From Candidatus Aenigmatarchaeota archaeon (lineage in GTDB: Archaea > Aenigmatarchaeota > Aenigmatarchaeia > QMZP01 > JAFGSV01): DNA of 45,737 bases. Below the pieces are notes generated by a model that was given only the letters and a program-made list of their open reading frames with translations, was not told the origin of the DNA and did no database searches. Where the stretch lies: positions 1-45,737 of the forward strand of contig JAGGXP010000023.1 of NCBI GenBank assembly GCA_021163005.1. The letters run 5' to 3'. The translations under genes and the position numbers were made by a program. Positions 1-45,737 of the stretch are shown piece after piece. Position 1 is the stretch's first letter. The number at the start of each line of letters is the position of its first letter.

Positions 1-60
1 GCGCCAGCGTACTTTCCGCTGAAGTCTGCAGGTGCTTAGTCCGCGCCAGCGTACTTTCCG
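1..60 (-). repeat. 18-bp direct repeat pair inside the tRNA-Pro intron
   Basis: GCGCCAGCGTACTTTCCG (plus strand) occurs at 1-18 and 43-60, a 42-bp period. Its reverse complement is the identical string at 1829-1846 in the tRNA-Tyr intron, and a 12/16 match lies at 2933-2948 in the tRNA-Asp intron. All copies have the same orientation relative to their host tRNA. Confidence 0.9.
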
Positions 61-97
61 TTGACGCTTTAGTCCGCTTGCTTGGGCTAAAGGGTCA
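1..97 (-). other. T-loop intron of tRNA-Pro (partial)
   Basis: Begins after TTCAA of the T-loop. In sense orientation it opens with TGACCCTTTAG, a hairpin closed by CTAAAGCG, and then the 18-nt string CGGAAAGTACGCTGGCGC at 60-43, repeated identically at 18-1. The same 18-mer, in the same sense orientation, lies in the tRNA-Tyr T-loop intron. No coding sequence is visible. The intron continues beyond the window, so its total length is unknown. Confidence 0.75.
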
Positions 98-240
98 TTG
101 AACTCCTGAAGGTGCTTCATGAAGCAGCTTTCTCAGGTCTGGGACTCCCGAAGCCCCGATGCTAGGCCAAGCTACACCACGGTCCCGTGTAGGTCTATAT
201 TAGCATTCAACAATATAAATTTGAACTGCTGATAGATGTA

Positions 241-248
241 TTTATAAA
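241..248 (+). promoter_or_regulatory. TATA box for the membrane protein gene at 288
   Basis: TTTATAAA, the archaeal box A consensus, lies 40-47 bp upstream of the GTG start. A purine-rich GAGGT element (276-280) precedes the start, so a short 5' leader with a ribosome binding site is likely. Confidence 0.55.
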
Positions 249-287
249 TTTAAGAGACAATAAGAAACCACTGATGAGGTTGATACT

Positions 288-1625
288 GTGAAGAGGATTG
301 CTGTTTTCACACTGCTGGCTTTTTTGCTCGTGTCAGGGTTTGCTGCAGCCCAGCAGGTCAGCATTGACGTGGCTCCTCAGGAGATGAAGGTTGAGCCGTT
401 CCATCTCGCGCGTTTTATAGCCACAGTGAGCAGCAGCGAAACCGAGGGAGGCATATACCTCTTTGTCACCGGCTCCCCGTCGCACTGGATAAACATGGGC
501 ACATCATACATAGACCTTCCTGCCAGAAAGCCTGTGGACGTGCTTGTGGAGTTTTACCCCAATGACAAGCCAGGGACTTATTATTACACATTCTATGCTC
601 AGCTCACGGAGAGTCCGGAAACAGCGCAAAGCCAGACAGTCAAACTCGTGGTAAGCAGCGGCGAAGACATCTTCGTTAAAAGCCACTCCATTGAGAAGCA
701 CGGCAGGAGCATCGACATGCAGCTGGGCCTGCTGTCCGAAAAGAAGGACGGCGTGACAGTTGACTACTCAATCGTAAACAGTGCAGGAACCACAGTGGCT
801 ACATACACGAGAACATATTTTGTTGAAGGCGCTGAGAACGTCAGCCAGACGATAGAGCTCAGCGACGACATGGTCGCAGACACATACACTGCAGTGATAA
901 AGGTGAAAGGAACGGACTATGAATTCAGTAAGTCATTTGACATTGAGCCTGTAAGAAGGATAGTGAAAAGCGAGGAAGAGGTATCAGGTCTCCTTTATGA
1001 TGAGCACAGGATAAGCATATCCAATGATGGCAACGTGGTTGAAAAGGGCTACGTGGTGTCTTCAAACGTTCCCACAGGATTCCTTGTGTTCTCTCATGAA
1101 CCTGACGAGTGCAGCGGCGGAAAATGCGTCTGGAGTGTCGAAAAGCTCAATCCGGACGAGGATGTGAACATAGTTTACAGGGTGGAGTACTGGCCGCTGT
1201 TCGCCGAGGGGCTTATGATAGCGGTGCTTCTTGGCGTCTTCGTGTTTTTCGCGCGGAGCAGGATGGGCACGCCCAGGATAACAAAGACCATAACCCACGG
1301 AAAGGACGGCTACACAGCTGTCATAGAGATAAGGAACCCGTCAAGAAAGATAACCAATGTTGTTGTCAGGGACGAGGTTTCCCCGCTGTTCAGGCTGGAG
1401 GACGCATTCGAGACTCTCAAGCCTGCTGTCAAGCACCACGAAAGCAGCACAGAGCTTGTATGGTCGCTGCCGGCAATAGAGCCGGGTGATCACAGGATAA
1501 TCCACTACAGGCTCAGGCCTGTTGTCAATGGAGATCTCAAGGTTCCCAAGGCCTATATGAGATACGCAACAGCAGACGGAAAGAAGATGAGAGCCGAGAG
1601 CAGGGAACTTAATCTCGCCGCCTGA
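288..1625 (+). CDS. secreted/membrane-anchored protein with Ig-like domains
   Basis: A 445-residue protein with GTG start. Residues 1-21 form a signal peptide (KR then a hydrophobic core ending FAAAQQ). The extracellular part (about 22-300) is beta-rich, of the kind found in NEW3/CARDB-like archaeal surface proteins, with a CSGGKC pair near residue 275 that could form a disulfide. A single transmembrane helix spans about 303-322 (GLMIAVLLGVFVFFARSR). A second beta-rich domain (325-440, DUF11-like appearance: VVVRDEVSP, PAIEPGDHRIIHY) follows, predicted cytoplasmic by the positive-inside rule, which is unusual for such a fold. The gene is divergent from tRNA-Pro and followed by tRNA-Tyr. No specific function is recognised; a cell-envelope structural or adhesion role is inferred. 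Confidence 0.7.
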   Translation: MKRIAVFTLLAFLLVSGFAAAQQVSIDVAPQEMKVEPFHLARFIATVSSSETEGGIYLFVTGSPSHWINMGTSYIDLPARKPVDVLVEFYPNDKPGTYYYTFYAQLTESPETAQSQTVKLVVSSGEDIFVKSHSIEKHGRSIDMQLGLLSEKKDGVTVDYSIVNSAGTTVATYTRTYFVEGAENVSQTIELSDDMVADTYTAVIKVKGTDYEFSKSFDIEPVRRIVKSEEEVSGLLYDEHRISISNDGNVVEKGYVVSSNVPTGFLVFSHEPDECSGGKCVWSVEKLNPDEDVNIVYRVEYWPLFAEGLMIAVLLGVFVFFARSRMGTPRITKTITHGKDGYTAVIEIRNPSRKITNVVVRDEVSPLFRLEDAFETLKPAVKHHESSTELVWSLPAIEPGDHRIIHYRLRPVVNGDLKVPKAYMRYATADGKKMRAESRELNLAA

Positions 1626-1664
1626 GAAGTTTTTTAAGGTTTCTGCGTCATATTCTATTACAAT

Positions 1665-1943
1665 CCCGAGGTAGCTCAGACTGGCTAGAGCGATCGGCTG
1701 TAGACGGGCACACCGTGATATATGCACGGTCTTATGAGTGTGTTTGTTGGACGCAGTCGCTCGAAAGAGACCGATAGGTCGGGAGTTCAAGAACCCTTTT
1801 GCGCAGGCATACGCACAAAAGCGTTCCACGGAAAGTACGCTGGCGCAGATTAACGGTCTGCAAGCGCCAAAATACGCTTCCGCCAAAGCGGAGGCAACGC
1901 GCAGGGAAAACGTCAAAGGGTTGGACAAATCTCCCTCTCGGGA
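1665..1943 (+). tRNA. tRNA-Tyr (anticodon GTA) with two introns
   Basis: Exons 1665-1703, 1770-1790 and 1929-1943 join into a 75-nt tRNA: acceptor CCCGAGG/TCTCGGG with the archaeal Tyr C1-G72 pair and A73, anticodon stem ATCGG/CCGAT, loop CTGTAGA, T-arm GGGAG-TTCAAAT-CTCCC. The first intron (66 nt, canonical 37/38) has a BHB with CTGT/AAAG (one mismatch), bulges AGA/AGA and an outer CGGGC/GCTCG helix. The second intron (138 nt) sits in the T-loop at 58/59 with an exact BHB: GTTC/GGAC central helix, bulges AAG and AAA, and an AACCC/GGGTT intron helix. Splicing there restores a standard 7-nt T-loop. Confidence 0.92.
1791..1928 (+). other. T-loop intron of tRNA-Tyr (138 nt)
   Basis: Opens with GAACCCTTTTGCG, a hairpin with GCATAC in the loop closed by CAAAAGCG, then TTCCA and the 18-mer CGGAAAGTACGCTGGCGC at 1829-1846. 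GGCGC of the 18-mer can pair with GCGCC at about 1863-1867. A further hairpin TCCGC-CAAA-GCGGA follows, and AAAGGGTT at the end pairs with the AACCCTTT start. This layout suggests a compact folded RNA; no coding sequence is seen. Confidence 0.8.
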
Positions 1944-1967
1944 TTTCTTTATTTTTTATGGGAGCAC

Positions 1968-2603
1968 TCACATGCTTTTTATGATGTCCTCGGCTTCCCT
2001 GAGGTTATCTATCACGAAGTCGGCCCTCTTCAGGTCTTCCCTGCCGACGGTACTCGTGAGGGCTATGCATATCATGCCGGCGCTTTTGGCTGATTCGACA
2101 CCAAGAGGAGCGTTGTCTATTGCGATGCATTCACCGGGCTTTACGCCAAGACCTCCGGCGCACTTGAGATAGGGTTCAGGGTCAGGCTTTGGCTTCCTTG
2201 TCTCATCGCCCGTGGTTATGTGATTGAATAAGGAAAGCTCGCGGGGAGAAAGGTGCTGGTCGACGACCTCTCTGGGGCTTCCTGTGGCGAGGCCTATCCT
2301 GTAGTTGAGCCTGCGAAGCTTGTTTATGAGCATCTTGGCCTCCTTTCGCATCTTGAGACCTTCGGAAAGCTTTCTGTAGATGAGCCTTTTTCTCTCAATG
2401 ATGTCGTTAATCTCAGACTCATCGGGATTTGAATCAGAAAGCAGCCTGCTTGTTATTGGAAAGACATGCCCGCCCTCAAGCATGAACAGTTCCCGCGGCT
2501 CCAGCTTCTTCCTGCCTTCAAGAGCTTTCGAGAAAGATTCGTAGTGCATCTGCATGTTGTCCATGAGCGTGCCGTCGAAGTCAAAAATAACTGCTTTTAT
2601 CAT
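1968..2603 (-). CDS. HAD-superfamily hydrolase (beta-phosphoglucomutase/phosphatase-like)
   Basis: A 211-residue protein from ATG at 2603 (MIKAVIFDFDGTL); a TTG three codons upstream is a less likely start. HAD motif I is DFDGT (nucleophile D8, acid/base D10), motif II is the T/S in GLATGSP, motif III the Lys in ETRKPKPDPEPY, and motif IV IAIDNAPLGVESA. The alpha-helical cap between motifs I and II (about 15-85) matches the beta-PGM/phosphoglycolate phosphatase subfamily, whose members act on small phosphorylated metabolites; the substrate cannot be read from sequence. The gene is divergent from 5S rRNA and appears to share a palindromic TATA box with it. Confidence 0.85.
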   Translation of the reverse strand: MIKAVIFDFDGTLMDNMQMHYESFSKALEGRKKLEPRELFMLEGGHVFPITSRLLSDSNPDESEINDIIERKRLIYRKLSEGLKMRKEAKMLINKLRRLNYRIGLATGSPREVVDQHLSPRELSLFNHITTGDETRKPKPDPEPYLKCAGGLGVKPGECIAIDNAPLGVESAKSAGMICIALTSTVGREDLKRADFVIDNLREAEDIIKSM

Positions 2604-2635
2604 AAAGACCAATAGAAAAACATGACAGGAATACC

Positions 2636-2643
2636 TTTATAAA
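2636..2643. promoter_or_regulatory. palindromic TATA box between 5S rRNA and the HAD hydrolase gene
   Basis: TTTATAAA is its own reverse complement. It lies 21-28 bp upstream of the 5S rRNA 5' end (about 2664) and 33-40 bp upstream of the HAD start on the other strand, so one TBP site could serve both directions. No second TATA-like element is seen in the short gap. Confidence 0.5.
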
Positions 2644-2663
2644 TGAAACCGGCAATATAATAT

Positions 2664-2773
2664 CGGCGGCCAAAGGGGAGAGGTTTACCCGTTCCCATTT
2701 CGAACACGGCAGTCAAGCTCTCCGACGGTCTGGGTGGTACTTGCTTCGGTTGGGAACCCCAGATCGCTGCCAA
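2664..2773 (+). rRNA. rrf: 5S ribosomal RNA
   Basis: About 110 nt. The terminal helix pairs GGCGGC (2665-2670) with GCTGCC (2766-2771). The conserved loop region reads CCCGTTCCCATTTCGAACAC followed by GGCAGTCAAGCTCTCC, the universal 5S core. The gene stands alone, without 16S or 23S nearby, and is followed by tRNA-Asp. Confidence 0.93.
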
Positions 2774-2834
2774 TTCTTATAGTTCTTCCGGAAAGAAAAG
2801 CTTTAAAAGATGTTTTGCATTAAATAATCCACAA

Positions 2835-3073
2835 GCCTCGATGGTGTAGTGGCCTAGCATATGGCCCTGTCACGGCCATGACCCGGGTTCAAAGGCACCC
2901 TTTTCCATAAGCATACATGGAAAAGCGCGCTCCGGAAAATACGTTAACAACAAATGAACGGTGCGCAGAGGAGCCGTGTCCGGAAGGGGTATCCATTCCG
3001 CAGGGTTTTGGATGGCAACCTTCTGGAAGAAACTGGCAGACTCTAAAATGTGCTGGAAATCCCGGTCGGGGCG
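2835..3073 (+). tRNA. tRNA-Asp (anticodon GTC) with a T-loop intron
   Basis: Exons 2835-2893 and 3060-3073 give a 73-nt tRNA: acceptor GCCTCGA/TCGGGGC, anticodon stem TGGCC/GGCCA, loop CTGTCAC, T-arm CCGGG-TTCAAAT-CCCGG, discriminator G73. The only intron (166 nt) lies at 59/60. Its BHB is exact: TTCA/TGGA central helix, bulges AAG and AAT, GCAC/GTGC intron helix. There is no anticodon-loop intron. A TATA-like CTTTAAAAG lies about 30 bp upstream, and TTTTT follows the 3' end at 3076-3080. Confidence 0.93.
2894..3059 (+). other. T-loop intron of tRNA-Asp (166 nt)
   Basis: Starts GGCACCCTTTTCCAT, with a perfect hairpin CTTTTCCAT/ATGGAAAAG whose loop contains GCATAC, then AAAGCGCGCTC and CGGAAAATACG. 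This is the same order of elements as in the Tyr and Pro T-loop introns. The later half (GGTGCGC, GGGGTATCCATTCC) is not obviously shared. Confidence 0.8.
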
Positions 3074-3150
3074 CTTTTTATCTTTCCTTAAGCTTTGGAA
3101 AGTGCCAGCTACTGTAAAGCTTATTTAATTCAAATCAGAAAAATAAATCA

Positions 3151-3444
3151 ATGAACGGGAATTTTGGCCGTATCCTTTGGTATGTCTTTGCGACGACCAG
3201 AGGCGGACCCACACGCGTAAGGATAATGGATCTTCTTGACAAGCGGCCCTATAACATGCACCAGATAAGCAAGGAGCTCAGGCTTGACTACAAGACCGTG
3301 CAGCACCACATCAGGGTCTTGGAGGAGAACAGGGTCGTAACAGCCGAGGAGAAGAAGTACGGCACAATTTACTTCCCGTCAGGGCTCTTCGAAAATGTAA
3401 AAGATATATTTAATGAAATAAAGAATAAGGTAGGTGAGAAGTGA
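3151..3444 (+). CDS. winged-helix (ArsR-like) transcriptional regulator
   Basis: A 97-residue single-domain protein. RIMDLLDKRPYNMHQISKEL (about 25-44) and LDYKTVQHHIRVLEENRVV form a winged helix-turn-helix, and KKYGTIYFPS is the wing. The C-terminal helix (FENVKDIFNEIKNKVGEK) probably mediates dimerisation. ATG at 3151 follows an AT-rich TATTTAATT element by about 25 bp, suggesting a leaderless transcript. It overlaps the next gene (TGATG), so the two are co-transcribed; a DNA-binding protein paired with a small membrane protein suggests a membrane-linked sensor unit. The ligand is unknown. Confidence 0.8.
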   Translation: MNGNFGRILWYVFATTRGGPTRVRIMDLLDKRPYNMHQISKELRLDYKTVQHHIRVLEENRVVTAEEKKYGTIYFPSGLFENVKDIFNEIKNKVGEK

Positions 3445-3722
3445 TGTTCGATGAAATTGTTCTTGGGCTGAGTGGCTTCAACATAGTAATGGTGATTGCA
3501 CTTATAGCTGTCTATGCAAACAACTTCAGGCTCGTGAGGTCTAAAATGACATTCGGTATGCTTATCTTCGCGTCTATGTTCCTTCTTGAAAACATTTTCA
3601 GCCTTTACTTCTACAGCTCGCTTCTGGCTCAGGGAATAACATCCATCACGACATTCAACCTTGTCGTGAAATTCCTTGAAATGCTGGGTTTGCTGACGCT
3701 GCTCTATGTGACATGGAAATGA
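3444..3722 (+). CDS. small three-helix membrane protein
   Basis: A 92-residue protein starting at the ATG that overlaps the regulator's TGA, preceded by GGTGAG as ribosome binding site. Three hydrophobic segments are visible: NIVMVIALIAVYA (about 10-25), MLIFASMFLLENIFSLYFY (about 38-58) and LVVKFLEMLGLLTLLYV (about 74-90). Charged residues RLVRSK lie in the first loop. No catalytic motif is seen. Tight coupling to the upstream wHTH gene is the only functional clue. Confidence 0.75.
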   Translation: MFDEIVLGLSGFNIVMVIALIAVYANNFRLVRSKMTFGMLIFASMFLLENIFSLYFYSSLLAQGITSITTFNLVVKFLEMLGLLTLLYVTWK

Positions 3723-3769
3723 GTGGGTAGAGATTTGGGCATAACACAGGCAGGAAGTCGGGAAAAGTC

Positions 3770-3777
3770 TTTATAAA
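3770..3777 (+). promoter_or_regulatory. TATA box for the small Cys-rich protein
   Basis: TTTATAAA lies 21-28 bp before the ATG at 3798, which places transcription start at or next to the start codon (leaderless). Confidence 0.6.
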
Positions 3778-3797
3778 GGGTTGACCAACCTTCTAAC

Positions 3798-3926
3798 ATG
3801 ACTTGCATAGCTTGTGGTTCCGAAAGCGAGTTCCGCTGCACGATGAAGGGCATGACAGTGTGCCTCTGCTCCGAGCATGTCCAGAAAGATGTGCACTATG
3901 ATGCAATGGAACGCGTCCTCAACTGA
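3798..3926 (+). CDS. 42-residue Cys-rich (zinc-finger-like) protein
   Basis: Reads MTCIACGSESEFRC, then TMKGMTVCLCSEHVQKD and a short acidic tail ending RVLN. CxxC at 3-6, a further Cys at 14, and CLCSEH (Cys22, Cys24, His27) could bind one zinc. Support for a real gene comes from the promoter at the right distance, a strong rho-independent-like hairpin with a T-run downstream, and codon use like its neighbours. No family is recognised; a small nucleic-acid- or protein-binding role is possible. Confidence 0.65.
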   Translation: MTCIACGSESEFRCTMKGMTVCLCSEHVQKDVHYDAMERVLN

Positions 3927-3949
3927 AATTCCTCCAGATGACCCGGGTC

Positions 3950-3990
3950 TGCCAGGCGCCCCATCCAGGCAGGCCTGGGCGCATTTTTTT
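3950..3990 (+). terminator. hairpin plus T-run terminator
   Basis: GCGCCC (3956-3961) pairs with GGGCGC (3977-3982), followed by ATTTTTTT. Inner CCAGGC/GCCTGG pairing gives an alternative fold. It would separate the small Cys-rich gene from tRNA-Lys. Confidence 0.6.
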
Positions 3991-4242
3991 AACTTATTTA
4001 AAAACTAAAGTCTACAAATTCTTTTCAATGGGCCCGTAGCTCAGTCTGGCTAGAGCACCAGACGAGTGTGTTGCACGTCGTGCAGCACCTCAGGTGAAGC
4101 TTTTAATGTCATTAAAAGCGTGTTTAGGACCTTCAGAAATCCCGTGCAATGAACACGGCACTGCAAGAGGTTCCGATGACAGAATAAACCTGGGTGTCGC
4201 GGGTTCGAAGGCTCAAGGGGGCTTCGGCAGCTTACACGTGCA

Positions 4243-4421
4243 TGCCCCCTTAAAGCATTATTCCCCGCTTAAGAGGGCCAACGGCAACGGACAGCAACGC
4301 AAGATGACGGCTAACGCAGGATGAGCAAAGCCGTCCCGAACAGGAACGCAATCCGCCTGCATGCACAGGATGGATAAAGCAGGCTTTAGGCACATCTGCC
4401 CCCTTAAAGCATTATTCCCCG
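4243..4421 (+). repeat. 25-bp direct repeat within the tRNA-Lys intron
   Basis: Two identical 25-bp copies (TGCCCCCTTAAAGCATTATT then CCCCG) at 4243-4267 and 4397-4421, 154 bp apart. Each is followed by a purine-rich stretch able to pair with CCCC (AAGAGGG and AAAAGGG), so each copy probably forms its own hairpin. Confidence 0.85.
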
Positions 4422-4648
4422 TTAAAAGGGAAGAGAAGATGGGGAAAGGGAATGGTGCACAGGTTCCCCAGTAACAATGAAGAAGGAAAGGGGAATCAGG
4501 ACAGCAGCGGAAAGCCGCAAAGGTCGTGCAGGTCGCGCGGCTCGAACACTACGAACAGGAACGCACACCGCCTGCATGAACATAACGGACAAAGAATAAT
4601 CGAACAGGAACGCAATATGACGACTTGAACAGAATGAACAAGTCGTCT
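4337..4648 (+). repeat. CGAACAGGAACGCA repeat family, three copies in the tRNA-Lys intron
   Basis: CGAACAGGAACGCA starts at 4337, 4552 and 4601. The first two continue with (A/C)(T/A)CCGCCTGCATG and then GGATAAA or GGACAAA. The same unit occurs twice in inverted orientation at 28487-28575. The third copy carries the GACGAC...GTCGTC stem also present in the 28.5-kb element. Confidence 0.8.
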
Positions 4649-4809
4649 TTAAAAGGTATGCACAAAGCAGGCTTTAAGCCGCATTTAAAAGCTGTCCATG
4701 AGCTGGAAATCCTGCCGGGCCCATTTAAGCTTTTGGCGCAAGCGGAAGTGCCGTAAAAGGTTAACTTTAAATAGGCACGAAGCTGTTATAATTGGATTGA
4801 AGTGATAAC

Positions 4810-5202
4810 ATGCAAAGCTCTCACATAGTCAAAGTGGATTCAAAAGGCCGCGTGCTTATCCCCGTTGACATGAGAGCTGATATGAGCATAGCTGACGGAA
4901 CGCACATACTTGTCACACGCGACGAGAGCAACGGACACCTCAGGATGACACCCATACCCAAGGGAAGCATGGCAGAGGTAAGCATGAAGATATGTGAATT
5001 CAGTCTCATGGCATCTGTGGCGGACGCGCTTTCAGGGAATTCCTTCAACATAATAATGAGCGAAAGCAAGCGCATTGACGAAAAAAACACAGAGATAAGA
5101 ATGCTTGTAGACCTTTCGGAAGCTTCCAGGAATATGGACGCGCTCAGGGAAATATTATCCAACATAGAAGGTGTAAATGCCGTTGATGTTGCTGCAAAAT
5201 AG
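4810..5202 (+). CDS. AbrB/SpoVT-type DNA-binding protein with ACT-like C-terminal domain
   Basis: A 130-residue protein. Residues 4-45 (HIVKVDSKGRVLIPVDMRAD) are the swapped-hairpin SpoVT/AbrB fold. Residues about 60-130 have a beta-alpha-beta pattern ending ALREILSNIEGVNAVDV, typical of ACT/RAM-like regulatory domains that bind small ligands. ATG at 4810 follows a CTTTAAATA TATA element (about 4765) and a GGATTGAAGTGAT leader. It lies just upstream of the RNA polymerase operon but has its own promoter, with another TATA box between them. The ligand and targets are unknown. Confidence 0.75.
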   Translation: MQSSHIVKVDSKGRVLIPVDMRADMSIADGTHILVTRDESNGHLRMTPIPKGSMAEVSMKICEFSLMASVADALSGNSFNIIMSESKRIDEKNTEIRMLVDLSEASRNMDALREILSNIEGVNAVDVAAK

Positions 5203-5240
5203 GCAGTTAATTGGCCTTTTTGGTCTGAAAAAGCGAAACA

Positions 5241-5250
5241 TTTATATATA
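5241..5250 (+). promoter_or_regulatory. TATA box of the RNA polymerase operon
   Basis: TTTATATATA, preceded by purine-rich GCGAAACA as a BRE-like element. Transcription would start near 5273-5276, giving a leader of about 50 nt before rpoH with the Shine-Dalgarno GAGGGTGA at 5309-5316. Confidence 0.6.
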
Positions 5251-5323
5251 TGCTATTAATTTATTAGATAATTCATCTATTTACAATGTTATTGGGGATT
5301 TGCAGACGAGAGGGTGATTCCAT

Positions 5324-5551
5324 ATAGATATAACAAAACATGAGCTTGTGCCGAAGCATGAAATTCTTAGCGATAAAGAAAAGAAAGAAGTCATGGCCAA
5401 GTTCGATGTTAATGAATCACAACTTCCTAAGATAAGTATTTCTGACCCTGTCATGGAAACCATGGATGCAAGTCCCGGAGACATTGTGAGGATAACGAGG
5501 AACTCCAAAACAGCGGGAAAGGCCGTATATTACAGGGTTGTTGTGAAGTAG
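5324..5551 (+). CDS. rpoH: RNA polymerase subunit H (Rpo5), possible AUA start
   Basis: RpoH is the archaeal counterpart of the C-terminal domain of eukaryotic Rpb5. The conserved signature DITKHELVPKHEILS begins right after an ATA codon at 5324. The strong Shine-Dalgarno GAGGGTGA lies 7 nt before this ATA, an in-frame TGA sits at 5315-5317, and no ATG, GTG or TTG occurs before the GTG at 5348, which would remove the family-conserved DITKHEL. The best start is therefore ATA at 5324 (75 residues); a GTG start gives 67. SDPVMETMDASPGDIVRI and YYRVVVK complete the fold. It is followed 1 nt later by rpoB. Confidence 0.88.
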   Translation: MDITKHELVPKHEILSDKEKKEVMAKFDVNESQLPKISISDPVMETMDASPGDIVRITRNSKTAGKAVYYRVVVK

Positions 5552-5552
5552 T

Positions 5553-8500
5553 ATGGTTAGTGATGCAAAGTCCAAAAGCGCAGATATGGTTATGAACTTC
5601 ATCTCACTCTTCAAAGCAATAGAAAAAGAAAAGGGGTGGATGAACTTCCAGATAAATTCTTTCGACAAATTTGTGGATACAGGTCTTCAGAGCATAATAA
5701 ACGAGATAGGCACTGTGGATCTTGTCCCGGAGATGGGCGACGTCAAGCTGTCTTTCGGGAAGGTTGAGGTCGGTGACCCCTACCTGATAGAGGCAGACGG
5801 TTACAAGAGGTCCAAGGCTACCAAGAGTCCGCTTTATCCGAATGAATGCAGAATAAGGAACCTTACATATGCAGCTCCCATATGGGTGAACATAACACCT
5901 ATAGTGAACGGCGTACAGGAAAAGACGGAGAAGGTTCACATAGGCGATCTTCCTGTCATGGTGGGCTCCAAGCTGTGCTCGACATACGGGGTTTCAGAAA
6001 AGGAGCTTGTTGAGGCCGGTGAGGATCCAAGGGATGTCAAGGGATATTTCATTGTCAACGGCACTGAGAGGGCGCTCGTGCTCATAGAGGAAATCGCGGG
6101 GAACAAGCCTGTGTTTGAAAAGGGCGACGATGTCGTGACAGTCAGGGTGAATTCTGAGAGGAGCGGCTTCAAGCAGAGGCACCTCATAGAGAAAAGGCCT
6201 GAAGGGACACTCACGATATCGTTTGCCAACATAAGGCGCCTTTCGATTGTAACGCTTCTGAAAGCGCTTGGCCTGTCAACGGACAAGGACATATGCGACA
6301 ATGTGAGCAGCGACCCAAAAGTGCTCAACGACCTGTATGTTTCTCTTTACGAGTCAGAGCCCATAGACGAGGACGAGGCCATCGACTTCATAGGAAAGAA
6401 GCTCAAGGTCACAGAGGATTACAGAACCGAGAGAGTCAACCAGATACTTGACAGGTACCTGCTTCCGCACATAGGGCAGGAAAAGAAGGACAGGATGGCA
6501 AAGGCCCTTTACCTGGCAAGAATCATGCACAAGGTCATAGCTGTTTCGCAGGGCACAATACCGCAGGACGACATTGACCATTACAGCAACAAGAGGCTGC
6601 TCATGGGGGGCGAACTTCTCTCACAGCTGTTCAGGTCGGTTCTCCTTGGAAGGTGGGGCCTGATAGCAAAGATGACATACAACTACCAGAAGCTCACGAA
6701 GAGAGGACAGCAGCCGTCAGTTCAGGGAATAGTGGAAGCCAATGCTGTCACAAAGCAGATTCTTTCATCACTCGCAACAGGAAACTGGATAGGCGGAAGG
6801 ACAGGAGTCAGCCAGAGGCTTGACAGGAGCTGCTACGTAAAGTCCGTTTCCCACATCAGAAGCGTCGTATCACCGCTCACTACAACGCAGGAACATTTCA
6901 GCGCCAGGGAAATACATCCCACTGAATGGGGCAGGCTCTGCCCGGCAGAAACGCCTGAAGGAAGCTCGATAGGTCTGAGAAAGCACCTTGCCCTGCTGAC
7001 GGAAATAACGCCGGGGCTCACAGATGCTGGCAACGAGGCGCTTCTCAAGGCAGTCAAGGCGGAAATGGAAAAGTGCACCACAAAAGAGGTCAAGCATCCT
7101 TATGATGTCTACTTCAACGGCGACTTCATAGGAAAGACATCAGCTCCCGGAAAGGTTACTGAAAACATAAGGAAAAAGAGAAGGGCAGGGCTCATTAACG
7201 AGCAGCTCAACATATCCAAGCGTGACGAGTTCGCAGAGATAAGGATAAACACGGATACAGGAAGGGCGAGGAGACCGCTGCTTATACTTGAAAACGGGAA
7301 GCACAAGCTCAAGAGCGAGATAGTGCAGAAGATTATGAAAGGTGAGATAGACTCATCATACCTGCTCATACACGGCATAATGGAATATCTTGACGCAGAG
7401 GAGGAAGAGAATGCATATATAGCGCTCAAGCCTGAAAACATAACGCATGAGCACACGCATCTTGAGGTAACACCGTTCGCAATGCTCGGCCTGTCGGCAA
7501 GCCTGATACCCTACCCCGGGTACAACAGGGGCGACAGGATAAATTACGGCGCCAAGATGGTGGGCCAGTCCATAGGCATACCATCCACAAATTACCTTGT
7601 CAGGACAGACACTAAATTCAATACACTTGTTTACCCGGAAGCGCCGCTGATAGACACACACACATCGCAGGTCATGAGTGACTATCCCGGCGGCCAGAAT
7701 GTCGTTGTAGCTGTTATGAGCTGGGATGGGTACAACCTCAACGATGCCATAGTCATGAACAAATCCTCTGTTGAAAGGGGTCTTCTGAGGTCCATATACT
7801 ACAGGACATACGAAACCGAGAAGAAGCGCTACTGGGGCGGCCAGGAGGACGAGATAGGCGTGCCGCAGCCTGGCATCAAGGGTCACAGGGGCGAGGAGGC
7901 GTACAAGGACCTCGGACCGGATGGCATAATAAACCCGGAGACGCCTGTAGGATCAGATTCAGTTCTTGTGGGCAAGACGTCCCCGCTCAGGTTCCTTTCA
8001 GGCGAGGACTTCGCAGCAGGCGTGGAAAACCAGAGGGAGACATCCATAACAGTGAGGCACGGTGAAGGAGGGCTCGCTGACAAGATACTCATCTCAGAAA
8101 GCACGAACGGAAACCACATAATAAAGATAAGAGTCCGTGAGAGAAGAATCCCTGAAATAGGCGACAAATTCGCTTCGAGGCACGGCCAGAAGGGCGTAGT
8201 GAGCCTGATGGTGCCGCACGAAGACATGCCGTTCACGTCAAGGGGAGTGGTTCCTGACATAATATTCAACCCTCACGGCGTTCCCAGCAGGATGACCATG
8301 GGACAGCTGCTTGAGCTCATAGCTGGCAAAACCAAAGCCATGAGCGGCAAGGATATAAAGGGAACGGCATTCGAGCACATGAAGGAGAATGATATAAGGG
8401 ATCTTCTCCTCAAATCCGGCTTCCGCGACGACGGCAAGGAAATACTGTACGACGGAAGGACAGGAAAGGCGTACGAAGTGATGATATTCACAGGCATAAG

Positions 8501-8885
8501 CTTCTACCTCAAGCTGGACCACATGGTTGCCAACAAGATACACGCGAGGTCCCGTGGCCCTGTCACGCTACTCACGAGGCAGCCAACTGAAGGAAGGGCG
8601 AAGAGGGGCGGTCTGAGGCTCGGTGAAATGGAACAGCAGTGCCTTGTTGCGCACGGCTCAGCGCTGACACTTAAGGAGAGATTCGATTCCGACAGGGCCG
8701 TAATACCGTTCTGCAAGGAATGCGGAGTGATAGCAGTTCACGACAAGGCCAACAACAGGAGCTATTGCCCGCTTTGCAAAGACAGCAAGATAAAATGGGT
8801 GGAAACATCCTACGCATTCAAGCTTCTGCTGGACGAGATAATGTCCATGTCGATATATCCAAAACTTGAAATAGGTGATGCATGA
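5553..8885 (+). CDS. rpoB: RNA polymerase subunit B (Rpo2), unsplit
   Basis: A 1110-residue second-largest subunit. The unsplit form contrasts with the B'/B'' split of many methanogens and halophiles. Recognisable blocks include CPAETPEGSSIGL (about 465), DGYNLNDAIVMN in the hybrid-binding region, RHGQKGVVSLMVP near the active site, and LTRQPTEGRAKRGGLRLGEM near the C-terminus. A zinc ribbon, CKECGV...CPLC, lies at about 1052-1074. It starts 1 nt after rpoH and overlaps rpoA1 (GCATGATG), so translation is coupled. No intein or frameshift is seen. Confidence 0.97.
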   Translation: MVSDAKSKSADMVMNFISLFKAIEKEKGWMNFQINSFDKFVDTGLQSIINEIGTVDLVPEMGDVKLSFGKVEVGDPYLIEADGYKRSKATKSPLYPNECRIRNLTYAAPIWVNITPIVNGVQEKTEKVHIGDLPVMVGSKLCSTYGVSEKELVEAGEDPRDVKGYFIVNGTERALVLIEEIAGNKPVFEKGDDVVTVRVNSERSGFKQRHLIEKRPEGTLTISFANIRRLSIVTLLKALGLSTDKDICDNVSSDPKVLNDLYVSLYESEPIDEDEAIDFIGKKLKVTEDYRTERVNQILDRYLLPHIGQEKKDRMAKALYLARIMHKVIAVSQGTIPQDDIDHYSNKRLLMGGELLSQLFRSVLLGRWGLIAKMTYNYQKLTKRGQQPSVQGIVEANAVTKQILSSLATGNWIGGRTGVSQRLDRSCYVKSVSHIRSVVSPLTTTQEHFSAREIHPTEWGRLCPAETPEGSSIGLRKHLALLTEITPGLTDAGNEALLKAVKAEMEKCTTKEVKHPYDVYFNGDFIGKTSAPGKVTENIRKKRRAGLINEQLNISKRDEFAEIRINTDTGRARRPLLILENGKHKLKSEIVQKIMKGEIDSSYLLIHGIMEYLDAEEEENAYIALKPENITHEHTHLEVTPFAMLGLSASLIPYPGYNRGDRINYGAKMVGQSIGIPSTNYLVRTDTKFNTLVYPEAPLIDTHTSQVMSDYPGGQNVVVAVMSWDGYNLNDAIVMNKSSVERGLLRSIYYRTYETEKKRYWGGQEDEIGVPQPGIKGHRGEEAYKDLGPDGIINPETPVGSDSVLVGKTSPLRFLSGEDFAAGVENQRETSITVRHGEGGLADKILISESTNGNHIIKIRVRERRIPEIGDKFASRHGQKGVVSLMVPHEDMPFTSRGVVPDIIFNPHGVPSRMTMGQLLELIAGKTKAMSGKDIKGTAFEHMKENDIRDLLLKSGFRDDGKEILYDGRTGKAYEVMIFTGISFYLKLDHMVANKIHARSRGPVTLLTRQPTEGRAKRGGLRLGEMEQQCLVAHGSALTLKERFDSDRAVIPFCKECGVIAVHDKANNRSYCPLCKDSKIKWVETSYAFKLLLDEIMSMSIYPKLEIGDA

Positions 8886-11365
8886 TGGTGTCGAGGATAA
8901 AAGGCATAGAGTTCAAAATGCTTGACCCGGAGATGATAAAGTCATTGGCAGCAGTGAGAATAGTGACTTCAGACCTGTATGATGTCGACGGCTATCCTGT
9001 GGAAGGCGGCGTCATGGACCCGAGACTTGGCGTCATTGACCCCGGCCTTCACTGCAGGACCTGCGGCTCAGGCATAGGAGACTGTCCCGGCCATTTCGGA
9101 TACCTGGAGCTGGCCAAGCCCGTCATAAACATACTTTACACAAAAGCCATATACAAGCTTCTCAAAATAACATGCAGCAAATGCGGAAGGGTTCTTTCGA
9201 AACCCGAGGACAACAAGAAAAGCAAGGATCTCAGCCGCAACCCGCCGGGCAAGTGCCCCTACTGTGGTCAGGAGCAGGGAAAGATAAAGTTCCTCAAGCC
9301 CAATACTTTTTACGAAGACAAGGAAGAGATGTCTCCCGAGCACATCAGGGAATGGTTTGAAAGAATACCTGATGATGATCTCAAGAGGATAAACTTCAAG
9401 GGCGGGAGGCCTGAAAGCATGATACTTACTCTGTTCCCGGTTTCTCCTGTCACGACAAGGCCAAGCATAACACTTGAAAGCGGGGAGAAGTCCGAAGACG
9501 ACCTGACACACAAGCTCGTGGACATCGTCAGGATAAACCAGTCGCTGAGGGAGAACATGGACATAGGCGCCCCCGACTTCATAATCAACGACCTGTGGGA
9601 GCTTCTCCAGTACCATGTAACCACATACTTCGACAACGAGCTCACGGGAATACCGCAGGCAAGGCACAGGAGCGGGAGGCCTCTCAAAGGCATGATACAA
9701 AGGATGAAAGGCAAGGAAGGCAGGATAAGGGGCAACCTTCTCGGCAAGAGGGTGAACTTCTCTGCCAGGACTGTCATATCCCCCGACCCGAGGATATCGA
9801 TAAACGAGGTCGGCGTTCCTGATATTGTCGCAAAGGAACTCACGATAGAGGTTCCTGTCACGAAGCTCAGCATGAACGAGGTCAAGGAAGCCATAAAAAG
9901 GGACAGGGCTAACTACGCGAAGAGACCTGACGGCAGGAGAATAAAGATTTCGTCTGAAAACAAGGAAGAGATACTCGAAAACATAGCAGAAGGGTGGGTG
10001 ATTGACAGGCAGCTCAAGGACGGTGACATGGTGCTTTTCAACAGGCAGCCGTCTCTTCACAGACCGTCAATAATGGCTCATAAGGTAAGGGTCATGCCCC
10101 ACAAGACCTTCAGGATATCGCCTCAGGTGTGCCCGCCGTACAACGCAGACTTCGACGGCGATGAGATGAACCTTCATGCCCTCCAGACAGAGGAAGCCAG
10201 AGTTGAGGCTGCTGAGCTGATAAATGTAAAGAACAATCTCATATCGCCGAGATTCGGCGGTCCGCTGATAGGGCTTGACCTCGACCAGATATCCGGTGTT
10301 TACCTTCTTACGCGCTCGAAAAAGAAGTTCAACAGGAAAGAAACGAGTGCCATTCTGAGCAAAGCGGGTATAAAGATTGACCTGCCCGACGGCGTGGCCG
10401 AGTTCACAGGAAAGGAGATATTCAGCCTGCTCCTGCCAAAGGAACTCAACATGGAGTTCAAGTCCACATCCTGCAGGCAGTGCGACAGCTGCATAAAAGA
10501 GAAATGCGAATACGACTCATGGGTGAAGATAAAGAACGGAAAGCTGCTCACAGGTACAATAGACGCGGCAGCTGTTGGCGCATTCAAGGGCAAGATAATA
10601 AGCAGGATGCACGGCCTTGTCGATACAGACACCATCAGGAAATTCATAGACAATGCAGGAAGGCTGGGAGTCGCCTTCATGGGGCAGCGCGGATTCTCAA
10701 TAGGCATATCAGACCTTGACCTCAAGGACGACATAATGGAGCAGATAGGCAAAAGGATAGTGAAGGCCGAAAAGGAATCGAACGCGCTTATTGAGAAGTA
10801 CAACAACAAGGAGCTCGAGATTCTGCCCGGCATGACGGCATCGGAATCGCTTGAGACCCGCATACTCAACGTGCTCGCTGAAGGGCTGAACTCAACATCC
10901 GAGATAGTGAAGGAGCACGTCAAGGACAGCGACTTCATAGTCATGGTAAACTCAGGTTCAAAGGGCTCGCTTGTAAACCTCACACAGATGGCAGCGTGCG
11001 TCGGGCAGGAAGCCATACTTGGACAGAGGATAAAGAGAGGCTACTACAACAGAACGCTGCCGCACTTCAGGCAGGGTGACCTTTCAGCAGCAGGACACGG
11101 GTTCGTCAGAAAGGGGTTCAAGCAGGAACTCAGCCCGACAGAGCTGTTCTGGAACATAATGAACGGCCGTGAGGGACTCATGGACAAGTCACTGAGGACA
11201 AGGAAAAGCGGTTACATGCAGAGAAGGCTTGTCAACGCGCTTCAGGACCTTCGCGTGACCCCGAGCCTCGCTGTCAAGAACTCGAACGGTCACATAATAC
11301 AGTTCGTTGCGGGTGAGGACGGTGTGGACCCGTCAAAGTCCGAATGGGGGGATGTGCATGAATGA
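8885..11365 (+). CDS. rpoA1: RNA polymerase subunit A' (Rpo1N)
   Basis: The N-terminal part of the largest subunit, about 826 residues. The zinc-binding clamp [14 protein letters not shown] lies near residues 58-71 and CSKCG...CPYC near 98-125. The catalytic metal-binding motif [10 protein letters not shown] sits at about 419-428. [18 protein letters not shown] and [13 protein letters not shown] are the bridge and active-site surroundings. An extra [12 protein letters not shown] cysteine cluster (near 530) is present. The second ATG (8885) was chosen because GGTGAT gives better spacing. Its end overlaps rpoA2, the usual archaeal split point. Confidence 0.96.
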
Positions 11366-12530
11366 ACAGATAAGCAAGACAAAACACCTCTACAGTCCGG
11401 AAGAGGCCATAGGCGTCATAGCGGCGCAGTCGCTGTCAGAGCCGGCAACGCAGATGACGATGCGTACATACCACTTCGCAGGCACTGCAGGCATACAGGT
11501 CACGCTGGGACTTCCGAGGATAATAGAAATATTTGATGCCAGGAAGGAGCTTGCAACGCCGACAATGGAGGTTTACCTCACAAAGGATTATCAGAGTGCC
11601 GGGAAGGCGAAAAAGGTTGCCGAAAACATAAAGCAGGTCAAGCTCAGGGACCTCGTTGTTTCGGATGTCATAGACCTCACGAATCTTGAGATAATAGCCA
11701 AGCTCGATTCCAAGATGATGAAAGATCTTGAACTGGACATTGAGAAAGTCAAGAAGGCCATAAAGCTCAAGAAAGTCAAAGTCGAAGGCGAGGGAAGCGA
11801 GCTGAGGGTGGCGAGCACCACCATTGACGTGAAAAACCTGCACAAGCTGAAGTACAAGCTCATGGAGCTTCACATAAAGGGCATAAAGGGTGTCTCGCAG
11901 GTCATCGTCAACAAGGACCGTGGAGAGTGGGTCATAAACACGCTCGGCTCGAACCTCAAGAAGGTGCTGAAAATAGAGGGTGTGGACCCATACAGAACGA
12001 AATGCAACAACATGTTTGAGATGCTGGATGTATTCGGAGTGGAAGCTGCAAGGAACACCATCATAGAGCAGGCGAAATACACGCTGGATGAGCAGGGCCT
12101 CAACGTGGACATAAGATACATAATGCTTCTCGCGGACCTCATGACGTTCACCGGAGAGATAAAGGCCATAGGCCGTTACGGAATAGCCGGTGAGAAGAAG
12201 TCCATACTCGCAAGGGCGGCCTTCGAGGAGACAAAGAAGCACCTCATTTCAGCTTCAATAAGAAACGACAGGGACGAGCTTTCTGGCATAGTGGAGAACA
12301 TAATGATGAACCAGGTCATACCGGCAGGTACAGGCTCATTCGACCTTGTTGGGCACATACCGAAGGAGCCAATGGCTGCAGCGAAACCTGAAACCAGCAA
12401 GCCGAAAAAATCCGCGGAGAAAGAATCCAAGAAGGTGGCGAAGCCCAAAGCCGTGAAAGCTGAGAAAAAGGTTCCTGCGAAGAAGGCAGCAAAAGCTAAG
12501 AAAACCGCTCCCAAAAAGACGAAGAAGTGA
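11358..12530 (+). CDS. rpoA2: RNA polymerase subunit A'' (Rpo1C) with Lys-rich tail
   Basis: The C-terminal part of the largest subunit, about 390 residues, starting [20 protein letters not shown] inside the 3' end of rpoA1 with GGGGGAT upstream. [18 protein letters not shown] is the trigger-loop region, and [14 protein letters not shown] follows. The conserved part ends near residue 337. It is followed by about 50 residues made almost only of Lys, Ala, Pro, Glu, Ser and Val ([29 protein letters not shown]), a histone-H1-like basic tail not normal for this subunit. The operon ends here: rpl30e, nusA and rps12/rps7, which often follow in archaea, are absent. Confidence 0.95.
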
Positions 12531-13373
12531 TTATTTCCTGAACGCCAGCAGAGTCTCCTTTATGACTTCCGCGGCGAGGAGCGATGTCATGCCGGCTTCA
12601 TCATGGGGCGGGCATGTCTCCACGACATCAAAACCGACAACCTCCAATGTGCCAGAAAGCTTTTTTATCAGTTCCGCGTATTCCGTGAATGACAGGCCGC
12701 CGGGCGCGGGCGTCGAGACGCCGGGCGCAATCGCCGGGTCGAAGACGTCCATGTCAACGGTCAGGTAGACCGGCCCCTTTATACTGTATTTGAGCAGGTT
12801 TTCAGGAGTTTTTATGAAAGTGTTCTTCTTTGCGTATTCCCTCTCATCAGGGTCGTAGGAGCGCGCCCCGGTCTGTATTACCCTTCCCTTTCCGAGAATC
12901 TCGGAAATCCTGCGCATGACCGTGACGTGTGAATATTTGTTCCCAAGATACTCGTCCTTGAGGTCAAGGTGGGCATCGAACTGCAGCACATGCAGCTTTG
13001 GATGCTCCTTCAGCAGCGCCTTCACTACGGGCAGTGTGATTATGTGCTCCCCGCCCACTACGACGGGGAACTTCTGCCCGATGTCCTTTATTGTCGCTTC
13101 CAGCCGCTCCAGCGTCCTGTCCGTGTCTCCTGGAACAGTTATGAGGTTGCCGTAATCAAGCATCTTCAGGTCGGCAAGGTCCTTCTTTGAGTACCTGCTG
13201 TATGTCTCGAGGTTGTAGGACATCTTCCTTATCTCGTTTGGAGCTTCCCTGCTGCCGGTCCTGCCGGTACTGGTTCCGTCAAAGGGGACGCCGAGAAAGA
13301 CCACCTCGGCAGAGCTCAAACCGTAGTTGTTCCCCCAGAATTCCAGCGGATTCTCGACGTAAAGCTCGTCCAT
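12531..13373 (-). CDS. speB: agmatinase / ureohydrolase family enzyme
   Basis: About 280 residues of the arginase/agmatinase family, which hydrolyse agmatine (or a related guanidino compound) to putrescine and urea with a dinuclear Mn centre. Metal ligands lie in GGEHIITLP (His), QFDAHLDLKDEY (D-A-H-x-D) and TVDMDVFDPAIAPG (D-x-D). An upstream Met 12 codons earlier exists, but TTTAAA at 13395-13400 is 22-27 bp before the ATG at 13373, favouring a leaderless start there. Agmatinase in archaea supports putrescine/polyamine synthesis from arginine. It is convergent with the RNA polymerase operon. Confidence 0.85.
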   Translation of the reverse strand: MDELYVENPLEFWGNNYGLSSAEVVFLGVPFDGTSTGRTGSREAPNEIRKMSYNLETYSRYSKKDLADLKMLDYGNLITVPGDTDRTLERLEATIKDIGQKFPVVVGGEHIITLPVVKALLKEHPKLHVLQFDAHLDLKDEYLGNKYSHVTVMRRISEILGKGRVIQTGARSYDPDEREYAKKNTFIKTPENLLKYSIKGPVYLTVDMDVFDPAIAPGVSTPAPGGLSFTEYAELIKKLSGTLEVVGFDVVETCPPHDEAGMTSLLAAEVIKETLLAFRK

Positions 13374-13421
13374 ACTACTAAGAGCGCCGGCGGATTTAAA
13401 AAAAGCCATTCAAGGCAAATA

Positions 13422-13429
13422 TTTATAAG
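13422..13429 (+). promoter_or_regulatory. TATA box of the rpl6 operon
   Basis: TTTATAAG lies 41-48 bp before the L6 start, leaving a leader of roughly 20 nt that contains GGTGGG at 13461-13466 as ribosome binding site. Confidence 0.5.
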
Positions 13430-13469
13430 TATGCCTACAACTATTAGTTAATCTGTTAACGGTGGGTAT

Positions 13470-14018
13470 ATGCCTGAATATGAAATCGAAATACCGGAGG
13501 GGGTCGAGGTTTCCTCAGACGGGCCTGTGTTCAAATTCGCCGGCCCCAAGGGAGAGCTCAGCCGGGAATTCATGCATCCCAGGATAAAGATTGAGAAGAA
13601 GGGCGGGAAACTCGTGATAAAGTCCGAAGACGAGCGCAAGAACGTCAAGGCCGTGATGGGAACGTGGAGGGCCCACATGAACAACATGGTTACAGGCGTG
13701 ACAAAGGGGTGGACCGCATCGCTTAAGCTCGTCTACGCCCATTTTCCGGTAAAGCTTGAGCAGAAGGACGGGAAGCTCGTAATCAAGAACTTCATCGGCT
13801 CGAGGTCTGACAGGCAGGCTGAGGTGCTCGAAGGTGTCGAAATGAAGATTAACGGCGATGTAATCACGCTTTCGGGCATTGACAAGGAAAAGGTCGGGCA
13901 GAGCGCCGCCAACATAGAGCACGCAACGCATGTGAAAGGATACGACAGAAGGGTGTTCCAGGACGGCATATACCTTACCAAAAAAACATCACCGGCGGAG
14001 GATGGACAAAATGACTGA
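13470..14018 (+). CDS. rpl6: large ribosomal subunit protein L6 (uL6)
   Basis: A 182-residue protein with the two-repeat L6 fold. MPEYEIEIPEGVEV and FKFAGPKGELSREF begin repeat 1; WTASLKLVYAHFPVKL and IKNFIGSRSDRQAEVL begin repeat 2. The C-terminal VKGYDRRVFQDGIYL is the archaeal ending near the sarcin-ricin loop. It heads a small fragment of the spc operon (L6-L32e) and overlaps rpl32e by 8 nt; L19e, L18 and S5, which usually follow, are missing here. Confidence 0.96.
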   Translation: MPEYEIEIPEGVEVSSDGPVFKFAGPKGELSREFMHPRIKIEKKGGKLVIKSEDERKNVKAVMGTWRAHMNNMVTGVTKGWTASLKLVYAHFPVKLEQKDGKLVIKNFIGSRSDRQAEVLEGVEMKINGDVITLSGIDKEKVGQSAANIEHATHVKGYDRRVFQDGIYLTKKTSPAEDGQND

Positions 14019-14415
14019 AGGCATAATATCAAGGCTTCTTAAGCTCAGGAAAAAGAAAAAAGCGAAGAAGCCGAGCTTCAGAAGGCAGGAAGGCAACAAA
14101 TACAAGAGGCTCAAAGAGACATGGAGAAGGCCGAGGGGCAGGCACTCGAAGCTCAGAAAGGGCAAAAAATCCAGGGGCAAGAAGCCGTCAGCCGGCTACA
14201 GTTCTCCCAAAGCCGTGAGGGGACTCACGTCGAGAGGCCTCGAGCTTGTTTATGTTTCAAATGTGAACGACCTCAAAGCGGTGGATCCGAAAAGGCAGGA
14301 GGCCGTGATAAGGTCAGCTGTGGGCAGAAAAAAGAGGCTTGAGATAGCAAAAGAGGCAGAAAACCTTGGCATAACCGTGCAGAATGCCTACAGGGTAAAG
14401 GTTCGGGGTGCTTAG
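14011..14415 (+). CDS. rpl32e: large ribosomal subunit protein L32e
   Basis: About 134 residues, very basic N-terminus (KLRKKKKAKKPSFRRQEG). KRLKETWRRPRGRHSKLRKG and SAGYSSPKAVRGLTSRG are the L32e core, and the region ends AENLGITVQNAYRVKV. The ATG at 14011 is preferred over 14002 because GGCGGAGG (13994-14001) is then correctly spaced. Encoded between L6 and a Zn-ribbon protein in one operon. Confidence 0.95.
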   Translation: MTEGIISRLLKLRKKKKAKKPSFRRQEGNKYKRLKETWRRPRGRHSKLRKGKKSRGKKPSAGYSSPKAVRGLTSRGLELVYVSNVNDLKAVDPKRQEAVIRSAVGRKKRLEIAKEAENLGITVQNAYRVKVRGA

Positions 14416-14416
14416 C

Positions 14417-14572
14417 ATGCTGTTCAGCGGACGGTGCCACGTATGCGGAACGCAGGGAAAGCTGTGGAACAAGAAGCCGGAGATATGGCAGTGCCCGAAC
14501 TGCAAAAGCGTTTTCTCGAAATTCGGCCTGGTAGTGGAAACAGATGCCGAACAGGAAGACTTCTGGAGCTAA
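14417..14572 (+). CDS. 51-residue zinc-ribbon protein
   Basis: Begins MLFSGRCHVCGTQGKLWNK and continues IWQCPNCKSVFSKFG, ending in an acidic tail EQEDFWS. CxxC at 7-10 and 26-29 make a classical zinc ribbon. It starts 2 nt after the L32e stop, so it is in the ribosomal operon, and its stop overlaps the convergent asnB stop. A small ribosome-associated or transcription-related zinc ribbon is likely by context; the exact family is not recognised. Confidence 0.75.
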   Translation: MLFSGRCHVCGTQGKLWNKKPEIWQCPNCKSVFSKFGLVVETDAEQEDFWS

Positions 14573-16239
14573 ACAGCAGAAACCGGAACCCTGTGCACAT
14601 CCTTTACGGCCCTTCCAGACGGGTCGGCAAATCCTTTGAAATTCTCGCTCCACTTATAGGCAGTGGACGTTGAGCACGCTATTGTAGGTCCTGTCGGAAC
14701 AGTTGTGGCTGCGTCCGGAGACGTGAAAATGCTGTCAAAGATGGACCTGTAAAGGTATTCCTCTTTCGACAGCGGGGTCCGCACAGGGAAGCGCTCCTTT
14801 GCAGAGGCCATCATAGCGTCTGTCACCTTGCTTCCGGCATAATGCTTAAGATAGTCTATCCACCCATATCCGACGCCGTCTGAAAACTGCTCCTTCTGCC
14901 TGTACAGTATTTCATCCGGGATGTAGCCCCTGAATGCCTTTCTCAGTATCTCCTTTTCAATTCTACCGCTTCCGCACATCTTCTGGGCGGGATCCATGGA
15001 CATCGCGACATCGAGGAAGAACCTGTCAAGGAAAGGCACACGGGCCTCGACACCCCATGCCGCCATGGCCTTGTTTGCCCTGAGGCAGTCGTATTTGCTT
15101 AGCAGCGAAAGCTTCCTGACGGTTTCCCTGTGGAACTCCTCCCTGCCAGGCGCCATGTGAAAGTACAAATACCCTCCAAAGACTTCGTCCGCCCCCTCGC
15201 CTGAGAGTATCATCTTTATGCCCATGGACCTTATTTTCCTTGCCATGAGGTACATTGGCGTTCCGGCGCGGATTGTAGTGACATCAAATGTTTCCAGATG
15301 ATATATGACATCCCTTATGGCATCAAATCCCTCCTGAATCGTAAATGTTATCTCATGGTGCACTGTGCCGAGATAGTCTGCGACCCTGCGGGCATACTTA
15401 AGGTCCGGCGACCCTTTCAGTCCCACGGAAAAGGAATGAAGGCGGGGCCACCACGCCTCTTCGGTGTCTCCTGATTCAACGCGTTTTTTCCTGTATTTGG
15501 ATGCTATGGCCGCTATTATCGACGAGTCAAGCCCTCCTGAAATGAGAACGCCGTAAGGCACGTCGGACATCATCTGGGATTTGACGGCATCTTCCAGTGC
15601 CTTCCTCAGCTCGGCAGCGCTGACCCTCCTGCCCGGAACAGTCCGAATCCATGCAGGCCTGTACCACTTCTGCGGTCTTGTCATGCCTCTTTTCAGGTAA
15701 TGCCCGGGAGGGAACTCCTTTATGCGCGGGCAGAAGCTGTCAAGAGCTTTCATCTCGCTGGCTATGTACAGAGTCCCCTTCTCATCCCATCCCATGTAAA
15801 GTGGGACTATGCCTATGTGGTCCCTTGCGATGAAATAATCCCCTGAGTTGCTGTCGTATATGACAAAGGCGAATATGCCGTCAAGCTTGCCGAGGAACGC
15901 ATGTCCGTATTCATCGTAAAGGTATAGCAGGACTTCACAGTCCGACCGCGTCTGCCAGTCGTGCTTCTTCTTCAGCATTTTCCTGAGGTGTGTGTGGTTG
16001 TATATCTCCCCGTTTGCGACAAGCACGCGCCCGGTTTTCCTGTCATGAAGCGGCTGGGAACCTGTCTCCACGTCAACGATGGAAAGCCGCTCGTGGGCGA
16101 GTATGCACCTGTCGTCGGCGTATATGCCGCTCCAGTCAGGACCCCGGTGGCGCACCTTTGATGCCATTTCGAGAGCGACAGCCCTGCGCGAAGAAATTCC
16201 GCCATCCCTGTCTGAGCAAATGCCAACTATTCCGCACAT
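14569..16239 (-). CDS. asnB: asparagine synthetase, glutamine-hydrolysing
   Basis: About 556 residues. Start taken at MCGIVGICSD so that Cys2 becomes the N-terminal nucleophile of the class II glutaminase domain (1-200; LAHERLSIVD, LVANGEIYNH). The synthetase domain has the PP-loop LISGGLDSSIIAAI near residue 236, and LSGEGADEVFGGYLYFH. The enzyme makes Asn from Asp, Gln and ATP via an aspartyl-AMP intermediate. It is slightly shorter than E. coli AsnB-type enzymes but has all core motifs. Divergent from an Lrp/AsnC-type regulator, a plausible controller. Confidence 0.93.
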   Translation of the reverse strand: MCGIVGICSDRDGGISSRRAVALEMASKVRHRGPDWSGIYADDRCILAHERLSIVDVETGSQPLHDRKTGRVLVANGEIYNHTHLRKMLKKKHDWQTRSDCEVLLYLYDEYGHAFLGKLDGIFAFVIYDSNSGDYFIARDHIGIVPLYMGWDEKGTLYIASEMKALDSFCPRIKEFPPGHYLKRGMTRPQKWYRPAWIRTVPGRRVSAAELRKALEDAVKSQMMSDVPYGVLISGGLDSSIIAAIASKYRKKRVESGDTEEAWWPRLHSFSVGLKGSPDLKYARRVADYLGTVHHEITFTIQEGFDAIRDVIYHLETFDVTTIRAGTPMYLMARKIRSMGIKMILSGEGADEVFGGYLYFHMAPGREEFHRETVRKLSLLSKYDCLRANKAMAAWGVEARVPFLDRFFLDVAMSMDPAQKMCGSGRIEKEILRKAFRGYIPDEILYRQKEQFSDGVGYGWIDYLKHYAGSKVTDAMMASAKERFPVRTPLSKEEYLYRSIFDSIFTSPDAATTVPTGPTIACSTSTAYKWSENFKGFADPSGRAVKDVHRVPVSAV

Positions 16240-16336
16240 TATAATCACTGGTTTTGTTTAGTGGCTTGCTTTTATTAAAAATAATCCCTAATTTAAGGTA
16301 AAATATACAAAAAATAGTTAATTATTTTAATCTATT

Positions 16337-16350
16337 GGAACAAATGTTCC
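16337..16350. promoter_or_regulatory. inverted repeat at the start of the Lrp-family gene
   Basis: GGAACA-AA-TGTTCC, perfect 6-bp arms, immediately upstream of ATG 16353 and about 15 bp downstream of AT-rich ATTATTTTAATC. Bound protein would block transcription start, fitting autoregulation. It also lies in the 113-bp asnB/Lrp divergent region. Confidence 0.5.
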
Positions 16351-16352
16351 AT

Positions 16353-16793
16353 ATGGATAAGAAAGATGAAAAGATTATAGAAATGCTCAAAAAAGACAGC
16401 TCCCTGTCAACAAGAAGAATAGCAGCCAAGACGGGAATGCCAGTAACAACAGTCCATAACAGGATAAAGAAGCTGAAAGCGGACGGCATAATAAAAGCGT
16501 ACACAGTCCTGCTTGACCACAAGAAGACGGGAAAGGCGTTCGCAGCGGTTATCCACGTCTCGTGCGACTACAAGGCGCTTATGAGGGAGAAAAAAGACCA
16601 GCACATGATCGCAGACGAGATAAAGGCGCTCAGCGAGGTGGAGCATGTGGACATAGTGACAGGCCCCACTGACATAATCGTAAAAGTCCGGACGCGCGAC
16701 GTGGAGGCATTTGACAGCTTCCTGTTCACAAAGCTGCAGAAAATCCCGGGCATCAGCGAAACAACTACATTCGTTGTGATAAGCGAGAGGTAG
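16353..16793 (+). CDS. Lrp/AsnC-family transcriptional regulator
   Basis: About 146 residues from MDKKDEKIIEMLKKDSSL; upstream TTG and ATG codons exist but fall in the operator-like palindrome. Residues 1-50 are the Lrp HTH (STRRIAAKTGMPVTTVHNRI), followed by a RAM/ACT-like ligand domain (FAAVIHVSCDYKAL, VEHVDIVTGPTDIIVKVRT). This family senses amino acids. Position opposite asnB suggests control of asparagine/nitrogen metabolism. The downstream alkyltransferase-like gene starts 2 nt after its stop. Confidence 0.9.
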   Translation: MDKKDEKIIEMLKKDSSLSTRRIAAKTGMPVTTVHNRIKKLKADGIIKAYTVLLDHKKTGKAFAAVIHVSCDYKALMREKKDQHMIADEIKALSEVEHVDIVTGPTDIIVKVRTRDVEAFDSFLFTKLQKIPGISETTTFVVISER

Positions 16794-16795
16794 GC

Positions 16796-17089
16796 ATGGA
16801 CAAAAGGGCGATTGTCTACAGAGTTCTGAAAAAAGTCCCAAAAGACAAAGTTACCACTTACAAAGAGCTTGCAAAAGCTGCAGGAACGCATCCCCGCGCC
16901 GTGGCCGTTTTCATGAAGACGAACAGGGAGCCTGAACGCATACCATGCTTCCGCGTCATACGCTCTGACGGACGCATCGGCGGCTATTCCGGTCCCGGAG
17001 GTGTTGAGGAAAAGATACGGCTTCTCAGAAAGCACGGGATAGATGTCAGGAACGGGCGCATCGCCGGGAAATACATCCACCGCTTTTAG
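16796..17089 (+). CDS. ogt: O6-alkylguanine-DNA alkyltransferase-like protein (single-domain MGMT)
   Basis: A 97-residue protein holding only the C-terminal DNA-binding/active-site domain of MGMT. VYRVLKKVPKDKVTTYKELA is the helix-turn-helix start, RAVAVFMKTN the recognition helix. The active-site motif reads IPCFRVI where most enzymes have PCHR; the acceptor Cys is kept, but the His that helps activate it is Phe. SDGRIGGYSG follows as in the family. It may be a repair alkyltransferase or an alkyltransferase-like lesion-binding protein. Co-transcribed with the Lrp regulator and convergent with map. Confidence 0.82.
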   Translation: MDKRAIVYRVLKKVPKDKVTTYKELAKAAGTHPRAVAVFMKTNREPERIPCFRVIRSDGRIGGYSGPGGVEEKIRLLRKHGIDVRNGRIAGKYIHRF

Positions 17090-17976
17090 AGCCTGGTGGT
17101 CACAATGGGCTCGTCGGCCACTATTATAGTGTCCTCTGACTGCGCTATCTTCCTGCCGCCCATGTCCTTGAGCAGCGGATAGCTCTTCAGAGCGCCGACC
17201 CTTTCGAGCTCCATCAGCGCCATCTTAATCCGGAAAGGCGAAATGTGCTTAGCGAGCCAGCGCTTTGCGAACGGGAAGCCGCCGTAGTCTTTTTCAGCGA
17301 GCTCCATGATTTTTCTGGCTTCCATGGAGCGGACGGGCTTTCGCTGGGCGAACTGGTAGATTTCCACGGGGTCAGATTCGTCCACGCGGGCGGCGCTCTC
17401 GCAGACAAAAGGCTCAAGCGCTATGACATCACCCTCGCTGAGCACGCGGTCGTTCTCATTGGGCACGTTGGGTATGGAAAACCTGCCGTGGAAAAGCCAC
17501 CTCTCTATGCCGTGTCCTGTCAGGTTCACGACCGGGCCGAATCCCGAGCTTTCGATGCTTTCGTAGATGGCCGCGCTTATCTCTGAAATCCTGACTCCGG
17601 GCTTTATGACGGATATGCCCGCATCAAGAGCCTCCCTTGATGCCTTCACAATCGGGCTCTTCTCCGAGCAGTATGTGAACGCCATGTCAGAAAGGTAGCC
17701 GTCTATGTGGGCGCCTATGTCTATCTTCACGAGGTCCCCCCTGCCGACAGTCTTTTCATCGCCTATCTGCGGCGTGTAATGAGCAGCGGACTCGTTGATG
17801 CTTATGTTGACAGGAAAGGCTGGCTTCGCGCCCGCTTTGATTATTGCGCTTTCTATTTTCTCAGCTATGTCCAGAAGCTTCGTGCCGGGCTTTATGGTTT
17901 CAAGCATGTCCCTGCGCAGTTTTGATGCTATTTCACCGGCTTTCCTGTACTTATCAAGTTCCTCATCAGAGAGCAT
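17086..17976 (-). CDS. map: methionine aminopeptidase, type II
   Basis: A 296-residue pitta-bread metallopeptidase that removes N-terminal Met. Metal ligands: Asp pair in KIDIGAHIDGYLSDMAFT, His in LTGHGIERWLFHG, Glu in IALEPFVC and Glu in KIAQSEDTIIV. An insertion between the last two ligands (about 215-275, helical) marks type II, the archaeal/eukaryotic form. Length is normal for archaeal Map. It overlaps the ogt-like gene tail to tail by 4 nt. Confidence 0.95.
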   Translation of the reverse strand: MLSDEELDKYRKAGEIASKLRRDMLETIKPGTKLLDIAEKIESAIIKAGAKPAFPVNISINESAAHYTPQIGDEKTVGRGDLVKIDIGAHIDGYLSDMAFTYCSEKSPIVKASREALDAGISVIKPGVRISEISAAIYESIESSGFGPVVNLTGHGIERWLFHGRFSIPNVPNENDRVLSEGDVIALEPFVCESAARVDESDPVEIYQFAQRKPVRSMEARKIMELAEKDYGGFPFAKRWLAKHISPFRIKMALMELERVGALKSYPLLKDMGGRKIAQSEDTIIVADEPIVTTRL

Positions 17977-18007
17977 ACATATTTATCAGACTGCTGATTA
18001 AAATCTG

Positions 18008-18934
18008 TTACTCAAGGAACTCGGCTGTGTCTATTATGCCGTCGCCGTCCATGTCGTATCCCTTGACGACCCGAGACTTGACCGACTGGCCGAATTTGTT
18101 TCCCTTGAGGAACTCCTCGAACTTGGTGACGACAGCCAGAACAGCGGCTCTCGTGCCTGCAAAGCGCTTGCCTGCGAGCAGCAGAATCATCTTTCCCGGG
18201 TTTTCCGGGTTTTCTATTATGCTCACTATACCTGTTTCGTCTGTTGTGTAGGTCTTCTTGGAAAGCGTTGATATGATGTTCTTCTCATGCTCCATGTCTA
18301 TGTAGATGGGGAACTGCTTGTTGTGCTTCATTGTTATCATATTGGCTGTCGGGCCTCCGATGAGAACCATGTTGCCTTTGAGTGTGTCTTCCCTGACCTC
18401 TGTGTCCAGCTTGTAGTTGGGCGGGTTTTCACCCGTCGTGTAGGCGCCAAGGAAAAACGCGAGATCTATGGCGCACGAAGCGTCGCTCGCCCTCGCCTTG
18501 TACGGGCCGTGGGGGTCGGGGGAGCCGACAATGACAGTGGCGTTCATGACACCGTTCTCTATGAACGGCCGGAGAAGCATGGATTTCTGCGGCGATTTTA
18601 TGTTGAGCTTCCTGAATTTCACGCTGTCAGAGAGTATGCCGAAGGCCTCGCCCGATGACTGGTAAAATCTTGCCAGGGTTCCGTGCCTCTGCTCTGTCTT
18701 CAGCTCCTCGATAAGCCCGCTCTCCCTCAGTTTTTTTACATAGTAATAGACTTTCTGTTCATGGACGCCGAGTTCCTTGGCGATGTCTATGGGACACCGG
18801 GGCTCGGAAAGCATAGCAAAAATCTTCCACCCGAGTTTTGATGTCAGCACCTTCAGTTTTGAGGGTTCCCTGAACAGGACAAGCGGCGCTATCTCACTCT
18901 TACTGTCGGTTCTCAGTATGAAGTAATGCTGCAT
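18008..18934 (-). CDS. HTH regulator with C-terminal EF-hand-like loop
   Basis: A 308-residue protein. Residues about 28-90 are a winged HTH (LGWKIFAMLSEPRCPIDIAK, VHEQKVYYYVKKLRESGLI). The rest (about 110-290) has a beta/alpha pattern with SPDPHGPYKARASD and MVLIGGPTANMITM, reminiscent of domains in archaeal S-layer-type proteins. The last residues contain a textbook 12-residue calcium loop DMDGDGIIDTAE (D1, D3, D5, G6, D9, E12). A DNA-binding protein ending in an EF-hand loop suggests calcium-responsive control; its target is unknown. It is divergent from glmS, so cell-surface amino sugar synthesis is a candidate target. Confidence 0.75.
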   Translation of the reverse strand: MQHYFILRTDSKSEIAPLVLFREPSKLKVLTSKLGWKIFAMLSEPRCPIDIAKELGVHEQKVYYYVKKLRESGLIEELKTEQRHGTLARFYQSSGEAFGILSDSVKFRKLNIKSPQKSMLLRPFIENGVMNATVIVGSPDPHGPYKARASDASCAIDLAFFLGAYTTGENPPNYKLDTEVREDTLKGNMVLIGGPTANMITMKHNKQFPIYIDMEHEKNIISTLSKKTYTTDETGIVSIIENPENPGKMILLLAGKRFAGTRAAVLAVVTKFEEFLKGNKFGQSVKSRVVKGYDMDGDGIIDTAEFLE

Positions 18935-19094
18935 GGAATCACTATGAATTTTATTTTAATATTTGAGTTTTTTTAGTAATAGTCTTTATAAAGGTTTTCC
19001 CAAATCCCGCCGCAAAACCAGCACCAATTAAGACATTTTTCTCAGTAAATGCTTTAAATAGGTTTGTTCAATTTCCTATTTATCCTGTGATGTT

Positions 19095-20891
19095 ATGTGC
19101 GGAATAGTTGCTTATATGGGCTCCAGGCAGGCAGCGCCGCTGCTGCTGAATGGCTTGCGAAGGCTCGAATACCGCGGATACGATTCAGCGGGCATGGCTG
19201 TGCTGAACGGCGGCATAGACATAAGGAAGGACAGGGGCCGGATAGACGATGTGAACAGGGAGCATGATTTTTCATCACTTAAAGGCACACTTGGCATAGC
19301 CCACACGCGGTGGGCCACACACGGAGAACCCAGTATGAAGAACGCCCACCCGCACACCGGGTGCAACGGCGACATAGCTCTCGTCCACAACGGCATAATA
19401 GAGAACTACAAGACACTGAGGGAACTCCTCGAGAGCGAGGGGCACGTATTCTCGACTGACACCGACACGGAAGTGCTTACCCATCTCATAGAGAAGTTCT
19501 ACAAGGGAGACTTTCTGGGCTCAGTCAGAAAGGCGCTCATGCAGATCAGGGGAACTTACGGCATAGCGGTGATACATAAGGGGTGTAATGAGGTAGTGGT
19601 TGCCAGAAACGGCTCACCACTTGTAATAGGTGTGAAAAGGGGTGAGGCATTTGCCGCTTCCGACGCCTCGGCCATACTGGAGCACACAAAGAAGATGATA
19701 TACCTTGACGACGGAGAGGTAGCCACGCTGAAACCCGGTGGCGTTGTCACTGTCAGGAACCTTTTCGACAAGATTCTCGAAAAGAACATAGAGGAGATAG
19801 GATGGAATCTCGACCAGATAGAGAAGGGCGGCTTCAGACATTTCATGCTCAAGGAGATATTCGAACAGCCCGAGTCCATAAGGAACGTGATGAGGGGAAG
19901 GCTGGGAAAGGGCATAAAACTCAGCATAAACGGGGAGCTGGGTGACCGGAAGAGGGTCATAATAGTGGCATGCGGATCATCATGGCACTCTGCACTCATA
20001 GGGCGCTACCTGATAGAATCGCTGTCAGGCGTCCCCGCTGAAGTTGACTATGCCTCTGAGTTCAGGTACAGGGAGCCGCTCGTCGGCAAAGATGATCTTG
20101 TAATAGCCATCTCACAGTCAGGGGAGACCGCCGACACGCTCGCGGCCCTTAAGGAGGCGAAGAGGAGGGGAGCTAAGACGCTGGGAGTGGTTAACGTCGT
20201 CGGCTCTACCATAGCGAGGGAGGCGGACATGGGCGTCTACATTCATGCCGGTCCGGAGATAGGCGTGGCGTCCACGAAGGCGTACACCAACCAGATAATC
20301 GCGCTTCTGCTGATAGCGCTTGACCTTGCGCAGAAGCATGGAAAGAAGATAAACCAAAGGCTTTTAAGTGATATGAGGAAGCTGCCGGCAACACTGGAAC
20401 ACGTTCTTAAGGAAGACAAAAAGATAAAAGCCATAGCTGACAGGGTGGCAGAGCATGGAAACTTCCTGTATCTCGGCAGGGGCATAAACTACCCGACAGC
20501 GCTCGAGGGGGCGCTCAAGCTCAAGGAGATATCCTACATACACGCAGAGGGTTATCCGGCTGCAGAGATGAAGCACGGGCCGATAGCTCTGATAGACGAG
20601 AACATGCCCGTCGTGTTCATAGCGAACAAAGGAAAGGGCTATGATAAAATTGTTTCGAACATGGAGGAAGTGAAAGCGAGACGCGGAAAGATAATAGCAA
20701 TAGCCACAGAGGGGGACAATTCCATAAAAAGCCTTTCCGATTGGGTGATACGCGTGCCCAGAACCGCTGACGAGCTCTCGCCTGTGGTCAATATAATTCC
20801 GCTCCAGCTGCTGGCATACTACATAGCAGACATAAAGGGTCTTGATGTGGACAAACCCAGGAATCTGGCAAAGTCTGTCACAGTGGAGTGA
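19095..20891 (+). CDS. glmS: glutamine-fructose-6-phosphate aminotransferase
   Basis: A 598-residue enzyme making glucosamine-6-phosphate from fructose-6-phosphate and Gln. N-terminal glutaminase: MCGIVAYMGS with Cys2 nucleophile, RRLEYRGYDSAG, HTRWATHGEP. C-terminal tandem SIS isomerase domains: ACGSSWHSALIGRY, ISQSGETADTL, VASTKAYTNQ, EISYIHAEGYPAAEMKHGPI, ending PRNLAKSVTVE as in the family. First step toward UDP-GlcNAc, with the GlmU-like enzyme two genes downstream. Confidence 0.97.
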   Translation: MCGIVAYMGSRQAAPLLLNGLRRLEYRGYDSAGMAVLNGGIDIRKDRGRIDDVNREHDFSSLKGTLGIAHTRWATHGEPSMKNAHPHTGCNGDIALVHNGIIENYKTLRELLESEGHVFSTDTDTEVLTHLIEKFYKGDFLGSVRKALMQIRGTYGIAVIHKGCNEVVVARNGSPLVIGVKRGEAFAASDASAILEHTKKMIYLDDGEVATLKPGGVVTVRNLFDKILEKNIEEIGWNLDQIEKGGFRHFMLKEIFEQPESIRNVMRGRLGKGIKLSINGELGDRKRVIIVACGSSWHSALIGRYLIESLSGVPAEVDYASEFRYREPLVGKDDLVIAISQSGETADTLAALKEAKRRGAKTLGVVNVVGSTIAREADMGVYIHAGPEIGVASTKAYTNQIIALLLIALDLAQKHGKKINQRLLSDMRKLPATLEHVLKEDKKIKAIADRVAEHGNFLYLGRGINYPTALEGALKLKEISYIHAEGYPAAEMKHGPIALIDENMPVVFIANKGKGYDKIVSNMEEVKARRGKIIAIATEGDNSIKSLSDWVIRVPRTADELSPVVNIIPLQLLAYYIADIKGLDVDKPRNLAKSVTVE

Positions 20892-20916
20892 GTATGTTAA
20901 AAAATGAGGTGATTAA

Positions 20917-21954
20917 ATGACAGTGAAGGTAGCGATAAACGGATACGGAACAGTAGGCAAGCGGGTGGCAGACGCAGTTGCTGCGCAGAAGGACATGGAA
21001 GTCATAGGAGTTGTCAAGACAAAGCCGACCTTTGAGGCTTACGGAGCAGTTGACAAGGGATTCAGGCTGTTCGCGAACAACAGGGAGAACATGAAGACAT
21101 TTGAGGAAGCCGGACTTAAAGTCGAGGGAACAAGCCGCGAGCTCATCGAGGAAGCGGACATAATAGTCGACGGCTCACCCGACGGGATAGGCATAGAGAA
21201 CAAGGAAGAGCTTTACATACCGCTCAAGAAGAAGGCCATATTCCAGGGCGGGGAGAAAGCCGGCACAGCGGATGTGTCGTTCAATTCCGCGGCAAACTAT
21301 GAGAAGGCAGCAGGAAAGCAGTTCGTCAGGGTAGTCTCGTGCAACACCACAGGCCTCTGCAGGACGCTGGCGCCCATAGACAGGGCATACGACATAAAGA
21401 AGGTCAGCGCTGTGATGATACGCCGCGGACCTGACCCGCCCAACATAAAGAAGGGGCCGGTCAATGCCATAGTGCCTGACCCTGTTACCGTTCCGTCACA
21501 CCACGGGCCGGACGTGAACACCGTGCTTCCTGACCTTAAAATAACGACAGTAGCCCTGAAGGTGCCCACGACGCTCATGCACATGCACAGCATAAACGCC
21601 AGCATGGTCAACGGGACGAAAACAGATGAAGTGATAGACCTGCTTGACAAGACACCAAGGGTCGTCCTTGTGAGGGCTTCTGAAGGCATAAAATCCACGG
21701 CTCATATAATGGAATGGGCCAAGGAGCTCGGCAGGCCGAGGTCTGACCTGAACGAGATAGCAGTCTGGGAGGAAAGCATAAATGCAAAAAAAGGTGAATT
21801 GGTTTACATGCAGGCAGTGCATCAGGAAAGCGACATCGTGCCGGAGAACGTGGATGCCATAAGGGCCGTGCTCGGCATGGAAAGCGATCCGCTGACCAGC
21901 ATAAAGAAAACGGATATGGCCATGAGGCTGAAACCATGGTGGAAACACAGTTAG
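20917..21954 (+). CDS. gap: archaeal-type (class II) glyceraldehyde-3-phosphate dehydrogenase
   Basis: A 345-residue phosphorylating GAPDH of the archaeal class: [20 protein letters not shown] is the NAD(P)-binding Rossmann start, and the catalytic Cys lies in [12 protein letters not shown] near residue 141. [21 protein letters not shown] and HMHSINASM are class signatures. It acts between glyceraldehyde-3-P and 1,3-bisphosphoglycerate. A second, bacterial-type GAPDH occurs at 34952 in this window, so the two may work in opposite directions. Preceded by GAGGTG 8 nt before the start. Confidence 0.96.
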
Positions 21955-21964
21955 GTTGGTTGTG

Positions 21965-23086
21965 ATGCAAGCTGTCATACTGGCTGCGGGCAAGGGGGAG
22001 AGAATGAGGCCTCTCACCGACAGCATGCCAAAGGTAATGCTGCCTGTGGCCAACAAACCCATCCTCCAGCACTCGCTGGAAGCGCTCCGCGGGCTGGTGA
22101 ATGAGGTAATTCTTATCGTAGGCTACAGGCACGAGGATATCAGGTCATACTTCGGAACAGATTTCATGGGCATGGATATAACCTATGTCATGCAGGACAA
22201 GCAGCTGGGAACCGGGCACGCGCTGCTGCAGGCCAAGCCCTTCGTAAAAGGAAAGTTCCTCTTCATGATGGGCGACAACCTCTACGAAAGAAATGACATA
22301 CAGGAATGCCTGAGGCACGACTACAGCATCCTGACCAGAAAGGTGGACAATCCGAGAATATTCGGCATCTGTGAAGCCAGGAACAGCCTTCTTGTTGGGA
22401 TAGAGGAGAAGCCGGAGCATCCGAAGTCCGACCTCGCCAATGCTGCGCTCTATGTCCTTGACCGCAGGATATTTGAGCAGGGAATGAAGAAAAGCAGGAG
22501 GGGAGAATACGAGGTTGTGGATGCTGTCAACAGCCTTGCGCAGGAGACCGACATTCATGTTGTGGAGAGCGAAATGTGCGAATTCCTCACATACCCATGG
22601 GACCTGCTCCGTGTCAATGAATACCTGCTGAAAAAGGGCGCCGGGAGCATAGACAAGTCTGCGAAGATAAGCAAAGACGCAAGGATAGAGCAGCCTGCCA
22701 TAATAGGAAAGAACGCGGAAATAAGGAACGCGGTGATAAGGCCTTACACAGCCATCGGCGACAATGCCGTGATAGGCAACTTCGTTGAAATCAAGAACAG
22801 CATCATCATGGATGGTACGAAGATACCGCATCTGTCTTACTTGGGCGACTCGGTAATAGGCCGCAACTGCAACTTCGGTGCAGGCACAAAGGTTGCAAAT
22901 CTCCGGTTCGACGACGCCACCGTGAAGGTGAAGATAAAGGGGAAGAAAGTGGATTCCGGAAGGCGGAAGCTCGGGTGCATAATGGGCGACAACGTAAAAA
23001 CAGGCATCAATGCGTCCATAATGCCGGGAGATGTCATAAAAACCGGAAGCTTTGTTGAGGCAGGCAAAACCCACAAGCAGATTTAA
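21965..23086 (+). CDS. GlmU-like sugar-1-phosphate nucleotidylyltransferase/acetyltransferase
   Basis: About 373 residues. The N-terminal Rossmann domain has VILAAGKGERMRPLTDSMPK and TGHALLQAKP and binds NTP plus sugar-1-P. The C-terminal left-handed beta-helix (about 220-370) shows hexapeptide repeats (IGKNAEIRNAVIRPYTAIGD) and IPHLSYLGDSVIGRNCNFGAG, whose His is the acetyltransferase base in GlmU. With glmS nearby it likely converts GlcN-1-P to UDP-GlcNAc, as in archaeal Sac1P-type enzymes. Start at ATG 21965, 10 nt after the gap stop. Confidence 0.88.
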   Translation: MQAVILAAGKGERMRPLTDSMPKVMLPVANKPILQHSLEALRGLVNEVILIVGYRHEDIRSYFGTDFMGMDITYVMQDKQLGTGHALLQAKPFVKGKFLFMMGDNLYERNDIQECLRHDYSILTRKVDNPRIFGICEARNSLLVGIEEKPEHPKSDLANAALYVLDRRIFEQGMKKSRRGEYEVVDAVNSLAQETDIHVVESEMCEFLTYPWDLLRVNEYLLKKGAGSIDKSAKISKDARIEQPAIIGKNAEIRNAVIRPYTAIGDNAVIGNFVEIKNSIIMDGTKIPHLSYLGDSVIGRNCNFGAGTKVANLRFDDATVKVKIKGKKVDSGRRKLGCIMGDNVKTGINASIMPGDVIKTGSFVEAGKTHKQI

Positions 23087-23109
23087 GGGCGAAGCACCAA
23101 TATTCTATT

Positions 23110-23538
23110 ATGGCAGACCCTGTTTCATCACTTTCAGGCATACTGGAGATGTCGCTCGCAAATCCGATGGGGCTTTTGCTGGGGATTGTTCTTTCCACTG
23201 TAATAGGAGGAGCGGTTATACTCGTAATAATAGAAATACTGGCAAAGAAGTTCTCCGAAAGCGTGAAGCCGCTCAATGCCTTTATTCTGGCATTCGTGGT
23301 TTCGCTCATAAACCTTTTTGGAGTTGTTTCGCTGCTCGGCGGACTTCTGTCAATGCTGCCTTTGGGCGGGCTGCTTACCATGCTCCTGCCAATACTTGTG
23401 TGGATAGTCCTCGTGAAGCTCTTCTTCAGGGAGATGGAACTCGTGCATGTGCTGATAATAAGCGTGTTATGCTACCTTGTCAGCATATACCTGGTTCCTC
23501 TGCTTGTCGGGATGGCGGGCGGGCTGCTGCCTGTATGA
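23110..23538 (+). CDS. four-helix membrane protein
   Basis: A 142-residue protein of unknown function. Hydrophobic segments at about 15-38 (MGLLLGIVLSTVIGGAVILVI), 55-75 (AFILAFVVSLINLFGVVSLL), 78-100 (LLTMLLPILVWIVLVKLFF) and 105-135 (VLIISVLCYLVSIYLVPLL). No catalytic residues recognised. Its 3' end overlaps the convergent methylthiotransferase gene by 72 bp. Confidence 0.7.
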   Translation: MADPVSSLSGILEMSLANPMGLLLGIVLSTVIGGAVILVIIEILAKKFSESVKPLNAFILAFVVSLINLFGVVSLLGGLLSMLPLGGLLTMLLPILVWIVLVKLFFREMELVHVLIISVLCYLVSIYLVPLLVGMAGGLLPV

Positions 23539-24792
23539 GGCCTCGAGATAGGCGGCATGCGCTCCCTTTATCTGGACAGTGACATCAGTGCCGAGAATAT
23601 CCCTGTCAGAATTTATAACCACTGCCCTGTATGAACGGTTCCTGCCCGTGTACTGGTTCATGGCTTTTCCGCGCTCGGTAACGAGAACACTGCCTTTCCA
23701 GCCGAGCCATTTTTTCGCGGACAGCGTCCTCAGCTTCCTGACGGCTTCCGCCATTTCCGCGGATCTTCTCTTGACTGTTTTCGGATCCAGCTGCGGCATA
23801 CGCGCGGCTTCCGTGCCCCTCCTGACGCCGAATTTGGAGACATTGACGATGTCTGGTTTTGTCTTTTCGAGAAGCTCCATTGTCTTCTGAAAGTCCTCAT
23901 CGGTTTCTCCGGGAAATCCCACAATGACGTCGGTGGCTATGGTAATGGAGGGTATCGCTTTCCTGAATTTATCCACTATGTGTTCGAACTGCGATGCAGT
24001 GTATTTCCTGCGCATGGCTTTGAGCACCCTGTCAGAGCCGGACTGCACAGGCAGGTGCAGGAACCTGTAGACTTTCCTGCTGCTGAAGGCCTCTATGAGC
24101 CTGTCAATCATGGGACCTGCGTGGTTTGGATTCATCATGCCTATCCTCACCATGAAATCACCATCAAGGGAGCATATCCTGTCAATGAGGTCCGGCAGCT
24201 TTATTCCGTCATAAGCATAAGAGCCATTGTCCTGTGATGTCAGCCATATCTCCCTGCAGCCATCGTCCAGCGCTGTTTTCACATCCTTTACTATGTCATC
24301 CGGCGGGAAGCAGCGAAGCCGGCCTTTTGCAAGGCGCACGGCGCAGTAGGCGCAGACCCCGTTGCATCCCTCTGATATCTCTGTTATGCCTATGAGCCTG
24401 TTTGTCCTGCTCTTGGGCGTATTCAGCTTGTTCTCTTCGGACGGCCCTACGAAGACCGCCCTTCCTTCAATCGCCTCCGCTATGCGCGTGACGTGGTGCG
24501 TGCTGACTATGCTCGCAGCCGGGGCTATCTTCTCTATGTCGCTGAGCGCGACCTCCGGCATGCATCCCGCAACAACGAGCCTTTTTCCGGCATGCTCCCT
24601 TGATATGTTCCTTATTCTGTCCTTTATCTTCTGTTCCGTGGGCGCCTTGACGAAGCAGGTGTTGACTATGACAGCGTCGGCCTCGCTGACTGCGCTTACC
24701 GGGATATGCCCTCCAGCGGCCAGCAGTCCTGACATTGTCTCCGACTCGGCCCTGTTTGCAGAGCATCCGTATGTTTCTATGTAGAATTTCAT
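23467..24792 (-). CDS. tRNA-t6A37 methylthiotransferase (archaeal CDKAL1/MtaB type)
   Basis: A 441-residue radical-SAM methylthiotransferase. N-terminal UPF0004 domain: IETYGCSANRAES, VNTCFVKAPTEQKI and GCMPEV with the three Cys of the auxiliary cluster. Radical SAM motif EGCNGVCAYCAVRLAKGRL (CxxxCxxC) near residue 145. A TRAM domain (about 365-425) binds tRNA. The family makes ms2t6A at position 37 of ANN-decoding tRNAs, such as the tRNA-Lys(UUU) in this window. The last 20 residues after the TRAM domain lie in the overlap with the convergent gene and may be a non-conserved extension. Confidence 0.9.
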   Translation of the reverse strand: MKFYIETYGCSANRAESETMSGLLAAGGHIPVSAVSEADAVIVNTCFVKAPTEQKIKDRIRNISREHAGKRLVVAGCMPEVALSDIEKIAPAASIVSTHHVTRIAEAIEGRAVFVGPSEENKLNTPKSRTNRLIGITEISEGCNGVCAYCAVRLAKGRLRCFPPDDIVKDVKTALDDGCREIWLTSQDNGSYAYDGIKLPDLIDRICSLDGDFMVRIGMMNPNHAGPMIDRLIEAFSSRKVYRFLHLPVQSGSDRVLKAMRRKYTASQFEHIVDKFRKAIPSITIATDVIVGFPGETDEDFQKTMELLEKTKPDIVNVSKFGVRRGTEAARMPQLDPKTVKRRSAEMAEAVRKLRTLSAKKWLGWKGSVLVTERGKAMNQYTGRNRSYRAVVINSDRDILGTDVTVQIKGAHAAYLEASYRQQPARHPDKQRNQVYADKVA

Positions 24793-24852
24793 GCTAATGA
24801 TAAAAGCGTCTGGTTTTTAAAGGATTGTGCCCAAATAAGAGCCACCGAAACC

Positions 24853-24860
24853 TTTATAAA
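24853..24860 (+). promoter_or_regulatory. TATA box for the gene at 24891
   Basis: TTTATAAA lies 31-38 bp upstream of the ATG, predicting a leader shorter than 10 nt. Confidence 0.5.
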
Positions 24861-24890
24861 CCATTAAATTAACTACTTGATAGTGATAAT

Positions 24891-25163
24891 ATGAAAGAAT
24901 TGAAGTATACAGCACGCGTAACAGGTCTGGGTTCAGGCCCCGTTCCGGATGCCTTCGACACCAGAGCTTACAATATAGTGGATTTGCACATACCAAGCAC
25001 AGAAGGGCCTGCCAGAGACATAAGAACATACATAAAGGGGCAACCGCCTGCAGAAGGAGAACTCGTCGATGTAACTGTTGTCGAGTCTCTGGGTTTTATT
25101 GACCAGGTAAAATCCATCGAAACAAAAACCGGCAGGTATCCTGTAATCAGCCATGACATATAA
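24891..25163 (+). CDS. small protein of unknown function
   Basis: A 90-residue soluble protein with alternating beta-like segments (LKYTARVTGLGSGPVP, YNIVDLHIPS, GELVDVTVVESLGFIDQVKS). The pattern resembles a small beta-barrel such as a TRAM/OB-like fold, but no family is recognised. It sits between a tRNA methylthiotransferase and a Trm5-like gene, both acting at tRNA position 37, and its stop abuts the convergent Trm5-like gene. Confidence 0.65.
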   Translation: MKELKYTARVTGLGSGPVPDAFDTRAYNIVDLHIPSTEGPARDIRTYIKGQPPAEGELVDVTVVESLGFIDQVKSIETKTGRYPVISHDI

Positions 25164-25994
25164 TTAATCCAGAACCCTGAACTCCACGCAGACCTTCCAG
25201 ATTCTTGGACCGTAAGGAAGCACCTTTCGCTTGTCCAGAATCTCGACCTTTTTATGGGCCTTTTCGGCTGCTTTTTCAATATATTCAACAGCCTTTCCGT
25301 AGAGGTCGTCTTCCCTGTCGTAATGGTAGAAATGCACAATGCCGCCCTTTTTAGCCACTTCAAAGACCGTGTCGAGGAACTCGTGGGCGCCTTTCGGGAG
25401 CGGCATGGTTATCCTGTCGAATTTTATGCCAATACGGGGGCACACCTCTTTGACATTGCCCAGAACAGGCACCACCTTTGTCTGCATCCTGTTCAGGCGC
25501 ACGTTTTCCAGTGCGAATTTATGCGCTTCAGGATTGAGTTCCACGCCGTATGCCTTGTGCAGCCCGGGCTGAAGCTTCGCATATACTACAGGCGACGGGC
25601 ACACGCCGCTGAACATGACAAGGACGTCCTCTCCGGGTTTTATCATCTTCGCTATGCGCACCCTCTCCGTGGATTCCCTCGGCGAAAAATACGCCTTAAC
25701 GACATCAACCCTGAACCTGCACCCGTTCTCCCTGTGCTCCGTGAGCGTGCTTCCGCCTGCTATTACCTCAAGGCTGTTCAGCCTGTAGTCGCCTGAACGC
25801 TCCCCGTACTTGTCGCAGACTGTCTTAACGTGCCTGTTGACCTTCATTAGCGCTTCGGCTATGAGTTTCCTTTTTTTCTTCAGCTCAAACGGTATCTCTA
25901 TGATGGCAACGTCGCCTATGACGTCGAAAGCCCTGGGAACGCGCTTCAGTTCGTCTTCTGTGAGCTTTCCCCTCAGAACGTCTTTCATATTCAT
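25164..25994 (-). CDS. trm5: Trm5/Tyw2-family tRNA methyltransferase
   Basis: A 276-residue SAM-dependent enzyme of the Trm5 family, which methylates N1 of G37 or acts in wyosine synthesis. An N-terminal part (VPRAFDVIGDVAIIEIP, SGDYRLNSLEVIAGG) precedes the class I fold. VLVMFSGVCPSPVVYA is the SAM-binding start, YGVELNPEAHKFALENVRLN holds the acidic ribose ligand, and DRITMPLPKGAHEFLD replaces the N-P-P motif. Which of Trm5a/b/c or Tyw2 it is cannot be decided here. It overlaps the RNase HI gene by 4 nt. Confidence 0.85.
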   Translation of the reverse strand: MNMKDVLRGKLTEDELKRVPRAFDVIGDVAIIEIPFELKKKRKLIAEALMKVNRHVKTVCDKYGERSGDYRLNSLEVIAGGSTLTEHRENGCRFRVDVVKAYFSPRESTERVRIAKMIKPGEDVLVMFSGVCPSPVVYAKLQPGLHKAYGVELNPEAHKFALENVRLNRMQTKVVPVLGNVKEVCPRIGIKFDRITMPLPKGAHEFLDTVFEVAKKGGIVHFYHYDREDDLYGKAVEYIEKAAEKAHKKVEILDKRKVLPYGPRIWKVCVEFRVLD

Positions 25995-26404
25995 GGCTTC
26001 ACCCTGTCAAGCGTCCTGTTCAGAATGGCGTCCGCAATGCTCACATGTCTGTCTTCGCGCTTCACGTGCCTGTACGTTACAGACCTGAAATGCCCCTCTT
26101 CGGCCTTGACAAGTTCGTAGAGCTCCCTGAGATGCGGCTTCTTAACCTTGTATTTGCCGGACAGCTGCATGGCCGCGAGCTGGCTGTCCATGGTGCATAT
26201 CACATCGCCTGTGCTGTATTTTGATGCGAGCCTGAGCGCCTTTAGGACAGCCCTGTACTCAGCAACATTGTTGGTGTTTTCGCCTATGTATTCGCTGTGG
26301 CTCTTCAGCAGCCTGCCTTTCCCGTCGTATATCAGCAGCGCAAATGCCGCGGGTCCGGGGTTGCCCCTCGAGCCGCCGTCAGTGTATATGTTCAGGTCTG
26401 GCAT
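25991..26404 (-). CDS. rnhA: ribonuclease HI
   Basis: A 137-residue single-domain RNase H: YTDGGSRGNPGPAAFA (catalytic Asp8), NNVAEYRAVLKAL (Glu), CTMDSQLAAMQLSG (Asp) and the last Asp in SIADAILNR. It cleaves the RNA strand of RNA-DNA hybrids. It lacks the basic protrusion helix, as in archaeal type 1 enzymes. First gene of a two-gene unit with the Trm5-like gene. Confidence 0.9.
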   Translation of the reverse strand: MPDLNIYTDGGSRGNPGPAAFALLIYDGKGRLLKSHSEYIGENTNNVAEYRAVLKALRLASKYSTGDVICTMDSQLAAMQLSGKYKVKKPHLRELYELVKAEEGHFRSVTYRHVKREDRHVSIADAILNRTLDRVKP

Positions 26405-26445
26405 ATCATCATCTAATTTAATTTAAAGCAGGCTTATTTTAAAGC

Positions 26446-27273
26446 ATGAAAATTGCATACGTGGCGGCGGCTGTCGCGCTATTGCTAGTTATCGGGGGGT
26501 TTGCGGTTTCATTCCAGCCCCAGAAGCCTTTCGTGAAGGCCTTCTACGATTCAGCGCCAAGGGACAATGGCACAATAGATGCGGAAAAGCTCATCCGAAC
26601 ACTTTCCGACGGAAACGCCAACACATACAACTTCCTGATGAGGAGACCGTCTGATTTCGAATCCCTCAAAGAGCTGCTTCCACTCGCTGCTGCCAAAGAC
26701 ATAGACATCTGGGTAACGCTCATACCGCCATCCGAGCTGAGCCCGGAGCAGAGGAACGACCCTGCATACACGGACTACAATGCATGGGCAGAAAAGCTGG
26801 CGAAGCTTTCGCTTGAGCATGAAAACCTGAAGGCATGGAGCATAGACAACGTCGTGATTGACAGCACGTTCTTCACACCGCAGTACCTCGGGTCCATGCT
26901 CGGAAAGGCGAGGGATATAAGCCCGAAGCTCATGTTCATACCGGTCGTCTATTACCAGAACGTGATTTCAGACGGCTTTGCCGAGCAGGCAAAATATTTC
27001 GACGGGGTGCAGTTTTACTACATGCACTTCCCCGGCGGGCCGCCAGCGGAGTCTGATATACTGATGACCCAGCTGCAGGAGCTGAGAAAGAGATTCGGCG
27101 GCATAGTCGTGCTTGGCTTATACGCGACTCCGTGGTCTCAGGAGTTCCCGACAAGCGCTGACTATGTGCAGCAGCTTATAAACCTTGCCAGGCAACATAC
27201 AGACGGTGTGATGATTTACACACTGAATCCGGGAGCGGAAAAATTCGAGGTCATAAGGCAGGAATTCGCATGA
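26446..27273 (+). CDS. secreted or membrane-anchored TIM-barrel-like protein
   Basis: A 275-residue protein. Residues 5-22 are a hydrophobic signal/anchor segment (YVAAAVALLLVIGGFAVSF). The rest repeats beta-alpha units: IDIWVTLIPPSEL, LKAWSIDNVVID, LMFIPVVYYQN, FDGVQFYYMHFPG, GIVVLGLYATPW and DGVMIYTLNPG, as expected for a (beta/alpha)8 barrel related to glycoside-hydrolase-like domains. Candidate acidic residues are the Asp of SIDNVVID and FDGVQFYY, but no catalytic pair is proven. It overlaps endA by 4 nt (ATGA), making an unexpected operon of a secreted protein and a tRNA-splicing enzyme. Confidence 0.7.
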   Translation: MKIAYVAAAVALLLVIGGFAVSFQPQKPFVKAFYDSAPRDNGTIDAEKLIRTLSDGNANTYNFLMRRPSDFESLKELLPLAAAKDIDIWVTLIPPSELSPEQRNDPAYTDYNAWAEKLAKLSLEHENLKAWSIDNVVIDSTFFTPQYLGSMLGKARDISPKLMFIPVVYYQNVISDGFAEQAKYFDGVQFYYMHFPGGPPAESDILMTQLQELRKRFGGIVVLGLYATPWSQEFPTSADYVQQLINLARQHTDGVMIYTLNPGAEKFEVIRQEFA

Positions 27274-28466
27274 TTGAGATAAGGTTTGACCCCAAAAAGG
27301 GCATATGGGCAGAGAATGAGGACGCAGACAGGCTGAGGAACAACTCCTTCGGAAGACAGGAAAAGGACAAGCTGTGGCTCATGCCGGAAGAGGCGCTCTA
27401 CATTCTCGACCTGATGAACGGCAGGGCTGTGCGTGGCAAAAAGCAGGCGGGATTTGAAGACATCGTGTCCGCTTATGCAGCGAAAGACCCGAGGATACTG
27501 CTAAAATACAATGCCTACAGGGACTGGCGCGACCGCGGCCTTATAGTCAAAAGGGTTGATGACGGGATTAAGGGCAGCAGCAACAGAGCCGGGCATGTGA
27601 AGAAATATCCGTCAAAGGACATGAAGGTGGCAAAAGGCAGGGGGAAAATCCTTTGGGACGATGACTCGGCCATGGGCATCTACACAGCCGCCGACGCCAG
27701 GACGCTGTATTCGGATTGGTGGCTCGGCCAGATAGGCGTTTACAAGCAGGATAGGGGCAGCGTCCTCAAGCTCAATTTCTTCGAGGTCGTGCTGCTGTCT
27801 AAACATTTCGGCTTTAAGGTGAGGAATGCCAGGACGGGAAAGAGCATCACCGCGAAAAGGATAATGGATGAGATATCCAAGCGCAGGGAATTTGCCCGTT
27901 CAATGTACCAGGCCTACGAGGACTGGAGGATGCGCGGCTACATAGTCAAGACCGGCTTTAAGTTCGGCACCCACTTCAGGATTTACTTTCCAGAGGCATC
28001 GCCTCTCAGGGAAACGTCCAACGGAAAATGGATCCACTCCAAGCATGTCCTTCACATATTTCCCAAGGAAGAGAAGTTGCTGATTTCAGAATGGGCGAGG
28101 GCCGTGCGCGTTGCTCATGGTGTCAGAAAGACTTTCATACTGGGTGTGCCGAAGATAACGAAAAAGGATTGTGTGGACTACCCGGCAGACTTTGTGGCGT
28201 TCAGGCGCAAGAAGAAGGGCAAGGACTGGGTGAGGGAGGCGCCGCCGAAGGACAGGCCGAGGTATCTTCTTGCAGACCTGAGCGAGGAAGAGCACATAGG
28301 CGGCATTGAGCTGGCATCGCTTCTCGCCAAGGCAGGGGGCATGAATCTCAATCTCATACTTTCCATAACAGACAGGGAAACTGCCATAACCTACTACGCG
28401 CTCAACAAGATAAAGATACAGGGCGCGAAGTTCGACTACTACGAGATAGAGTGGCTGAGGCCCTGA
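27270..28466 (+). CDS. endA: tRNA-splicing endonuclease, multi-unit (epsilon-type) form
   Basis: A 398-residue EndA, more than twice the usual one-unit length. The catalytic unit lies at about 205-310: GYIVKTGFKFGTHFRIYF, then WIHSKHVLHIF and RAVRVAHGVRKTF, giving the triad Y239, H256 and K287. An N-terminal EndA-like unit (about 35-100, AYRDWRDRGLIVK) echoes the pre-catalytic YEDWRMRGYIVK, and a C-terminal unit (about 325-398, RYLLADLSEEEHIGG, ALNKI) lacks the triad. This matches the three-unit epsilon2 enzyme of ARMAN archaea, which is known to cut relaxed BHB motifs. Its presence fits the many non-canonical tRNA introns in this window. Confidence 0.9.
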   Translation: MIEIRFDPKKGIWAENEDADRLRNNSFGRQEKDKLWLMPEEALYILDLMNGRAVRGKKQAGFEDIVSAYAAKDPRILLKYNAYRDWRDRGLIVKRVDDGIKGSSNRAGHVKKYPSKDMKVAKGRGKILWDDDSAMGIYTAADARTLYSDWWLGQIGVYKQDRGSVLKLNFFEVVLLSKHFGFKVRNARTGKSITAKRIMDEISKRREFARSMYQAYEDWRMRGYIVKTGFKFGTHFRIYFPEASPLRETSNGKWIHSKHVLHIFPKEEKLLISEWARAVRVAHGVRKTFILGVPKITKKDCVDYPADFVAFRRKKKGKDWVREAPPKDRPRYLLADLSEEEHIGGIELASLLAKAGGMNLNLILSITDRETAITYYALNKIKIQGAKFDYYEIEWLRP

Positions 28467-28486
28467 ACCGGTAAGTGCCTAAAGAC

Positions 28487-28575
28487 GACTTTGTCCACAC
28501 TGCGCATGTCGTCGGTGTGCGTTTCTGTTCGATTTTGTCCGTTCCGTATATGTCGTCGGTGTGCGTTTCTGTTCG
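28487..28575 (-). repeat. tandem 44-bp repeat downstream of endA, related to the tRNA-Lys intron
   Basis: Two head-to-tail units, 28487-28530 and 28531-28574. Each has GAYTTTGTCC, a variable 9-nt stretch and an identical 26-bp block (28506-28531 and 28550-28575) ending GGTGTGCGTTTCTGTTCG. The reverse complement CGAACAGAAACGCACACCG differs at one base from the tRNA-Lys intron at 4552-4570; GGACAAA and GTCGTCTTTA are also shared in order. The rest of the endA-HEPN-like gap (28467-28691) contains ACGCGTCAGCGGAAAACAGG (28590-28609), loosely similar to the T-loop intron module, and then the operators described separately. Confidence 0.8.
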
Positions 28576-28629
28576 TCCCCTTCAGTTTTACGCGTCAGCG
28601 GAAAACAGGCTTACTGTTCTCGCAGTTTC

Positions 28630-28681
28630 AAGACAAATGTCTTAATTTTTAATACGAAATACATTTAAAGACAAATGCCTT
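28630..28681. promoter_or_regulatory. paired operator-like inverted repeats before the nucleotidyltransferase operon
   Basis: AAGACA-AA-TGTCTT (28630-28643) is a perfect inverted repeat. A second copy with one mismatch, AAGACA-AA-TGCCTT, lies at 28668-28681, 38 bp away. ATTTAAA (28663-28669), the likely TATA box, abuts the second copy and lies 23-29 bp from the ATG at 28692, so a bound protein would cover the core promoter. Autoregulation by the downstream gene pair is inferred. Confidence 0.6.
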
Positions 28682-28691
28682 AATAACATTC

Positions 28692-29105
28692 ATGAAATAC
28701 GAAAAACACCGCGAGGCTCTGAAGGAGGTAATGGATACCATAAGCAAGGCACTTGACGATCCGGAAGGGCTGACGGGCCACCAGAGAAGAATCATTTCCA
28801 TGCTCTCCATGGGAACGGCGCAACTGGTCGAGATGTATCTCCACAAGCTCAGGGTAATGAAGCCCGGCGGGCAGGTAAAGCACGACTGGTTCAAACAAAA
28901 CGAGAGGAACATCAGACTAAAGCTTTCGCCGCTTCTGACTACAAGAATAACGGAGATTCCGCAAATGAACGAAATATTGTACATGGCTTCCGAGATAGAG
29001 AAGAACAGGGATGAGATATTCTACGGCTCGCCGCTTCCGACTGACAGGCTGCTCAAGGAGAAGATAGAGACTTTCCTTGAGCTCAAGAAACTCGTGGGTG
29101 AGTAG
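28692..29105 (+). CDS. helical protein, probable HEPN-like partner of a nucleotidyltransferase
   Basis: A 137-residue all-helical protein (EALKEVMDTISKALDD, MGTAQLVEMYLHKLRV, RDEIFYGSP, KEKIETFLELKKLV). Such proteins upstream of a MNT nucleotidyltransferase gene are usually HEPN or related substrate-binding subunits. The classical HEPN R-x4-6-H motif is not clearly present, so the assignment rests on gene order and helix pattern. It abuts the next gene and has the double operator in front, the arrangement of a toxin-antitoxin-like operon. Confidence 0.55.
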   Translation: MKYEKHREALKEVMDTISKALDDPEGLTGHQRRIISMLSMGTAQLVEMYLHKLRVMKPGGQVKHDWFKQNERNIRLKLSPLLTTRITEIPQMNEILYMASEIEKNRDEIFYGSPLPTDRLLKEKIETFLELKKLVGE

Positions 29106-29714
29106 GTGGAAAGGAAGAAATATGCAATCATCGCAGCGGCTTTCATCATGAACAGGCTGCCTTCGCGGCAGTTCAAAAAACTGAGAAACGTCATCCTTTT
29201 CGGCTCTGTTGCCATGGATACGGGAAGCGATGAAAGCGATATAGACCTTTTTTTCGACCTGGATGCGACACAGAGAGAAACCGCTTCTGTTAAGGACGTG
29301 CTCGAAAAGGCTGCTGACGAATTCTGTCTTAGTGCAGAGGCCCTGAAATTCAAAATGGCAGGGATAGACAATCCCGTATCGGTCCATGCCGGCAGGCTGG
29401 AAGAGTGGGAAAATCTGAAGCCGTCCATAGAAAGCACGGGCATCCTGCTCTACGGAAAATACGTGCCGGAGGGGAGGTCCCAGAAGAGATATGCCATTTT
29501 CTACTGGGACAGGCTGAAAACACCTCTGCGCGGTGCTTTCCTTAACAAGGTCTACGGATATACGGCTGGCGGCAGGCACTATTCAGGATTTGCAGAAAGG
29601 CTCGGCGGGATGAGAATAGGCAAGAGCGCCGTAATGGTTCCTCTCAGAAGAAAAACCGAATTCGTCTCACTGCTCGAAAAGTACGGCATAGATTACAGGA
29701 CAGTGGAAGTTTAG
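29106..29714 (+). CDS. MNT-type nucleotidyltransferase
   Basis: A 202-residue protein starting at the GTG directly after the upstream stop. The pol-beta nucleotidyltransferase signature LFGSVAMDTGSDESDIDLFF (GS-x10-DxD) is complete. The C-terminal part has SGFAERLGGMRIGKSAVMVP, typical of larger MNT proteins, and may bind RNA or the partner. MNT antitoxins of this class can AMPylate HEPN toxins; here that is inference from pairing. Confidence 0.75.
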   Translation: MERKKYAIIAAAFIMNRLPSRQFKKLRNVILFGSVAMDTGSDESDIDLFFDLDATQRETASVKDVLEKAADEFCLSAEALKFKMAGIDNPVSVHAGRLEEWENLKPSIESTGILLYGKYVPEGRSQKRYAIFYWDRLKTPLRGAFLNKVYGYTAGGRHYSGFAERLGGMRIGKSAVMVPLRRKTEFVSLLEKYGIDYRTVEV

Positions 29715-29871
29715 TCGTTATATTCCGTTCCCCCTAAAACGCTTCCTCATCTGAGCCTGTCTGGTACTTGCCTTTTGCTGTGTGCTCTCCGGCAAAAACA
29801 TGACAATCGACGAGTAGATATGGCAACATTTTTAAGCATACGCGTTTGTTTTAGGTAATATTGGTGTTATC

Positions 29872-31611
29872 ATGCAGCCCGAGGAAGCAGGCACATCCGG
29901 TTTCACAGTGAGGTCTGTGTCGATTGCGCTGGTTCTGACGGTTTTCCTTCTCGTGATTTCGAGCTACATAGCGCTGAAGATAGGCGCGCTGCCGTGGCCC
30001 ATAATATTCAGTGCAGTAGCCGCTGGCGCGCTGCTCCAGATGTTCTCAAGGTTCGGCCGCAGGACAACGAAGCATGAGATGAATGTCGCGCAGGCCGGCG
30101 GAACCATAGGCGGGCTGGTGGCTTCGGGTGTTGTCTTCACCATACCCGGGATACTCTACCTGCAGTCGCAGGGCATCGCTGTCTCCATGCCGGGAGCGCT
30201 GTCGCTTGCGGCTGTATGCGTGACAGCCGGCGTCATGGGTGTGCTGCTGTCAGTCCCCATGAGGCGCGTGTTCGTGGATGAGGAGAACCTGCCTTATCCA
30301 AGCGGAACAGCCGGCGCAGAGGTCGTGAAGGCCGAGTCGGGCATAGGCAGGAGCACCTTCTTCCTTGCGCTCGCGCTTTCTCTCACAGGCATGTTCGTGC
30401 TGCTCAGGGAAATGTGGTTCCCGGCAGGATGGTCGCTTCCGCTGGCACCGGAAATCGGGCTCACCCTTGCGCTTTATCCCATGCCGCTGGCTATCGGGAT
30501 AGGATACCTGCTGGGACCGAAGGCTGCTGTGAATTCATGGTTCGGCGGCTCGTTCATTGGATGGATGGTGCTGATTCCACTGATGGCTCTGGCAGGGATC
30601 GCCGCGCCCGCCGTAGGCGCAGGCATAATGCAGAACGCAGGCATGGGCATTGTGATAGGCTCAGGAATAGGCTTCTTCGCGTCCTATGTCATCCCAAGGG
30701 CCGGAAGGATATTCAGGCCTCTTTTCAGGTTCCGCGGCATGCCATGGTATACACGGAGCACGCCGATTTTCTCTGTCATAGCCTTCGCCGTGCTCTCGGC
30801 AGCCGGCATAAACCCCCTCGGCGCAGCAGTGGCTGTGCTCGGCGTCTGGGTGATGGTCAGCGTGACAGCCATGATGACTGGCGAGACTGACATAGATCCA
30901 CTGGAGCAGTTCGGGATAATCATAGGACTTGTTGCAATGGAACTGTTCGCGCTGCTCGGCATGCAGCTTGACTACCTCTCGGCGTTCATGATAGTCGCAT
31001 TCGTTTCAATAGCGTCCGCAGTGGCAGGCGACATAGGTCACGACTACAAGTCAGCGAAGATACTCGGGACAAAGCCAAAGGACATCATAAAGGTTGACAT
31101 GATTGCCGCAGTGGCAGCCGGCCTGCTGGCGCCCTTTGTGCTCAGCATTATAGTCGGCGCGTACGGCCCGGAATTCTTCACGCCTTCCATGCCGGCGCCG
31201 CAGGCGCAGATGGTCGCTGGTTCCATCTTCGGCTTCGCCCATCCGCTGGCGTTCCTGGCAGGATTCGTGTTTGCCTTCGTCTGGGTAGTGGCTGAGACAC
31301 TGACAAAGCGGCATGCTCCAATCCTTCCGATGGTATTCGGCATCGGCCTGTTCCTCGGCATGGTCCTTGGCATCCTCCTTGCCATAGGCGGTCTTGTAAG
31401 GTACTGGACTGACAGGAAGTATGCAGGCATCTACACATCAGCAGGCATCATAACCGCGGCAGGCATAATGGGAGGAGAAGGCATAGCCGGCCTCGGCTAC
31501 AAATCCATGCTCGTCGCTGGTATGGAACCGGCATCATCCATTGTATTATTGATGCCCGTTTTCATCATCGTTCTCGGGGCTTCTCTTGCATTAAGAAAGA
31601 GGATGTTATGA
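29872..31611 (+). CDS. OPT-family oligopeptide transporter
   Basis: A 579-residue polytopic protein with about 14-16 hydrophobic segments. The OPT-family block NVAQAGGTIGGLVASGVVFT (about 67-86) and EENLPYPSGTAGAEVVKA (about 137-154) are characteristic. Members move peptides or metal chelates across the membrane, driven by protons. TTTTTAAG at about 29831 is the likely TATA box. The stop overlaps the pantothenate-kinase-like gene (ATGTTATGATAA). The 157-bp gap before it shows no other feature. Confidence 0.9.
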   Translation: MQPEEAGTSGFTVRSVSIALVLTVFLLVISSYIALKIGALPWPIIFSAVAAGALLQMFSRFGRRTTKHEMNVAQAGGTIGGLVASGVVFTIPGILYLQSQGIAVSMPGALSLAAVCVTAGVMGVLLSVPMRRVFVDEENLPYPSGTAGAEVVKAESGIGRSTFFLALALSLTGMFVLLREMWFPAGWSLPLAPEIGLTLALYPMPLAIGIGYLLGPKAAVNSWFGGSFIGWMVLIPLMALAGIAAPAVGAGIMQNAGMGIVIGSGIGFFASYVIPRAGRIFRPLFRFRGMPWYTRSTPIFSVIAFAVLSAAGINPLGAAVAVLGVWVMVSVTAMMTGETDIDPLEQFGIIIGLVAMELFALLGMQLDYLSAFMIVAFVSIASAVAGDIGHDYKSAKILGTKPKDIIKVDMIAAVAAGLLAPFVLSIIVGAYGPEFFTPSMPAPQAQMVAGSIFGFAHPLAFLAGFVFAFVWVVAETLTKRHAPILPMVFGIGLFLGMVLGILLAIGGLVRYWTDRKYAGIYTSAGIITAAGIMGGEGIAGLGYKSMLVAGMEPASSIVLLMPVFIIVLGASLALRKRML

Positions 31612-32393
31612 TAATAGGCATAGACATAGGGGGGACAAATACCCAGGGTGTGCTTTTCGAACGCGGGAAACTCAAAGCCAAACGTTCCGTCGAAGGCAAC
31701 AAGCTGAAGCATGCCCTTGAATGCTACCGGTTTCTCGAAAAGAAGGCCTCAGGCAGGTGCAGAGTGGTGCTGACAGGCGGCGGCTCGAGGAAGATAAGGA
31801 AGCGCGACTTTCCTGTGCCGTTCAGAAAGGTCGGCGAGATTCAGGCCCTGGGAAAAGGCGGGCAGTACCTCTCCGGAAGGGGCAGCATATTCGTGGTGAG
31901 CATAGGCACAGGCACGGCATTCGTGTCCGTGAAGAACGGCAGGGCGCGCCACCTCGGCGGGACAGGAGTAGGAGGCGGAACATTCTACGGACTGTCCAAG
32001 CTGCTCATCGGCAGGGATCCGGACAGCACAGAGAGAATGGCGCGCAGGGGAACGGGAAAGCACGACCTGACTGTCGGTGACATAGTGGGCTCAGGCATAG
32101 GCAGGATACCTGCAAAAGCGACAGCCTCCAACTTCGGCAGGGCTTCGGCTTCTTACGGAAAGAAAGAGCTTGCCCACAGCACGCTCAAGATGATAGGCGA
32201 AACCATAGGCGTCATGTCCTATTTTGCCGCAAAGACAGTGGGGCAGGAAAAAAACATAATGCTATGCGGCAGGGTGTCGCTGAACCCGCTTGTCAAGAAA
32301 TTCATAAGGGACACAGCAAAGCTCATGGGAGCGAAGGCCGAATTCCCGGAAAACGCGGAATACTGCGCCGCCATAGGCGCCGCGCTGCTGTAA
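31608..32393 (+). CDS. type II pantothenate kinase-like (Fumble/CoaW family) protein
   Basis: A 261-residue ASKHA-fold kinase. IGIDIGGTNTQGVLF is the phosphate-1 loop, VVSIGTGTAFVSV the second phosphate loop, and GGTGVGGGTFYGLSKLLIG plus ATASNFGRAS are hallmarks of type II PanK, as in Staphylococcus CoaW. Type II PanK phosphorylates pantothenate at the first CoA step; most archaea use pantoate kinase instead, so either CoA salvage or another substrate is possible. Overlap with the OPT gene suggests that a transported compound is the substrate. Confidence 0.78.
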   Translation: MIIGIDIGGTNTQGVLFERGKLKAKRSVEGNKLKHALECYRFLEKKASGRCRVVLTGGGSRKIRKRDFPVPFRKVGEIQALGKGGQYLSGRGSIFVVSIGTGTAFVSVKNGRARHLGGTGVGGGTFYGLSKLLIGRDPDSTERMARRGTGKHDLTVGDIVGSGIGRIPAKATASNFGRASASYGKKELAHSTLKMIGETIGVMSYFAAKTVGQEKNIMLCGRVSLNPLVKKFIRDTAKLMGAKAEFPENAEYCAAIGAALL

Positions 32394-32400
32394 CAGTTAA

Positions 32401-32407
32401 TTTTAAA
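32401..32407 (+). promoter_or_regulatory. TATA-like element for polB
   Basis: TTTTAAA lies 22-28 bp upstream of the polB ATG, predicting a leaderless transcript. Confidence 0.45.
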
Positions 32408-32428
32408 GCATCAAACCAATTCTAAAGC

Positions 32429-34906
32429 ATGGTCAGGTTCTTCATTCTTGATGTGCAGCAGTCAGGCCCCGGGAAGTCCGAGGTCATGCTCTGGGGAAAG
32501 ACGGAAAAAGGCGAGCCCGTGCTTGTCATAGACCGGTCTTTCCGGCCGTACTTCTTTGTGGAATACAGGGAAGGCATGAGCAGGCAGGAAGTCGATGACC
32601 TTAAGAAGAGGCTGTCATCCCTCTCGCTTGAAGGCAGGATGCCGGAGAAGGTGGAAGAGGAGGAAAGGACGCTGTTCGGGACTGAGAAGCGCCTGCTCAG
32701 GATAAATGTTTCCACTCCTTCTGATGTCATACGCTTCAGGGACGCTGTCAAGGAATGGAAGGACGTGAAGGCGAAGTACGAGCATTCCATAACATTCTAC
32801 AGGCGCTACCTCATCGACAGGGATGTCCGGCCGCTGAGGTGGGCAGTTGCAGAGGGGCGGGAAGAGACCGGAGGTGAATACCCGGTTGTCTATGCAGATT
32901 CCATAGCCCCTGACGCCGGCGAGGAATACCCGAAACTGTCGCTGATGGCGCTGGACATAGAGCTCGTCGAGGAGGAAGGAGAGGAGAGGATAATCATGGT
33001 TTCCCTGAAGGACAACAAAGGATTCAGGAAGGTCATAAGCTGGAAGAAGGCTGATATAGACTACCTTGAGGTTGTCAGGGACGAGAAGGAGCTCATACAA
33101 ATGCTTCAGGATGTGGTGCGCAGCAGGAACCCCGATATAATAGCCACATACAACGGCGACAGCTTTGACATGAAAATACTCAACCAGAGGGCGGCCAAGC
33201 ACGGCATTGAACTTGCTCTGGGAAGGACGGGCAGGAACATACTGTTCAAAAGGAGGGGAAGGGTGTATGCAGCCTGGCTTGAGGGCAGGGTGCACATAGA
33301 CCTCTTCAGGTTCGTCTACAACATACTTTCAGACACGCTGTCGAGCGACTCACTGACACTTGACAGTGTGTCAAGGGAACTCATAGGAAGGGGCAAACGC
33401 AGAATGGAATGGGACGAGCTCCAGAAGGCATGGGAGGAAAGCAAGGGCATAGAGCGCATAATAAAGTACTGCATGACCGACTCCGAGCTTGCCCTGTCGC
33501 TCGTGAAGCTGCTCCTCCCGCAGATGATAGAGATGTGCAGGGTCGTCAACCAGGGGCTCTTCGACACATCGAGGATGACGTATTCCCAGCTCGTGGAATG
33601 GCTGCTCATGAAGGAGTCGAGAAAGACGACGGAGCTCATCCCCAACAGGCCGAAATACGAGGTCATCCAGATAAGGCGCAGGGCGGCCCCGTACACAGGC
33701 GGCTACGTTTACCCACCGAAGAGCGGCATACACAGGAACATCGCACTCTTCGACTTCATGTCGCTGTATCCGAGCATAACAATAACGCACAATGTGTCTC
33801 CGGAGACGCTCTACTGCCACTGCTGCAAGGATAAAGACAAAAAGTCTGTCCACCGGGTCCCGGGGCTCGACTACTACTATTGCAGGAAGCATGAGGGATT
33901 CGTGTCAGGTGTCCTGAAGCGCGTGGTGAAGATGAGGAAAGAGATAAGGAAGCGCATGGAGGGCATGGACAGGGATTCCGAGGAGTACAGGATGCTGGAC
34001 AGCAGGCAGTACGCGCTCAAGATACTTGCAAACGCAAGCTACGGATACTACGGATACGCAGGGTCGCGCTGGTATTCAAGGGTATGCGCGCAGAGCATAA
34101 CCGCCTGGGGAAGGTATTACATACAGAAGGTCATAAGGAAGGCCGAGAAGCTGGGATATGAGGTGATTTACGGCGACACAGATTCGCTCTTTGTGAAGGT
34201 GAAATCCAGAAAGGACGCGCTCAGGATTCTTGACGAGTTCAACAACAGCCTGCCGGGTTCAATGGAGCTGGACTTCCAGGGGCTGTACAAGGCCGGGATA
34301 TTCGTCCCGGCAAAGACCGGGCTTGCTGCCAAGAAAAGGTATGCGCTCGTGGATGACACAGGGGAAATGACCATAAGGGGGTTCGAGATAGTCAGGAGGG
34401 ACTGGTCGCCTGTTGCGAGGGAAACACAGGAGAAGATTCTCAGCGCCATACTGAAGGACGGCTCGGGGGACGAGGCGCTCGAAATCGCCCGGAAGACCGT
34501 CGGAAGGATAAGCAAGGGGAGGATCGACATAAAGAAGATGGTGATACATACCCAGCTGACGAGGCCGCTGAAGGCCTACGAGCAGGTGGGCCCCCATGTC
34601 GTGGCCGCGAGGAAGGCGGCAGGCAGGGGAAGGCCGATTGCCCAGGGCTCCATGATATCGTATGTCATAACCCCCGGGAAGGGCAGCATATCCGAAAGGG
34701 CAGAGCCCGCCGAGGACGCGCAGGAGTATGACCCCGAATACTACATAAACAACCAGGTTGTGCCGGCTGCCCTCAGGGTGCTTTCAGCGCTCGGATACAC
34801 AGAGGAAGATATCACAGAAAGCGAGGACTCGCAGGCGTCTCTCCAGTCATTCATGAAGAAGTCCATAAGGGACAGGATAAAAAGGGGTATGAAAGCCGGC
34901 AGATGA
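32429..34906 (+). CDS. polB: family B DNA polymerase
   Basis: An 825-residue replicative-type polymerase. Exonuclease motifs: Exo I MALDIELVEE (D-x-E), Exo II ATYNGDSFDMKIL, Exo III in KYCMTDSELAL. Polymerase motifs: A LFDFMSLYPSI, B RQYALKILANASYGYYG, C YGDTDSLFVK. The cysteines CHCCKDKD...YYYCRKH near residue 475 form a possible metal site inserted after motif A. Length is normal for archaeal PolB and no intein is present. It has its own promoter and precedes the bacterial-type gap-pgk pair. Confidence 0.97.
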   Translation: MVRFFILDVQQSGPGKSEVMLWGKTEKGEPVLVIDRSFRPYFFVEYREGMSRQEVDDLKKRLSSLSLEGRMPEKVEEEERTLFGTEKRLLRINVSTPSDVIRFRDAVKEWKDVKAKYEHSITFYRRYLIDRDVRPLRWAVAEGREETGGEYPVVYADSIAPDAGEEYPKLSLMALDIELVEEEGEERIIMVSLKDNKGFRKVISWKKADIDYLEVVRDEKELIQMLQDVVRSRNPDIIATYNGDSFDMKILNQRAAKHGIELALGRTGRNILFKRRGRVYAAWLEGRVHIDLFRFVYNILSDTLSSDSLTLDSVSRELIGRGKRRMEWDELQKAWEESKGIERIIKYCMTDSELALSLVKLLLPQMIEMCRVVNQGLFDTSRMTYSQLVEWLLMKESRKTTELIPNRPKYEVIQIRRRAAPYTGGYVYPPKSGIHRNIALFDFMSLYPSITITHNVSPETLYCHCCKDKDKKSVHRVPGLDYYYCRKHEGFVSGVLKRVVKMRKEIRKRMEGMDRDSEEYRMLDSRQYALKILANASYGYYGYAGSRWYSRVCAQSITAWGRYYIQKVIRKAEKLGYEVIYGDTDSLFVKVKSRKDALRILDEFNNSLPGSMELDFQGLYKAGIFVPAKTGLAAKKRYALVDDTGEMTIRGFEIVRRDWSPVARETQEKILSAILKDGSGDEALEIARKTVGRISKGRIDIKKMVIHTQLTRPLKAYEQVGPHVVAARKAAGRGRPIAQGSMISYVITPGKGSISERAEPAEDAQEYDPEYYINNQVVPAALRVLSALGYTEEDITESEDSQASLQSFMKKSIRDRIKRGMKAGR

Positions 34907-34951
34907 AAGATTTTTATGCAGCGCCGTCAATTAGATACAAGAGGTGGTTTG

Positions 34952-35959
34952 ATGCTTAAGGTTGCTGTGAACGGATTCGGCCGTATAGGAAGGAATTTTC
35001 TCAAGGCTTCTCTCAGGAGCAGGGCATTCAGGGTTGTTGCCATAAACGACCTTGCTGATGCAGAAACTTTGGGAAGGCTGTTCAGGTATGATTCCGTCTT
35101 CGGCCCCTTTGACGGAAAGGTCGGCTGGGGGAAGGATTTCATCAGGGTCAACGGGCAGAAGATACAGGTGCTGTCAGAGAAGGACCCGTCGGTGCTGCCG
35201 TGGGGGAAGCTCGGCATAGATGTCGTGCTTGAGTCAACAGGCATATTCAGGACGTACGAGAAGGCGGAACTGCACCTGAAAGCGGGTGCGAAGAAGGTCC
35301 TGCTGTCAGCCCCGCCCAAGGGGGACAGGCCCATAAAGCAGATAGTTCTTGGTGTCAACGAGGGAACGTACGACCCGAAGCGCGACCTCATAATATCCAA
35401 TGCCTCATGCACCACCAACTGCCTCGCGCCGCTCGCGAAGGTCATAGACGACGCATTCGGCATAAAGAAGGGCTTCATGACCACCATACACGGCTACACG
35501 TCCGATCAGAGGCTGCTCGACGCCCCGCACAAGGACATGCGAAGGGCGAGGTCAGCTGCCATGAACATCATACCGACCAGCACAGGGGCGGCCAAGGCCC
35601 TCGGGAAGGTCATACCTCATCTCGACAGGAAGGTCACCGGCTCCGCAATAAGGGTGCCTGTGGCTGACGGCTCGATAGTTGACCTCGTGGTGGAGCTCAG
35701 GAAGCCGGCTCCGCCGGAAAAGGTCAACGAGGCTGTCAGGAAGGCCGCTGAGGGGAAGCTCAAAGGCATACTCCAGTATTCGGAGGAGCCGCTCGTTTCC
35801 AGCGATGTCATAGGCAACCCTCATTCATCCATATTCGACTCACTGCTGACAAACATGGAGGGCGACCTTATCGAGGTGTTCTCGTGGTACGACAATGAAT
35901 GGGGATATTCGAACAGGCTTGTCGATGTCATAGAACTGATGAAGAAGAAATGGAAGTGA
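34952..35959 (+). CDS. gapA: bacterial-type (class I) glyceraldehyde-3-phosphate dehydrogenase
   Basis: About 335 residues from MLKVAVNGFGRIGRNFLKAS; GAGGTGG lies 7 nt upstream. SNASCTTNCLAPLAKV holds the catalytic Cys near residue 152, with HGYTSDQRLLDAPHKD and WYDNEWGYSNRL as class signatures. NDL after the second strand favours NAD. This is the bacterial/eukaryotic class, unrelated in sequence to the archaeal GAPDH at 20917 in the same window, so one was probably gained by transfer. It is followed 3 nt later by pgk, an operon order typical of bacteria. Confidence 0.96.
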   Translation: MLKVAVNGFGRIGRNFLKASLRSRAFRVVAINDLADAETLGRLFRYDSVFGPFDGKVGWGKDFIRVNGQKIQVLSEKDPSVLPWGKLGIDVVLESTGIFRTYEKAELHLKAGAKKVLLSAPPKGDRPIKQIVLGVNEGTYDPKRDLIISNASCTTNCLAPLAKVIDDAFGIKKGFMTTIHGYTSDQRLLDAPHKDMRRARSAAMNIIPTSTGAAKALGKVIPHLDRKVTGSAIRVPVADGSIVDLVVELRKPAPPEKVNEAVRKAAEGKLKGILQYSEEPLVSSDVIGNPHSSIFDSLLTNMEGDLIEVFSWYDNEWGYSNRLVDVIELMKKKWK

Positions 35960-35962
35960 AGC

Positions 35963-37339
35963 ATGATACGCTCAGTGGAAGAGCTGAAAAAGTCTGACAT
36001 TGAAGGCAAGACTGTTTTTATGAGGGGCTCTGCTGATGTGCCCATGGACGAGGACAAGGACCTATACGACATAACGCGCATAAAGGACACCAGCAGGATA
36101 GACTCATTCCTGCCGACGCTGGAATACCTGATAAAGAACGGCGCAAGGGTCATACTCCAGCCCGGCTGGATAGACAGGCCCGACGGCGTGGAGGAGAAAA
36201 AGAGCACGGCGCCCGTGTTCCTGTACATACGCGAGAAACTCGGCGAGAAAGGGATGCTCAAACATGAGATGCTGTTCGCGCCTTCCGAACTCAAGGGCAA
36301 AAAGCGCAGCATAGCGGAGAATTTCGACATCATAAAAGAGAAGGCGGCGCAGCTCGAGAACGGCCAGGTGATGGTACTCGAGAACCCGCGCTTCGACCGT
36401 CAATACAACAAGGGGGACGAGTCCTATGCAAGAACCATGGCCGGGATTGTCGATATATACGTTGCCGACGACTTCGCCCAGAGGCACAGGCCGGCCGCTG
36501 ACATAGTTCCCATGGTGAATCACGTGGAGAGGAAATACGCCGGCTTCCATCTGATGCATGAGATAGAGTACATAGGAGGCGTCACGAAAGAGCTCGAGAA
36601 GGATGAAAGGAAGCCGTTCGTGTTCATACTAGCGGGCAAGAAGATAGAAACCAAGCCGGGGGTGGTATCGAAGATAACCGTTGCTCTCAAGCTTCTGGAC
36701 AGGATGAAAAGCATGGACAGCATACTCGTTGGCGGCGCTGTCGCCTACACGTTCATGACAGCCGGGCACTATCTCGATGAGGTGAAAAGCGGGCCTGAGG
36801 CTGTTTCAAGGATATCATCCAGTGACATAAAAAAGCTCATAGGAGACTCCTACATGGCCAAAGAGCAGGTGCACGACCAAATCATGCTGGCGGGAAGGGT
36901 CCTGCTGAAGGCGAAGGAGAAAGGCATACGCGTGCTGCTGCCCAAGGATCATCTCATACTCAAGGAAGGCATGCTCGGAAAGAGGGAGCTGAAGGTGTCG
37001 GCGGATATACCCAGGGGATGGAAGGCCGTGGACATCGGCCCGCAGACCATAAAAGAGTTCGAGTATGCCATAGAGAGCGCCGGCTTCGTGGTCATGTCAG
37101 GCCCTGTCGGCATGTTCGACAAGAAGATTCCTGAGGCCGCGCAGGGAAGCAGGGCCGTGGCCAAGGCCATGGAAGAGGCGACAAAGCACGGCGTGGTGAC
37201 GGTTTCAGCTGGAGGGGAGAGCACGCTGCTCGTCAACACAGTGAAGGCAAGGATAAGCCACGCCAGCATAGGCGGCGGCTCAACGCTCGAATTCATAGAG
37301 AAAGGCACCCTTCCGGGGGTAGAGGTGCTTGAGAGCTGA
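35963..37339 (+). CDS. pgk: phosphoglycerate kinase, strongly divergent
   Basis: A 458-residue protein that is longer than usual (about 400-410). Family landmarks are recognisable but altered: FMRGSADVP replaces RxDFNVP, QPGWIDRP replaces SHxGRP, LENPRFDRQ keeps the Arg of ENLRF, AQRHRPAAD keeps the Arg of HRAHAS, MSGPVGMFD replaces NGPMGVFE, and SAGGESTLLV replaces GGGDT. HASIGGGSTLEFIEKGTLPG at the end is near normal. Several substrate-binding positions therefore differ. Context with gapA supports a glycolytic role, but a changed substrate or kinetics is possible. Confidence 0.85.
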   Translation: MIRSVEELKKSDIEGKTVFMRGSADVPMDEDKDLYDITRIKDTSRIDSFLPTLEYLIKNGARVILQPGWIDRPDGVEEKKSTAPVFLYIREKLGEKGMLKHEMLFAPSELKGKKRSIAENFDIIKEKAAQLENGQVMVLENPRFDRQYNKGDESYARTMAGIVDIYVADDFAQRHRPAADIVPMVNHVERKYAGFHLMHEIEYIGGVTKELEKDERKPFVFILAGKKIETKPGVVSKITVALKLLDRMKSMDSILVGGAVAYTFMTAGHYLDEVKSGPEAVSRISSSDIKKLIGDSYMAKEQVHDQIMLAGRVLLKAKEKGIRVLLPKDHLILKEGMLGKRELKVSADIPRGWKAVDIGPQTIKEFEYAIESAGFVVMSGPVGMFDKKIPEAAQGSRAVAKAMEEATKHGVVTVSAGGESTLLVNTVKARISHASIGGGSTLEFIEKGTLPGVEVLES

Positions 37340-37344
37340 GGTTC

Positions 37345-38475
37345 ATGATAAGCGAAGCGCTCGCATGGGTCCAAGGGATGACCGGTGCTTATTACGACTA
37401 CATCGTGATGGCCGCCATAATAGCGATATCATTCCTCATAGGCAGAATTGCAAGCGGCATTATAACGCTCGTTGAGCACAGAATCGTGAAAAGGAGCAGC
37501 GGCACGCTGGATGACATGCTGCTCGAGGCGATAAAGGGCCCCGTGAAGGCCGGTGTGCTGCTGTTCGGCATCTTCCTTGCGCTGAAGTACTTACCGGACA
37601 TCGCTTCCAGCTCCTATTATGTCGGCCTCGCCTACACTGTCATGATTCCCGTATTCGTGGCCTATACTGCATCAAGGCTGACAGGGGCTGTCATAGAATG
37701 GTATTCTGCTGAAGTGGCGAAGAAGACAAGGACGCAGATTGACGACCAGTTCCTTCCCATACTGAAGAAGGCGGCTTACGGCATCATCTTCGGCGTCATG
37801 ATTCTGGTGATGTTCAACCAGCTCGGCGTGAGGGTGGAGACTGTCATAGCGGCCATGGGCATAGGCGGCCTTGCAGTTGCCCTCGCGCTCCAGCCGACGC
37901 TGTCGAACTTCTTTTCAGGGGCGCAGATGGTCGTAGACAGGCCCCTGCGCATAGGCGACTATATCGAGCTTGAGTCAGGCGACAAGGGAACAGTGGTTGA
38001 CATAGGATGGCGCAGCACTAAGATAAGGACGTTCACGAACAATGTCATAGTGCTGCCAAACACCAAGATAGCGGACAGCAAGATAATAAACTACAACAAC
38101 CCGAATCCTTCCGTCGGCTTCACTGTGGAATGCGGTGTTGCATACGGCACTGACCTTGAAAAAGCCGAATCCATAGCCAAGCAGGCGGCACGCGAGGTGA
38201 TGAGCACATGCAACGGCGTGAAGGACTTCGACCCCATCTTCCGCTACAGCGAATTCGGTGATTCCAGCATAAACTTCAAGGTCGTCATGAGAACGAAAAC
38301 ACTCGCGGACAGCTTCCTTGCGAAGCATGAGTTCATCAAGAAGCTCAAGAAGGCATTCGACTCCGAGGGCATAGAGATACCGTTCCCGCAGATTGATGTA
38401 CACGCAAAGCAGGATAAAGAGCCGCAGGCAAAGTACAGGAGGAAAAAGCCGGCAAAGCGCGCAAAGAGAAAATAG
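37345..38475 (+). CDS. mscS: MscS-family mechanosensitive channel
   Basis: A 376-residue protein. Four hydrophobic segments (about 18-40, 65-85, 95-115, 150-170) precede the pore helix GIGGLAVALALQPTLSNFFSG (about 172-193) with its Gly/Ala packing pattern, then the conserved MVVDRPLRIGDYIELESGDK beta domain and the C-terminal alpha/beta domain to about 352. The last residues are basic (RRKKPAKRAKRK), echoing the basic tail on RpoA''. The channel releases solutes on osmotic downshock. It starts 5 nt after pgk. Confidence 0.93.
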   Translation: MISEALAWVQGMTGAYYDYIVMAAIIAISFLIGRIASGIITLVEHRIVKRSSGTLDDMLLEAIKGPVKAGVLLFGIFLALKYLPDIASSSYYVGLAYTVMIPVFVAYTASRLTGAVIEWYSAEVAKKTRTQIDDQFLPILKKAAYGIIFGVMILVMFNQLGVRVETVIAAMGIGGLAVALALQPTLSNFFSGAQMVVDRPLRIGDYIELESGDKGTVVDIGWRSTKIRTFTNNVIVLPNTKIADSKIINYNNPNPSVGFTVECGVAYGTDLEKAESIAKQAAREVMSTCNGVKDFDPIFRYSEFGDSSINFKVVMRTKTLADSFLAKHEFIKKLKKAFDSEGIEIPFPQIDVHAKQDKEPQAKYRRKKPAKRAKRK

Positions 38476-38479
38476 GCTT

Positions 38480-39220
38480 TTATTTCACTTCATTGAGCAC
38501 TCGTGCGCTGACATTGTCGAAATCCGGCAGCCTTGAAACAAGAGGCCCAAGTTCGCTTTTCCACACATTTTTCTTGTCCATGACATGCCTTATAAAGAGT
38601 CCGGCATCCCATTTTTTCCCGTAATATTCAAGCTTTTTTCTTATCAGCGGTATATCGAACGAGACGCCGTTTCCTATTAGAAACCATATATCGTAAAGGT
38701 CCCTCGCCTTCTGCCTCGTTACGACTGCTCTGACTTTCTCCGCAAGTATCTCCTTTTTATTCATCACAAACACGTCAAATACCGGAATTTCTTCCAGGAA
38801 TCTTCCTATGGTTTTTGTTACAGGAGGCTCAATTATCTTTTCACGAAAGCTGAAATCCAGAACGAGCCTGCACAGGCTTTGCCTTATCAATGAATAAAGC
38901 GGCCCCTTGATTCTCAAAATGACCTTCAGCCCTCTCTCGTATGTTTCCTTTTCCATTTCATACTCAATCCTGAACCTTTTCAGTCCGTTCAGTATGTTCC
39001 TGAGTTTCACTTCTTCTCTGCACGTGAAGTCGAGGTCTTCTGAAAATCTGTCGAGGCCGTAACATTTTTTGAGGGCAGTGCCGCCCTTAAACACTAGGTC
39101 GGCGCCGTGAATTCTGGAAATTATGAAAAGCAGTATATTCTGGAAATAATCCTTTTCTGCATGTCCGAGTGCTAACCCTGTCATTCTTGCGTATTCCTTC
39201 AGTTCTTCGGCTGTTATCAT
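38480..39220 (-). CDS. abiEii: AbiEii-type nucleotidyltransferase toxin
   Basis: A 246-residue protein of the AbiEii/DUF1814 family. DLVFKGGTALKKCYG and DRFSEDLDFTCREE (about 41-68) are the nucleotidyltransferase core, with Lys and the D-x-D metal site. EILAEKVRAVVTRQKARDLYDIW is the conserved C-terminal motif. Members act as toxins that modify tRNA 3' ends or arrest growth upon phage infection. It is encoded after the AbiEi partner, overlapping by 4 nt. Confidence 0.85.
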   Translation of the reverse strand: MITAEELKEYARMTGLALGHAEKDYFQNILLFIISRIHGADLVFKGGTALKKCYGLDRFSEDLDFTCREEVKLRNILNGLKRFRIEYEMEKETYERGLKVILRIKGPLYSLIRQSLCRLVLDFSFREKIIEPPVTKTIGRFLEEIPVFDVFVMNKKEILAEKVRAVVTRQKARDLYDIWFLIGNGVSFDIPLIRKKLEYYGKKWDAGLFIRHVMDKKNVWKSELGPLVSRLPDFDNVSARVLNEVK

Positions 39221-39903
39221 ACTTTAACTCTCCATTTTGGATTTGTTTCTGTAAATCTTCCCGACACTCTGTCGAGCACAACGTAATTCTTGTCCAGCCT
39301 GAAATACCCTGAGATGTCGAGGCCCCTTGTTTTTTCGAGCATGAAACCAACCCTTTTGATGAGGGACTGGGAATCAATCTGCCTGAGATAGTTCACAAGC
39401 TTCTTTTCCGTAAATGATGCATTGGAAAATATCTTTTCTATTTCATCTATATTGCCGCATTTTTCCGGTCTTAGAAAAGCGTCTATCATGAGTTTCTCGT
39501 CCTCTGCTATGAAAATTTCGCCGTTGTCTGCCCTGATTTTCCTGTATCCGAAGAAATGCTTCATGGGCACGAATTCTATGTTACTGTTACCGAACCTGGC
39601 GGACCTTACAGGTCTCGTGCATGCTATCTGCAGCACATTCAGCACCTGCTCTGTGTATCCCAGAAAGGCAGAGGCGGACCAGAATGATATGTAAGATGGG
39701 TATGATATGTTGCTTGCCACCACATATATGTCGTCCTGCGTTGTGTAAATGTTTCTCGTGACCCGCTTTAACAATCCCCTCTCTCCCATCCTTCTGAGAA
39801 TCTGCCTTGCATAGGCATTGCTGCAATTGGCTGCTCTTTCTATATCCTGAACGCCAAACACAGGTTTGTTTTTGAATTTTTGCAGGAGAGTTATTACATT
39901 CAT
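39217..39903 (-). CDS. abiEi: AbiEi-type antitoxin/regulator
   Basis: A 228-residue protein with an N-terminal winged HTH (about 15-55: VQDIERAANCSNAYARQILR, GLLKRVTRNIYTT) and the AbiEi C-terminal domain (SYPSYISFWSASAFLGYTEQ, SNIEFVPMKHFFGYRKI). In this type IV system the antitoxin binds its own promoter. TATTTTATGCTTATAAAG on the plus strand (39919-39936) contains the likely promoter. Both genes are more AT-rich than the housekeeping neighbours, fitting acquisition by transfer. Confidence 0.82.
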   Translation of the reverse strand: MNVITLLQKFKNKPVFGVQDIERAANCSNAYARQILRRMGERGLLKRVTRNIYTTQDDIYVVASNISYPSYISFWSASAFLGYTEQVLNVLQIACTRPVRSARFGNSNIEFVPMKHFFGYRKIRADNGEIFIAEDEKLMIDAFLRPEKCGNIDEIEKIFSNASFTEKKLVNYLRQIDSQSLIKRVGFMLEKTRGLDISGYFRLDKNYVVLDRVSGRFTETNPKWRVKV

Positions 39904-39964
39904 GATTATAATTCTTATTTTATGCTTATAAAGTTATCCTTTTTGATAACATTGAAGTGTTATA

Positions 39965-40099
39965 TTAAGAAGATATCTCTTCTCCTTTCTTCATTTTGAA
40001 GAGTTTCTTTAGTTCCGCTGAGAGTCGTATGAAGAACTTATGAGTGTCTGACCAGATAAATGCCGGAGCGTTTTTATTTCTTTCATTCAACCATTTTCC
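39965..40099 (-). pseudogene. possible C-terminal gene remnant
   Basis: On the minus strand an open frame reads KWLNERNKNAPAFIWSD, THKFFIRLSAELKKLFKMKK and GEEISS before a TAA at 39965-39967. It has protein-like composition but no start codon of its own, and it runs into the promoter and start of the divergent gene at 40100. This fills the 196-bp gap between the AbiE pair and that gene. It could be chance reading of AT-rich DNA. Confidence 0.25.
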
Positions 40100-40414
40100 A
40101 TGGAATACAGGATAGCGGAAGCGGACGGCTTCAGGATAAGGTACGCCGTGAATCCGGAGAACGGCTACAGCGCCATAGTGCCCACCGAGGACATAGACCT
40201 CGGCGGCGGAAACTACATATCAAGCTTTCCGGCGCCTTTTCGATTCACTGAAGGCGGGAAGGAGTATGTCCGCATATACAGGTTCAGCCATCCCGGCAGG
40301 CCCGACGGCGAGGGGAGGCCCACGTCGGTGTTCGTGGATGCCACGCCGGAATACCTGCCTGTCGAGGAATATGAGAAAATGGTCAACGAGCGGCGCCTGG
40401 CAGGGATGAATTAG
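40100..40414 (+). CDS. small protein of unknown function
   Basis: A 104-residue soluble, acidic protein: EYRIAEADGFRIRYAVNPEN, VPTEDIDLGGGNYISSFPAP, then an ordered C-terminal helix (VEEYEKMVNERRLAGM). Codon use is like the housekeeping genes rather than the AT-rich island around it. TTTTTATTTC (40072-40081) lies 19-28 bp upstream and could serve as a TATA box. No family is recognised. Confidence 0.6.
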   Translation: MEYRIAEADGFRIRYAVNPENGYSAIVPTEDIDLGGGNYISSFPAPFRFTEGGKEYVRIYRFSHPGRPDGEGRPTSVFVDATPEYLPVEEYEKMVNERRLAGMN

Positions 40415-40443
40415 GAAGCTTTAACGGCTGCCCGTGGCAGATT

Positions 40444-41748
40444 TCATTCACTCTTATGCTCTTCCTTCTCCTTTGGCATTCCGAGGAGCCATTTCCATAG
40501 CGGCACGAATTTTATGCCGTCCCTTGTATCATCGAAATCCTTTGTCAATATCAGCAGTTCTTGTGTATCAGCACTGAATTTCTCTTTGAATTCCAGAAGG
40601 CCGTCCAGCTCCCGACTATTCACTTCATTCGTATAGCTCGCGTTTATTGCTGTGAGCCTGCCGTTTTTGTCTTTTACCACGAAGTCGACCTCTTTTCTGC
40701 CTTTCCAGTAATGGACGTCATAACCTCTTCGCTTCAATTCGATAAAAACCGTGTTTTCTGCGAGTCTGCCTTCATCCGCAGAAAACTTGAGGGCAACAGC
40801 ATTTCTGAGCCCGTTGTCTGTGCAATATACCTTGCTCGGGTTAACCTGCTGGACCTTTAACGAATAGCTAAAAAAGGGCACGAGATATATCAGGTTTATC
40901 TCGGTGAGGTAAGACAGATATTCCATTATTGTTTCTTTGCTTACTCTGGTTTCCTGTTTCAGTGCCTTATAATAGGCGTTTATGCTGAAAGGCGATGATA
41001 TGTTCGTTAAGAGGAACTTGGTCAGCCTTCTCAGTATCATTGTGTTTCTTATTGAGAATCTTTCAGCCAAATCCCTGTAAATGAGCAATTCGAAATAATT
41101 CAGCAGTATGTCACGCTTCAGCTCTTTGTCAAGCACTACCTCAGGAAATCCTCCGAAATCCAGATATTCATTCAGAAGATTCTTTATCTTGAACCTCAAC
41201 TCCGAATAGGCGAAATCCTTTGGTATGCTCAGTCCCTTGAATGCGAGGAATTCCCTGAAACTCAGGGGAAACAGGCGGAAAGCCAGGGTTCTCCCCCTCA
41301 GGCTGGTCGCTATTTCTTTGCTTAAAAGTTTTGAACTGGAACCGGTCACGTAAATTCTCGCATTTTCTTTGTCATAGACTCTTCTTACAAAAACCTCCCA
41401 ATTTTCAATGTTCTGGATTTCATCGAAAAAGAAGAACTTCTCTGCATTTTTGTTGTTGGGGTAAAGCTCGTAATAGGCGTCCAGCATGTCGTTAAGCTGG
41501 TCCGTGTCGAGCGGCAGCAGCCTGTCGTCCTCAAAGTTGATGTAAAGCAGGCGGTCTTTGGGTATGCCCATGTCCAGAAGCTCATTCATAATCTGGTAGA
41601 AATAGAATGTCTTTCCGGACCGTCTGGACCCTATGAGACTCGTTATTTTGTTCGTTTTTGGTATTCTGAGCTCCCTCTGGATTAGTGTAGGAAATTGGGA
41701 CTCGTGGAATTCTTTTATCACATATTTGAATGTTTCTGTTTTCTTCAT
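40444..41748 (-). CDS. AAA-type ATPase with DUF4143-like C-terminal domain
   Basis: A 434-residue protein of the COG1373 kind. Walker A is GSRRSGKT (about 37-44), Walker B FFFFDEIQN (about 104), and sensor-like VTGSSSKLLS follows. FRLFPLSFREFLAFKGL is diagnostic of the family. The C-terminal part (KEVDFVVKDKNGRLTAINAS) resembles a PD-(D/E)xK nuclease core, D...D-x-V. These proteins spread horizontally in archaea and bacteria; roles in toxin-antitoxin or defence are suspected, not proven. TTTATAAA at 41772-41779 gives a leaderless start. Confidence 0.82.
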   Translation of the reverse strand: MKKTETFKYVIKEFHESQFPTLIQRELRIPKTNKITSLIGSRRSGKTFYFYQIMNELLDMGIPKDRLLYINFEDDRLLPLDTDQLNDMLDAYYELYPNNKNAEKFFFFDEIQNIENWEVFVRRVYDKENARIYVTGSSSKLLSKEIATSLRGRTLAFRLFPLSFREFLAFKGLSIPKDFAYSELRFKIKNLLNEYLDFGGFPEVVLDKELKRDILLNYFELLIYRDLAERFSIRNTMILRRLTKFLLTNISSPFSINAYYKALKQETRVSKETIMEYLSYLTEINLIYLVPFFSYSLKVQQVNPSKVYCTDNGLRNAVALKFSADEGRLAENTVFIELKRRGYDVHYWKGRKEVDFVVKDKNGRLTAINASYTNEVNSRELDGLLEFKEKFSADTQELLILTKDFDDTRDGIKFVPLWKWLLGMPKEKEEHKSE

Positions 41749-41760
41749 GGTTTTATATAT

Positions 41761-41810
41761 AAGACCACTTATTTATAAATCTATACTCTTATGAAAGACC
41801 ACTTTTATTT
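41761..41810. promoter_or_regulatory. direct repeats flanking the ATPase promoter
   Basis: AAGACCACTTATTT (41761) and AAGACCACTTTTATTT (41795) are 34 bp apart. The TATA box TTTATAAA (41772-41779) of the ATPase gene lies between them. Protein binding at both repeats would bracket the promoter. Confidence 0.5.
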
Positions 41811-41816
41811 GTGAGC

Positions 41817-41905
41817 TCATCCGTTCTTCTTCTCTTCCTTCTCCTTTGCCTTCTGAATATTGTGTAGCCATTCCCTGTATTCGGAGTCACAGTATCCAAC
41901 CTGCC
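41817..41905 (-). pseudogene. C-terminal gene remnant upstream of the ATPase gene
   Basis: A minus-strand frame reads RQVGYCDSEYREWLHNI then QKAKEKEEKKNG and stops at TGA 41817-41819; an in-frame stop lies just upstream at 41906-41908 and no start codon is present. The composition is like a real protein C-terminus, close in style to the endings of the ATPase (GMPKEKEEHKSE) and the large surface protein (EYLEWKRKYIEAKEKD). It probably is the end of a deleted gene in this unstable region. Confidence 0.4.
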
Positions 41906-41930
41906 GTCAGCAGAAACGTTTTTATAGATG

Positions 41931-41947
41931 TATTACAATTATGTAAT
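41931..41947. promoter_or_regulatory. inverted repeat at the MNT/HEPN operon start
   Basis: ATTACA-ATTAA-TGTAAT, 6-bp arms with a 5-nt spacer, lies just before ATG 41950 and after TTTTTATAG (41919-41927), the probable TATA box. The downstream gene encodes its own wHTH, so autoregulation is likely. Confidence 0.5.
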
Positions 41948-41949
41948 AT

Positions 41950-42489
41950 ATGTTACAAAAAAGTAGTATGATGAAAACTGCAGAAGTATTTTTTACGAGT
42001 CCTTCCAAGAAGCATTACCTGATGGATATAAGTAGGAGCATTGGTCTGGCCCATACATCTGTCAAGAAAAATCTTGACGAGTTGGTCAAAATGGAAATGA
42101 TAAAAGAATATGCGGAAAAGAAAGGCGGAAGGTCGTTTCCGCTTTACATGGCCAACACGGAAGGCAGACTCTTTAAGAGATGCAAAATTATTCATAATCT
42201 GTCTTTTCTCATGGAGTCAGGCGTAATAGATTTCATAGAAGAGAAACTGATGCCCAGATGCATTGTTCTCTTTGGCAGCTATCAGAAGGGGGAAGACACA
42301 GAAGACAGTGACATAGATATTTTTGTTGAATGTCCCGAAGAGAAACTGAATCTCAGAGGATTCGAGGAAAAACTGAACAGGAAGATAGAATTGCATTTCA
42401 ATGAAAGATTCGCGTCGTATCCGAAAGAACTGAAGAACAACATAATCAATGGTGTCGTCCTTATGGGATTTCTAGAGGGTTACGAGTGA
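41950..42489 (+). CDS. wHTH-MNT nucleotidyltransferase (antitoxin-like)
   Basis: A 179-residue protein. Residues 8-65 form a winged HTH (AEVFFTSPSKKHYLMDISRS, AHTSVKKNLDELVKMEMI), and residues 95-130 the minimal nucleotidyltransferase signature VLFGSYQKGEDTEDSDIDIF (GS-x10-DxD). In the MNT-HEPN class the MNT protein AMPylates and neutralises the HEPN RNase. It overlaps the HEPN gene by 4 nt. Confidence 0.82.
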   Translation: MLQKSSMMKTAEVFFTSPSKKHYLMDISRSIGLAHTSVKKNLDELVKMEMIKEYAEKKGGRSFPLYMANTEGRLFKRCKIIHNLSFLMESGVIDFIEEKLMPRCIVLFGSYQKGEDTEDSDIDIFVECPEEKLNLRGFEEKLNRKIELHFNERFASYPKELKNNIINGVVLMGFLEGYE

Positions 42490-42878
42490 TTACGAAAATC
42501 AAACCGGACAAGCAAAAATCGGTGTCTCTCAGAAAAATGGCGGAAATAACGCTCGAAAGGCTGGAAGAAACCGACAAGGAGAAATATCCGTCGAACACGC
42601 TTACCGATTATTACGACGTAATGCACAAGCTGCTGGAAGCCATCAGCATAGCTGAAGGCATCAAAATTAAAGGCGAGGGCGCGCATCAGGAGCTTATAGA
42701 CTACATTGCAAAACATCATGGACTTGATGAGCAAATCAGGCAGTTTCTCCAGCAGATGAGGGAATACAGAAACCTAATATCATACGAGGGATTTGTGATA
42801 CACAGGAATTTTGTTGTGCTTAATGAGGAAAAGATGAAAAGAATCGTCAAAAAGCTGTTCGAACTGCTGGAAGGGTGA
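42486..42878 (+). CDS. HEPN-domain protein (toxin-like partner)
   Basis: A 130-residue helical protein: LTDYYDVMHKLLEAISIAEG, EGAHQELIDYIAKHHGLDEQ, then MREYRNLISYEGFVIHRNFV. The position of the HEPN RNase motif R-x4-H holds R-NLIS-Y, so the His is Tyr, a form seen in part of the archaeal HEPN family. Such members may be inactive as RNases or use other residues. No ATG is present; the start overlaps the MNT stop and may be the GTG/ATT region at 42486. Confidence 0.75.
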   Translation: MITKIKPDKQKSVSLRKMAEITLERLEETDKEKYPSNTLTDYYDVMHKLLEAISIAEGIKIKGEGAHQELIDYIAKHHGLDEQIRQFLQQMREYRNLISYEGFVIHRNFVVLNEEKMKRIVKKLFELLEG

Positions 42879-42880
42879 CA

Positions 42881-45737
42881 TTATTCACTCCCGCCATCGT
42901 CTTTCTCCTTCGCTTCAATGTACTTACGCTTCCATTCAAGATATTCTGAGGTCACCTTCTCTTTCTGCGGGGCAGATGCCCGGCGGACAGGGGCTGTGCC
43001 GGCCTTTCGGTTTCCTTCCCTTCGCAGCATCCAGTCCCTGAAGGACCCGAAGCTGAAGAATTCCATTTCACTGTGCTGCATGAGCTGCTTGAGTTCGGAT
43101 TGAAGCATGGTCATCTCATCCTTTCTCTTCTGGACGTTCTTCCTGTACGTGTCCTCGTCTATCTTCCTTTGCGTGTAGTCCCTTTCAGTCTCTTTTATGG
43201 TGTCCTTTATGCTTTTTATCCTGCCCTCCAGGTGAGACATGCGCCTTTTCCGTTTCAGAGGAGGCATGATGACGCCTGTCACTGTGTAGAGCATCATCAC
43301 GGCTAACACAATCTCCGCTGCCATGTAAGGCCAGCTCATGTAAATGAGCCCCTGCAGCCTGGGTATGAAAGAGTTGTCCTCTATGGCTGCCAGGAAATCC
43401 TCTGAAAGCGAAAGGTGCTGGGCAAGCATGTCCACGTTGTCCGCTTCGGCGGCGTTTCTGGCCGCATCGAGTGAGTTGCCGAGCTGTTCCATGCGCCTTT
43501 TGAGCCCCGTCACGTCAATGCCCATGGACTCCAGCAGCACTGTCTGCTCCTGCATCTTTTCCCTCTGCGTTTCAAGGGCTTCCAGCCGGGCCATGTCATC
43601 GTTCTTCTGCACCACAATCCTCATGCCGGCGGTCTTGTTGAACTCTTTCTCGGTGAAAGTCACGGTCATCACGTACTCGCCGGGCTCCTGCGAGAGCGGT
43701 GCATGGACGACAACCGGAACGGTCACCTGCGTCTTCTGCGGCAGGCTGAATGAAGAAAACGGGGGGAAGGCCTCGCAGCAGCCGAGGTCTATAAGCAGGC
43801 CGAGGCTGAAGTCCTTGTTTCCGGTGTTCTCCACGGTGAATATGGCCGTGGCGTTCTTTCCCTGGGTGACATCTATGCTGTCAGTCTCTGCTGCTGCCTT
43901 GAAGTTCTTCCTGTCAGTGCACACGGACAGAGGGATGCACCTCGACTCTGCCTCGCATCCGGCAGGCGTGCACACCCTTTCCTGGTACATCTCGCCGTCC
44001 GTGCAGTTCCCCGAGCCGCAGCCCAGATTCTTCCATGACGTGCAGTTGCAGGCGGGCGGCGGGCTGCTGTAGCTGCTTCCGCCTCCCCCGCCGTTGTAGG
44101 TGTCCGAAGGCTTGTCCACGGTCTTCAGGTTCAGCGTCGTCAGGGGAGCGGTGTTGTTCTTCGGGTCTGTGACATTCACAGTAATTGAGAAAGATGTGCT
44201 GTAAGTGCCGGCCGCGTTGCATCTGTTCGTGCTGTCTGAGGTGTTGAGTATGTATTCGCTCCCTGATTTTATGAGGGTGAATGTGTTGCCGGAACATGTA
44301 AGGTTCACCGTGACATCCCATGGCACGGCGGTGCCCCTTGCCGTCTTCACCACCACGTGCGGCTCAAGCTCCTGGTTTGGCTGGTAATAGCTGCTCTCCG
44401 AGGGCGATGTGAACTCCACTGTAAGCACATCGCTCACATTGAAAGCGAACGCTGCAGAACCGTTGTTGAGCGTTTCCGAGGCGTTTATCCATGCCGTCCA
44501 GTTGCCGACAGGAGCCGACACGTTGAGCGTGTAGTTGAAGTATGTGGCGTTCTCTCCGGATGAGGAGGTGTTCGAGGTCTCGTTGTACCCCAGAACAGTG
44601 AGCGTCCAGTTTGCCCTTTCATAGATGAACCAGTTGACGTCGTAAGCGGAGAACGTCAGGTTCTCGCCCCTGTTGTACACGGTTTTATTGGATTCCCAGT
44701 GCGTCAGGTTTATGTGCATTGTGGCGTTCGGATTGAGCGTCCCTCCAGGGCCGGGGACGTTGGTGTAATTCATATTGCCCCCTGCATCCGTCAGGTAGAA
44801 GTAAAAAGACATGCTTGAGTTGACAGACCTCGTCGGGTCTGAGTTGTCGAACGAGAACCGCCAGAGTCCGTCTGGTCCCCTCGCAAGCGTATGGTTTATG
44901 ACAGTCGGTCCGTCGGAAGTCACCTCGGCAATCACGCTTTCGACGCGGCTGGTGCTGTCGCTGGCATTAACGACCAGTGTGACGTTCCTGTAATAGCCGG
45001 TTTCATAAAAGCTGCCGGATTTGTTTTCGAGCCTATGGCCTTCATACTCAAACCAGTCCTCCGCGAGATATGGCCTGTCGCTGTCCGCTATCACGTAAAC
45101 AGTGGCGTTGGACGCGTTGTCATTGCTGGCGTTGTACCGGATCCGCGGGTCGTCCGTTATGTTGCACAGGACTGAGTAGTTCCCGCTTTTAGGCGATGCG
45201 TCCGTGTACACGAAGTTCGCCCAGCCGCTTGAATTTGTAAGGACGCTGCCGTTGAACGAGCCGTTGATGTAGAAGCTGACATTGTAGCCGGGGACCCCCG
45301 CACCGCTGTAGGTGTCATTCACAAAGCATGACACCAAGTGCGTCGTGCCGTTCACTATGGTGATGTTCTCTTCATGAATCGAGCCGTTCACCGTTATGCC
45401 GCCAATGCTCGCGTTGCTCCACAGGTAGAACCAGAGAGCATCCCGCGTGTAGTTCTGCTGGAAGAAGTCGTCGAAAGCCTTCAGCCTCACGCTGACATTC
45501 CCGCCGAGAGGGAACAGCGTGCAGTTGGAGAAGTTCAGCGTGGCGTTCGTCCAGTTGTCATTGGAATCCGCATGATTGAACCAAAACTCGTTCACATGGC
45601 CGCTGTCATTCACCCACACATAGGAACTGTTAACCCCGCTGGCGTTCCACAACGCGGACGCGTTCAGCACATCCTGCCTACTGAAGTTCTCTCCATCAGA
45701 TACAATATCCCCCGTGCTGTTCGTCAGATTAAACCAC
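42881..45737 (-). CDS. large N-glycosylation-sequon-rich surface protein, 5' end beyond window
   Basis: At least 951 residues are visible; the frame stays open to the window edge, so a GTG at 45670 is not a real start. The first part is Asn/Ser/Thr-rich Ig-like repeats, with more than 20 N-x-S/T sequons in the first 200 visible residues. A Cys-rich segment CNCTSWKNLGCGSGNCTDGE and ERVCTPAGCEAESRCIPLSV (about 560-600) follows, then another beta domain, a coiled coil (about 705-770), a transmembrane helix (YMAAEIVLAVMMLYTVTGVI), and a second cytoplasmic coiled coil (LEGRIKSIKDTIKETERDYT). The architecture suggests an S-layer-like or adhesin-like glycoprotein anchored near its C-terminus. Confidence 0.8.
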   Translation of the reverse strand, partial: WFNLTNSTGDIVSDGENFSRQDVLNASALWNASGVNSSYVWVNDSGHVNEFWFNHADSNDNWTNATLNFSNCTLFPLGGNVSVRLKAFDDFFQQNYTRDALWFYLWSNASIGGITVNGSIHEENITIVNGTTHLVSCFVNDTYSGAGVPGYNVSFYINGSFNGSVLTNSSGWANFVYTDASPKSGNYSVLCNITDDPRIRYNASNDNASNATVYVIADSDRPYLAEDWFEYEGHRLENKSGSFYETGYYRNVTLVVNASDSTSRVESVIAEVTSDGPTVINHTLARGPDGLWRFSFDNSDPTRSVNSSMSFYFYLTDAGGNMNYTNVPGPGGTLNPNATMHINLTHWESNKTVYNRGENLTFSAYDVNWFIYERANWTLTVLGYNETSNTSSSGENATYFNYTLNVSAPVGNWTAWINASETLNNGSAAFAFNVSDVLTVEFTSPSESSYYQPNQELEPHVVVKTARGTAVPWDVTVNLTCSGNTFTLIKSGSEYILNTSDSTNRCNAAGTYSTSFSITVNVTDPKNNTAPLTTLNLKTVDKPSDTYNGGGGGSSYSSPPPACNCTSWKNLGCGSGNCTDGEMYQERVCTPAGCEAESRCIPLSVCTDRKNFKAAAETDSIDVTQGKNATAIFTVENTGNKDFSLGLLIDLGCCEAFPPFSSFSLPQKTQVTVPVVVHAPLSQEPGEYVMTVTFTEKEFNKTAGMRIVVQKNDDMARLEALETQREKMQEQTVLLESMGIDVTGLKRRMEQLGNSLDAARNAAEADNVDMLAQHLSLSEDFLAAIEDNSFIPRLQGLIYMSWPYMAAEIVLAVMMLYTVTGVIMPPLKRKRRMSHLEGRIKSIKDTIKETERDYTQRKIDEDTYRKNVQKRKDEMTMLQSELKQLMQHSEMEFFSFGSFRDWMLRREGNRKAGTAPVRRASAPQKEKVTSEYLEWKRKYIEAKEKDDGGSE

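Follow-up and report, generated by a model that had tools for sequence, protein, structure and literature searches.

T-loop introns of the bulge-helix-bulge type, mostly of two families, in the tRNA genes of an Aenigmatarchaeota genome

The window considered here, a stretch of 45,737 nucleotides of Candidatus Aenigmatarchaeota archaeon (assembly GCA_021163005.1, contig JAGGXP010000023.1), carries four tRNA genes, each of which is interrupted in the part encoding the T-loop. The question raised by this locus is what these inserts are, how they could be removed and where they came from. Non-canonical archaeal tRNA introns are already known, in particular at positions 53/54 and 59/60 and with the bulge-helix-bulge (BHB) motif (PMC4090602). 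The introns described below share these positions and this motif, but those reported there are scattered, whereas a single genome here holds 25 complete introns at 59/60 and about three quarters of its tRNA genes are split in the T-loop. With a probability of roughly 85%, we take the inserts to be BHB introns, mostly of two multiplied families, that are excised by an epsilon-type endonuclease encoded in the same window.

The 5′ part of tRNA-Pro(CGG) lies at positions 1..186 of the reverse strand, where the acceptor, D and anticodon arms can be read directly, and the rest of the gene is found on a second contig (C2), whose start coincides with the far junction and which has 60 nt in common with the window. 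Specifically, the T-arm of this tRNA is interrupted twice: by a 29-nt intron at position 53/54 (103..131, reverse strand), whose excision restores the T-stem CTGAG/CTCAG, and, after a 5-nt micro-exon TTCAA (98..102, reverse strand), by a T-loop intron at 58/59, which totals 119 nt (5′ part at 1..97, reverse strand), contains the core of what we call family I and shows a complete 4/4 BHB (GTTC/GGGC) once C2 is joined. The joined and spliced tRNA-Pro measures 75 nt and aligns without gaps to its counterpart in the sister genome G003. The tRNA-Tyr(GTA) gene (1665..1943, forward strand) has, in addition to an anticodon-arm intron of 66 nt at 37/38, a family I intron of 138 nt at 58/59 of the T-loop (1791..1928, forward strand; BHB GTTC/GGAC, 4/4). 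The tRNA-Asp(GTC) gene (2835..3073, forward strand) is called as Asp by ARAGORN only once its family I intron, 166 nt long and placed at 59/60 (2894..3059, forward strand; BHB TTCA/TGGA, 4/4), has been removed, and the spliced product matches the intronless G003 gene at 97% with no gaps. Finally, the tRNA-Lys gene, with a probable TTT anticodon (4030..4723, forward strand), combines an additional intron of about 120 nt in the anticodon arm with a T-loop intron of 500 nt at 59/60 (4210..4709, forward strand; BHB TTCG/TGGA, 4/4), in which two cores of a second family, family II, are found. A tRNA-Lys gene is also present upstream of rpoB in many relatives.

These data bear out the preliminary description of this DNA, which had claimed a T-loop intron in all four genes, the one of Pro being established after joining C2, and exact 4-bp central helices for Tyr, Asp and Lys, to which Pro can now be added. 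Its further claim of one shared site holds for the T-loop but not for the splice register, which is 58/59 in Tyr and Pro and 59/60 in Asp and Lys.

Searches across the genome, a scan of which had been proposed on that occasion, indicate that the T-loop bias is not local. Among the 41 tRNA genes located in this fragmented metagenome-assembled genome, through searches and through the stretches surrounding the matches, 30 have a T-loop intron, 3 others are cut at 53/54 and just 2 are intronless. The 28 complete T-loop introns, the remaining 2 being cut by contig ends, were analysed together; T-loop inserts span 31-500 nt. The central helix of the BHB pairs at 4/4 positions in 23 of them and at 3/4 in the other 5, against chance expectations, for 4-mers within the same introns, of 0.031 for 4/4 and 0.20 for at least 3/4, a contrast slightly flattered by scoring the better of two registers per intron. 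A single 58/59 register for all introns was also considered and rejected, as Arg(TCG), Arg(GCG), Cys and others give a normal loop only at 59/60. ARAGORN detects none of the 28 unspliced genes and 25 of them after splicing in silico, while random deletions of equal length yield 12%. Moreover, the spliced products align with uninterrupted G003 orthologues without gaps at the junction, and the base pairs of the T-stem and the acceptor stem are preserved around each of the junctions. The T-loop inserts are thus confirmed as BHB introns, and their excision in the cell would follow from the same features. These introns explain the failure of ARAGORN to detect any tRNA in the window and the small number that the Rfam tRNA model recovers genome-wide; consequently, genomes of this kind may have been assigned incorrect numbers of tRNAs.

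Contig ends fall inside several of these introns (C14, C2, C23, C24 and C22/C25), as is expected for repeats, and one might take the split genes for pseudogenes or assembly artefacts. Such an explanation is very improbable, given the preserved pairs and the agreement with orthologues just mentioned; likewise, a genome-wide search with the Rfam tRNA model did not recover any of the four isoacceptors in uninterrupted form in this 91% complete assembly, and split tRNA genes also occur in the complete chromosome CP070804.1. No match to the group I or group II self-splicing introns of Rfam was obtained in the window or, with the threshold relaxed, in four loci bearing the element. The signature of an integrative element, that is, a repeated tRNA 3′ end flanking an integrase-bearing insert, was not observed at the T-loop inserts, given their length and junctions that are read once.

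How could introns at this position be processed? The window encodes, at 27270..28466 of the forward strand, an epsilon2-type tRNA splicing endonuclease of 398 aa, which scores 297 bits against the ARMAN-2 EndA structure 4fz2 and aligns from residue 14 to 398 with residues 17-387 of the 4fz2 chain, a full-length homology over three units. The Tyr-His-Lys triad and the Tyr-Lys pair of the specificity loop are recognised in the motifs FRIY, WIHSKH, VRKTF and GVYK, and all six genomes of the family conserve the triad as well as GVYK. The protein therefore resembles the ARMAN-2 (Micrarchaeum) enzyme in its units, length, catalytic triad and specificity-loop residues, but here it stands alongside a conserved alpha-like paralogue in which Ala replaces the catalytic lysine. 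As the features known to confer broad specificity on the ARMAN-2 enzyme are present, a comparably broad substrate range is predicted from the sequence.

In the mechanism that we propose, the pre-tRNA would be cut by this endonuclease, after which the usual RNA ligase of archaea would presumably join the exons. A 5-bp T-stem closed by a 7-nt T-loop has the geometry of the anticodon arm, and an intron that follows the sixth nucleotide of the loop (59/60) therefore recreates the motif of the canonical 37/38 intron: the T-stem serves as outer helix, positions 54-57 supply one strand of the 4-bp helix and the bulges measure 3 nt. The T-arm varies so little in sequence that the same intron end fits nearly any tRNA. 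In eukaryotic tRNA genes the T-loop is taken up by the internal B-box promoter, which archaea are not known to have, and this would leave the site free for introns in the latter.

The T-loop introns are not independent, most of them being copies of two families. In fact, 71 of the 378 pairs formed by the 28 complete introns match at E<=1e-3, and two homology clusters, of 17 and 7 members, include 24 of the 28. Near-identical introns occupy unrelated isoacceptors, as for Leu (on C23) and Lys (91% over 228 nt) or Gly and Ser(CGA) (97% over 64 nt). A 22-mer of family II is confined to T-loop introns, including that of a tRNA-Ala fragment at a contig edge. The core of family I, a CTTT..AAAG hairpin followed by CG-YNNR-CG in which Y and R covary, corresponds to no known family in Rfam and appears also in D-loops, anticodon loops and the 16S and 23S rRNA of the same genome, with a perfect BHB in 16S. 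The preliminary description was right about the BHB and the T-loop, but had missed this kinship, the rRNA copies and the endonuclease gene of the window. This conserved core is a candidate driver or mark of mobility and, as the T-loop is split mostly by two families, one of which is common to 16S and 23S, the spread of BHB introns becomes directly testable; introns in 16S can, in addition, hide such organisms from primers.

Protein-spliced introns of the BHB type thus appear capable of proliferating within a genome. Two families would have multiplied in this one and given rise to most copies, with family I also entering D-loops, anticodon loops and rRNA hairpin loops and spreading over the phylum; copying might proceed by reverse splicing followed by recombination, or by gene conversion between T-arms. 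Family I cores are, however, also found outside RNA genes (C11:25530 here and 3 of 20 loci elsewhere), and mobility therefore need not be RNA-based. A possibility is that the inserts spread as MITE-like DNA elements, driven by an integrase or transposase and favouring tRNA genes, with BHB splicing repairing the damage afterwards. Upstream of Lys(CTT) and Ile(TAT), the element is joined to repeated 15-nt stretches from tRNA 5′ ends; this, the integrase genes of this genome and the published link between a mobile element and tRNA intron gain in Caldiarchaeum (PMC3293823) would agree with such a spread. On the other hand, the T-loop junctions lack target duplications, the intron ends complement the adjoining exon sequence wherever they are inserted, and the Y1 transposase (PF01797), the mobiliser of IS200/IS605-type elements, is absent from all six family genomes, which are incomplete assemblies, in a search whose control was positive. 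On balance, we regard spread as DNA elements as possible rather than probable, and the best reading is a T-loop-centred proliferation of BHB introns through the stable-RNA genes of a DPANN phylum.

Pyrobaculum calidifontis is said to have 71 introns in 46 tRNA genes. Transposition of tRNA introns in Thermoproteales has reportedly been described, by Sugahara in 2008 and Fujishima in 2010. In Thermoproteales as in the present genome, one tRNA can hold several BHB introns, sites are non-canonical and similar introns recur across isoacceptors; homologous introns in unrelated isoacceptors, a feature of the Thermoproteales case, are thus found here as well. In contrast, the present host belongs to the DPANN, its introns are predominantly in the T-loop and reach 500 nt, one family is common to tRNA, 16S and 23S rRNA, and the endonuclease is of the epsilon rather than the (alpha-beta)2 type. 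The rRNA introns of Thermoproteales and Aigarchaeota likewise show a BHB in conserved hairpin loops, and some of those described here lie at or near known archaeal loci (the GGATTAGAT loop); here, however, they are short, encode no homing endonuclease and share homology with the tRNA introns found alongside them in the genome. With no claim of membership, eukaryotic introners offer an analogy, in that a single family has proliferated into numerous similar introns, although removal is spliceosomal there and relies on a protein endonuclease here.

The family I core is found in 58 of 156 genomes of the phylum (0 for the reversed control), and T-loop introns interrupt 32 of 74 tRNAs near rpoB across Aenigmatarchaeota and their neighbours. 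A literature search, with most subscription journals outside its coverage, found no work on tRNA introns of Aenigmatarchaeota. We lean slightly towards the broader view that these are phylum-wide mobile BHB introns with a conserved structured core, an archaeal counterpart to introners that is spliced by proteins, which would copy themselves between tRNA and rRNA hairpin loops and be tolerated thanks to the broad-specificity epsilon endonuclease. Their distribution, together with the presence in this genome of each of the six T-loop introns of G003, could also reflect ancestral, widespread introns, kept in this genome and lost in sisters such as G003, with family resemblance arising by gene conversion. 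This is rather unlikely, since near-identical introns in unrelated isoacceptors point to recent copying and tRNA-Phe is split in G006 but not here (the T-arm of G006 tRNA-Tyr, whose parse is unreliable, was left out of the counts). As judged from sister genomes rather than from a tree, the direction of change would be gain and not loss.

A last explanation, also raised in the preliminary description, is that T-loop introns are kept since they destroy integrase attachment sites in the tRNA 3′ half, a usual attB site, an idea already published by Randau and Soll (2008), as cited in PMC4090602. It appears unlikely: same-family introns in rRNA and D-loops are left unexplained, and integrase counts do not track intron load. 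Phage-integrase-family genes occur in five of the six family genomes, this one giving 4 matches and the sister with few T-loop introns 5, figures that by themselves speak neither for nor against the idea. Copying between genes would in any case make the pattern explicable without a host benefit.

The studied genome, 945 kb in 43 contigs and 91% complete, is placed in Candidatus Aenigmatarchaeota by its RpoB (83% identity with the nearest named MAGs), and the window represents one entire contig (C14, 45,737 nt). ARAGORN detected no tRNA in the window, and the Rfam tRNA model gave no match above threshold. A grammar-based scan combining acceptor stem, T-stem and GTTCRA recovered tRNA-Tyr, -Asp and -Lys, whose T-loop introns measure 138, 166 and 500 nt, respectively, while tRNA-Pro(CGG) extends past the contig edge and its 3′ exon was found on contig C2, with an overlap of 60 nt. 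The preliminary description, according to which all four tRNAs of the window (Pro, Tyr, Asp and Lys) carry T-loop introns, is therefore borne out, for Pro by way of C2. Specifically, tRNA-Pro(CGG) harbors a 29-nt intron at position 53/54 and a second one, of 119 nt, at 58/59, and removal of both restores a normal 75-nt tRNA, equal in length to the intronless gene of the sister genome (G003, Zod_Metabat.1300); the intervening exon measures just 5 nt (TTCAA, window 98-102), which implies an order of splicing. A 5S rRNA gene lies between tRNA-Tyr and tRNA-Asp (window 2662-2775), separate from the 16S-23S operon.

A genome-wide count of split T-loops, which the preliminary description had left to be made, gives 30 of the 41 tRNA genes located by combining the Rfam tRNA model with a D-arm pattern and BLAST searches using sister-genome exons, anticodons being provisional for several genes of this fragmented MAG. 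Twenty-eight of these introns have both junctions on one contig, and the remaining two belong to Pro(CGG) and to a truncated Ser(GCT). At 53/54, Gly, Pro(TGG) and Glu(TTC) add three further split genes, and only Phe and Arg(CCT) are devoid of any intron. The 28 complete T-loop introns span 31-500 nt (median 115) and lie at 59/60 in 25 cases and at 58/59 in three (Tyr, Ile(GAT) and Pro(GGG)), with Pro(CGG), outside this set, as a fourth; the earlier notion of a common T-loop site thus holds for the loop but not for a single position. When the better of two registers is taken for each intron, the central helix of the bulge-helix-bulge (BHB) has 4/4 pairs in 23 introns and 3/4 in five, against a chance level of 3.1% for 4/4 with 4-mers drawn from the same introns. 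Moreover, ARAGORN recognizes none of the 28 unspliced genes, 25 once the T-loop intron is removed, and 12% after random deletions of equal length. Its isotype agrees with our own assignment in about 18 of those 25, the mismatches arising because further introns confuse the program. Judging from extra exon length, a lower estimate, the 41 genes contain at least about 60 introns, a load of the same order as that of Pyrobaculum calidifontis, the published record holder with 71 introns in 46 tRNA genes (PMC8450103). Contig ends fall inside T-loop introns at window position 1 and at starts or ends of C2, C22, C23, C24 and C25, as expected if shared repeats interrupted assembly.

Canonical introns have the anticodon stem as outer helix and base-pair with a portion of the loop, cleavage taking place after the sixth loop nucleotide (37/38). 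The sequences, read with this published geometry (PMC4090602), suggest that the T-arm copies the rule: in the 59/60 introns the T-stem would be the outer helix, the intron would pair with positions 54-57, and cleavage would come after the sixth T-loop nucleotide. Since GTTCRA hardly varies, intron ends of a similar type (TGGAAA, TGGGAA) would suit many tRNAs. A 398-aa splicing endonuclease encoded at window 27270-28466 aligns along its length with ARMAN-2 EndA (297 bits) and retains the counterparts of Y236, H251, K282, the specificity-loop Y160-K161, R275 and W384. Epsilon2 and (alpha-beta)2 enzymes are reported to remove efficiently relaxed-motif introns, whose sites include the T-loop, among others (PMC6379350). 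All six family genomes also carry a second, short alpha-like endonuclease gene (C1:4652-4924, stretch L115, in the studied genome; L217-L221 in the relatives), in which alanine replaces the catalytic lysine (AHSIRA or SHSIRA) and whose product is probably an inactive or auxiliary paralogue.

All-versus-all BLAST sorts the 28 T-loop introns into clusters of 17 (family I) and seven (family II), plus four singletons. The genome contains 11 copies of a family II 22-mer, ten within T-loop introns and the eleventh in a contig-edge piece ending in an apparent tRNA-Ala 3′ exon. Family I shares a core made of CCCTTT, a variable hairpin and AAAGCG-YNNR-CGGAA, with 33 occurrences in the studied genome and none for the reversed control. 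These copies are located in T-loops, D-loops (Gln(TTG), Leu), anticodon introns (Val(GAC), Thr(TGT)), three 16S rRNA loops and the 23S rRNA; the three 16S copies show 4/4 helices and 3-nt bulges, and their removal restores loops of normal length. On C23 (stretch L261), the 16S rRNA gene (2411-4208) spans 1798 nt versus 1478 in the model, and the 23S gene (4831-9081) 4251 nt versus 2987. The 16S gene also holds a fourth insert, close to the 900 loop and different in kind, and tRNA-Ala(TGC), split in both D-loop and T-loop, occupies the 16S-23S spacer. The core is found in 58 of 156 genomes of the phylum, the control in none, and about 17 of 20 loci read lie within tRNA genes. The first and last YNNR letters pair in 65 of 69 cores (TA 36, CG 21, TG 8), those from the phylum search having been selected for Y at the first place with the last unconstrained, so that this part is likely structured. 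Outside tRNA genes, one core of other phylum genomes apparently sits inside protein-coding sequence, and two others are close to or beyond reading-frame ends (L269, L272, L273). In addition, a 49-nt-spaced module (CGAACAGGAACGCA...GCATGCACAGGATGGA) within the tRNA-Lys intron (window 4288-4643) recurs on C2, C9, C11, C13 and C42, flanking other tRNA genes upstream or downstream and at least once in an intergenic position; the introns have the look of mosaics built from several such repeats.

The best-supported view is that BHB introns would multiply within stable-RNA genes, a spread that would be tolerated because a putatively broad-specificity endonuclease would take them out. Copying at the RNA level is the favoured route, as intron ends fit each target and no target duplication was seen at T-loop junctions. 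Mobility at the DNA level keeps some plausibility, given that a few family I copies lie outside RNA genes and that the first 15 tRNA nucleotides, joined to a family I element, are repeated upstream of two tRNAs, in two tandem copies before Lys(CTT) (C3, L267 about 560-740) and in one before Ile(TAT) (L266, near C29:17690-17950), as if insertion had duplicated the tRNA 5′ end; however, a search of six family genomes found no Y1 transposase.

The 53/54 and 59/60 sites, several introns per tRNA and homologous introns across isoacceptors recall Thermoproteales, in which both sites, tRNAs with more than one intron and the transposition of introns from one isoacceptor to another have been documented (PMC4090602), and BHB introns in rRNA have been described (PMC4496867). 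A literature search conducted largely outside subscription journals found nothing on tRNA introns of this phylum. As far as that literature shows, the T-loop as dominant intron site, such a load in a DPANN phylum, a single intron family common to tRNA and rRNA, the conserved core, and an epsilon enzyme alongside a lysine-less paralogue are new.

The T-loop intron habit is widespread, and its extent differs among close relatives. The 37 loci around rpoB, taken from the phylum and from neighbouring DPANN groups, contain 74 tRNAs, of which 32 are interrupted in the T-loop by an intron with 3/4 or more BHB pairs. In the sister genome the T-loop is uninterrupted in about 33 of the tRNAs read and split in six (Tyr, Ile(TAT), Ser(GCT), Gly(GCC) and two Leu). 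All six are split in the studied genome too, together with about 19 isoacceptors that are split in it alone. Aligned with their counterparts in the sister genome, six spliced tRNAs give matches of 84-99% that run across the junction without a gap. A further relative (G006, chromosome CP070804.1) carries T-loop introns in 17 of 24 parsed tRNAs, including tRNA-Phe, which has none in the studied genome.

Follow-up and report, generated by a model that had tools for sequence, protein, structure and literature searches.

A tRNA-Lys gene with a seven-nucleotide anticodon exon in Aenigmatarchaeota and a proposed alternatively spliced homologue in Nanohalarchaeota

The tRNA-Lys(UUU) gene and its three introns

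The stretch of DNA analysed here, referred to as the window, comprises 45,737 nucleotides and derives from contig C14 of an Aenigmatarchaeota MAG, which consists of 945 kb in 43 contigs and is 91% complete. The RpoB encoded in the window shares 83% identity with that of named Aenigmatarchaeota MAGs, which assigns the organism to Candidatus Aenigmatarchaeota (DPANN). Upstream of rpoB lies a tRNA-Lys(UUU) gene spanning positions 4030-4723, with four exons (32, 7, 22 and 14 nt) separated by introns at 30/31 (37 nt), 37/38 (82 nt) and 59/60 (500 nt). The features of this region are as follows.

4030..4061, + strand: exon 1 of tRNA-Lys(UUU), nt 1-30, with the acceptor 5' strand, the D arm and CCAG at 27-30
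4062..4098, + strand: intron 1, 37 nt, at 30/31; central helix of 4056-4059 (CACC) with 4093-4096 (GGTG), bulges AG^A and AA^G
4099..4105, + strand: exon 2, GCTTTTA, nt 31-37, containing the UUU anticodon and invariant in all relatives
4106..4187, + strand: intron 2, 82 nt, at 37/38; h' helix 4107-4112/4176-4181, central helix 4100-4103/4182-4185 (three of four pairs)
4188..4209, + strand: exon 3, nt 38-59, read from the joined tRNA
4210..4709, + strand: intron 3, 500 nt, in the T loop at 59/60; BHB helices 4204-4207/4704-4707 and 4211-4214/4700-4703; contains dispersed repeats
4710..4723, + strand: exon 4, nt 60-73, with the T stem 3' strand, the acceptor 3' strand and the discriminator A
5553..8885, + strand: rpoB, downstream of the tRNA-Lys gene in relatives too, which anchors the homology

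Excision of 4062-4098, 4106-4187 and 4210-4709 yields a canonical 75-nt tRNA-Lys(UUU), in which GGGCCCGTAGCTCAGTCTGGCTAGAGCACCAG, GCTTTTA, ACCTGGGTGTCGCGGGTTCGAA and TCCTGCCGGGCCCA are joined in this order. The joined 75-mer is predicted to fold into a cloverleaf and a bulge-helix-bulge (BHB) motif is present at every junction, which places the gene among the BHB-intron tRNA genes. Neither ARAGORN nor Rfam RF00005 detected the gene in the window, because of its introns. The original prediction of a 75-nt tRNA-Lys spread over this interval, with three intron sites and GCTTTTA as a 7-nt exon, is thus borne out by the cloverleaf, the BHB motifs and, for two of the sites, relatives that lack the intron. 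Specifically, intron 1 is missing from G022 (L034), which reads ACCAG-GCTTTTA, and the T loop is uninterrupted in G003, G013 and G032. These relatives are independent proof of the joints for intron 1 and the T-loop intron. Intron 2 was found in every Aenigmatarchaeota relative examined, so that the 37/38 joint is placed solely by the cloverleaf and the BHB.

Gene anatomy and BHB pairing, like the covariation of intron 1 and the distribution of gene types described below, can be read directly from the sequence. In intron 1, all four central pairs of the predicted CACC/GGTG helix form, and in intron 3 both the central helix UUCG/UGGA and the h' helix GCUC/GAGC are complete (4/4 each). The pairing foreseen for intron 2 holds only in part: the h' helix proposed as TGTC/GACA is fully paired and extends to UGUCAU/AUGACA (6/6), whereas the proposed central helix CTTT/GAAT carries one mismatch, C32 opposite U, leaving three of four pairs in CUUU/GAAU. 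The helix of the first BHB, formed by nt 25-28 with the intron end, is paired in 104 of 104 cells across 26 genes from two phyla, compared with 24-52% for versions slid along the sequence. It also shows compensatory changes, from CACC/GGTG to CGCC/GGCG and CATC/GATG. The best explanation as a whole, including its Nanohalarchaeota part discussed below, is held with fairly high confidence; it takes the locus at 4030-4723 to be functional, producing tRNA-Lys(UUU) from a precursor that would be cut at three BHB motifs.

Isoacceptor genes in the window genome

A second intact tRNA-Lys(UUU) gene, which according to the original prediction would make this locus dispensable, was looked for in the 91%-complete MAG with a covariance model and a DNA search, and none was found. 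The comparison of tRNAs within this genome covered the stretches around tRNA genes and repeats. A second UUU gene may possibly reside in the missing 9%. Lys(CUU) is encoded elsewhere in the genome by a gene with a single intron (G000:C3:21735-21842), and congeners likewise have separate CUU genes.

The incompleteness of the MAG (about 91% present) and the gross interruption of the gene would both suit a decayed tRNA gene, with another UUU gene located in the absent part of the genome. This is very improbable, as all stems of the tRNA pair, the BHB helices are almost fully paired and relatives within the genus retain this rpoB-linked UUU gene as well.

The splicing endonuclease

The enzyme that would process the precursor is encoded in the same window.

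27270..28466, + strand: epsilon2-type tRNA-splicing endonuclease (EndA), 398 aa; PF01974 E 6.7e-28, PDB 4fz2 E 1.4e-87

That an EndA is encoded at 27270 had been called from the sequence, and the call agrees with both the PF01974 match and the full-length similarity to the ARMAN-2 EndA (PDB 4fz2), which reaches E 1.4e-87 across 385 residues. The ARMAN-2 enzyme has a broad specificity and accepts varied bulges (PMC12397907). By homology, as a member of the epsilon2 type, the window EndA has the putative ability to cut non-canonical sites, and it is likely the enzyme for all three introns. In the proposed pathway, this EndA would cut the precursor at the three BHB motifs, and the exons would subsequently be ligated as in archaeal biology in general.

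The 7-nt exon and its pairing with intron 2

Exon 2 is followed by an intron that contains its own complement.

4112..4119, + strand: TTAAAAGC in intron 2, a conserved antisense element; reverse-complementary to exon 2 together with the intron base that follows it

In all 20 aligned Aenigmatarchaeota genes, GCTTTTA is followed by an intron with the complement TTAAAAGC or ATAAAAGC, and a pairing of 7-8 bp between exon 2 and intron 2 is possible in 20/20. Across these 20 genes, the stem after the antisense element contains five covarying pairs. The pairing of exon 2 with intron 2 is the dominant feature of the predicted precursor fold. As long as the precursor retains intron 1, exon 2 is predicted to be sequestered in this conserved hairpin with a pairing probability of >0.9; upon removal of intron 1, the predicted probability falls to about 0.65, and that of the h' helix of intron 2 is about 0.35.

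In clustered archaeal introns, one may need to be removed before the next BHB can form, as stated in the description of tRNAscan-SE 2.0 (PMC8450103). The ordered splicing of the original prediction is therefore a reasonable supposition, and a plausible one for the window gene. The exon-intron 2 pairing as the sole ordering device was considered and rejected, since relatives without intron 1 keep the same pairing.

Intron 2 (window 4106-4187; L009-L015, L030-L035) also stands out as a conserved module, WTAAAAGC-RTGTTKAR-(covarying stem)-RATGAYAG, the first part of which is antisense to the anticodon loop. The possibility that this UUAAAAGC-hairpin-AUGAYAG module is a guide RNA aimed at its own anticodon loop was considered. 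A comparison with box C/D-like and H/ACA-like guides revealed no convincing C, D or ACA boxes common to all relatives.

The repeat-built T-loop intron

Intron 3 had been described as 500 nt without a visible open frame. It is exactly 500 nt long and contains no convincing ORF, its longest stop-to-stop stretch being 106 codons. An Rfam search at a relaxed threshold gave one chance match to an lncRNA and a best E of 0.19, far below the cutoff. With no Rfam match near the cutoff and no convincing ORF, the intron does not classify as a group I, group II or homing-endonuclease intron. It is built of dispersed repeats, among them four copies of a hairpin unit recognised by the model R1.

4288..4335, + strand: hairpin repeat unit in intron 3, model R1, E 1.1e-13
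4337..4384, + strand: hairpin repeat unit in intron 3, model R1, E 5.9e-14
4552..4590, + strand: degenerate hairpin repeat unit in intron 3, model R1, E 6.2e-4
4601..4647, + strand: hairpin repeat unit in intron 3, model R1, E 7.4e-12

This 48-nt unit with a covarying stem has 34 copies in the window genome, located within 59/60 introns and between genes, with many adjoining tRNA genes. It is absent from the three congeners searched, and a search of eight other genomes returned a single weak match. An intergenic stretch with copies of the repeat lies in the window at 28475-28576 on the - strand.

Introns with the same ends (GGCTCAAGGGGG ... GAGCTGRRAA) occupy the site 59/60 in at least six other tRNA genes of the window genome, identified by eye as Leu, Leu, Trp, Ser, Gly and a Ser gene that is cut by the contig end. 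Where complete, they measure 176-495 nt, which gives a range of 176-500 nt together with the Lys intron. Six complete copies were compared at 59/60, in addition to the seventh cut by the contig end, and they form a dispersed tRNA intron family. Modules are shuffled among its members, and the T-loop BHB pairs fully in the six copies with a varying partner.

Within the genus, the T-loop intron of the Lys gene is absent in G003, 16 nt long in G001 and about 36 nt long in G002. Together with the species-specific repeat, this suggests a minimal BHB intron that was filled by the repeat. The 500-nt intron would accordingly represent a separate, recent event, in which species-specific dispersed repeats expanded a minimal 59/60 intron. 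A self-mobile intron or homing element inserting at 59/60 would likewise explain the same site and ends in at least six other tRNA genes (one of them contig-cut) and the 34 hairpin units genome-wide. Such a mobile element is a possible but somewhat doubtful source, as there is no convincing ORF and no Rfam group I or II match, and the length range of 176-500 nt, the shuffled modules and the intergenic units fit repeat proliferation or gene conversion equally well. Under the preferred reading of a filled minimal intron, the repeat-filled T-loop introns illustrate how a tRNA intron may grow to 500 nt with its splice motif kept.

Further tRNA genes of the window carry comparable interruptions. 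A Tyr-like tRNA gene (anticodon GTA, with an anticodon intron) at 1664-1943 (+) and an Asp-like tRNA gene (anticodon GTC) at 2835-3073 (+) have long T-loop introns with a second repeat type (ACCCTTTT...AAAAGCG...). Thus, the first 5 kb of the window, which also contain a 5S rRNA gene (2662-2775, +; Rfam, 66 bits), show three tRNA genes, each with an interrupted T loop. Elsewhere in the genome, the solitary first 15 nt of a tRNA (GGGCCYGTAGCTCAG) are directly followed by a AACCCTTTT... repeat, at G000:C1:13078 (L002), C29:17689 (L123), and C3:21569 and 21652 (L004). Intact Arg, Ile-like and Lys(CUU) genes are located 83-325 bp downstream of these solitary GGGCCYGTAGCTCAG copies, an arrangement that would suit an element inserting behind nt 15 of a tRNA gene and duplicating its 5' end.

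A two-anticodon tRNA-Lys gene in Nanohalarchaeota

The rpoB-linked gene of Nanohalarchaeota reads ACCGG-GCTCTTA-AT...GGTGAA-GCTTTTA-ACCAGAC...GAAGAT-ACCCGG. Its intron 1 thus contains a second 7-mer, GCTCTTA, from which GCTTTTA differs only at nt 34; both fit nt 31-37. A strict pattern for this two-anticodon arrangement matched 18 of the 34 Nanohalarchaeota genomes, with 0 matches for a reversed-pattern control, and G045, G054 and G055 were added by reading, giving 21/34. None of the 156 Aenigmatarchaeota genomes matched the pattern. The window gene has no CUU cassette in intron 1 and its genome encodes the separate Lys(CUU) gene, in contrast to a two-anticodon gene that is the only tRNA-Lys found in its genome. 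It is therefore a homologue and not a member of this class.

No other tRNA-Lys was found by DNA similarity in the 21 carriers, although BLAST could miss a Lys gene that is heavily interrupted and, all genomes being MAGs, missing Lys genes could partly reflect gaps. Side matches in the carriers were rejected as further tRNA-Lys genes, as they proved to be Arg, Ile, Leu, Ala and a SelC-like gene. Nine genomes (G053, G056, G063-G069) have separate Lys genes and no two-anticodon gene, with only one of the two separate genes seen in G068 and G069, while no Lys gene at all was seen in G057, G060, G061 and G062. The well-assembled carrier G050 encodes, according to an RF00005 search, separate genes for Gln (CTG, TTG) and Glu (TTC, CTC) and a single Lys gene, which is called CTT by ARAGORN. 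If this single gene gave no UUU tRNA, AAA would be unreadable by known rules. Annotation tools give the two-anticodon gene the name Lys(CUU), and the carriers would consequently seem to be without an essential tRNA.

Proposed alternative splicing of the two-anticodon gene

In the carriers, which extend across the phylum and share only 47-50% RpoB identity, the 8-mer GCTCTTAA is invariant. It is kept even in L099, L107, L112 and L192, where its h' partner GAG is lost. In every carrier, the central helix of the CUU-cassette BHB has one mismatch, where C34 faces A or U, and in some the h' helix of this BHB is weak. The conservation of the cassette, together with two competing precursor folds of similar predicted energy (within about 5 kcal/mol), suggests that the two 7-mers are mutually exclusive exons. 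In the first fold, a cloverleaf, the CUU cassette would occupy the anticodon loop, and removal of one long 37/38 intron would yield tRNA-Lys(CUU). In the second, GUCUGG of the D loop would pair with CCAGAC of intron 2 and nt 22-24 with the UUU cassette. These pairings would complete a canonical BHB around intron 1, so that intron 1 and then intron 2 could leave to give tRNA-Lys(UUU).

When CCAGAC is shuffled, the alternative fold loses on average roughly 1-12 kcal/mol against the cloverleaf. The GUCUGG/CCAGAC match is exact in all but the L107/L112 lineage, where it is partial. This helix is conserved without covariation, and the switch between folds is hence put forward as a hypothesis. The splicing products and the order of the cuts are, like the switch, what we infer from these features.

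U34 tRNAs can read both AAA and AAG. Nanohalarchaeota might therefore make only tRNA-Lys(UUU), with GCTCTTAA serving as a structural element of the intron, in which CUC pairs with GAG beside the BHB, or persisting as a relic, and CTC/GAG pairing is indeed possible in most carriers. Several observations render this distinctly unlikely: eight nucleotides are invariant though only three could pair, the 8-mer stays in the four genes in which the pairing is broken, and the one position at which the copy departs from the UUU cassette is nt 34. Moreover, CUU and UUU mostly have a gene each in the non-carriers that were checked, and G050 keeps C34 partners for Gln and Glu.

From the sequences at hand, alternative splicing is considered the probable reading. 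In at least 21 Nanohalarchaeota genomes, a single tRNA-Lys gene would be spliced with mutually exclusive 7-nt exons, both isoacceptors arising by competing folds, and the window exon would be the UUU half of an ancestral system. If true, this is a new form of tRNA encoding, in which cis alternative splicing of a tRNA gene lets RNA folding set the isoacceptor ratio, and it would explain the persistence of a nucleotide-scale exon. It also makes testable whether tRNA exons act as cassettes and whether the isoacceptor ratio responds to conditions.

Relation to known systems

Multi-intron tRNA genes of Thermoproteales were reportedly described by Sugahara in 2008. Archaeal tRNAs with up to three BHB introns are known (PMC8450103). 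As in the window gene, the introns of Thermoproteales tRNAs are non-canonical, number up to three and are removed by EndA, and one of them may have to be excised for the next motif to form (PMC8450103). The window gene differs from these in its 500-nt, repeat-built T-loop intron and in an invariant 7-nt anticodon exon shared with the two-anticodon gene of a sister phylum. In the tri-split tRNA-Gly of Caldivirga maquilingensis, alternative short anticodon-loop pieces are likewise combined with common tRNA parts to give synonymous isoacceptors; there, separate transcripts are joined in trans (PMC4390854), whereas the Nanohalarchaeota pieces lie in one gene, in cis. Known tRNA intron transposition likewise leaves several tRNA genes in a genome with similar introns at one shared position, but the family described here reaches 500 nt, is built of repeats, occupies 59/60 and was not detected in the congeners searched. 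Most tRNA genes of Atabeyarchaeia and Freyarchaeia, which belong to an Asgard lineage, contain introns, over half of them several at non-canonical positions, and no mention of anticodon cassettes was found for them (PMC11291895).

Multi-intron archaeal tRNAs, stepwise removal, intron-rich genomes, intron transposition and trans-joined alternative anticodon pieces are thus already known. A search confined to open-access papers, preprints excluded, yielded neither a tRNA gene reported to hold two anticodon exons nor alternative splicing of an archaeal tRNA. To our knowledge, the apparent ability of one gene to be spliced into two alternative lysine tRNAs is undescribed for any tRNA gene. If confirmed, the Nanohalarchaeota gene goes beyond a variant of the known multi-intron tRNA.

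History of the gene in the two phyla

The 7-nt exon is best understood as a conserved anticodon cassette between the 30/31 and 37/38 introns, of which the window lineage would keep only the UUU version, with a distinct gene supplying CUU. A quick RpoB tree with midpoint rooting only requires two changes of the two-cassette state in a least-change reading. This is compatible with an ancestral two-cassette gene and two losses, one in Aenigmatarchaeota and the other in the KA24/KA27 lineage.

The window gene could also be an ordinary archaeal multi-intron tRNA that gained two introns independently, with a 7-nt exon left between them by chance and without any relation to the Nanohalarchaeota gene. 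In favour of this, archaeal tRNAs with three introns have precedents (PMC8450103), intron 1 is missing from several relatives, and an Ile-like tRNA gene of the window genome (G000:C19) has a 30/31 intron with the end GGTGAA^G. A chance origin is nevertheless rather unlikely, since both phyla share the same cassette, the same two intron sites and the same rpoB linkage, the 3' end of intron 1 (GGTGAA^GCTTTTA) is near-identical in both, and the quick RpoB tree needs two changes of the two-exon state. A common origin of the cassette remains the preferred reading. Intron 1 of the window gene may itself have been gained independently of the two-cassette gene, a possibility raised by the similar 30/31 intron of the Ile-like tRNA and by the two-anticodon pattern occurring in 0/156 Aenigmatarchaeota.

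The Ile-like gene (L258, +), with its 30/31 intron ending like Lys intron 1, has a T-loop intron in addition. In G019, a Lys(CUU) gene (L236) has a 30/31 intron ending GGTGAA^GCTCTTA, a mirror of the UUU exon in the window.
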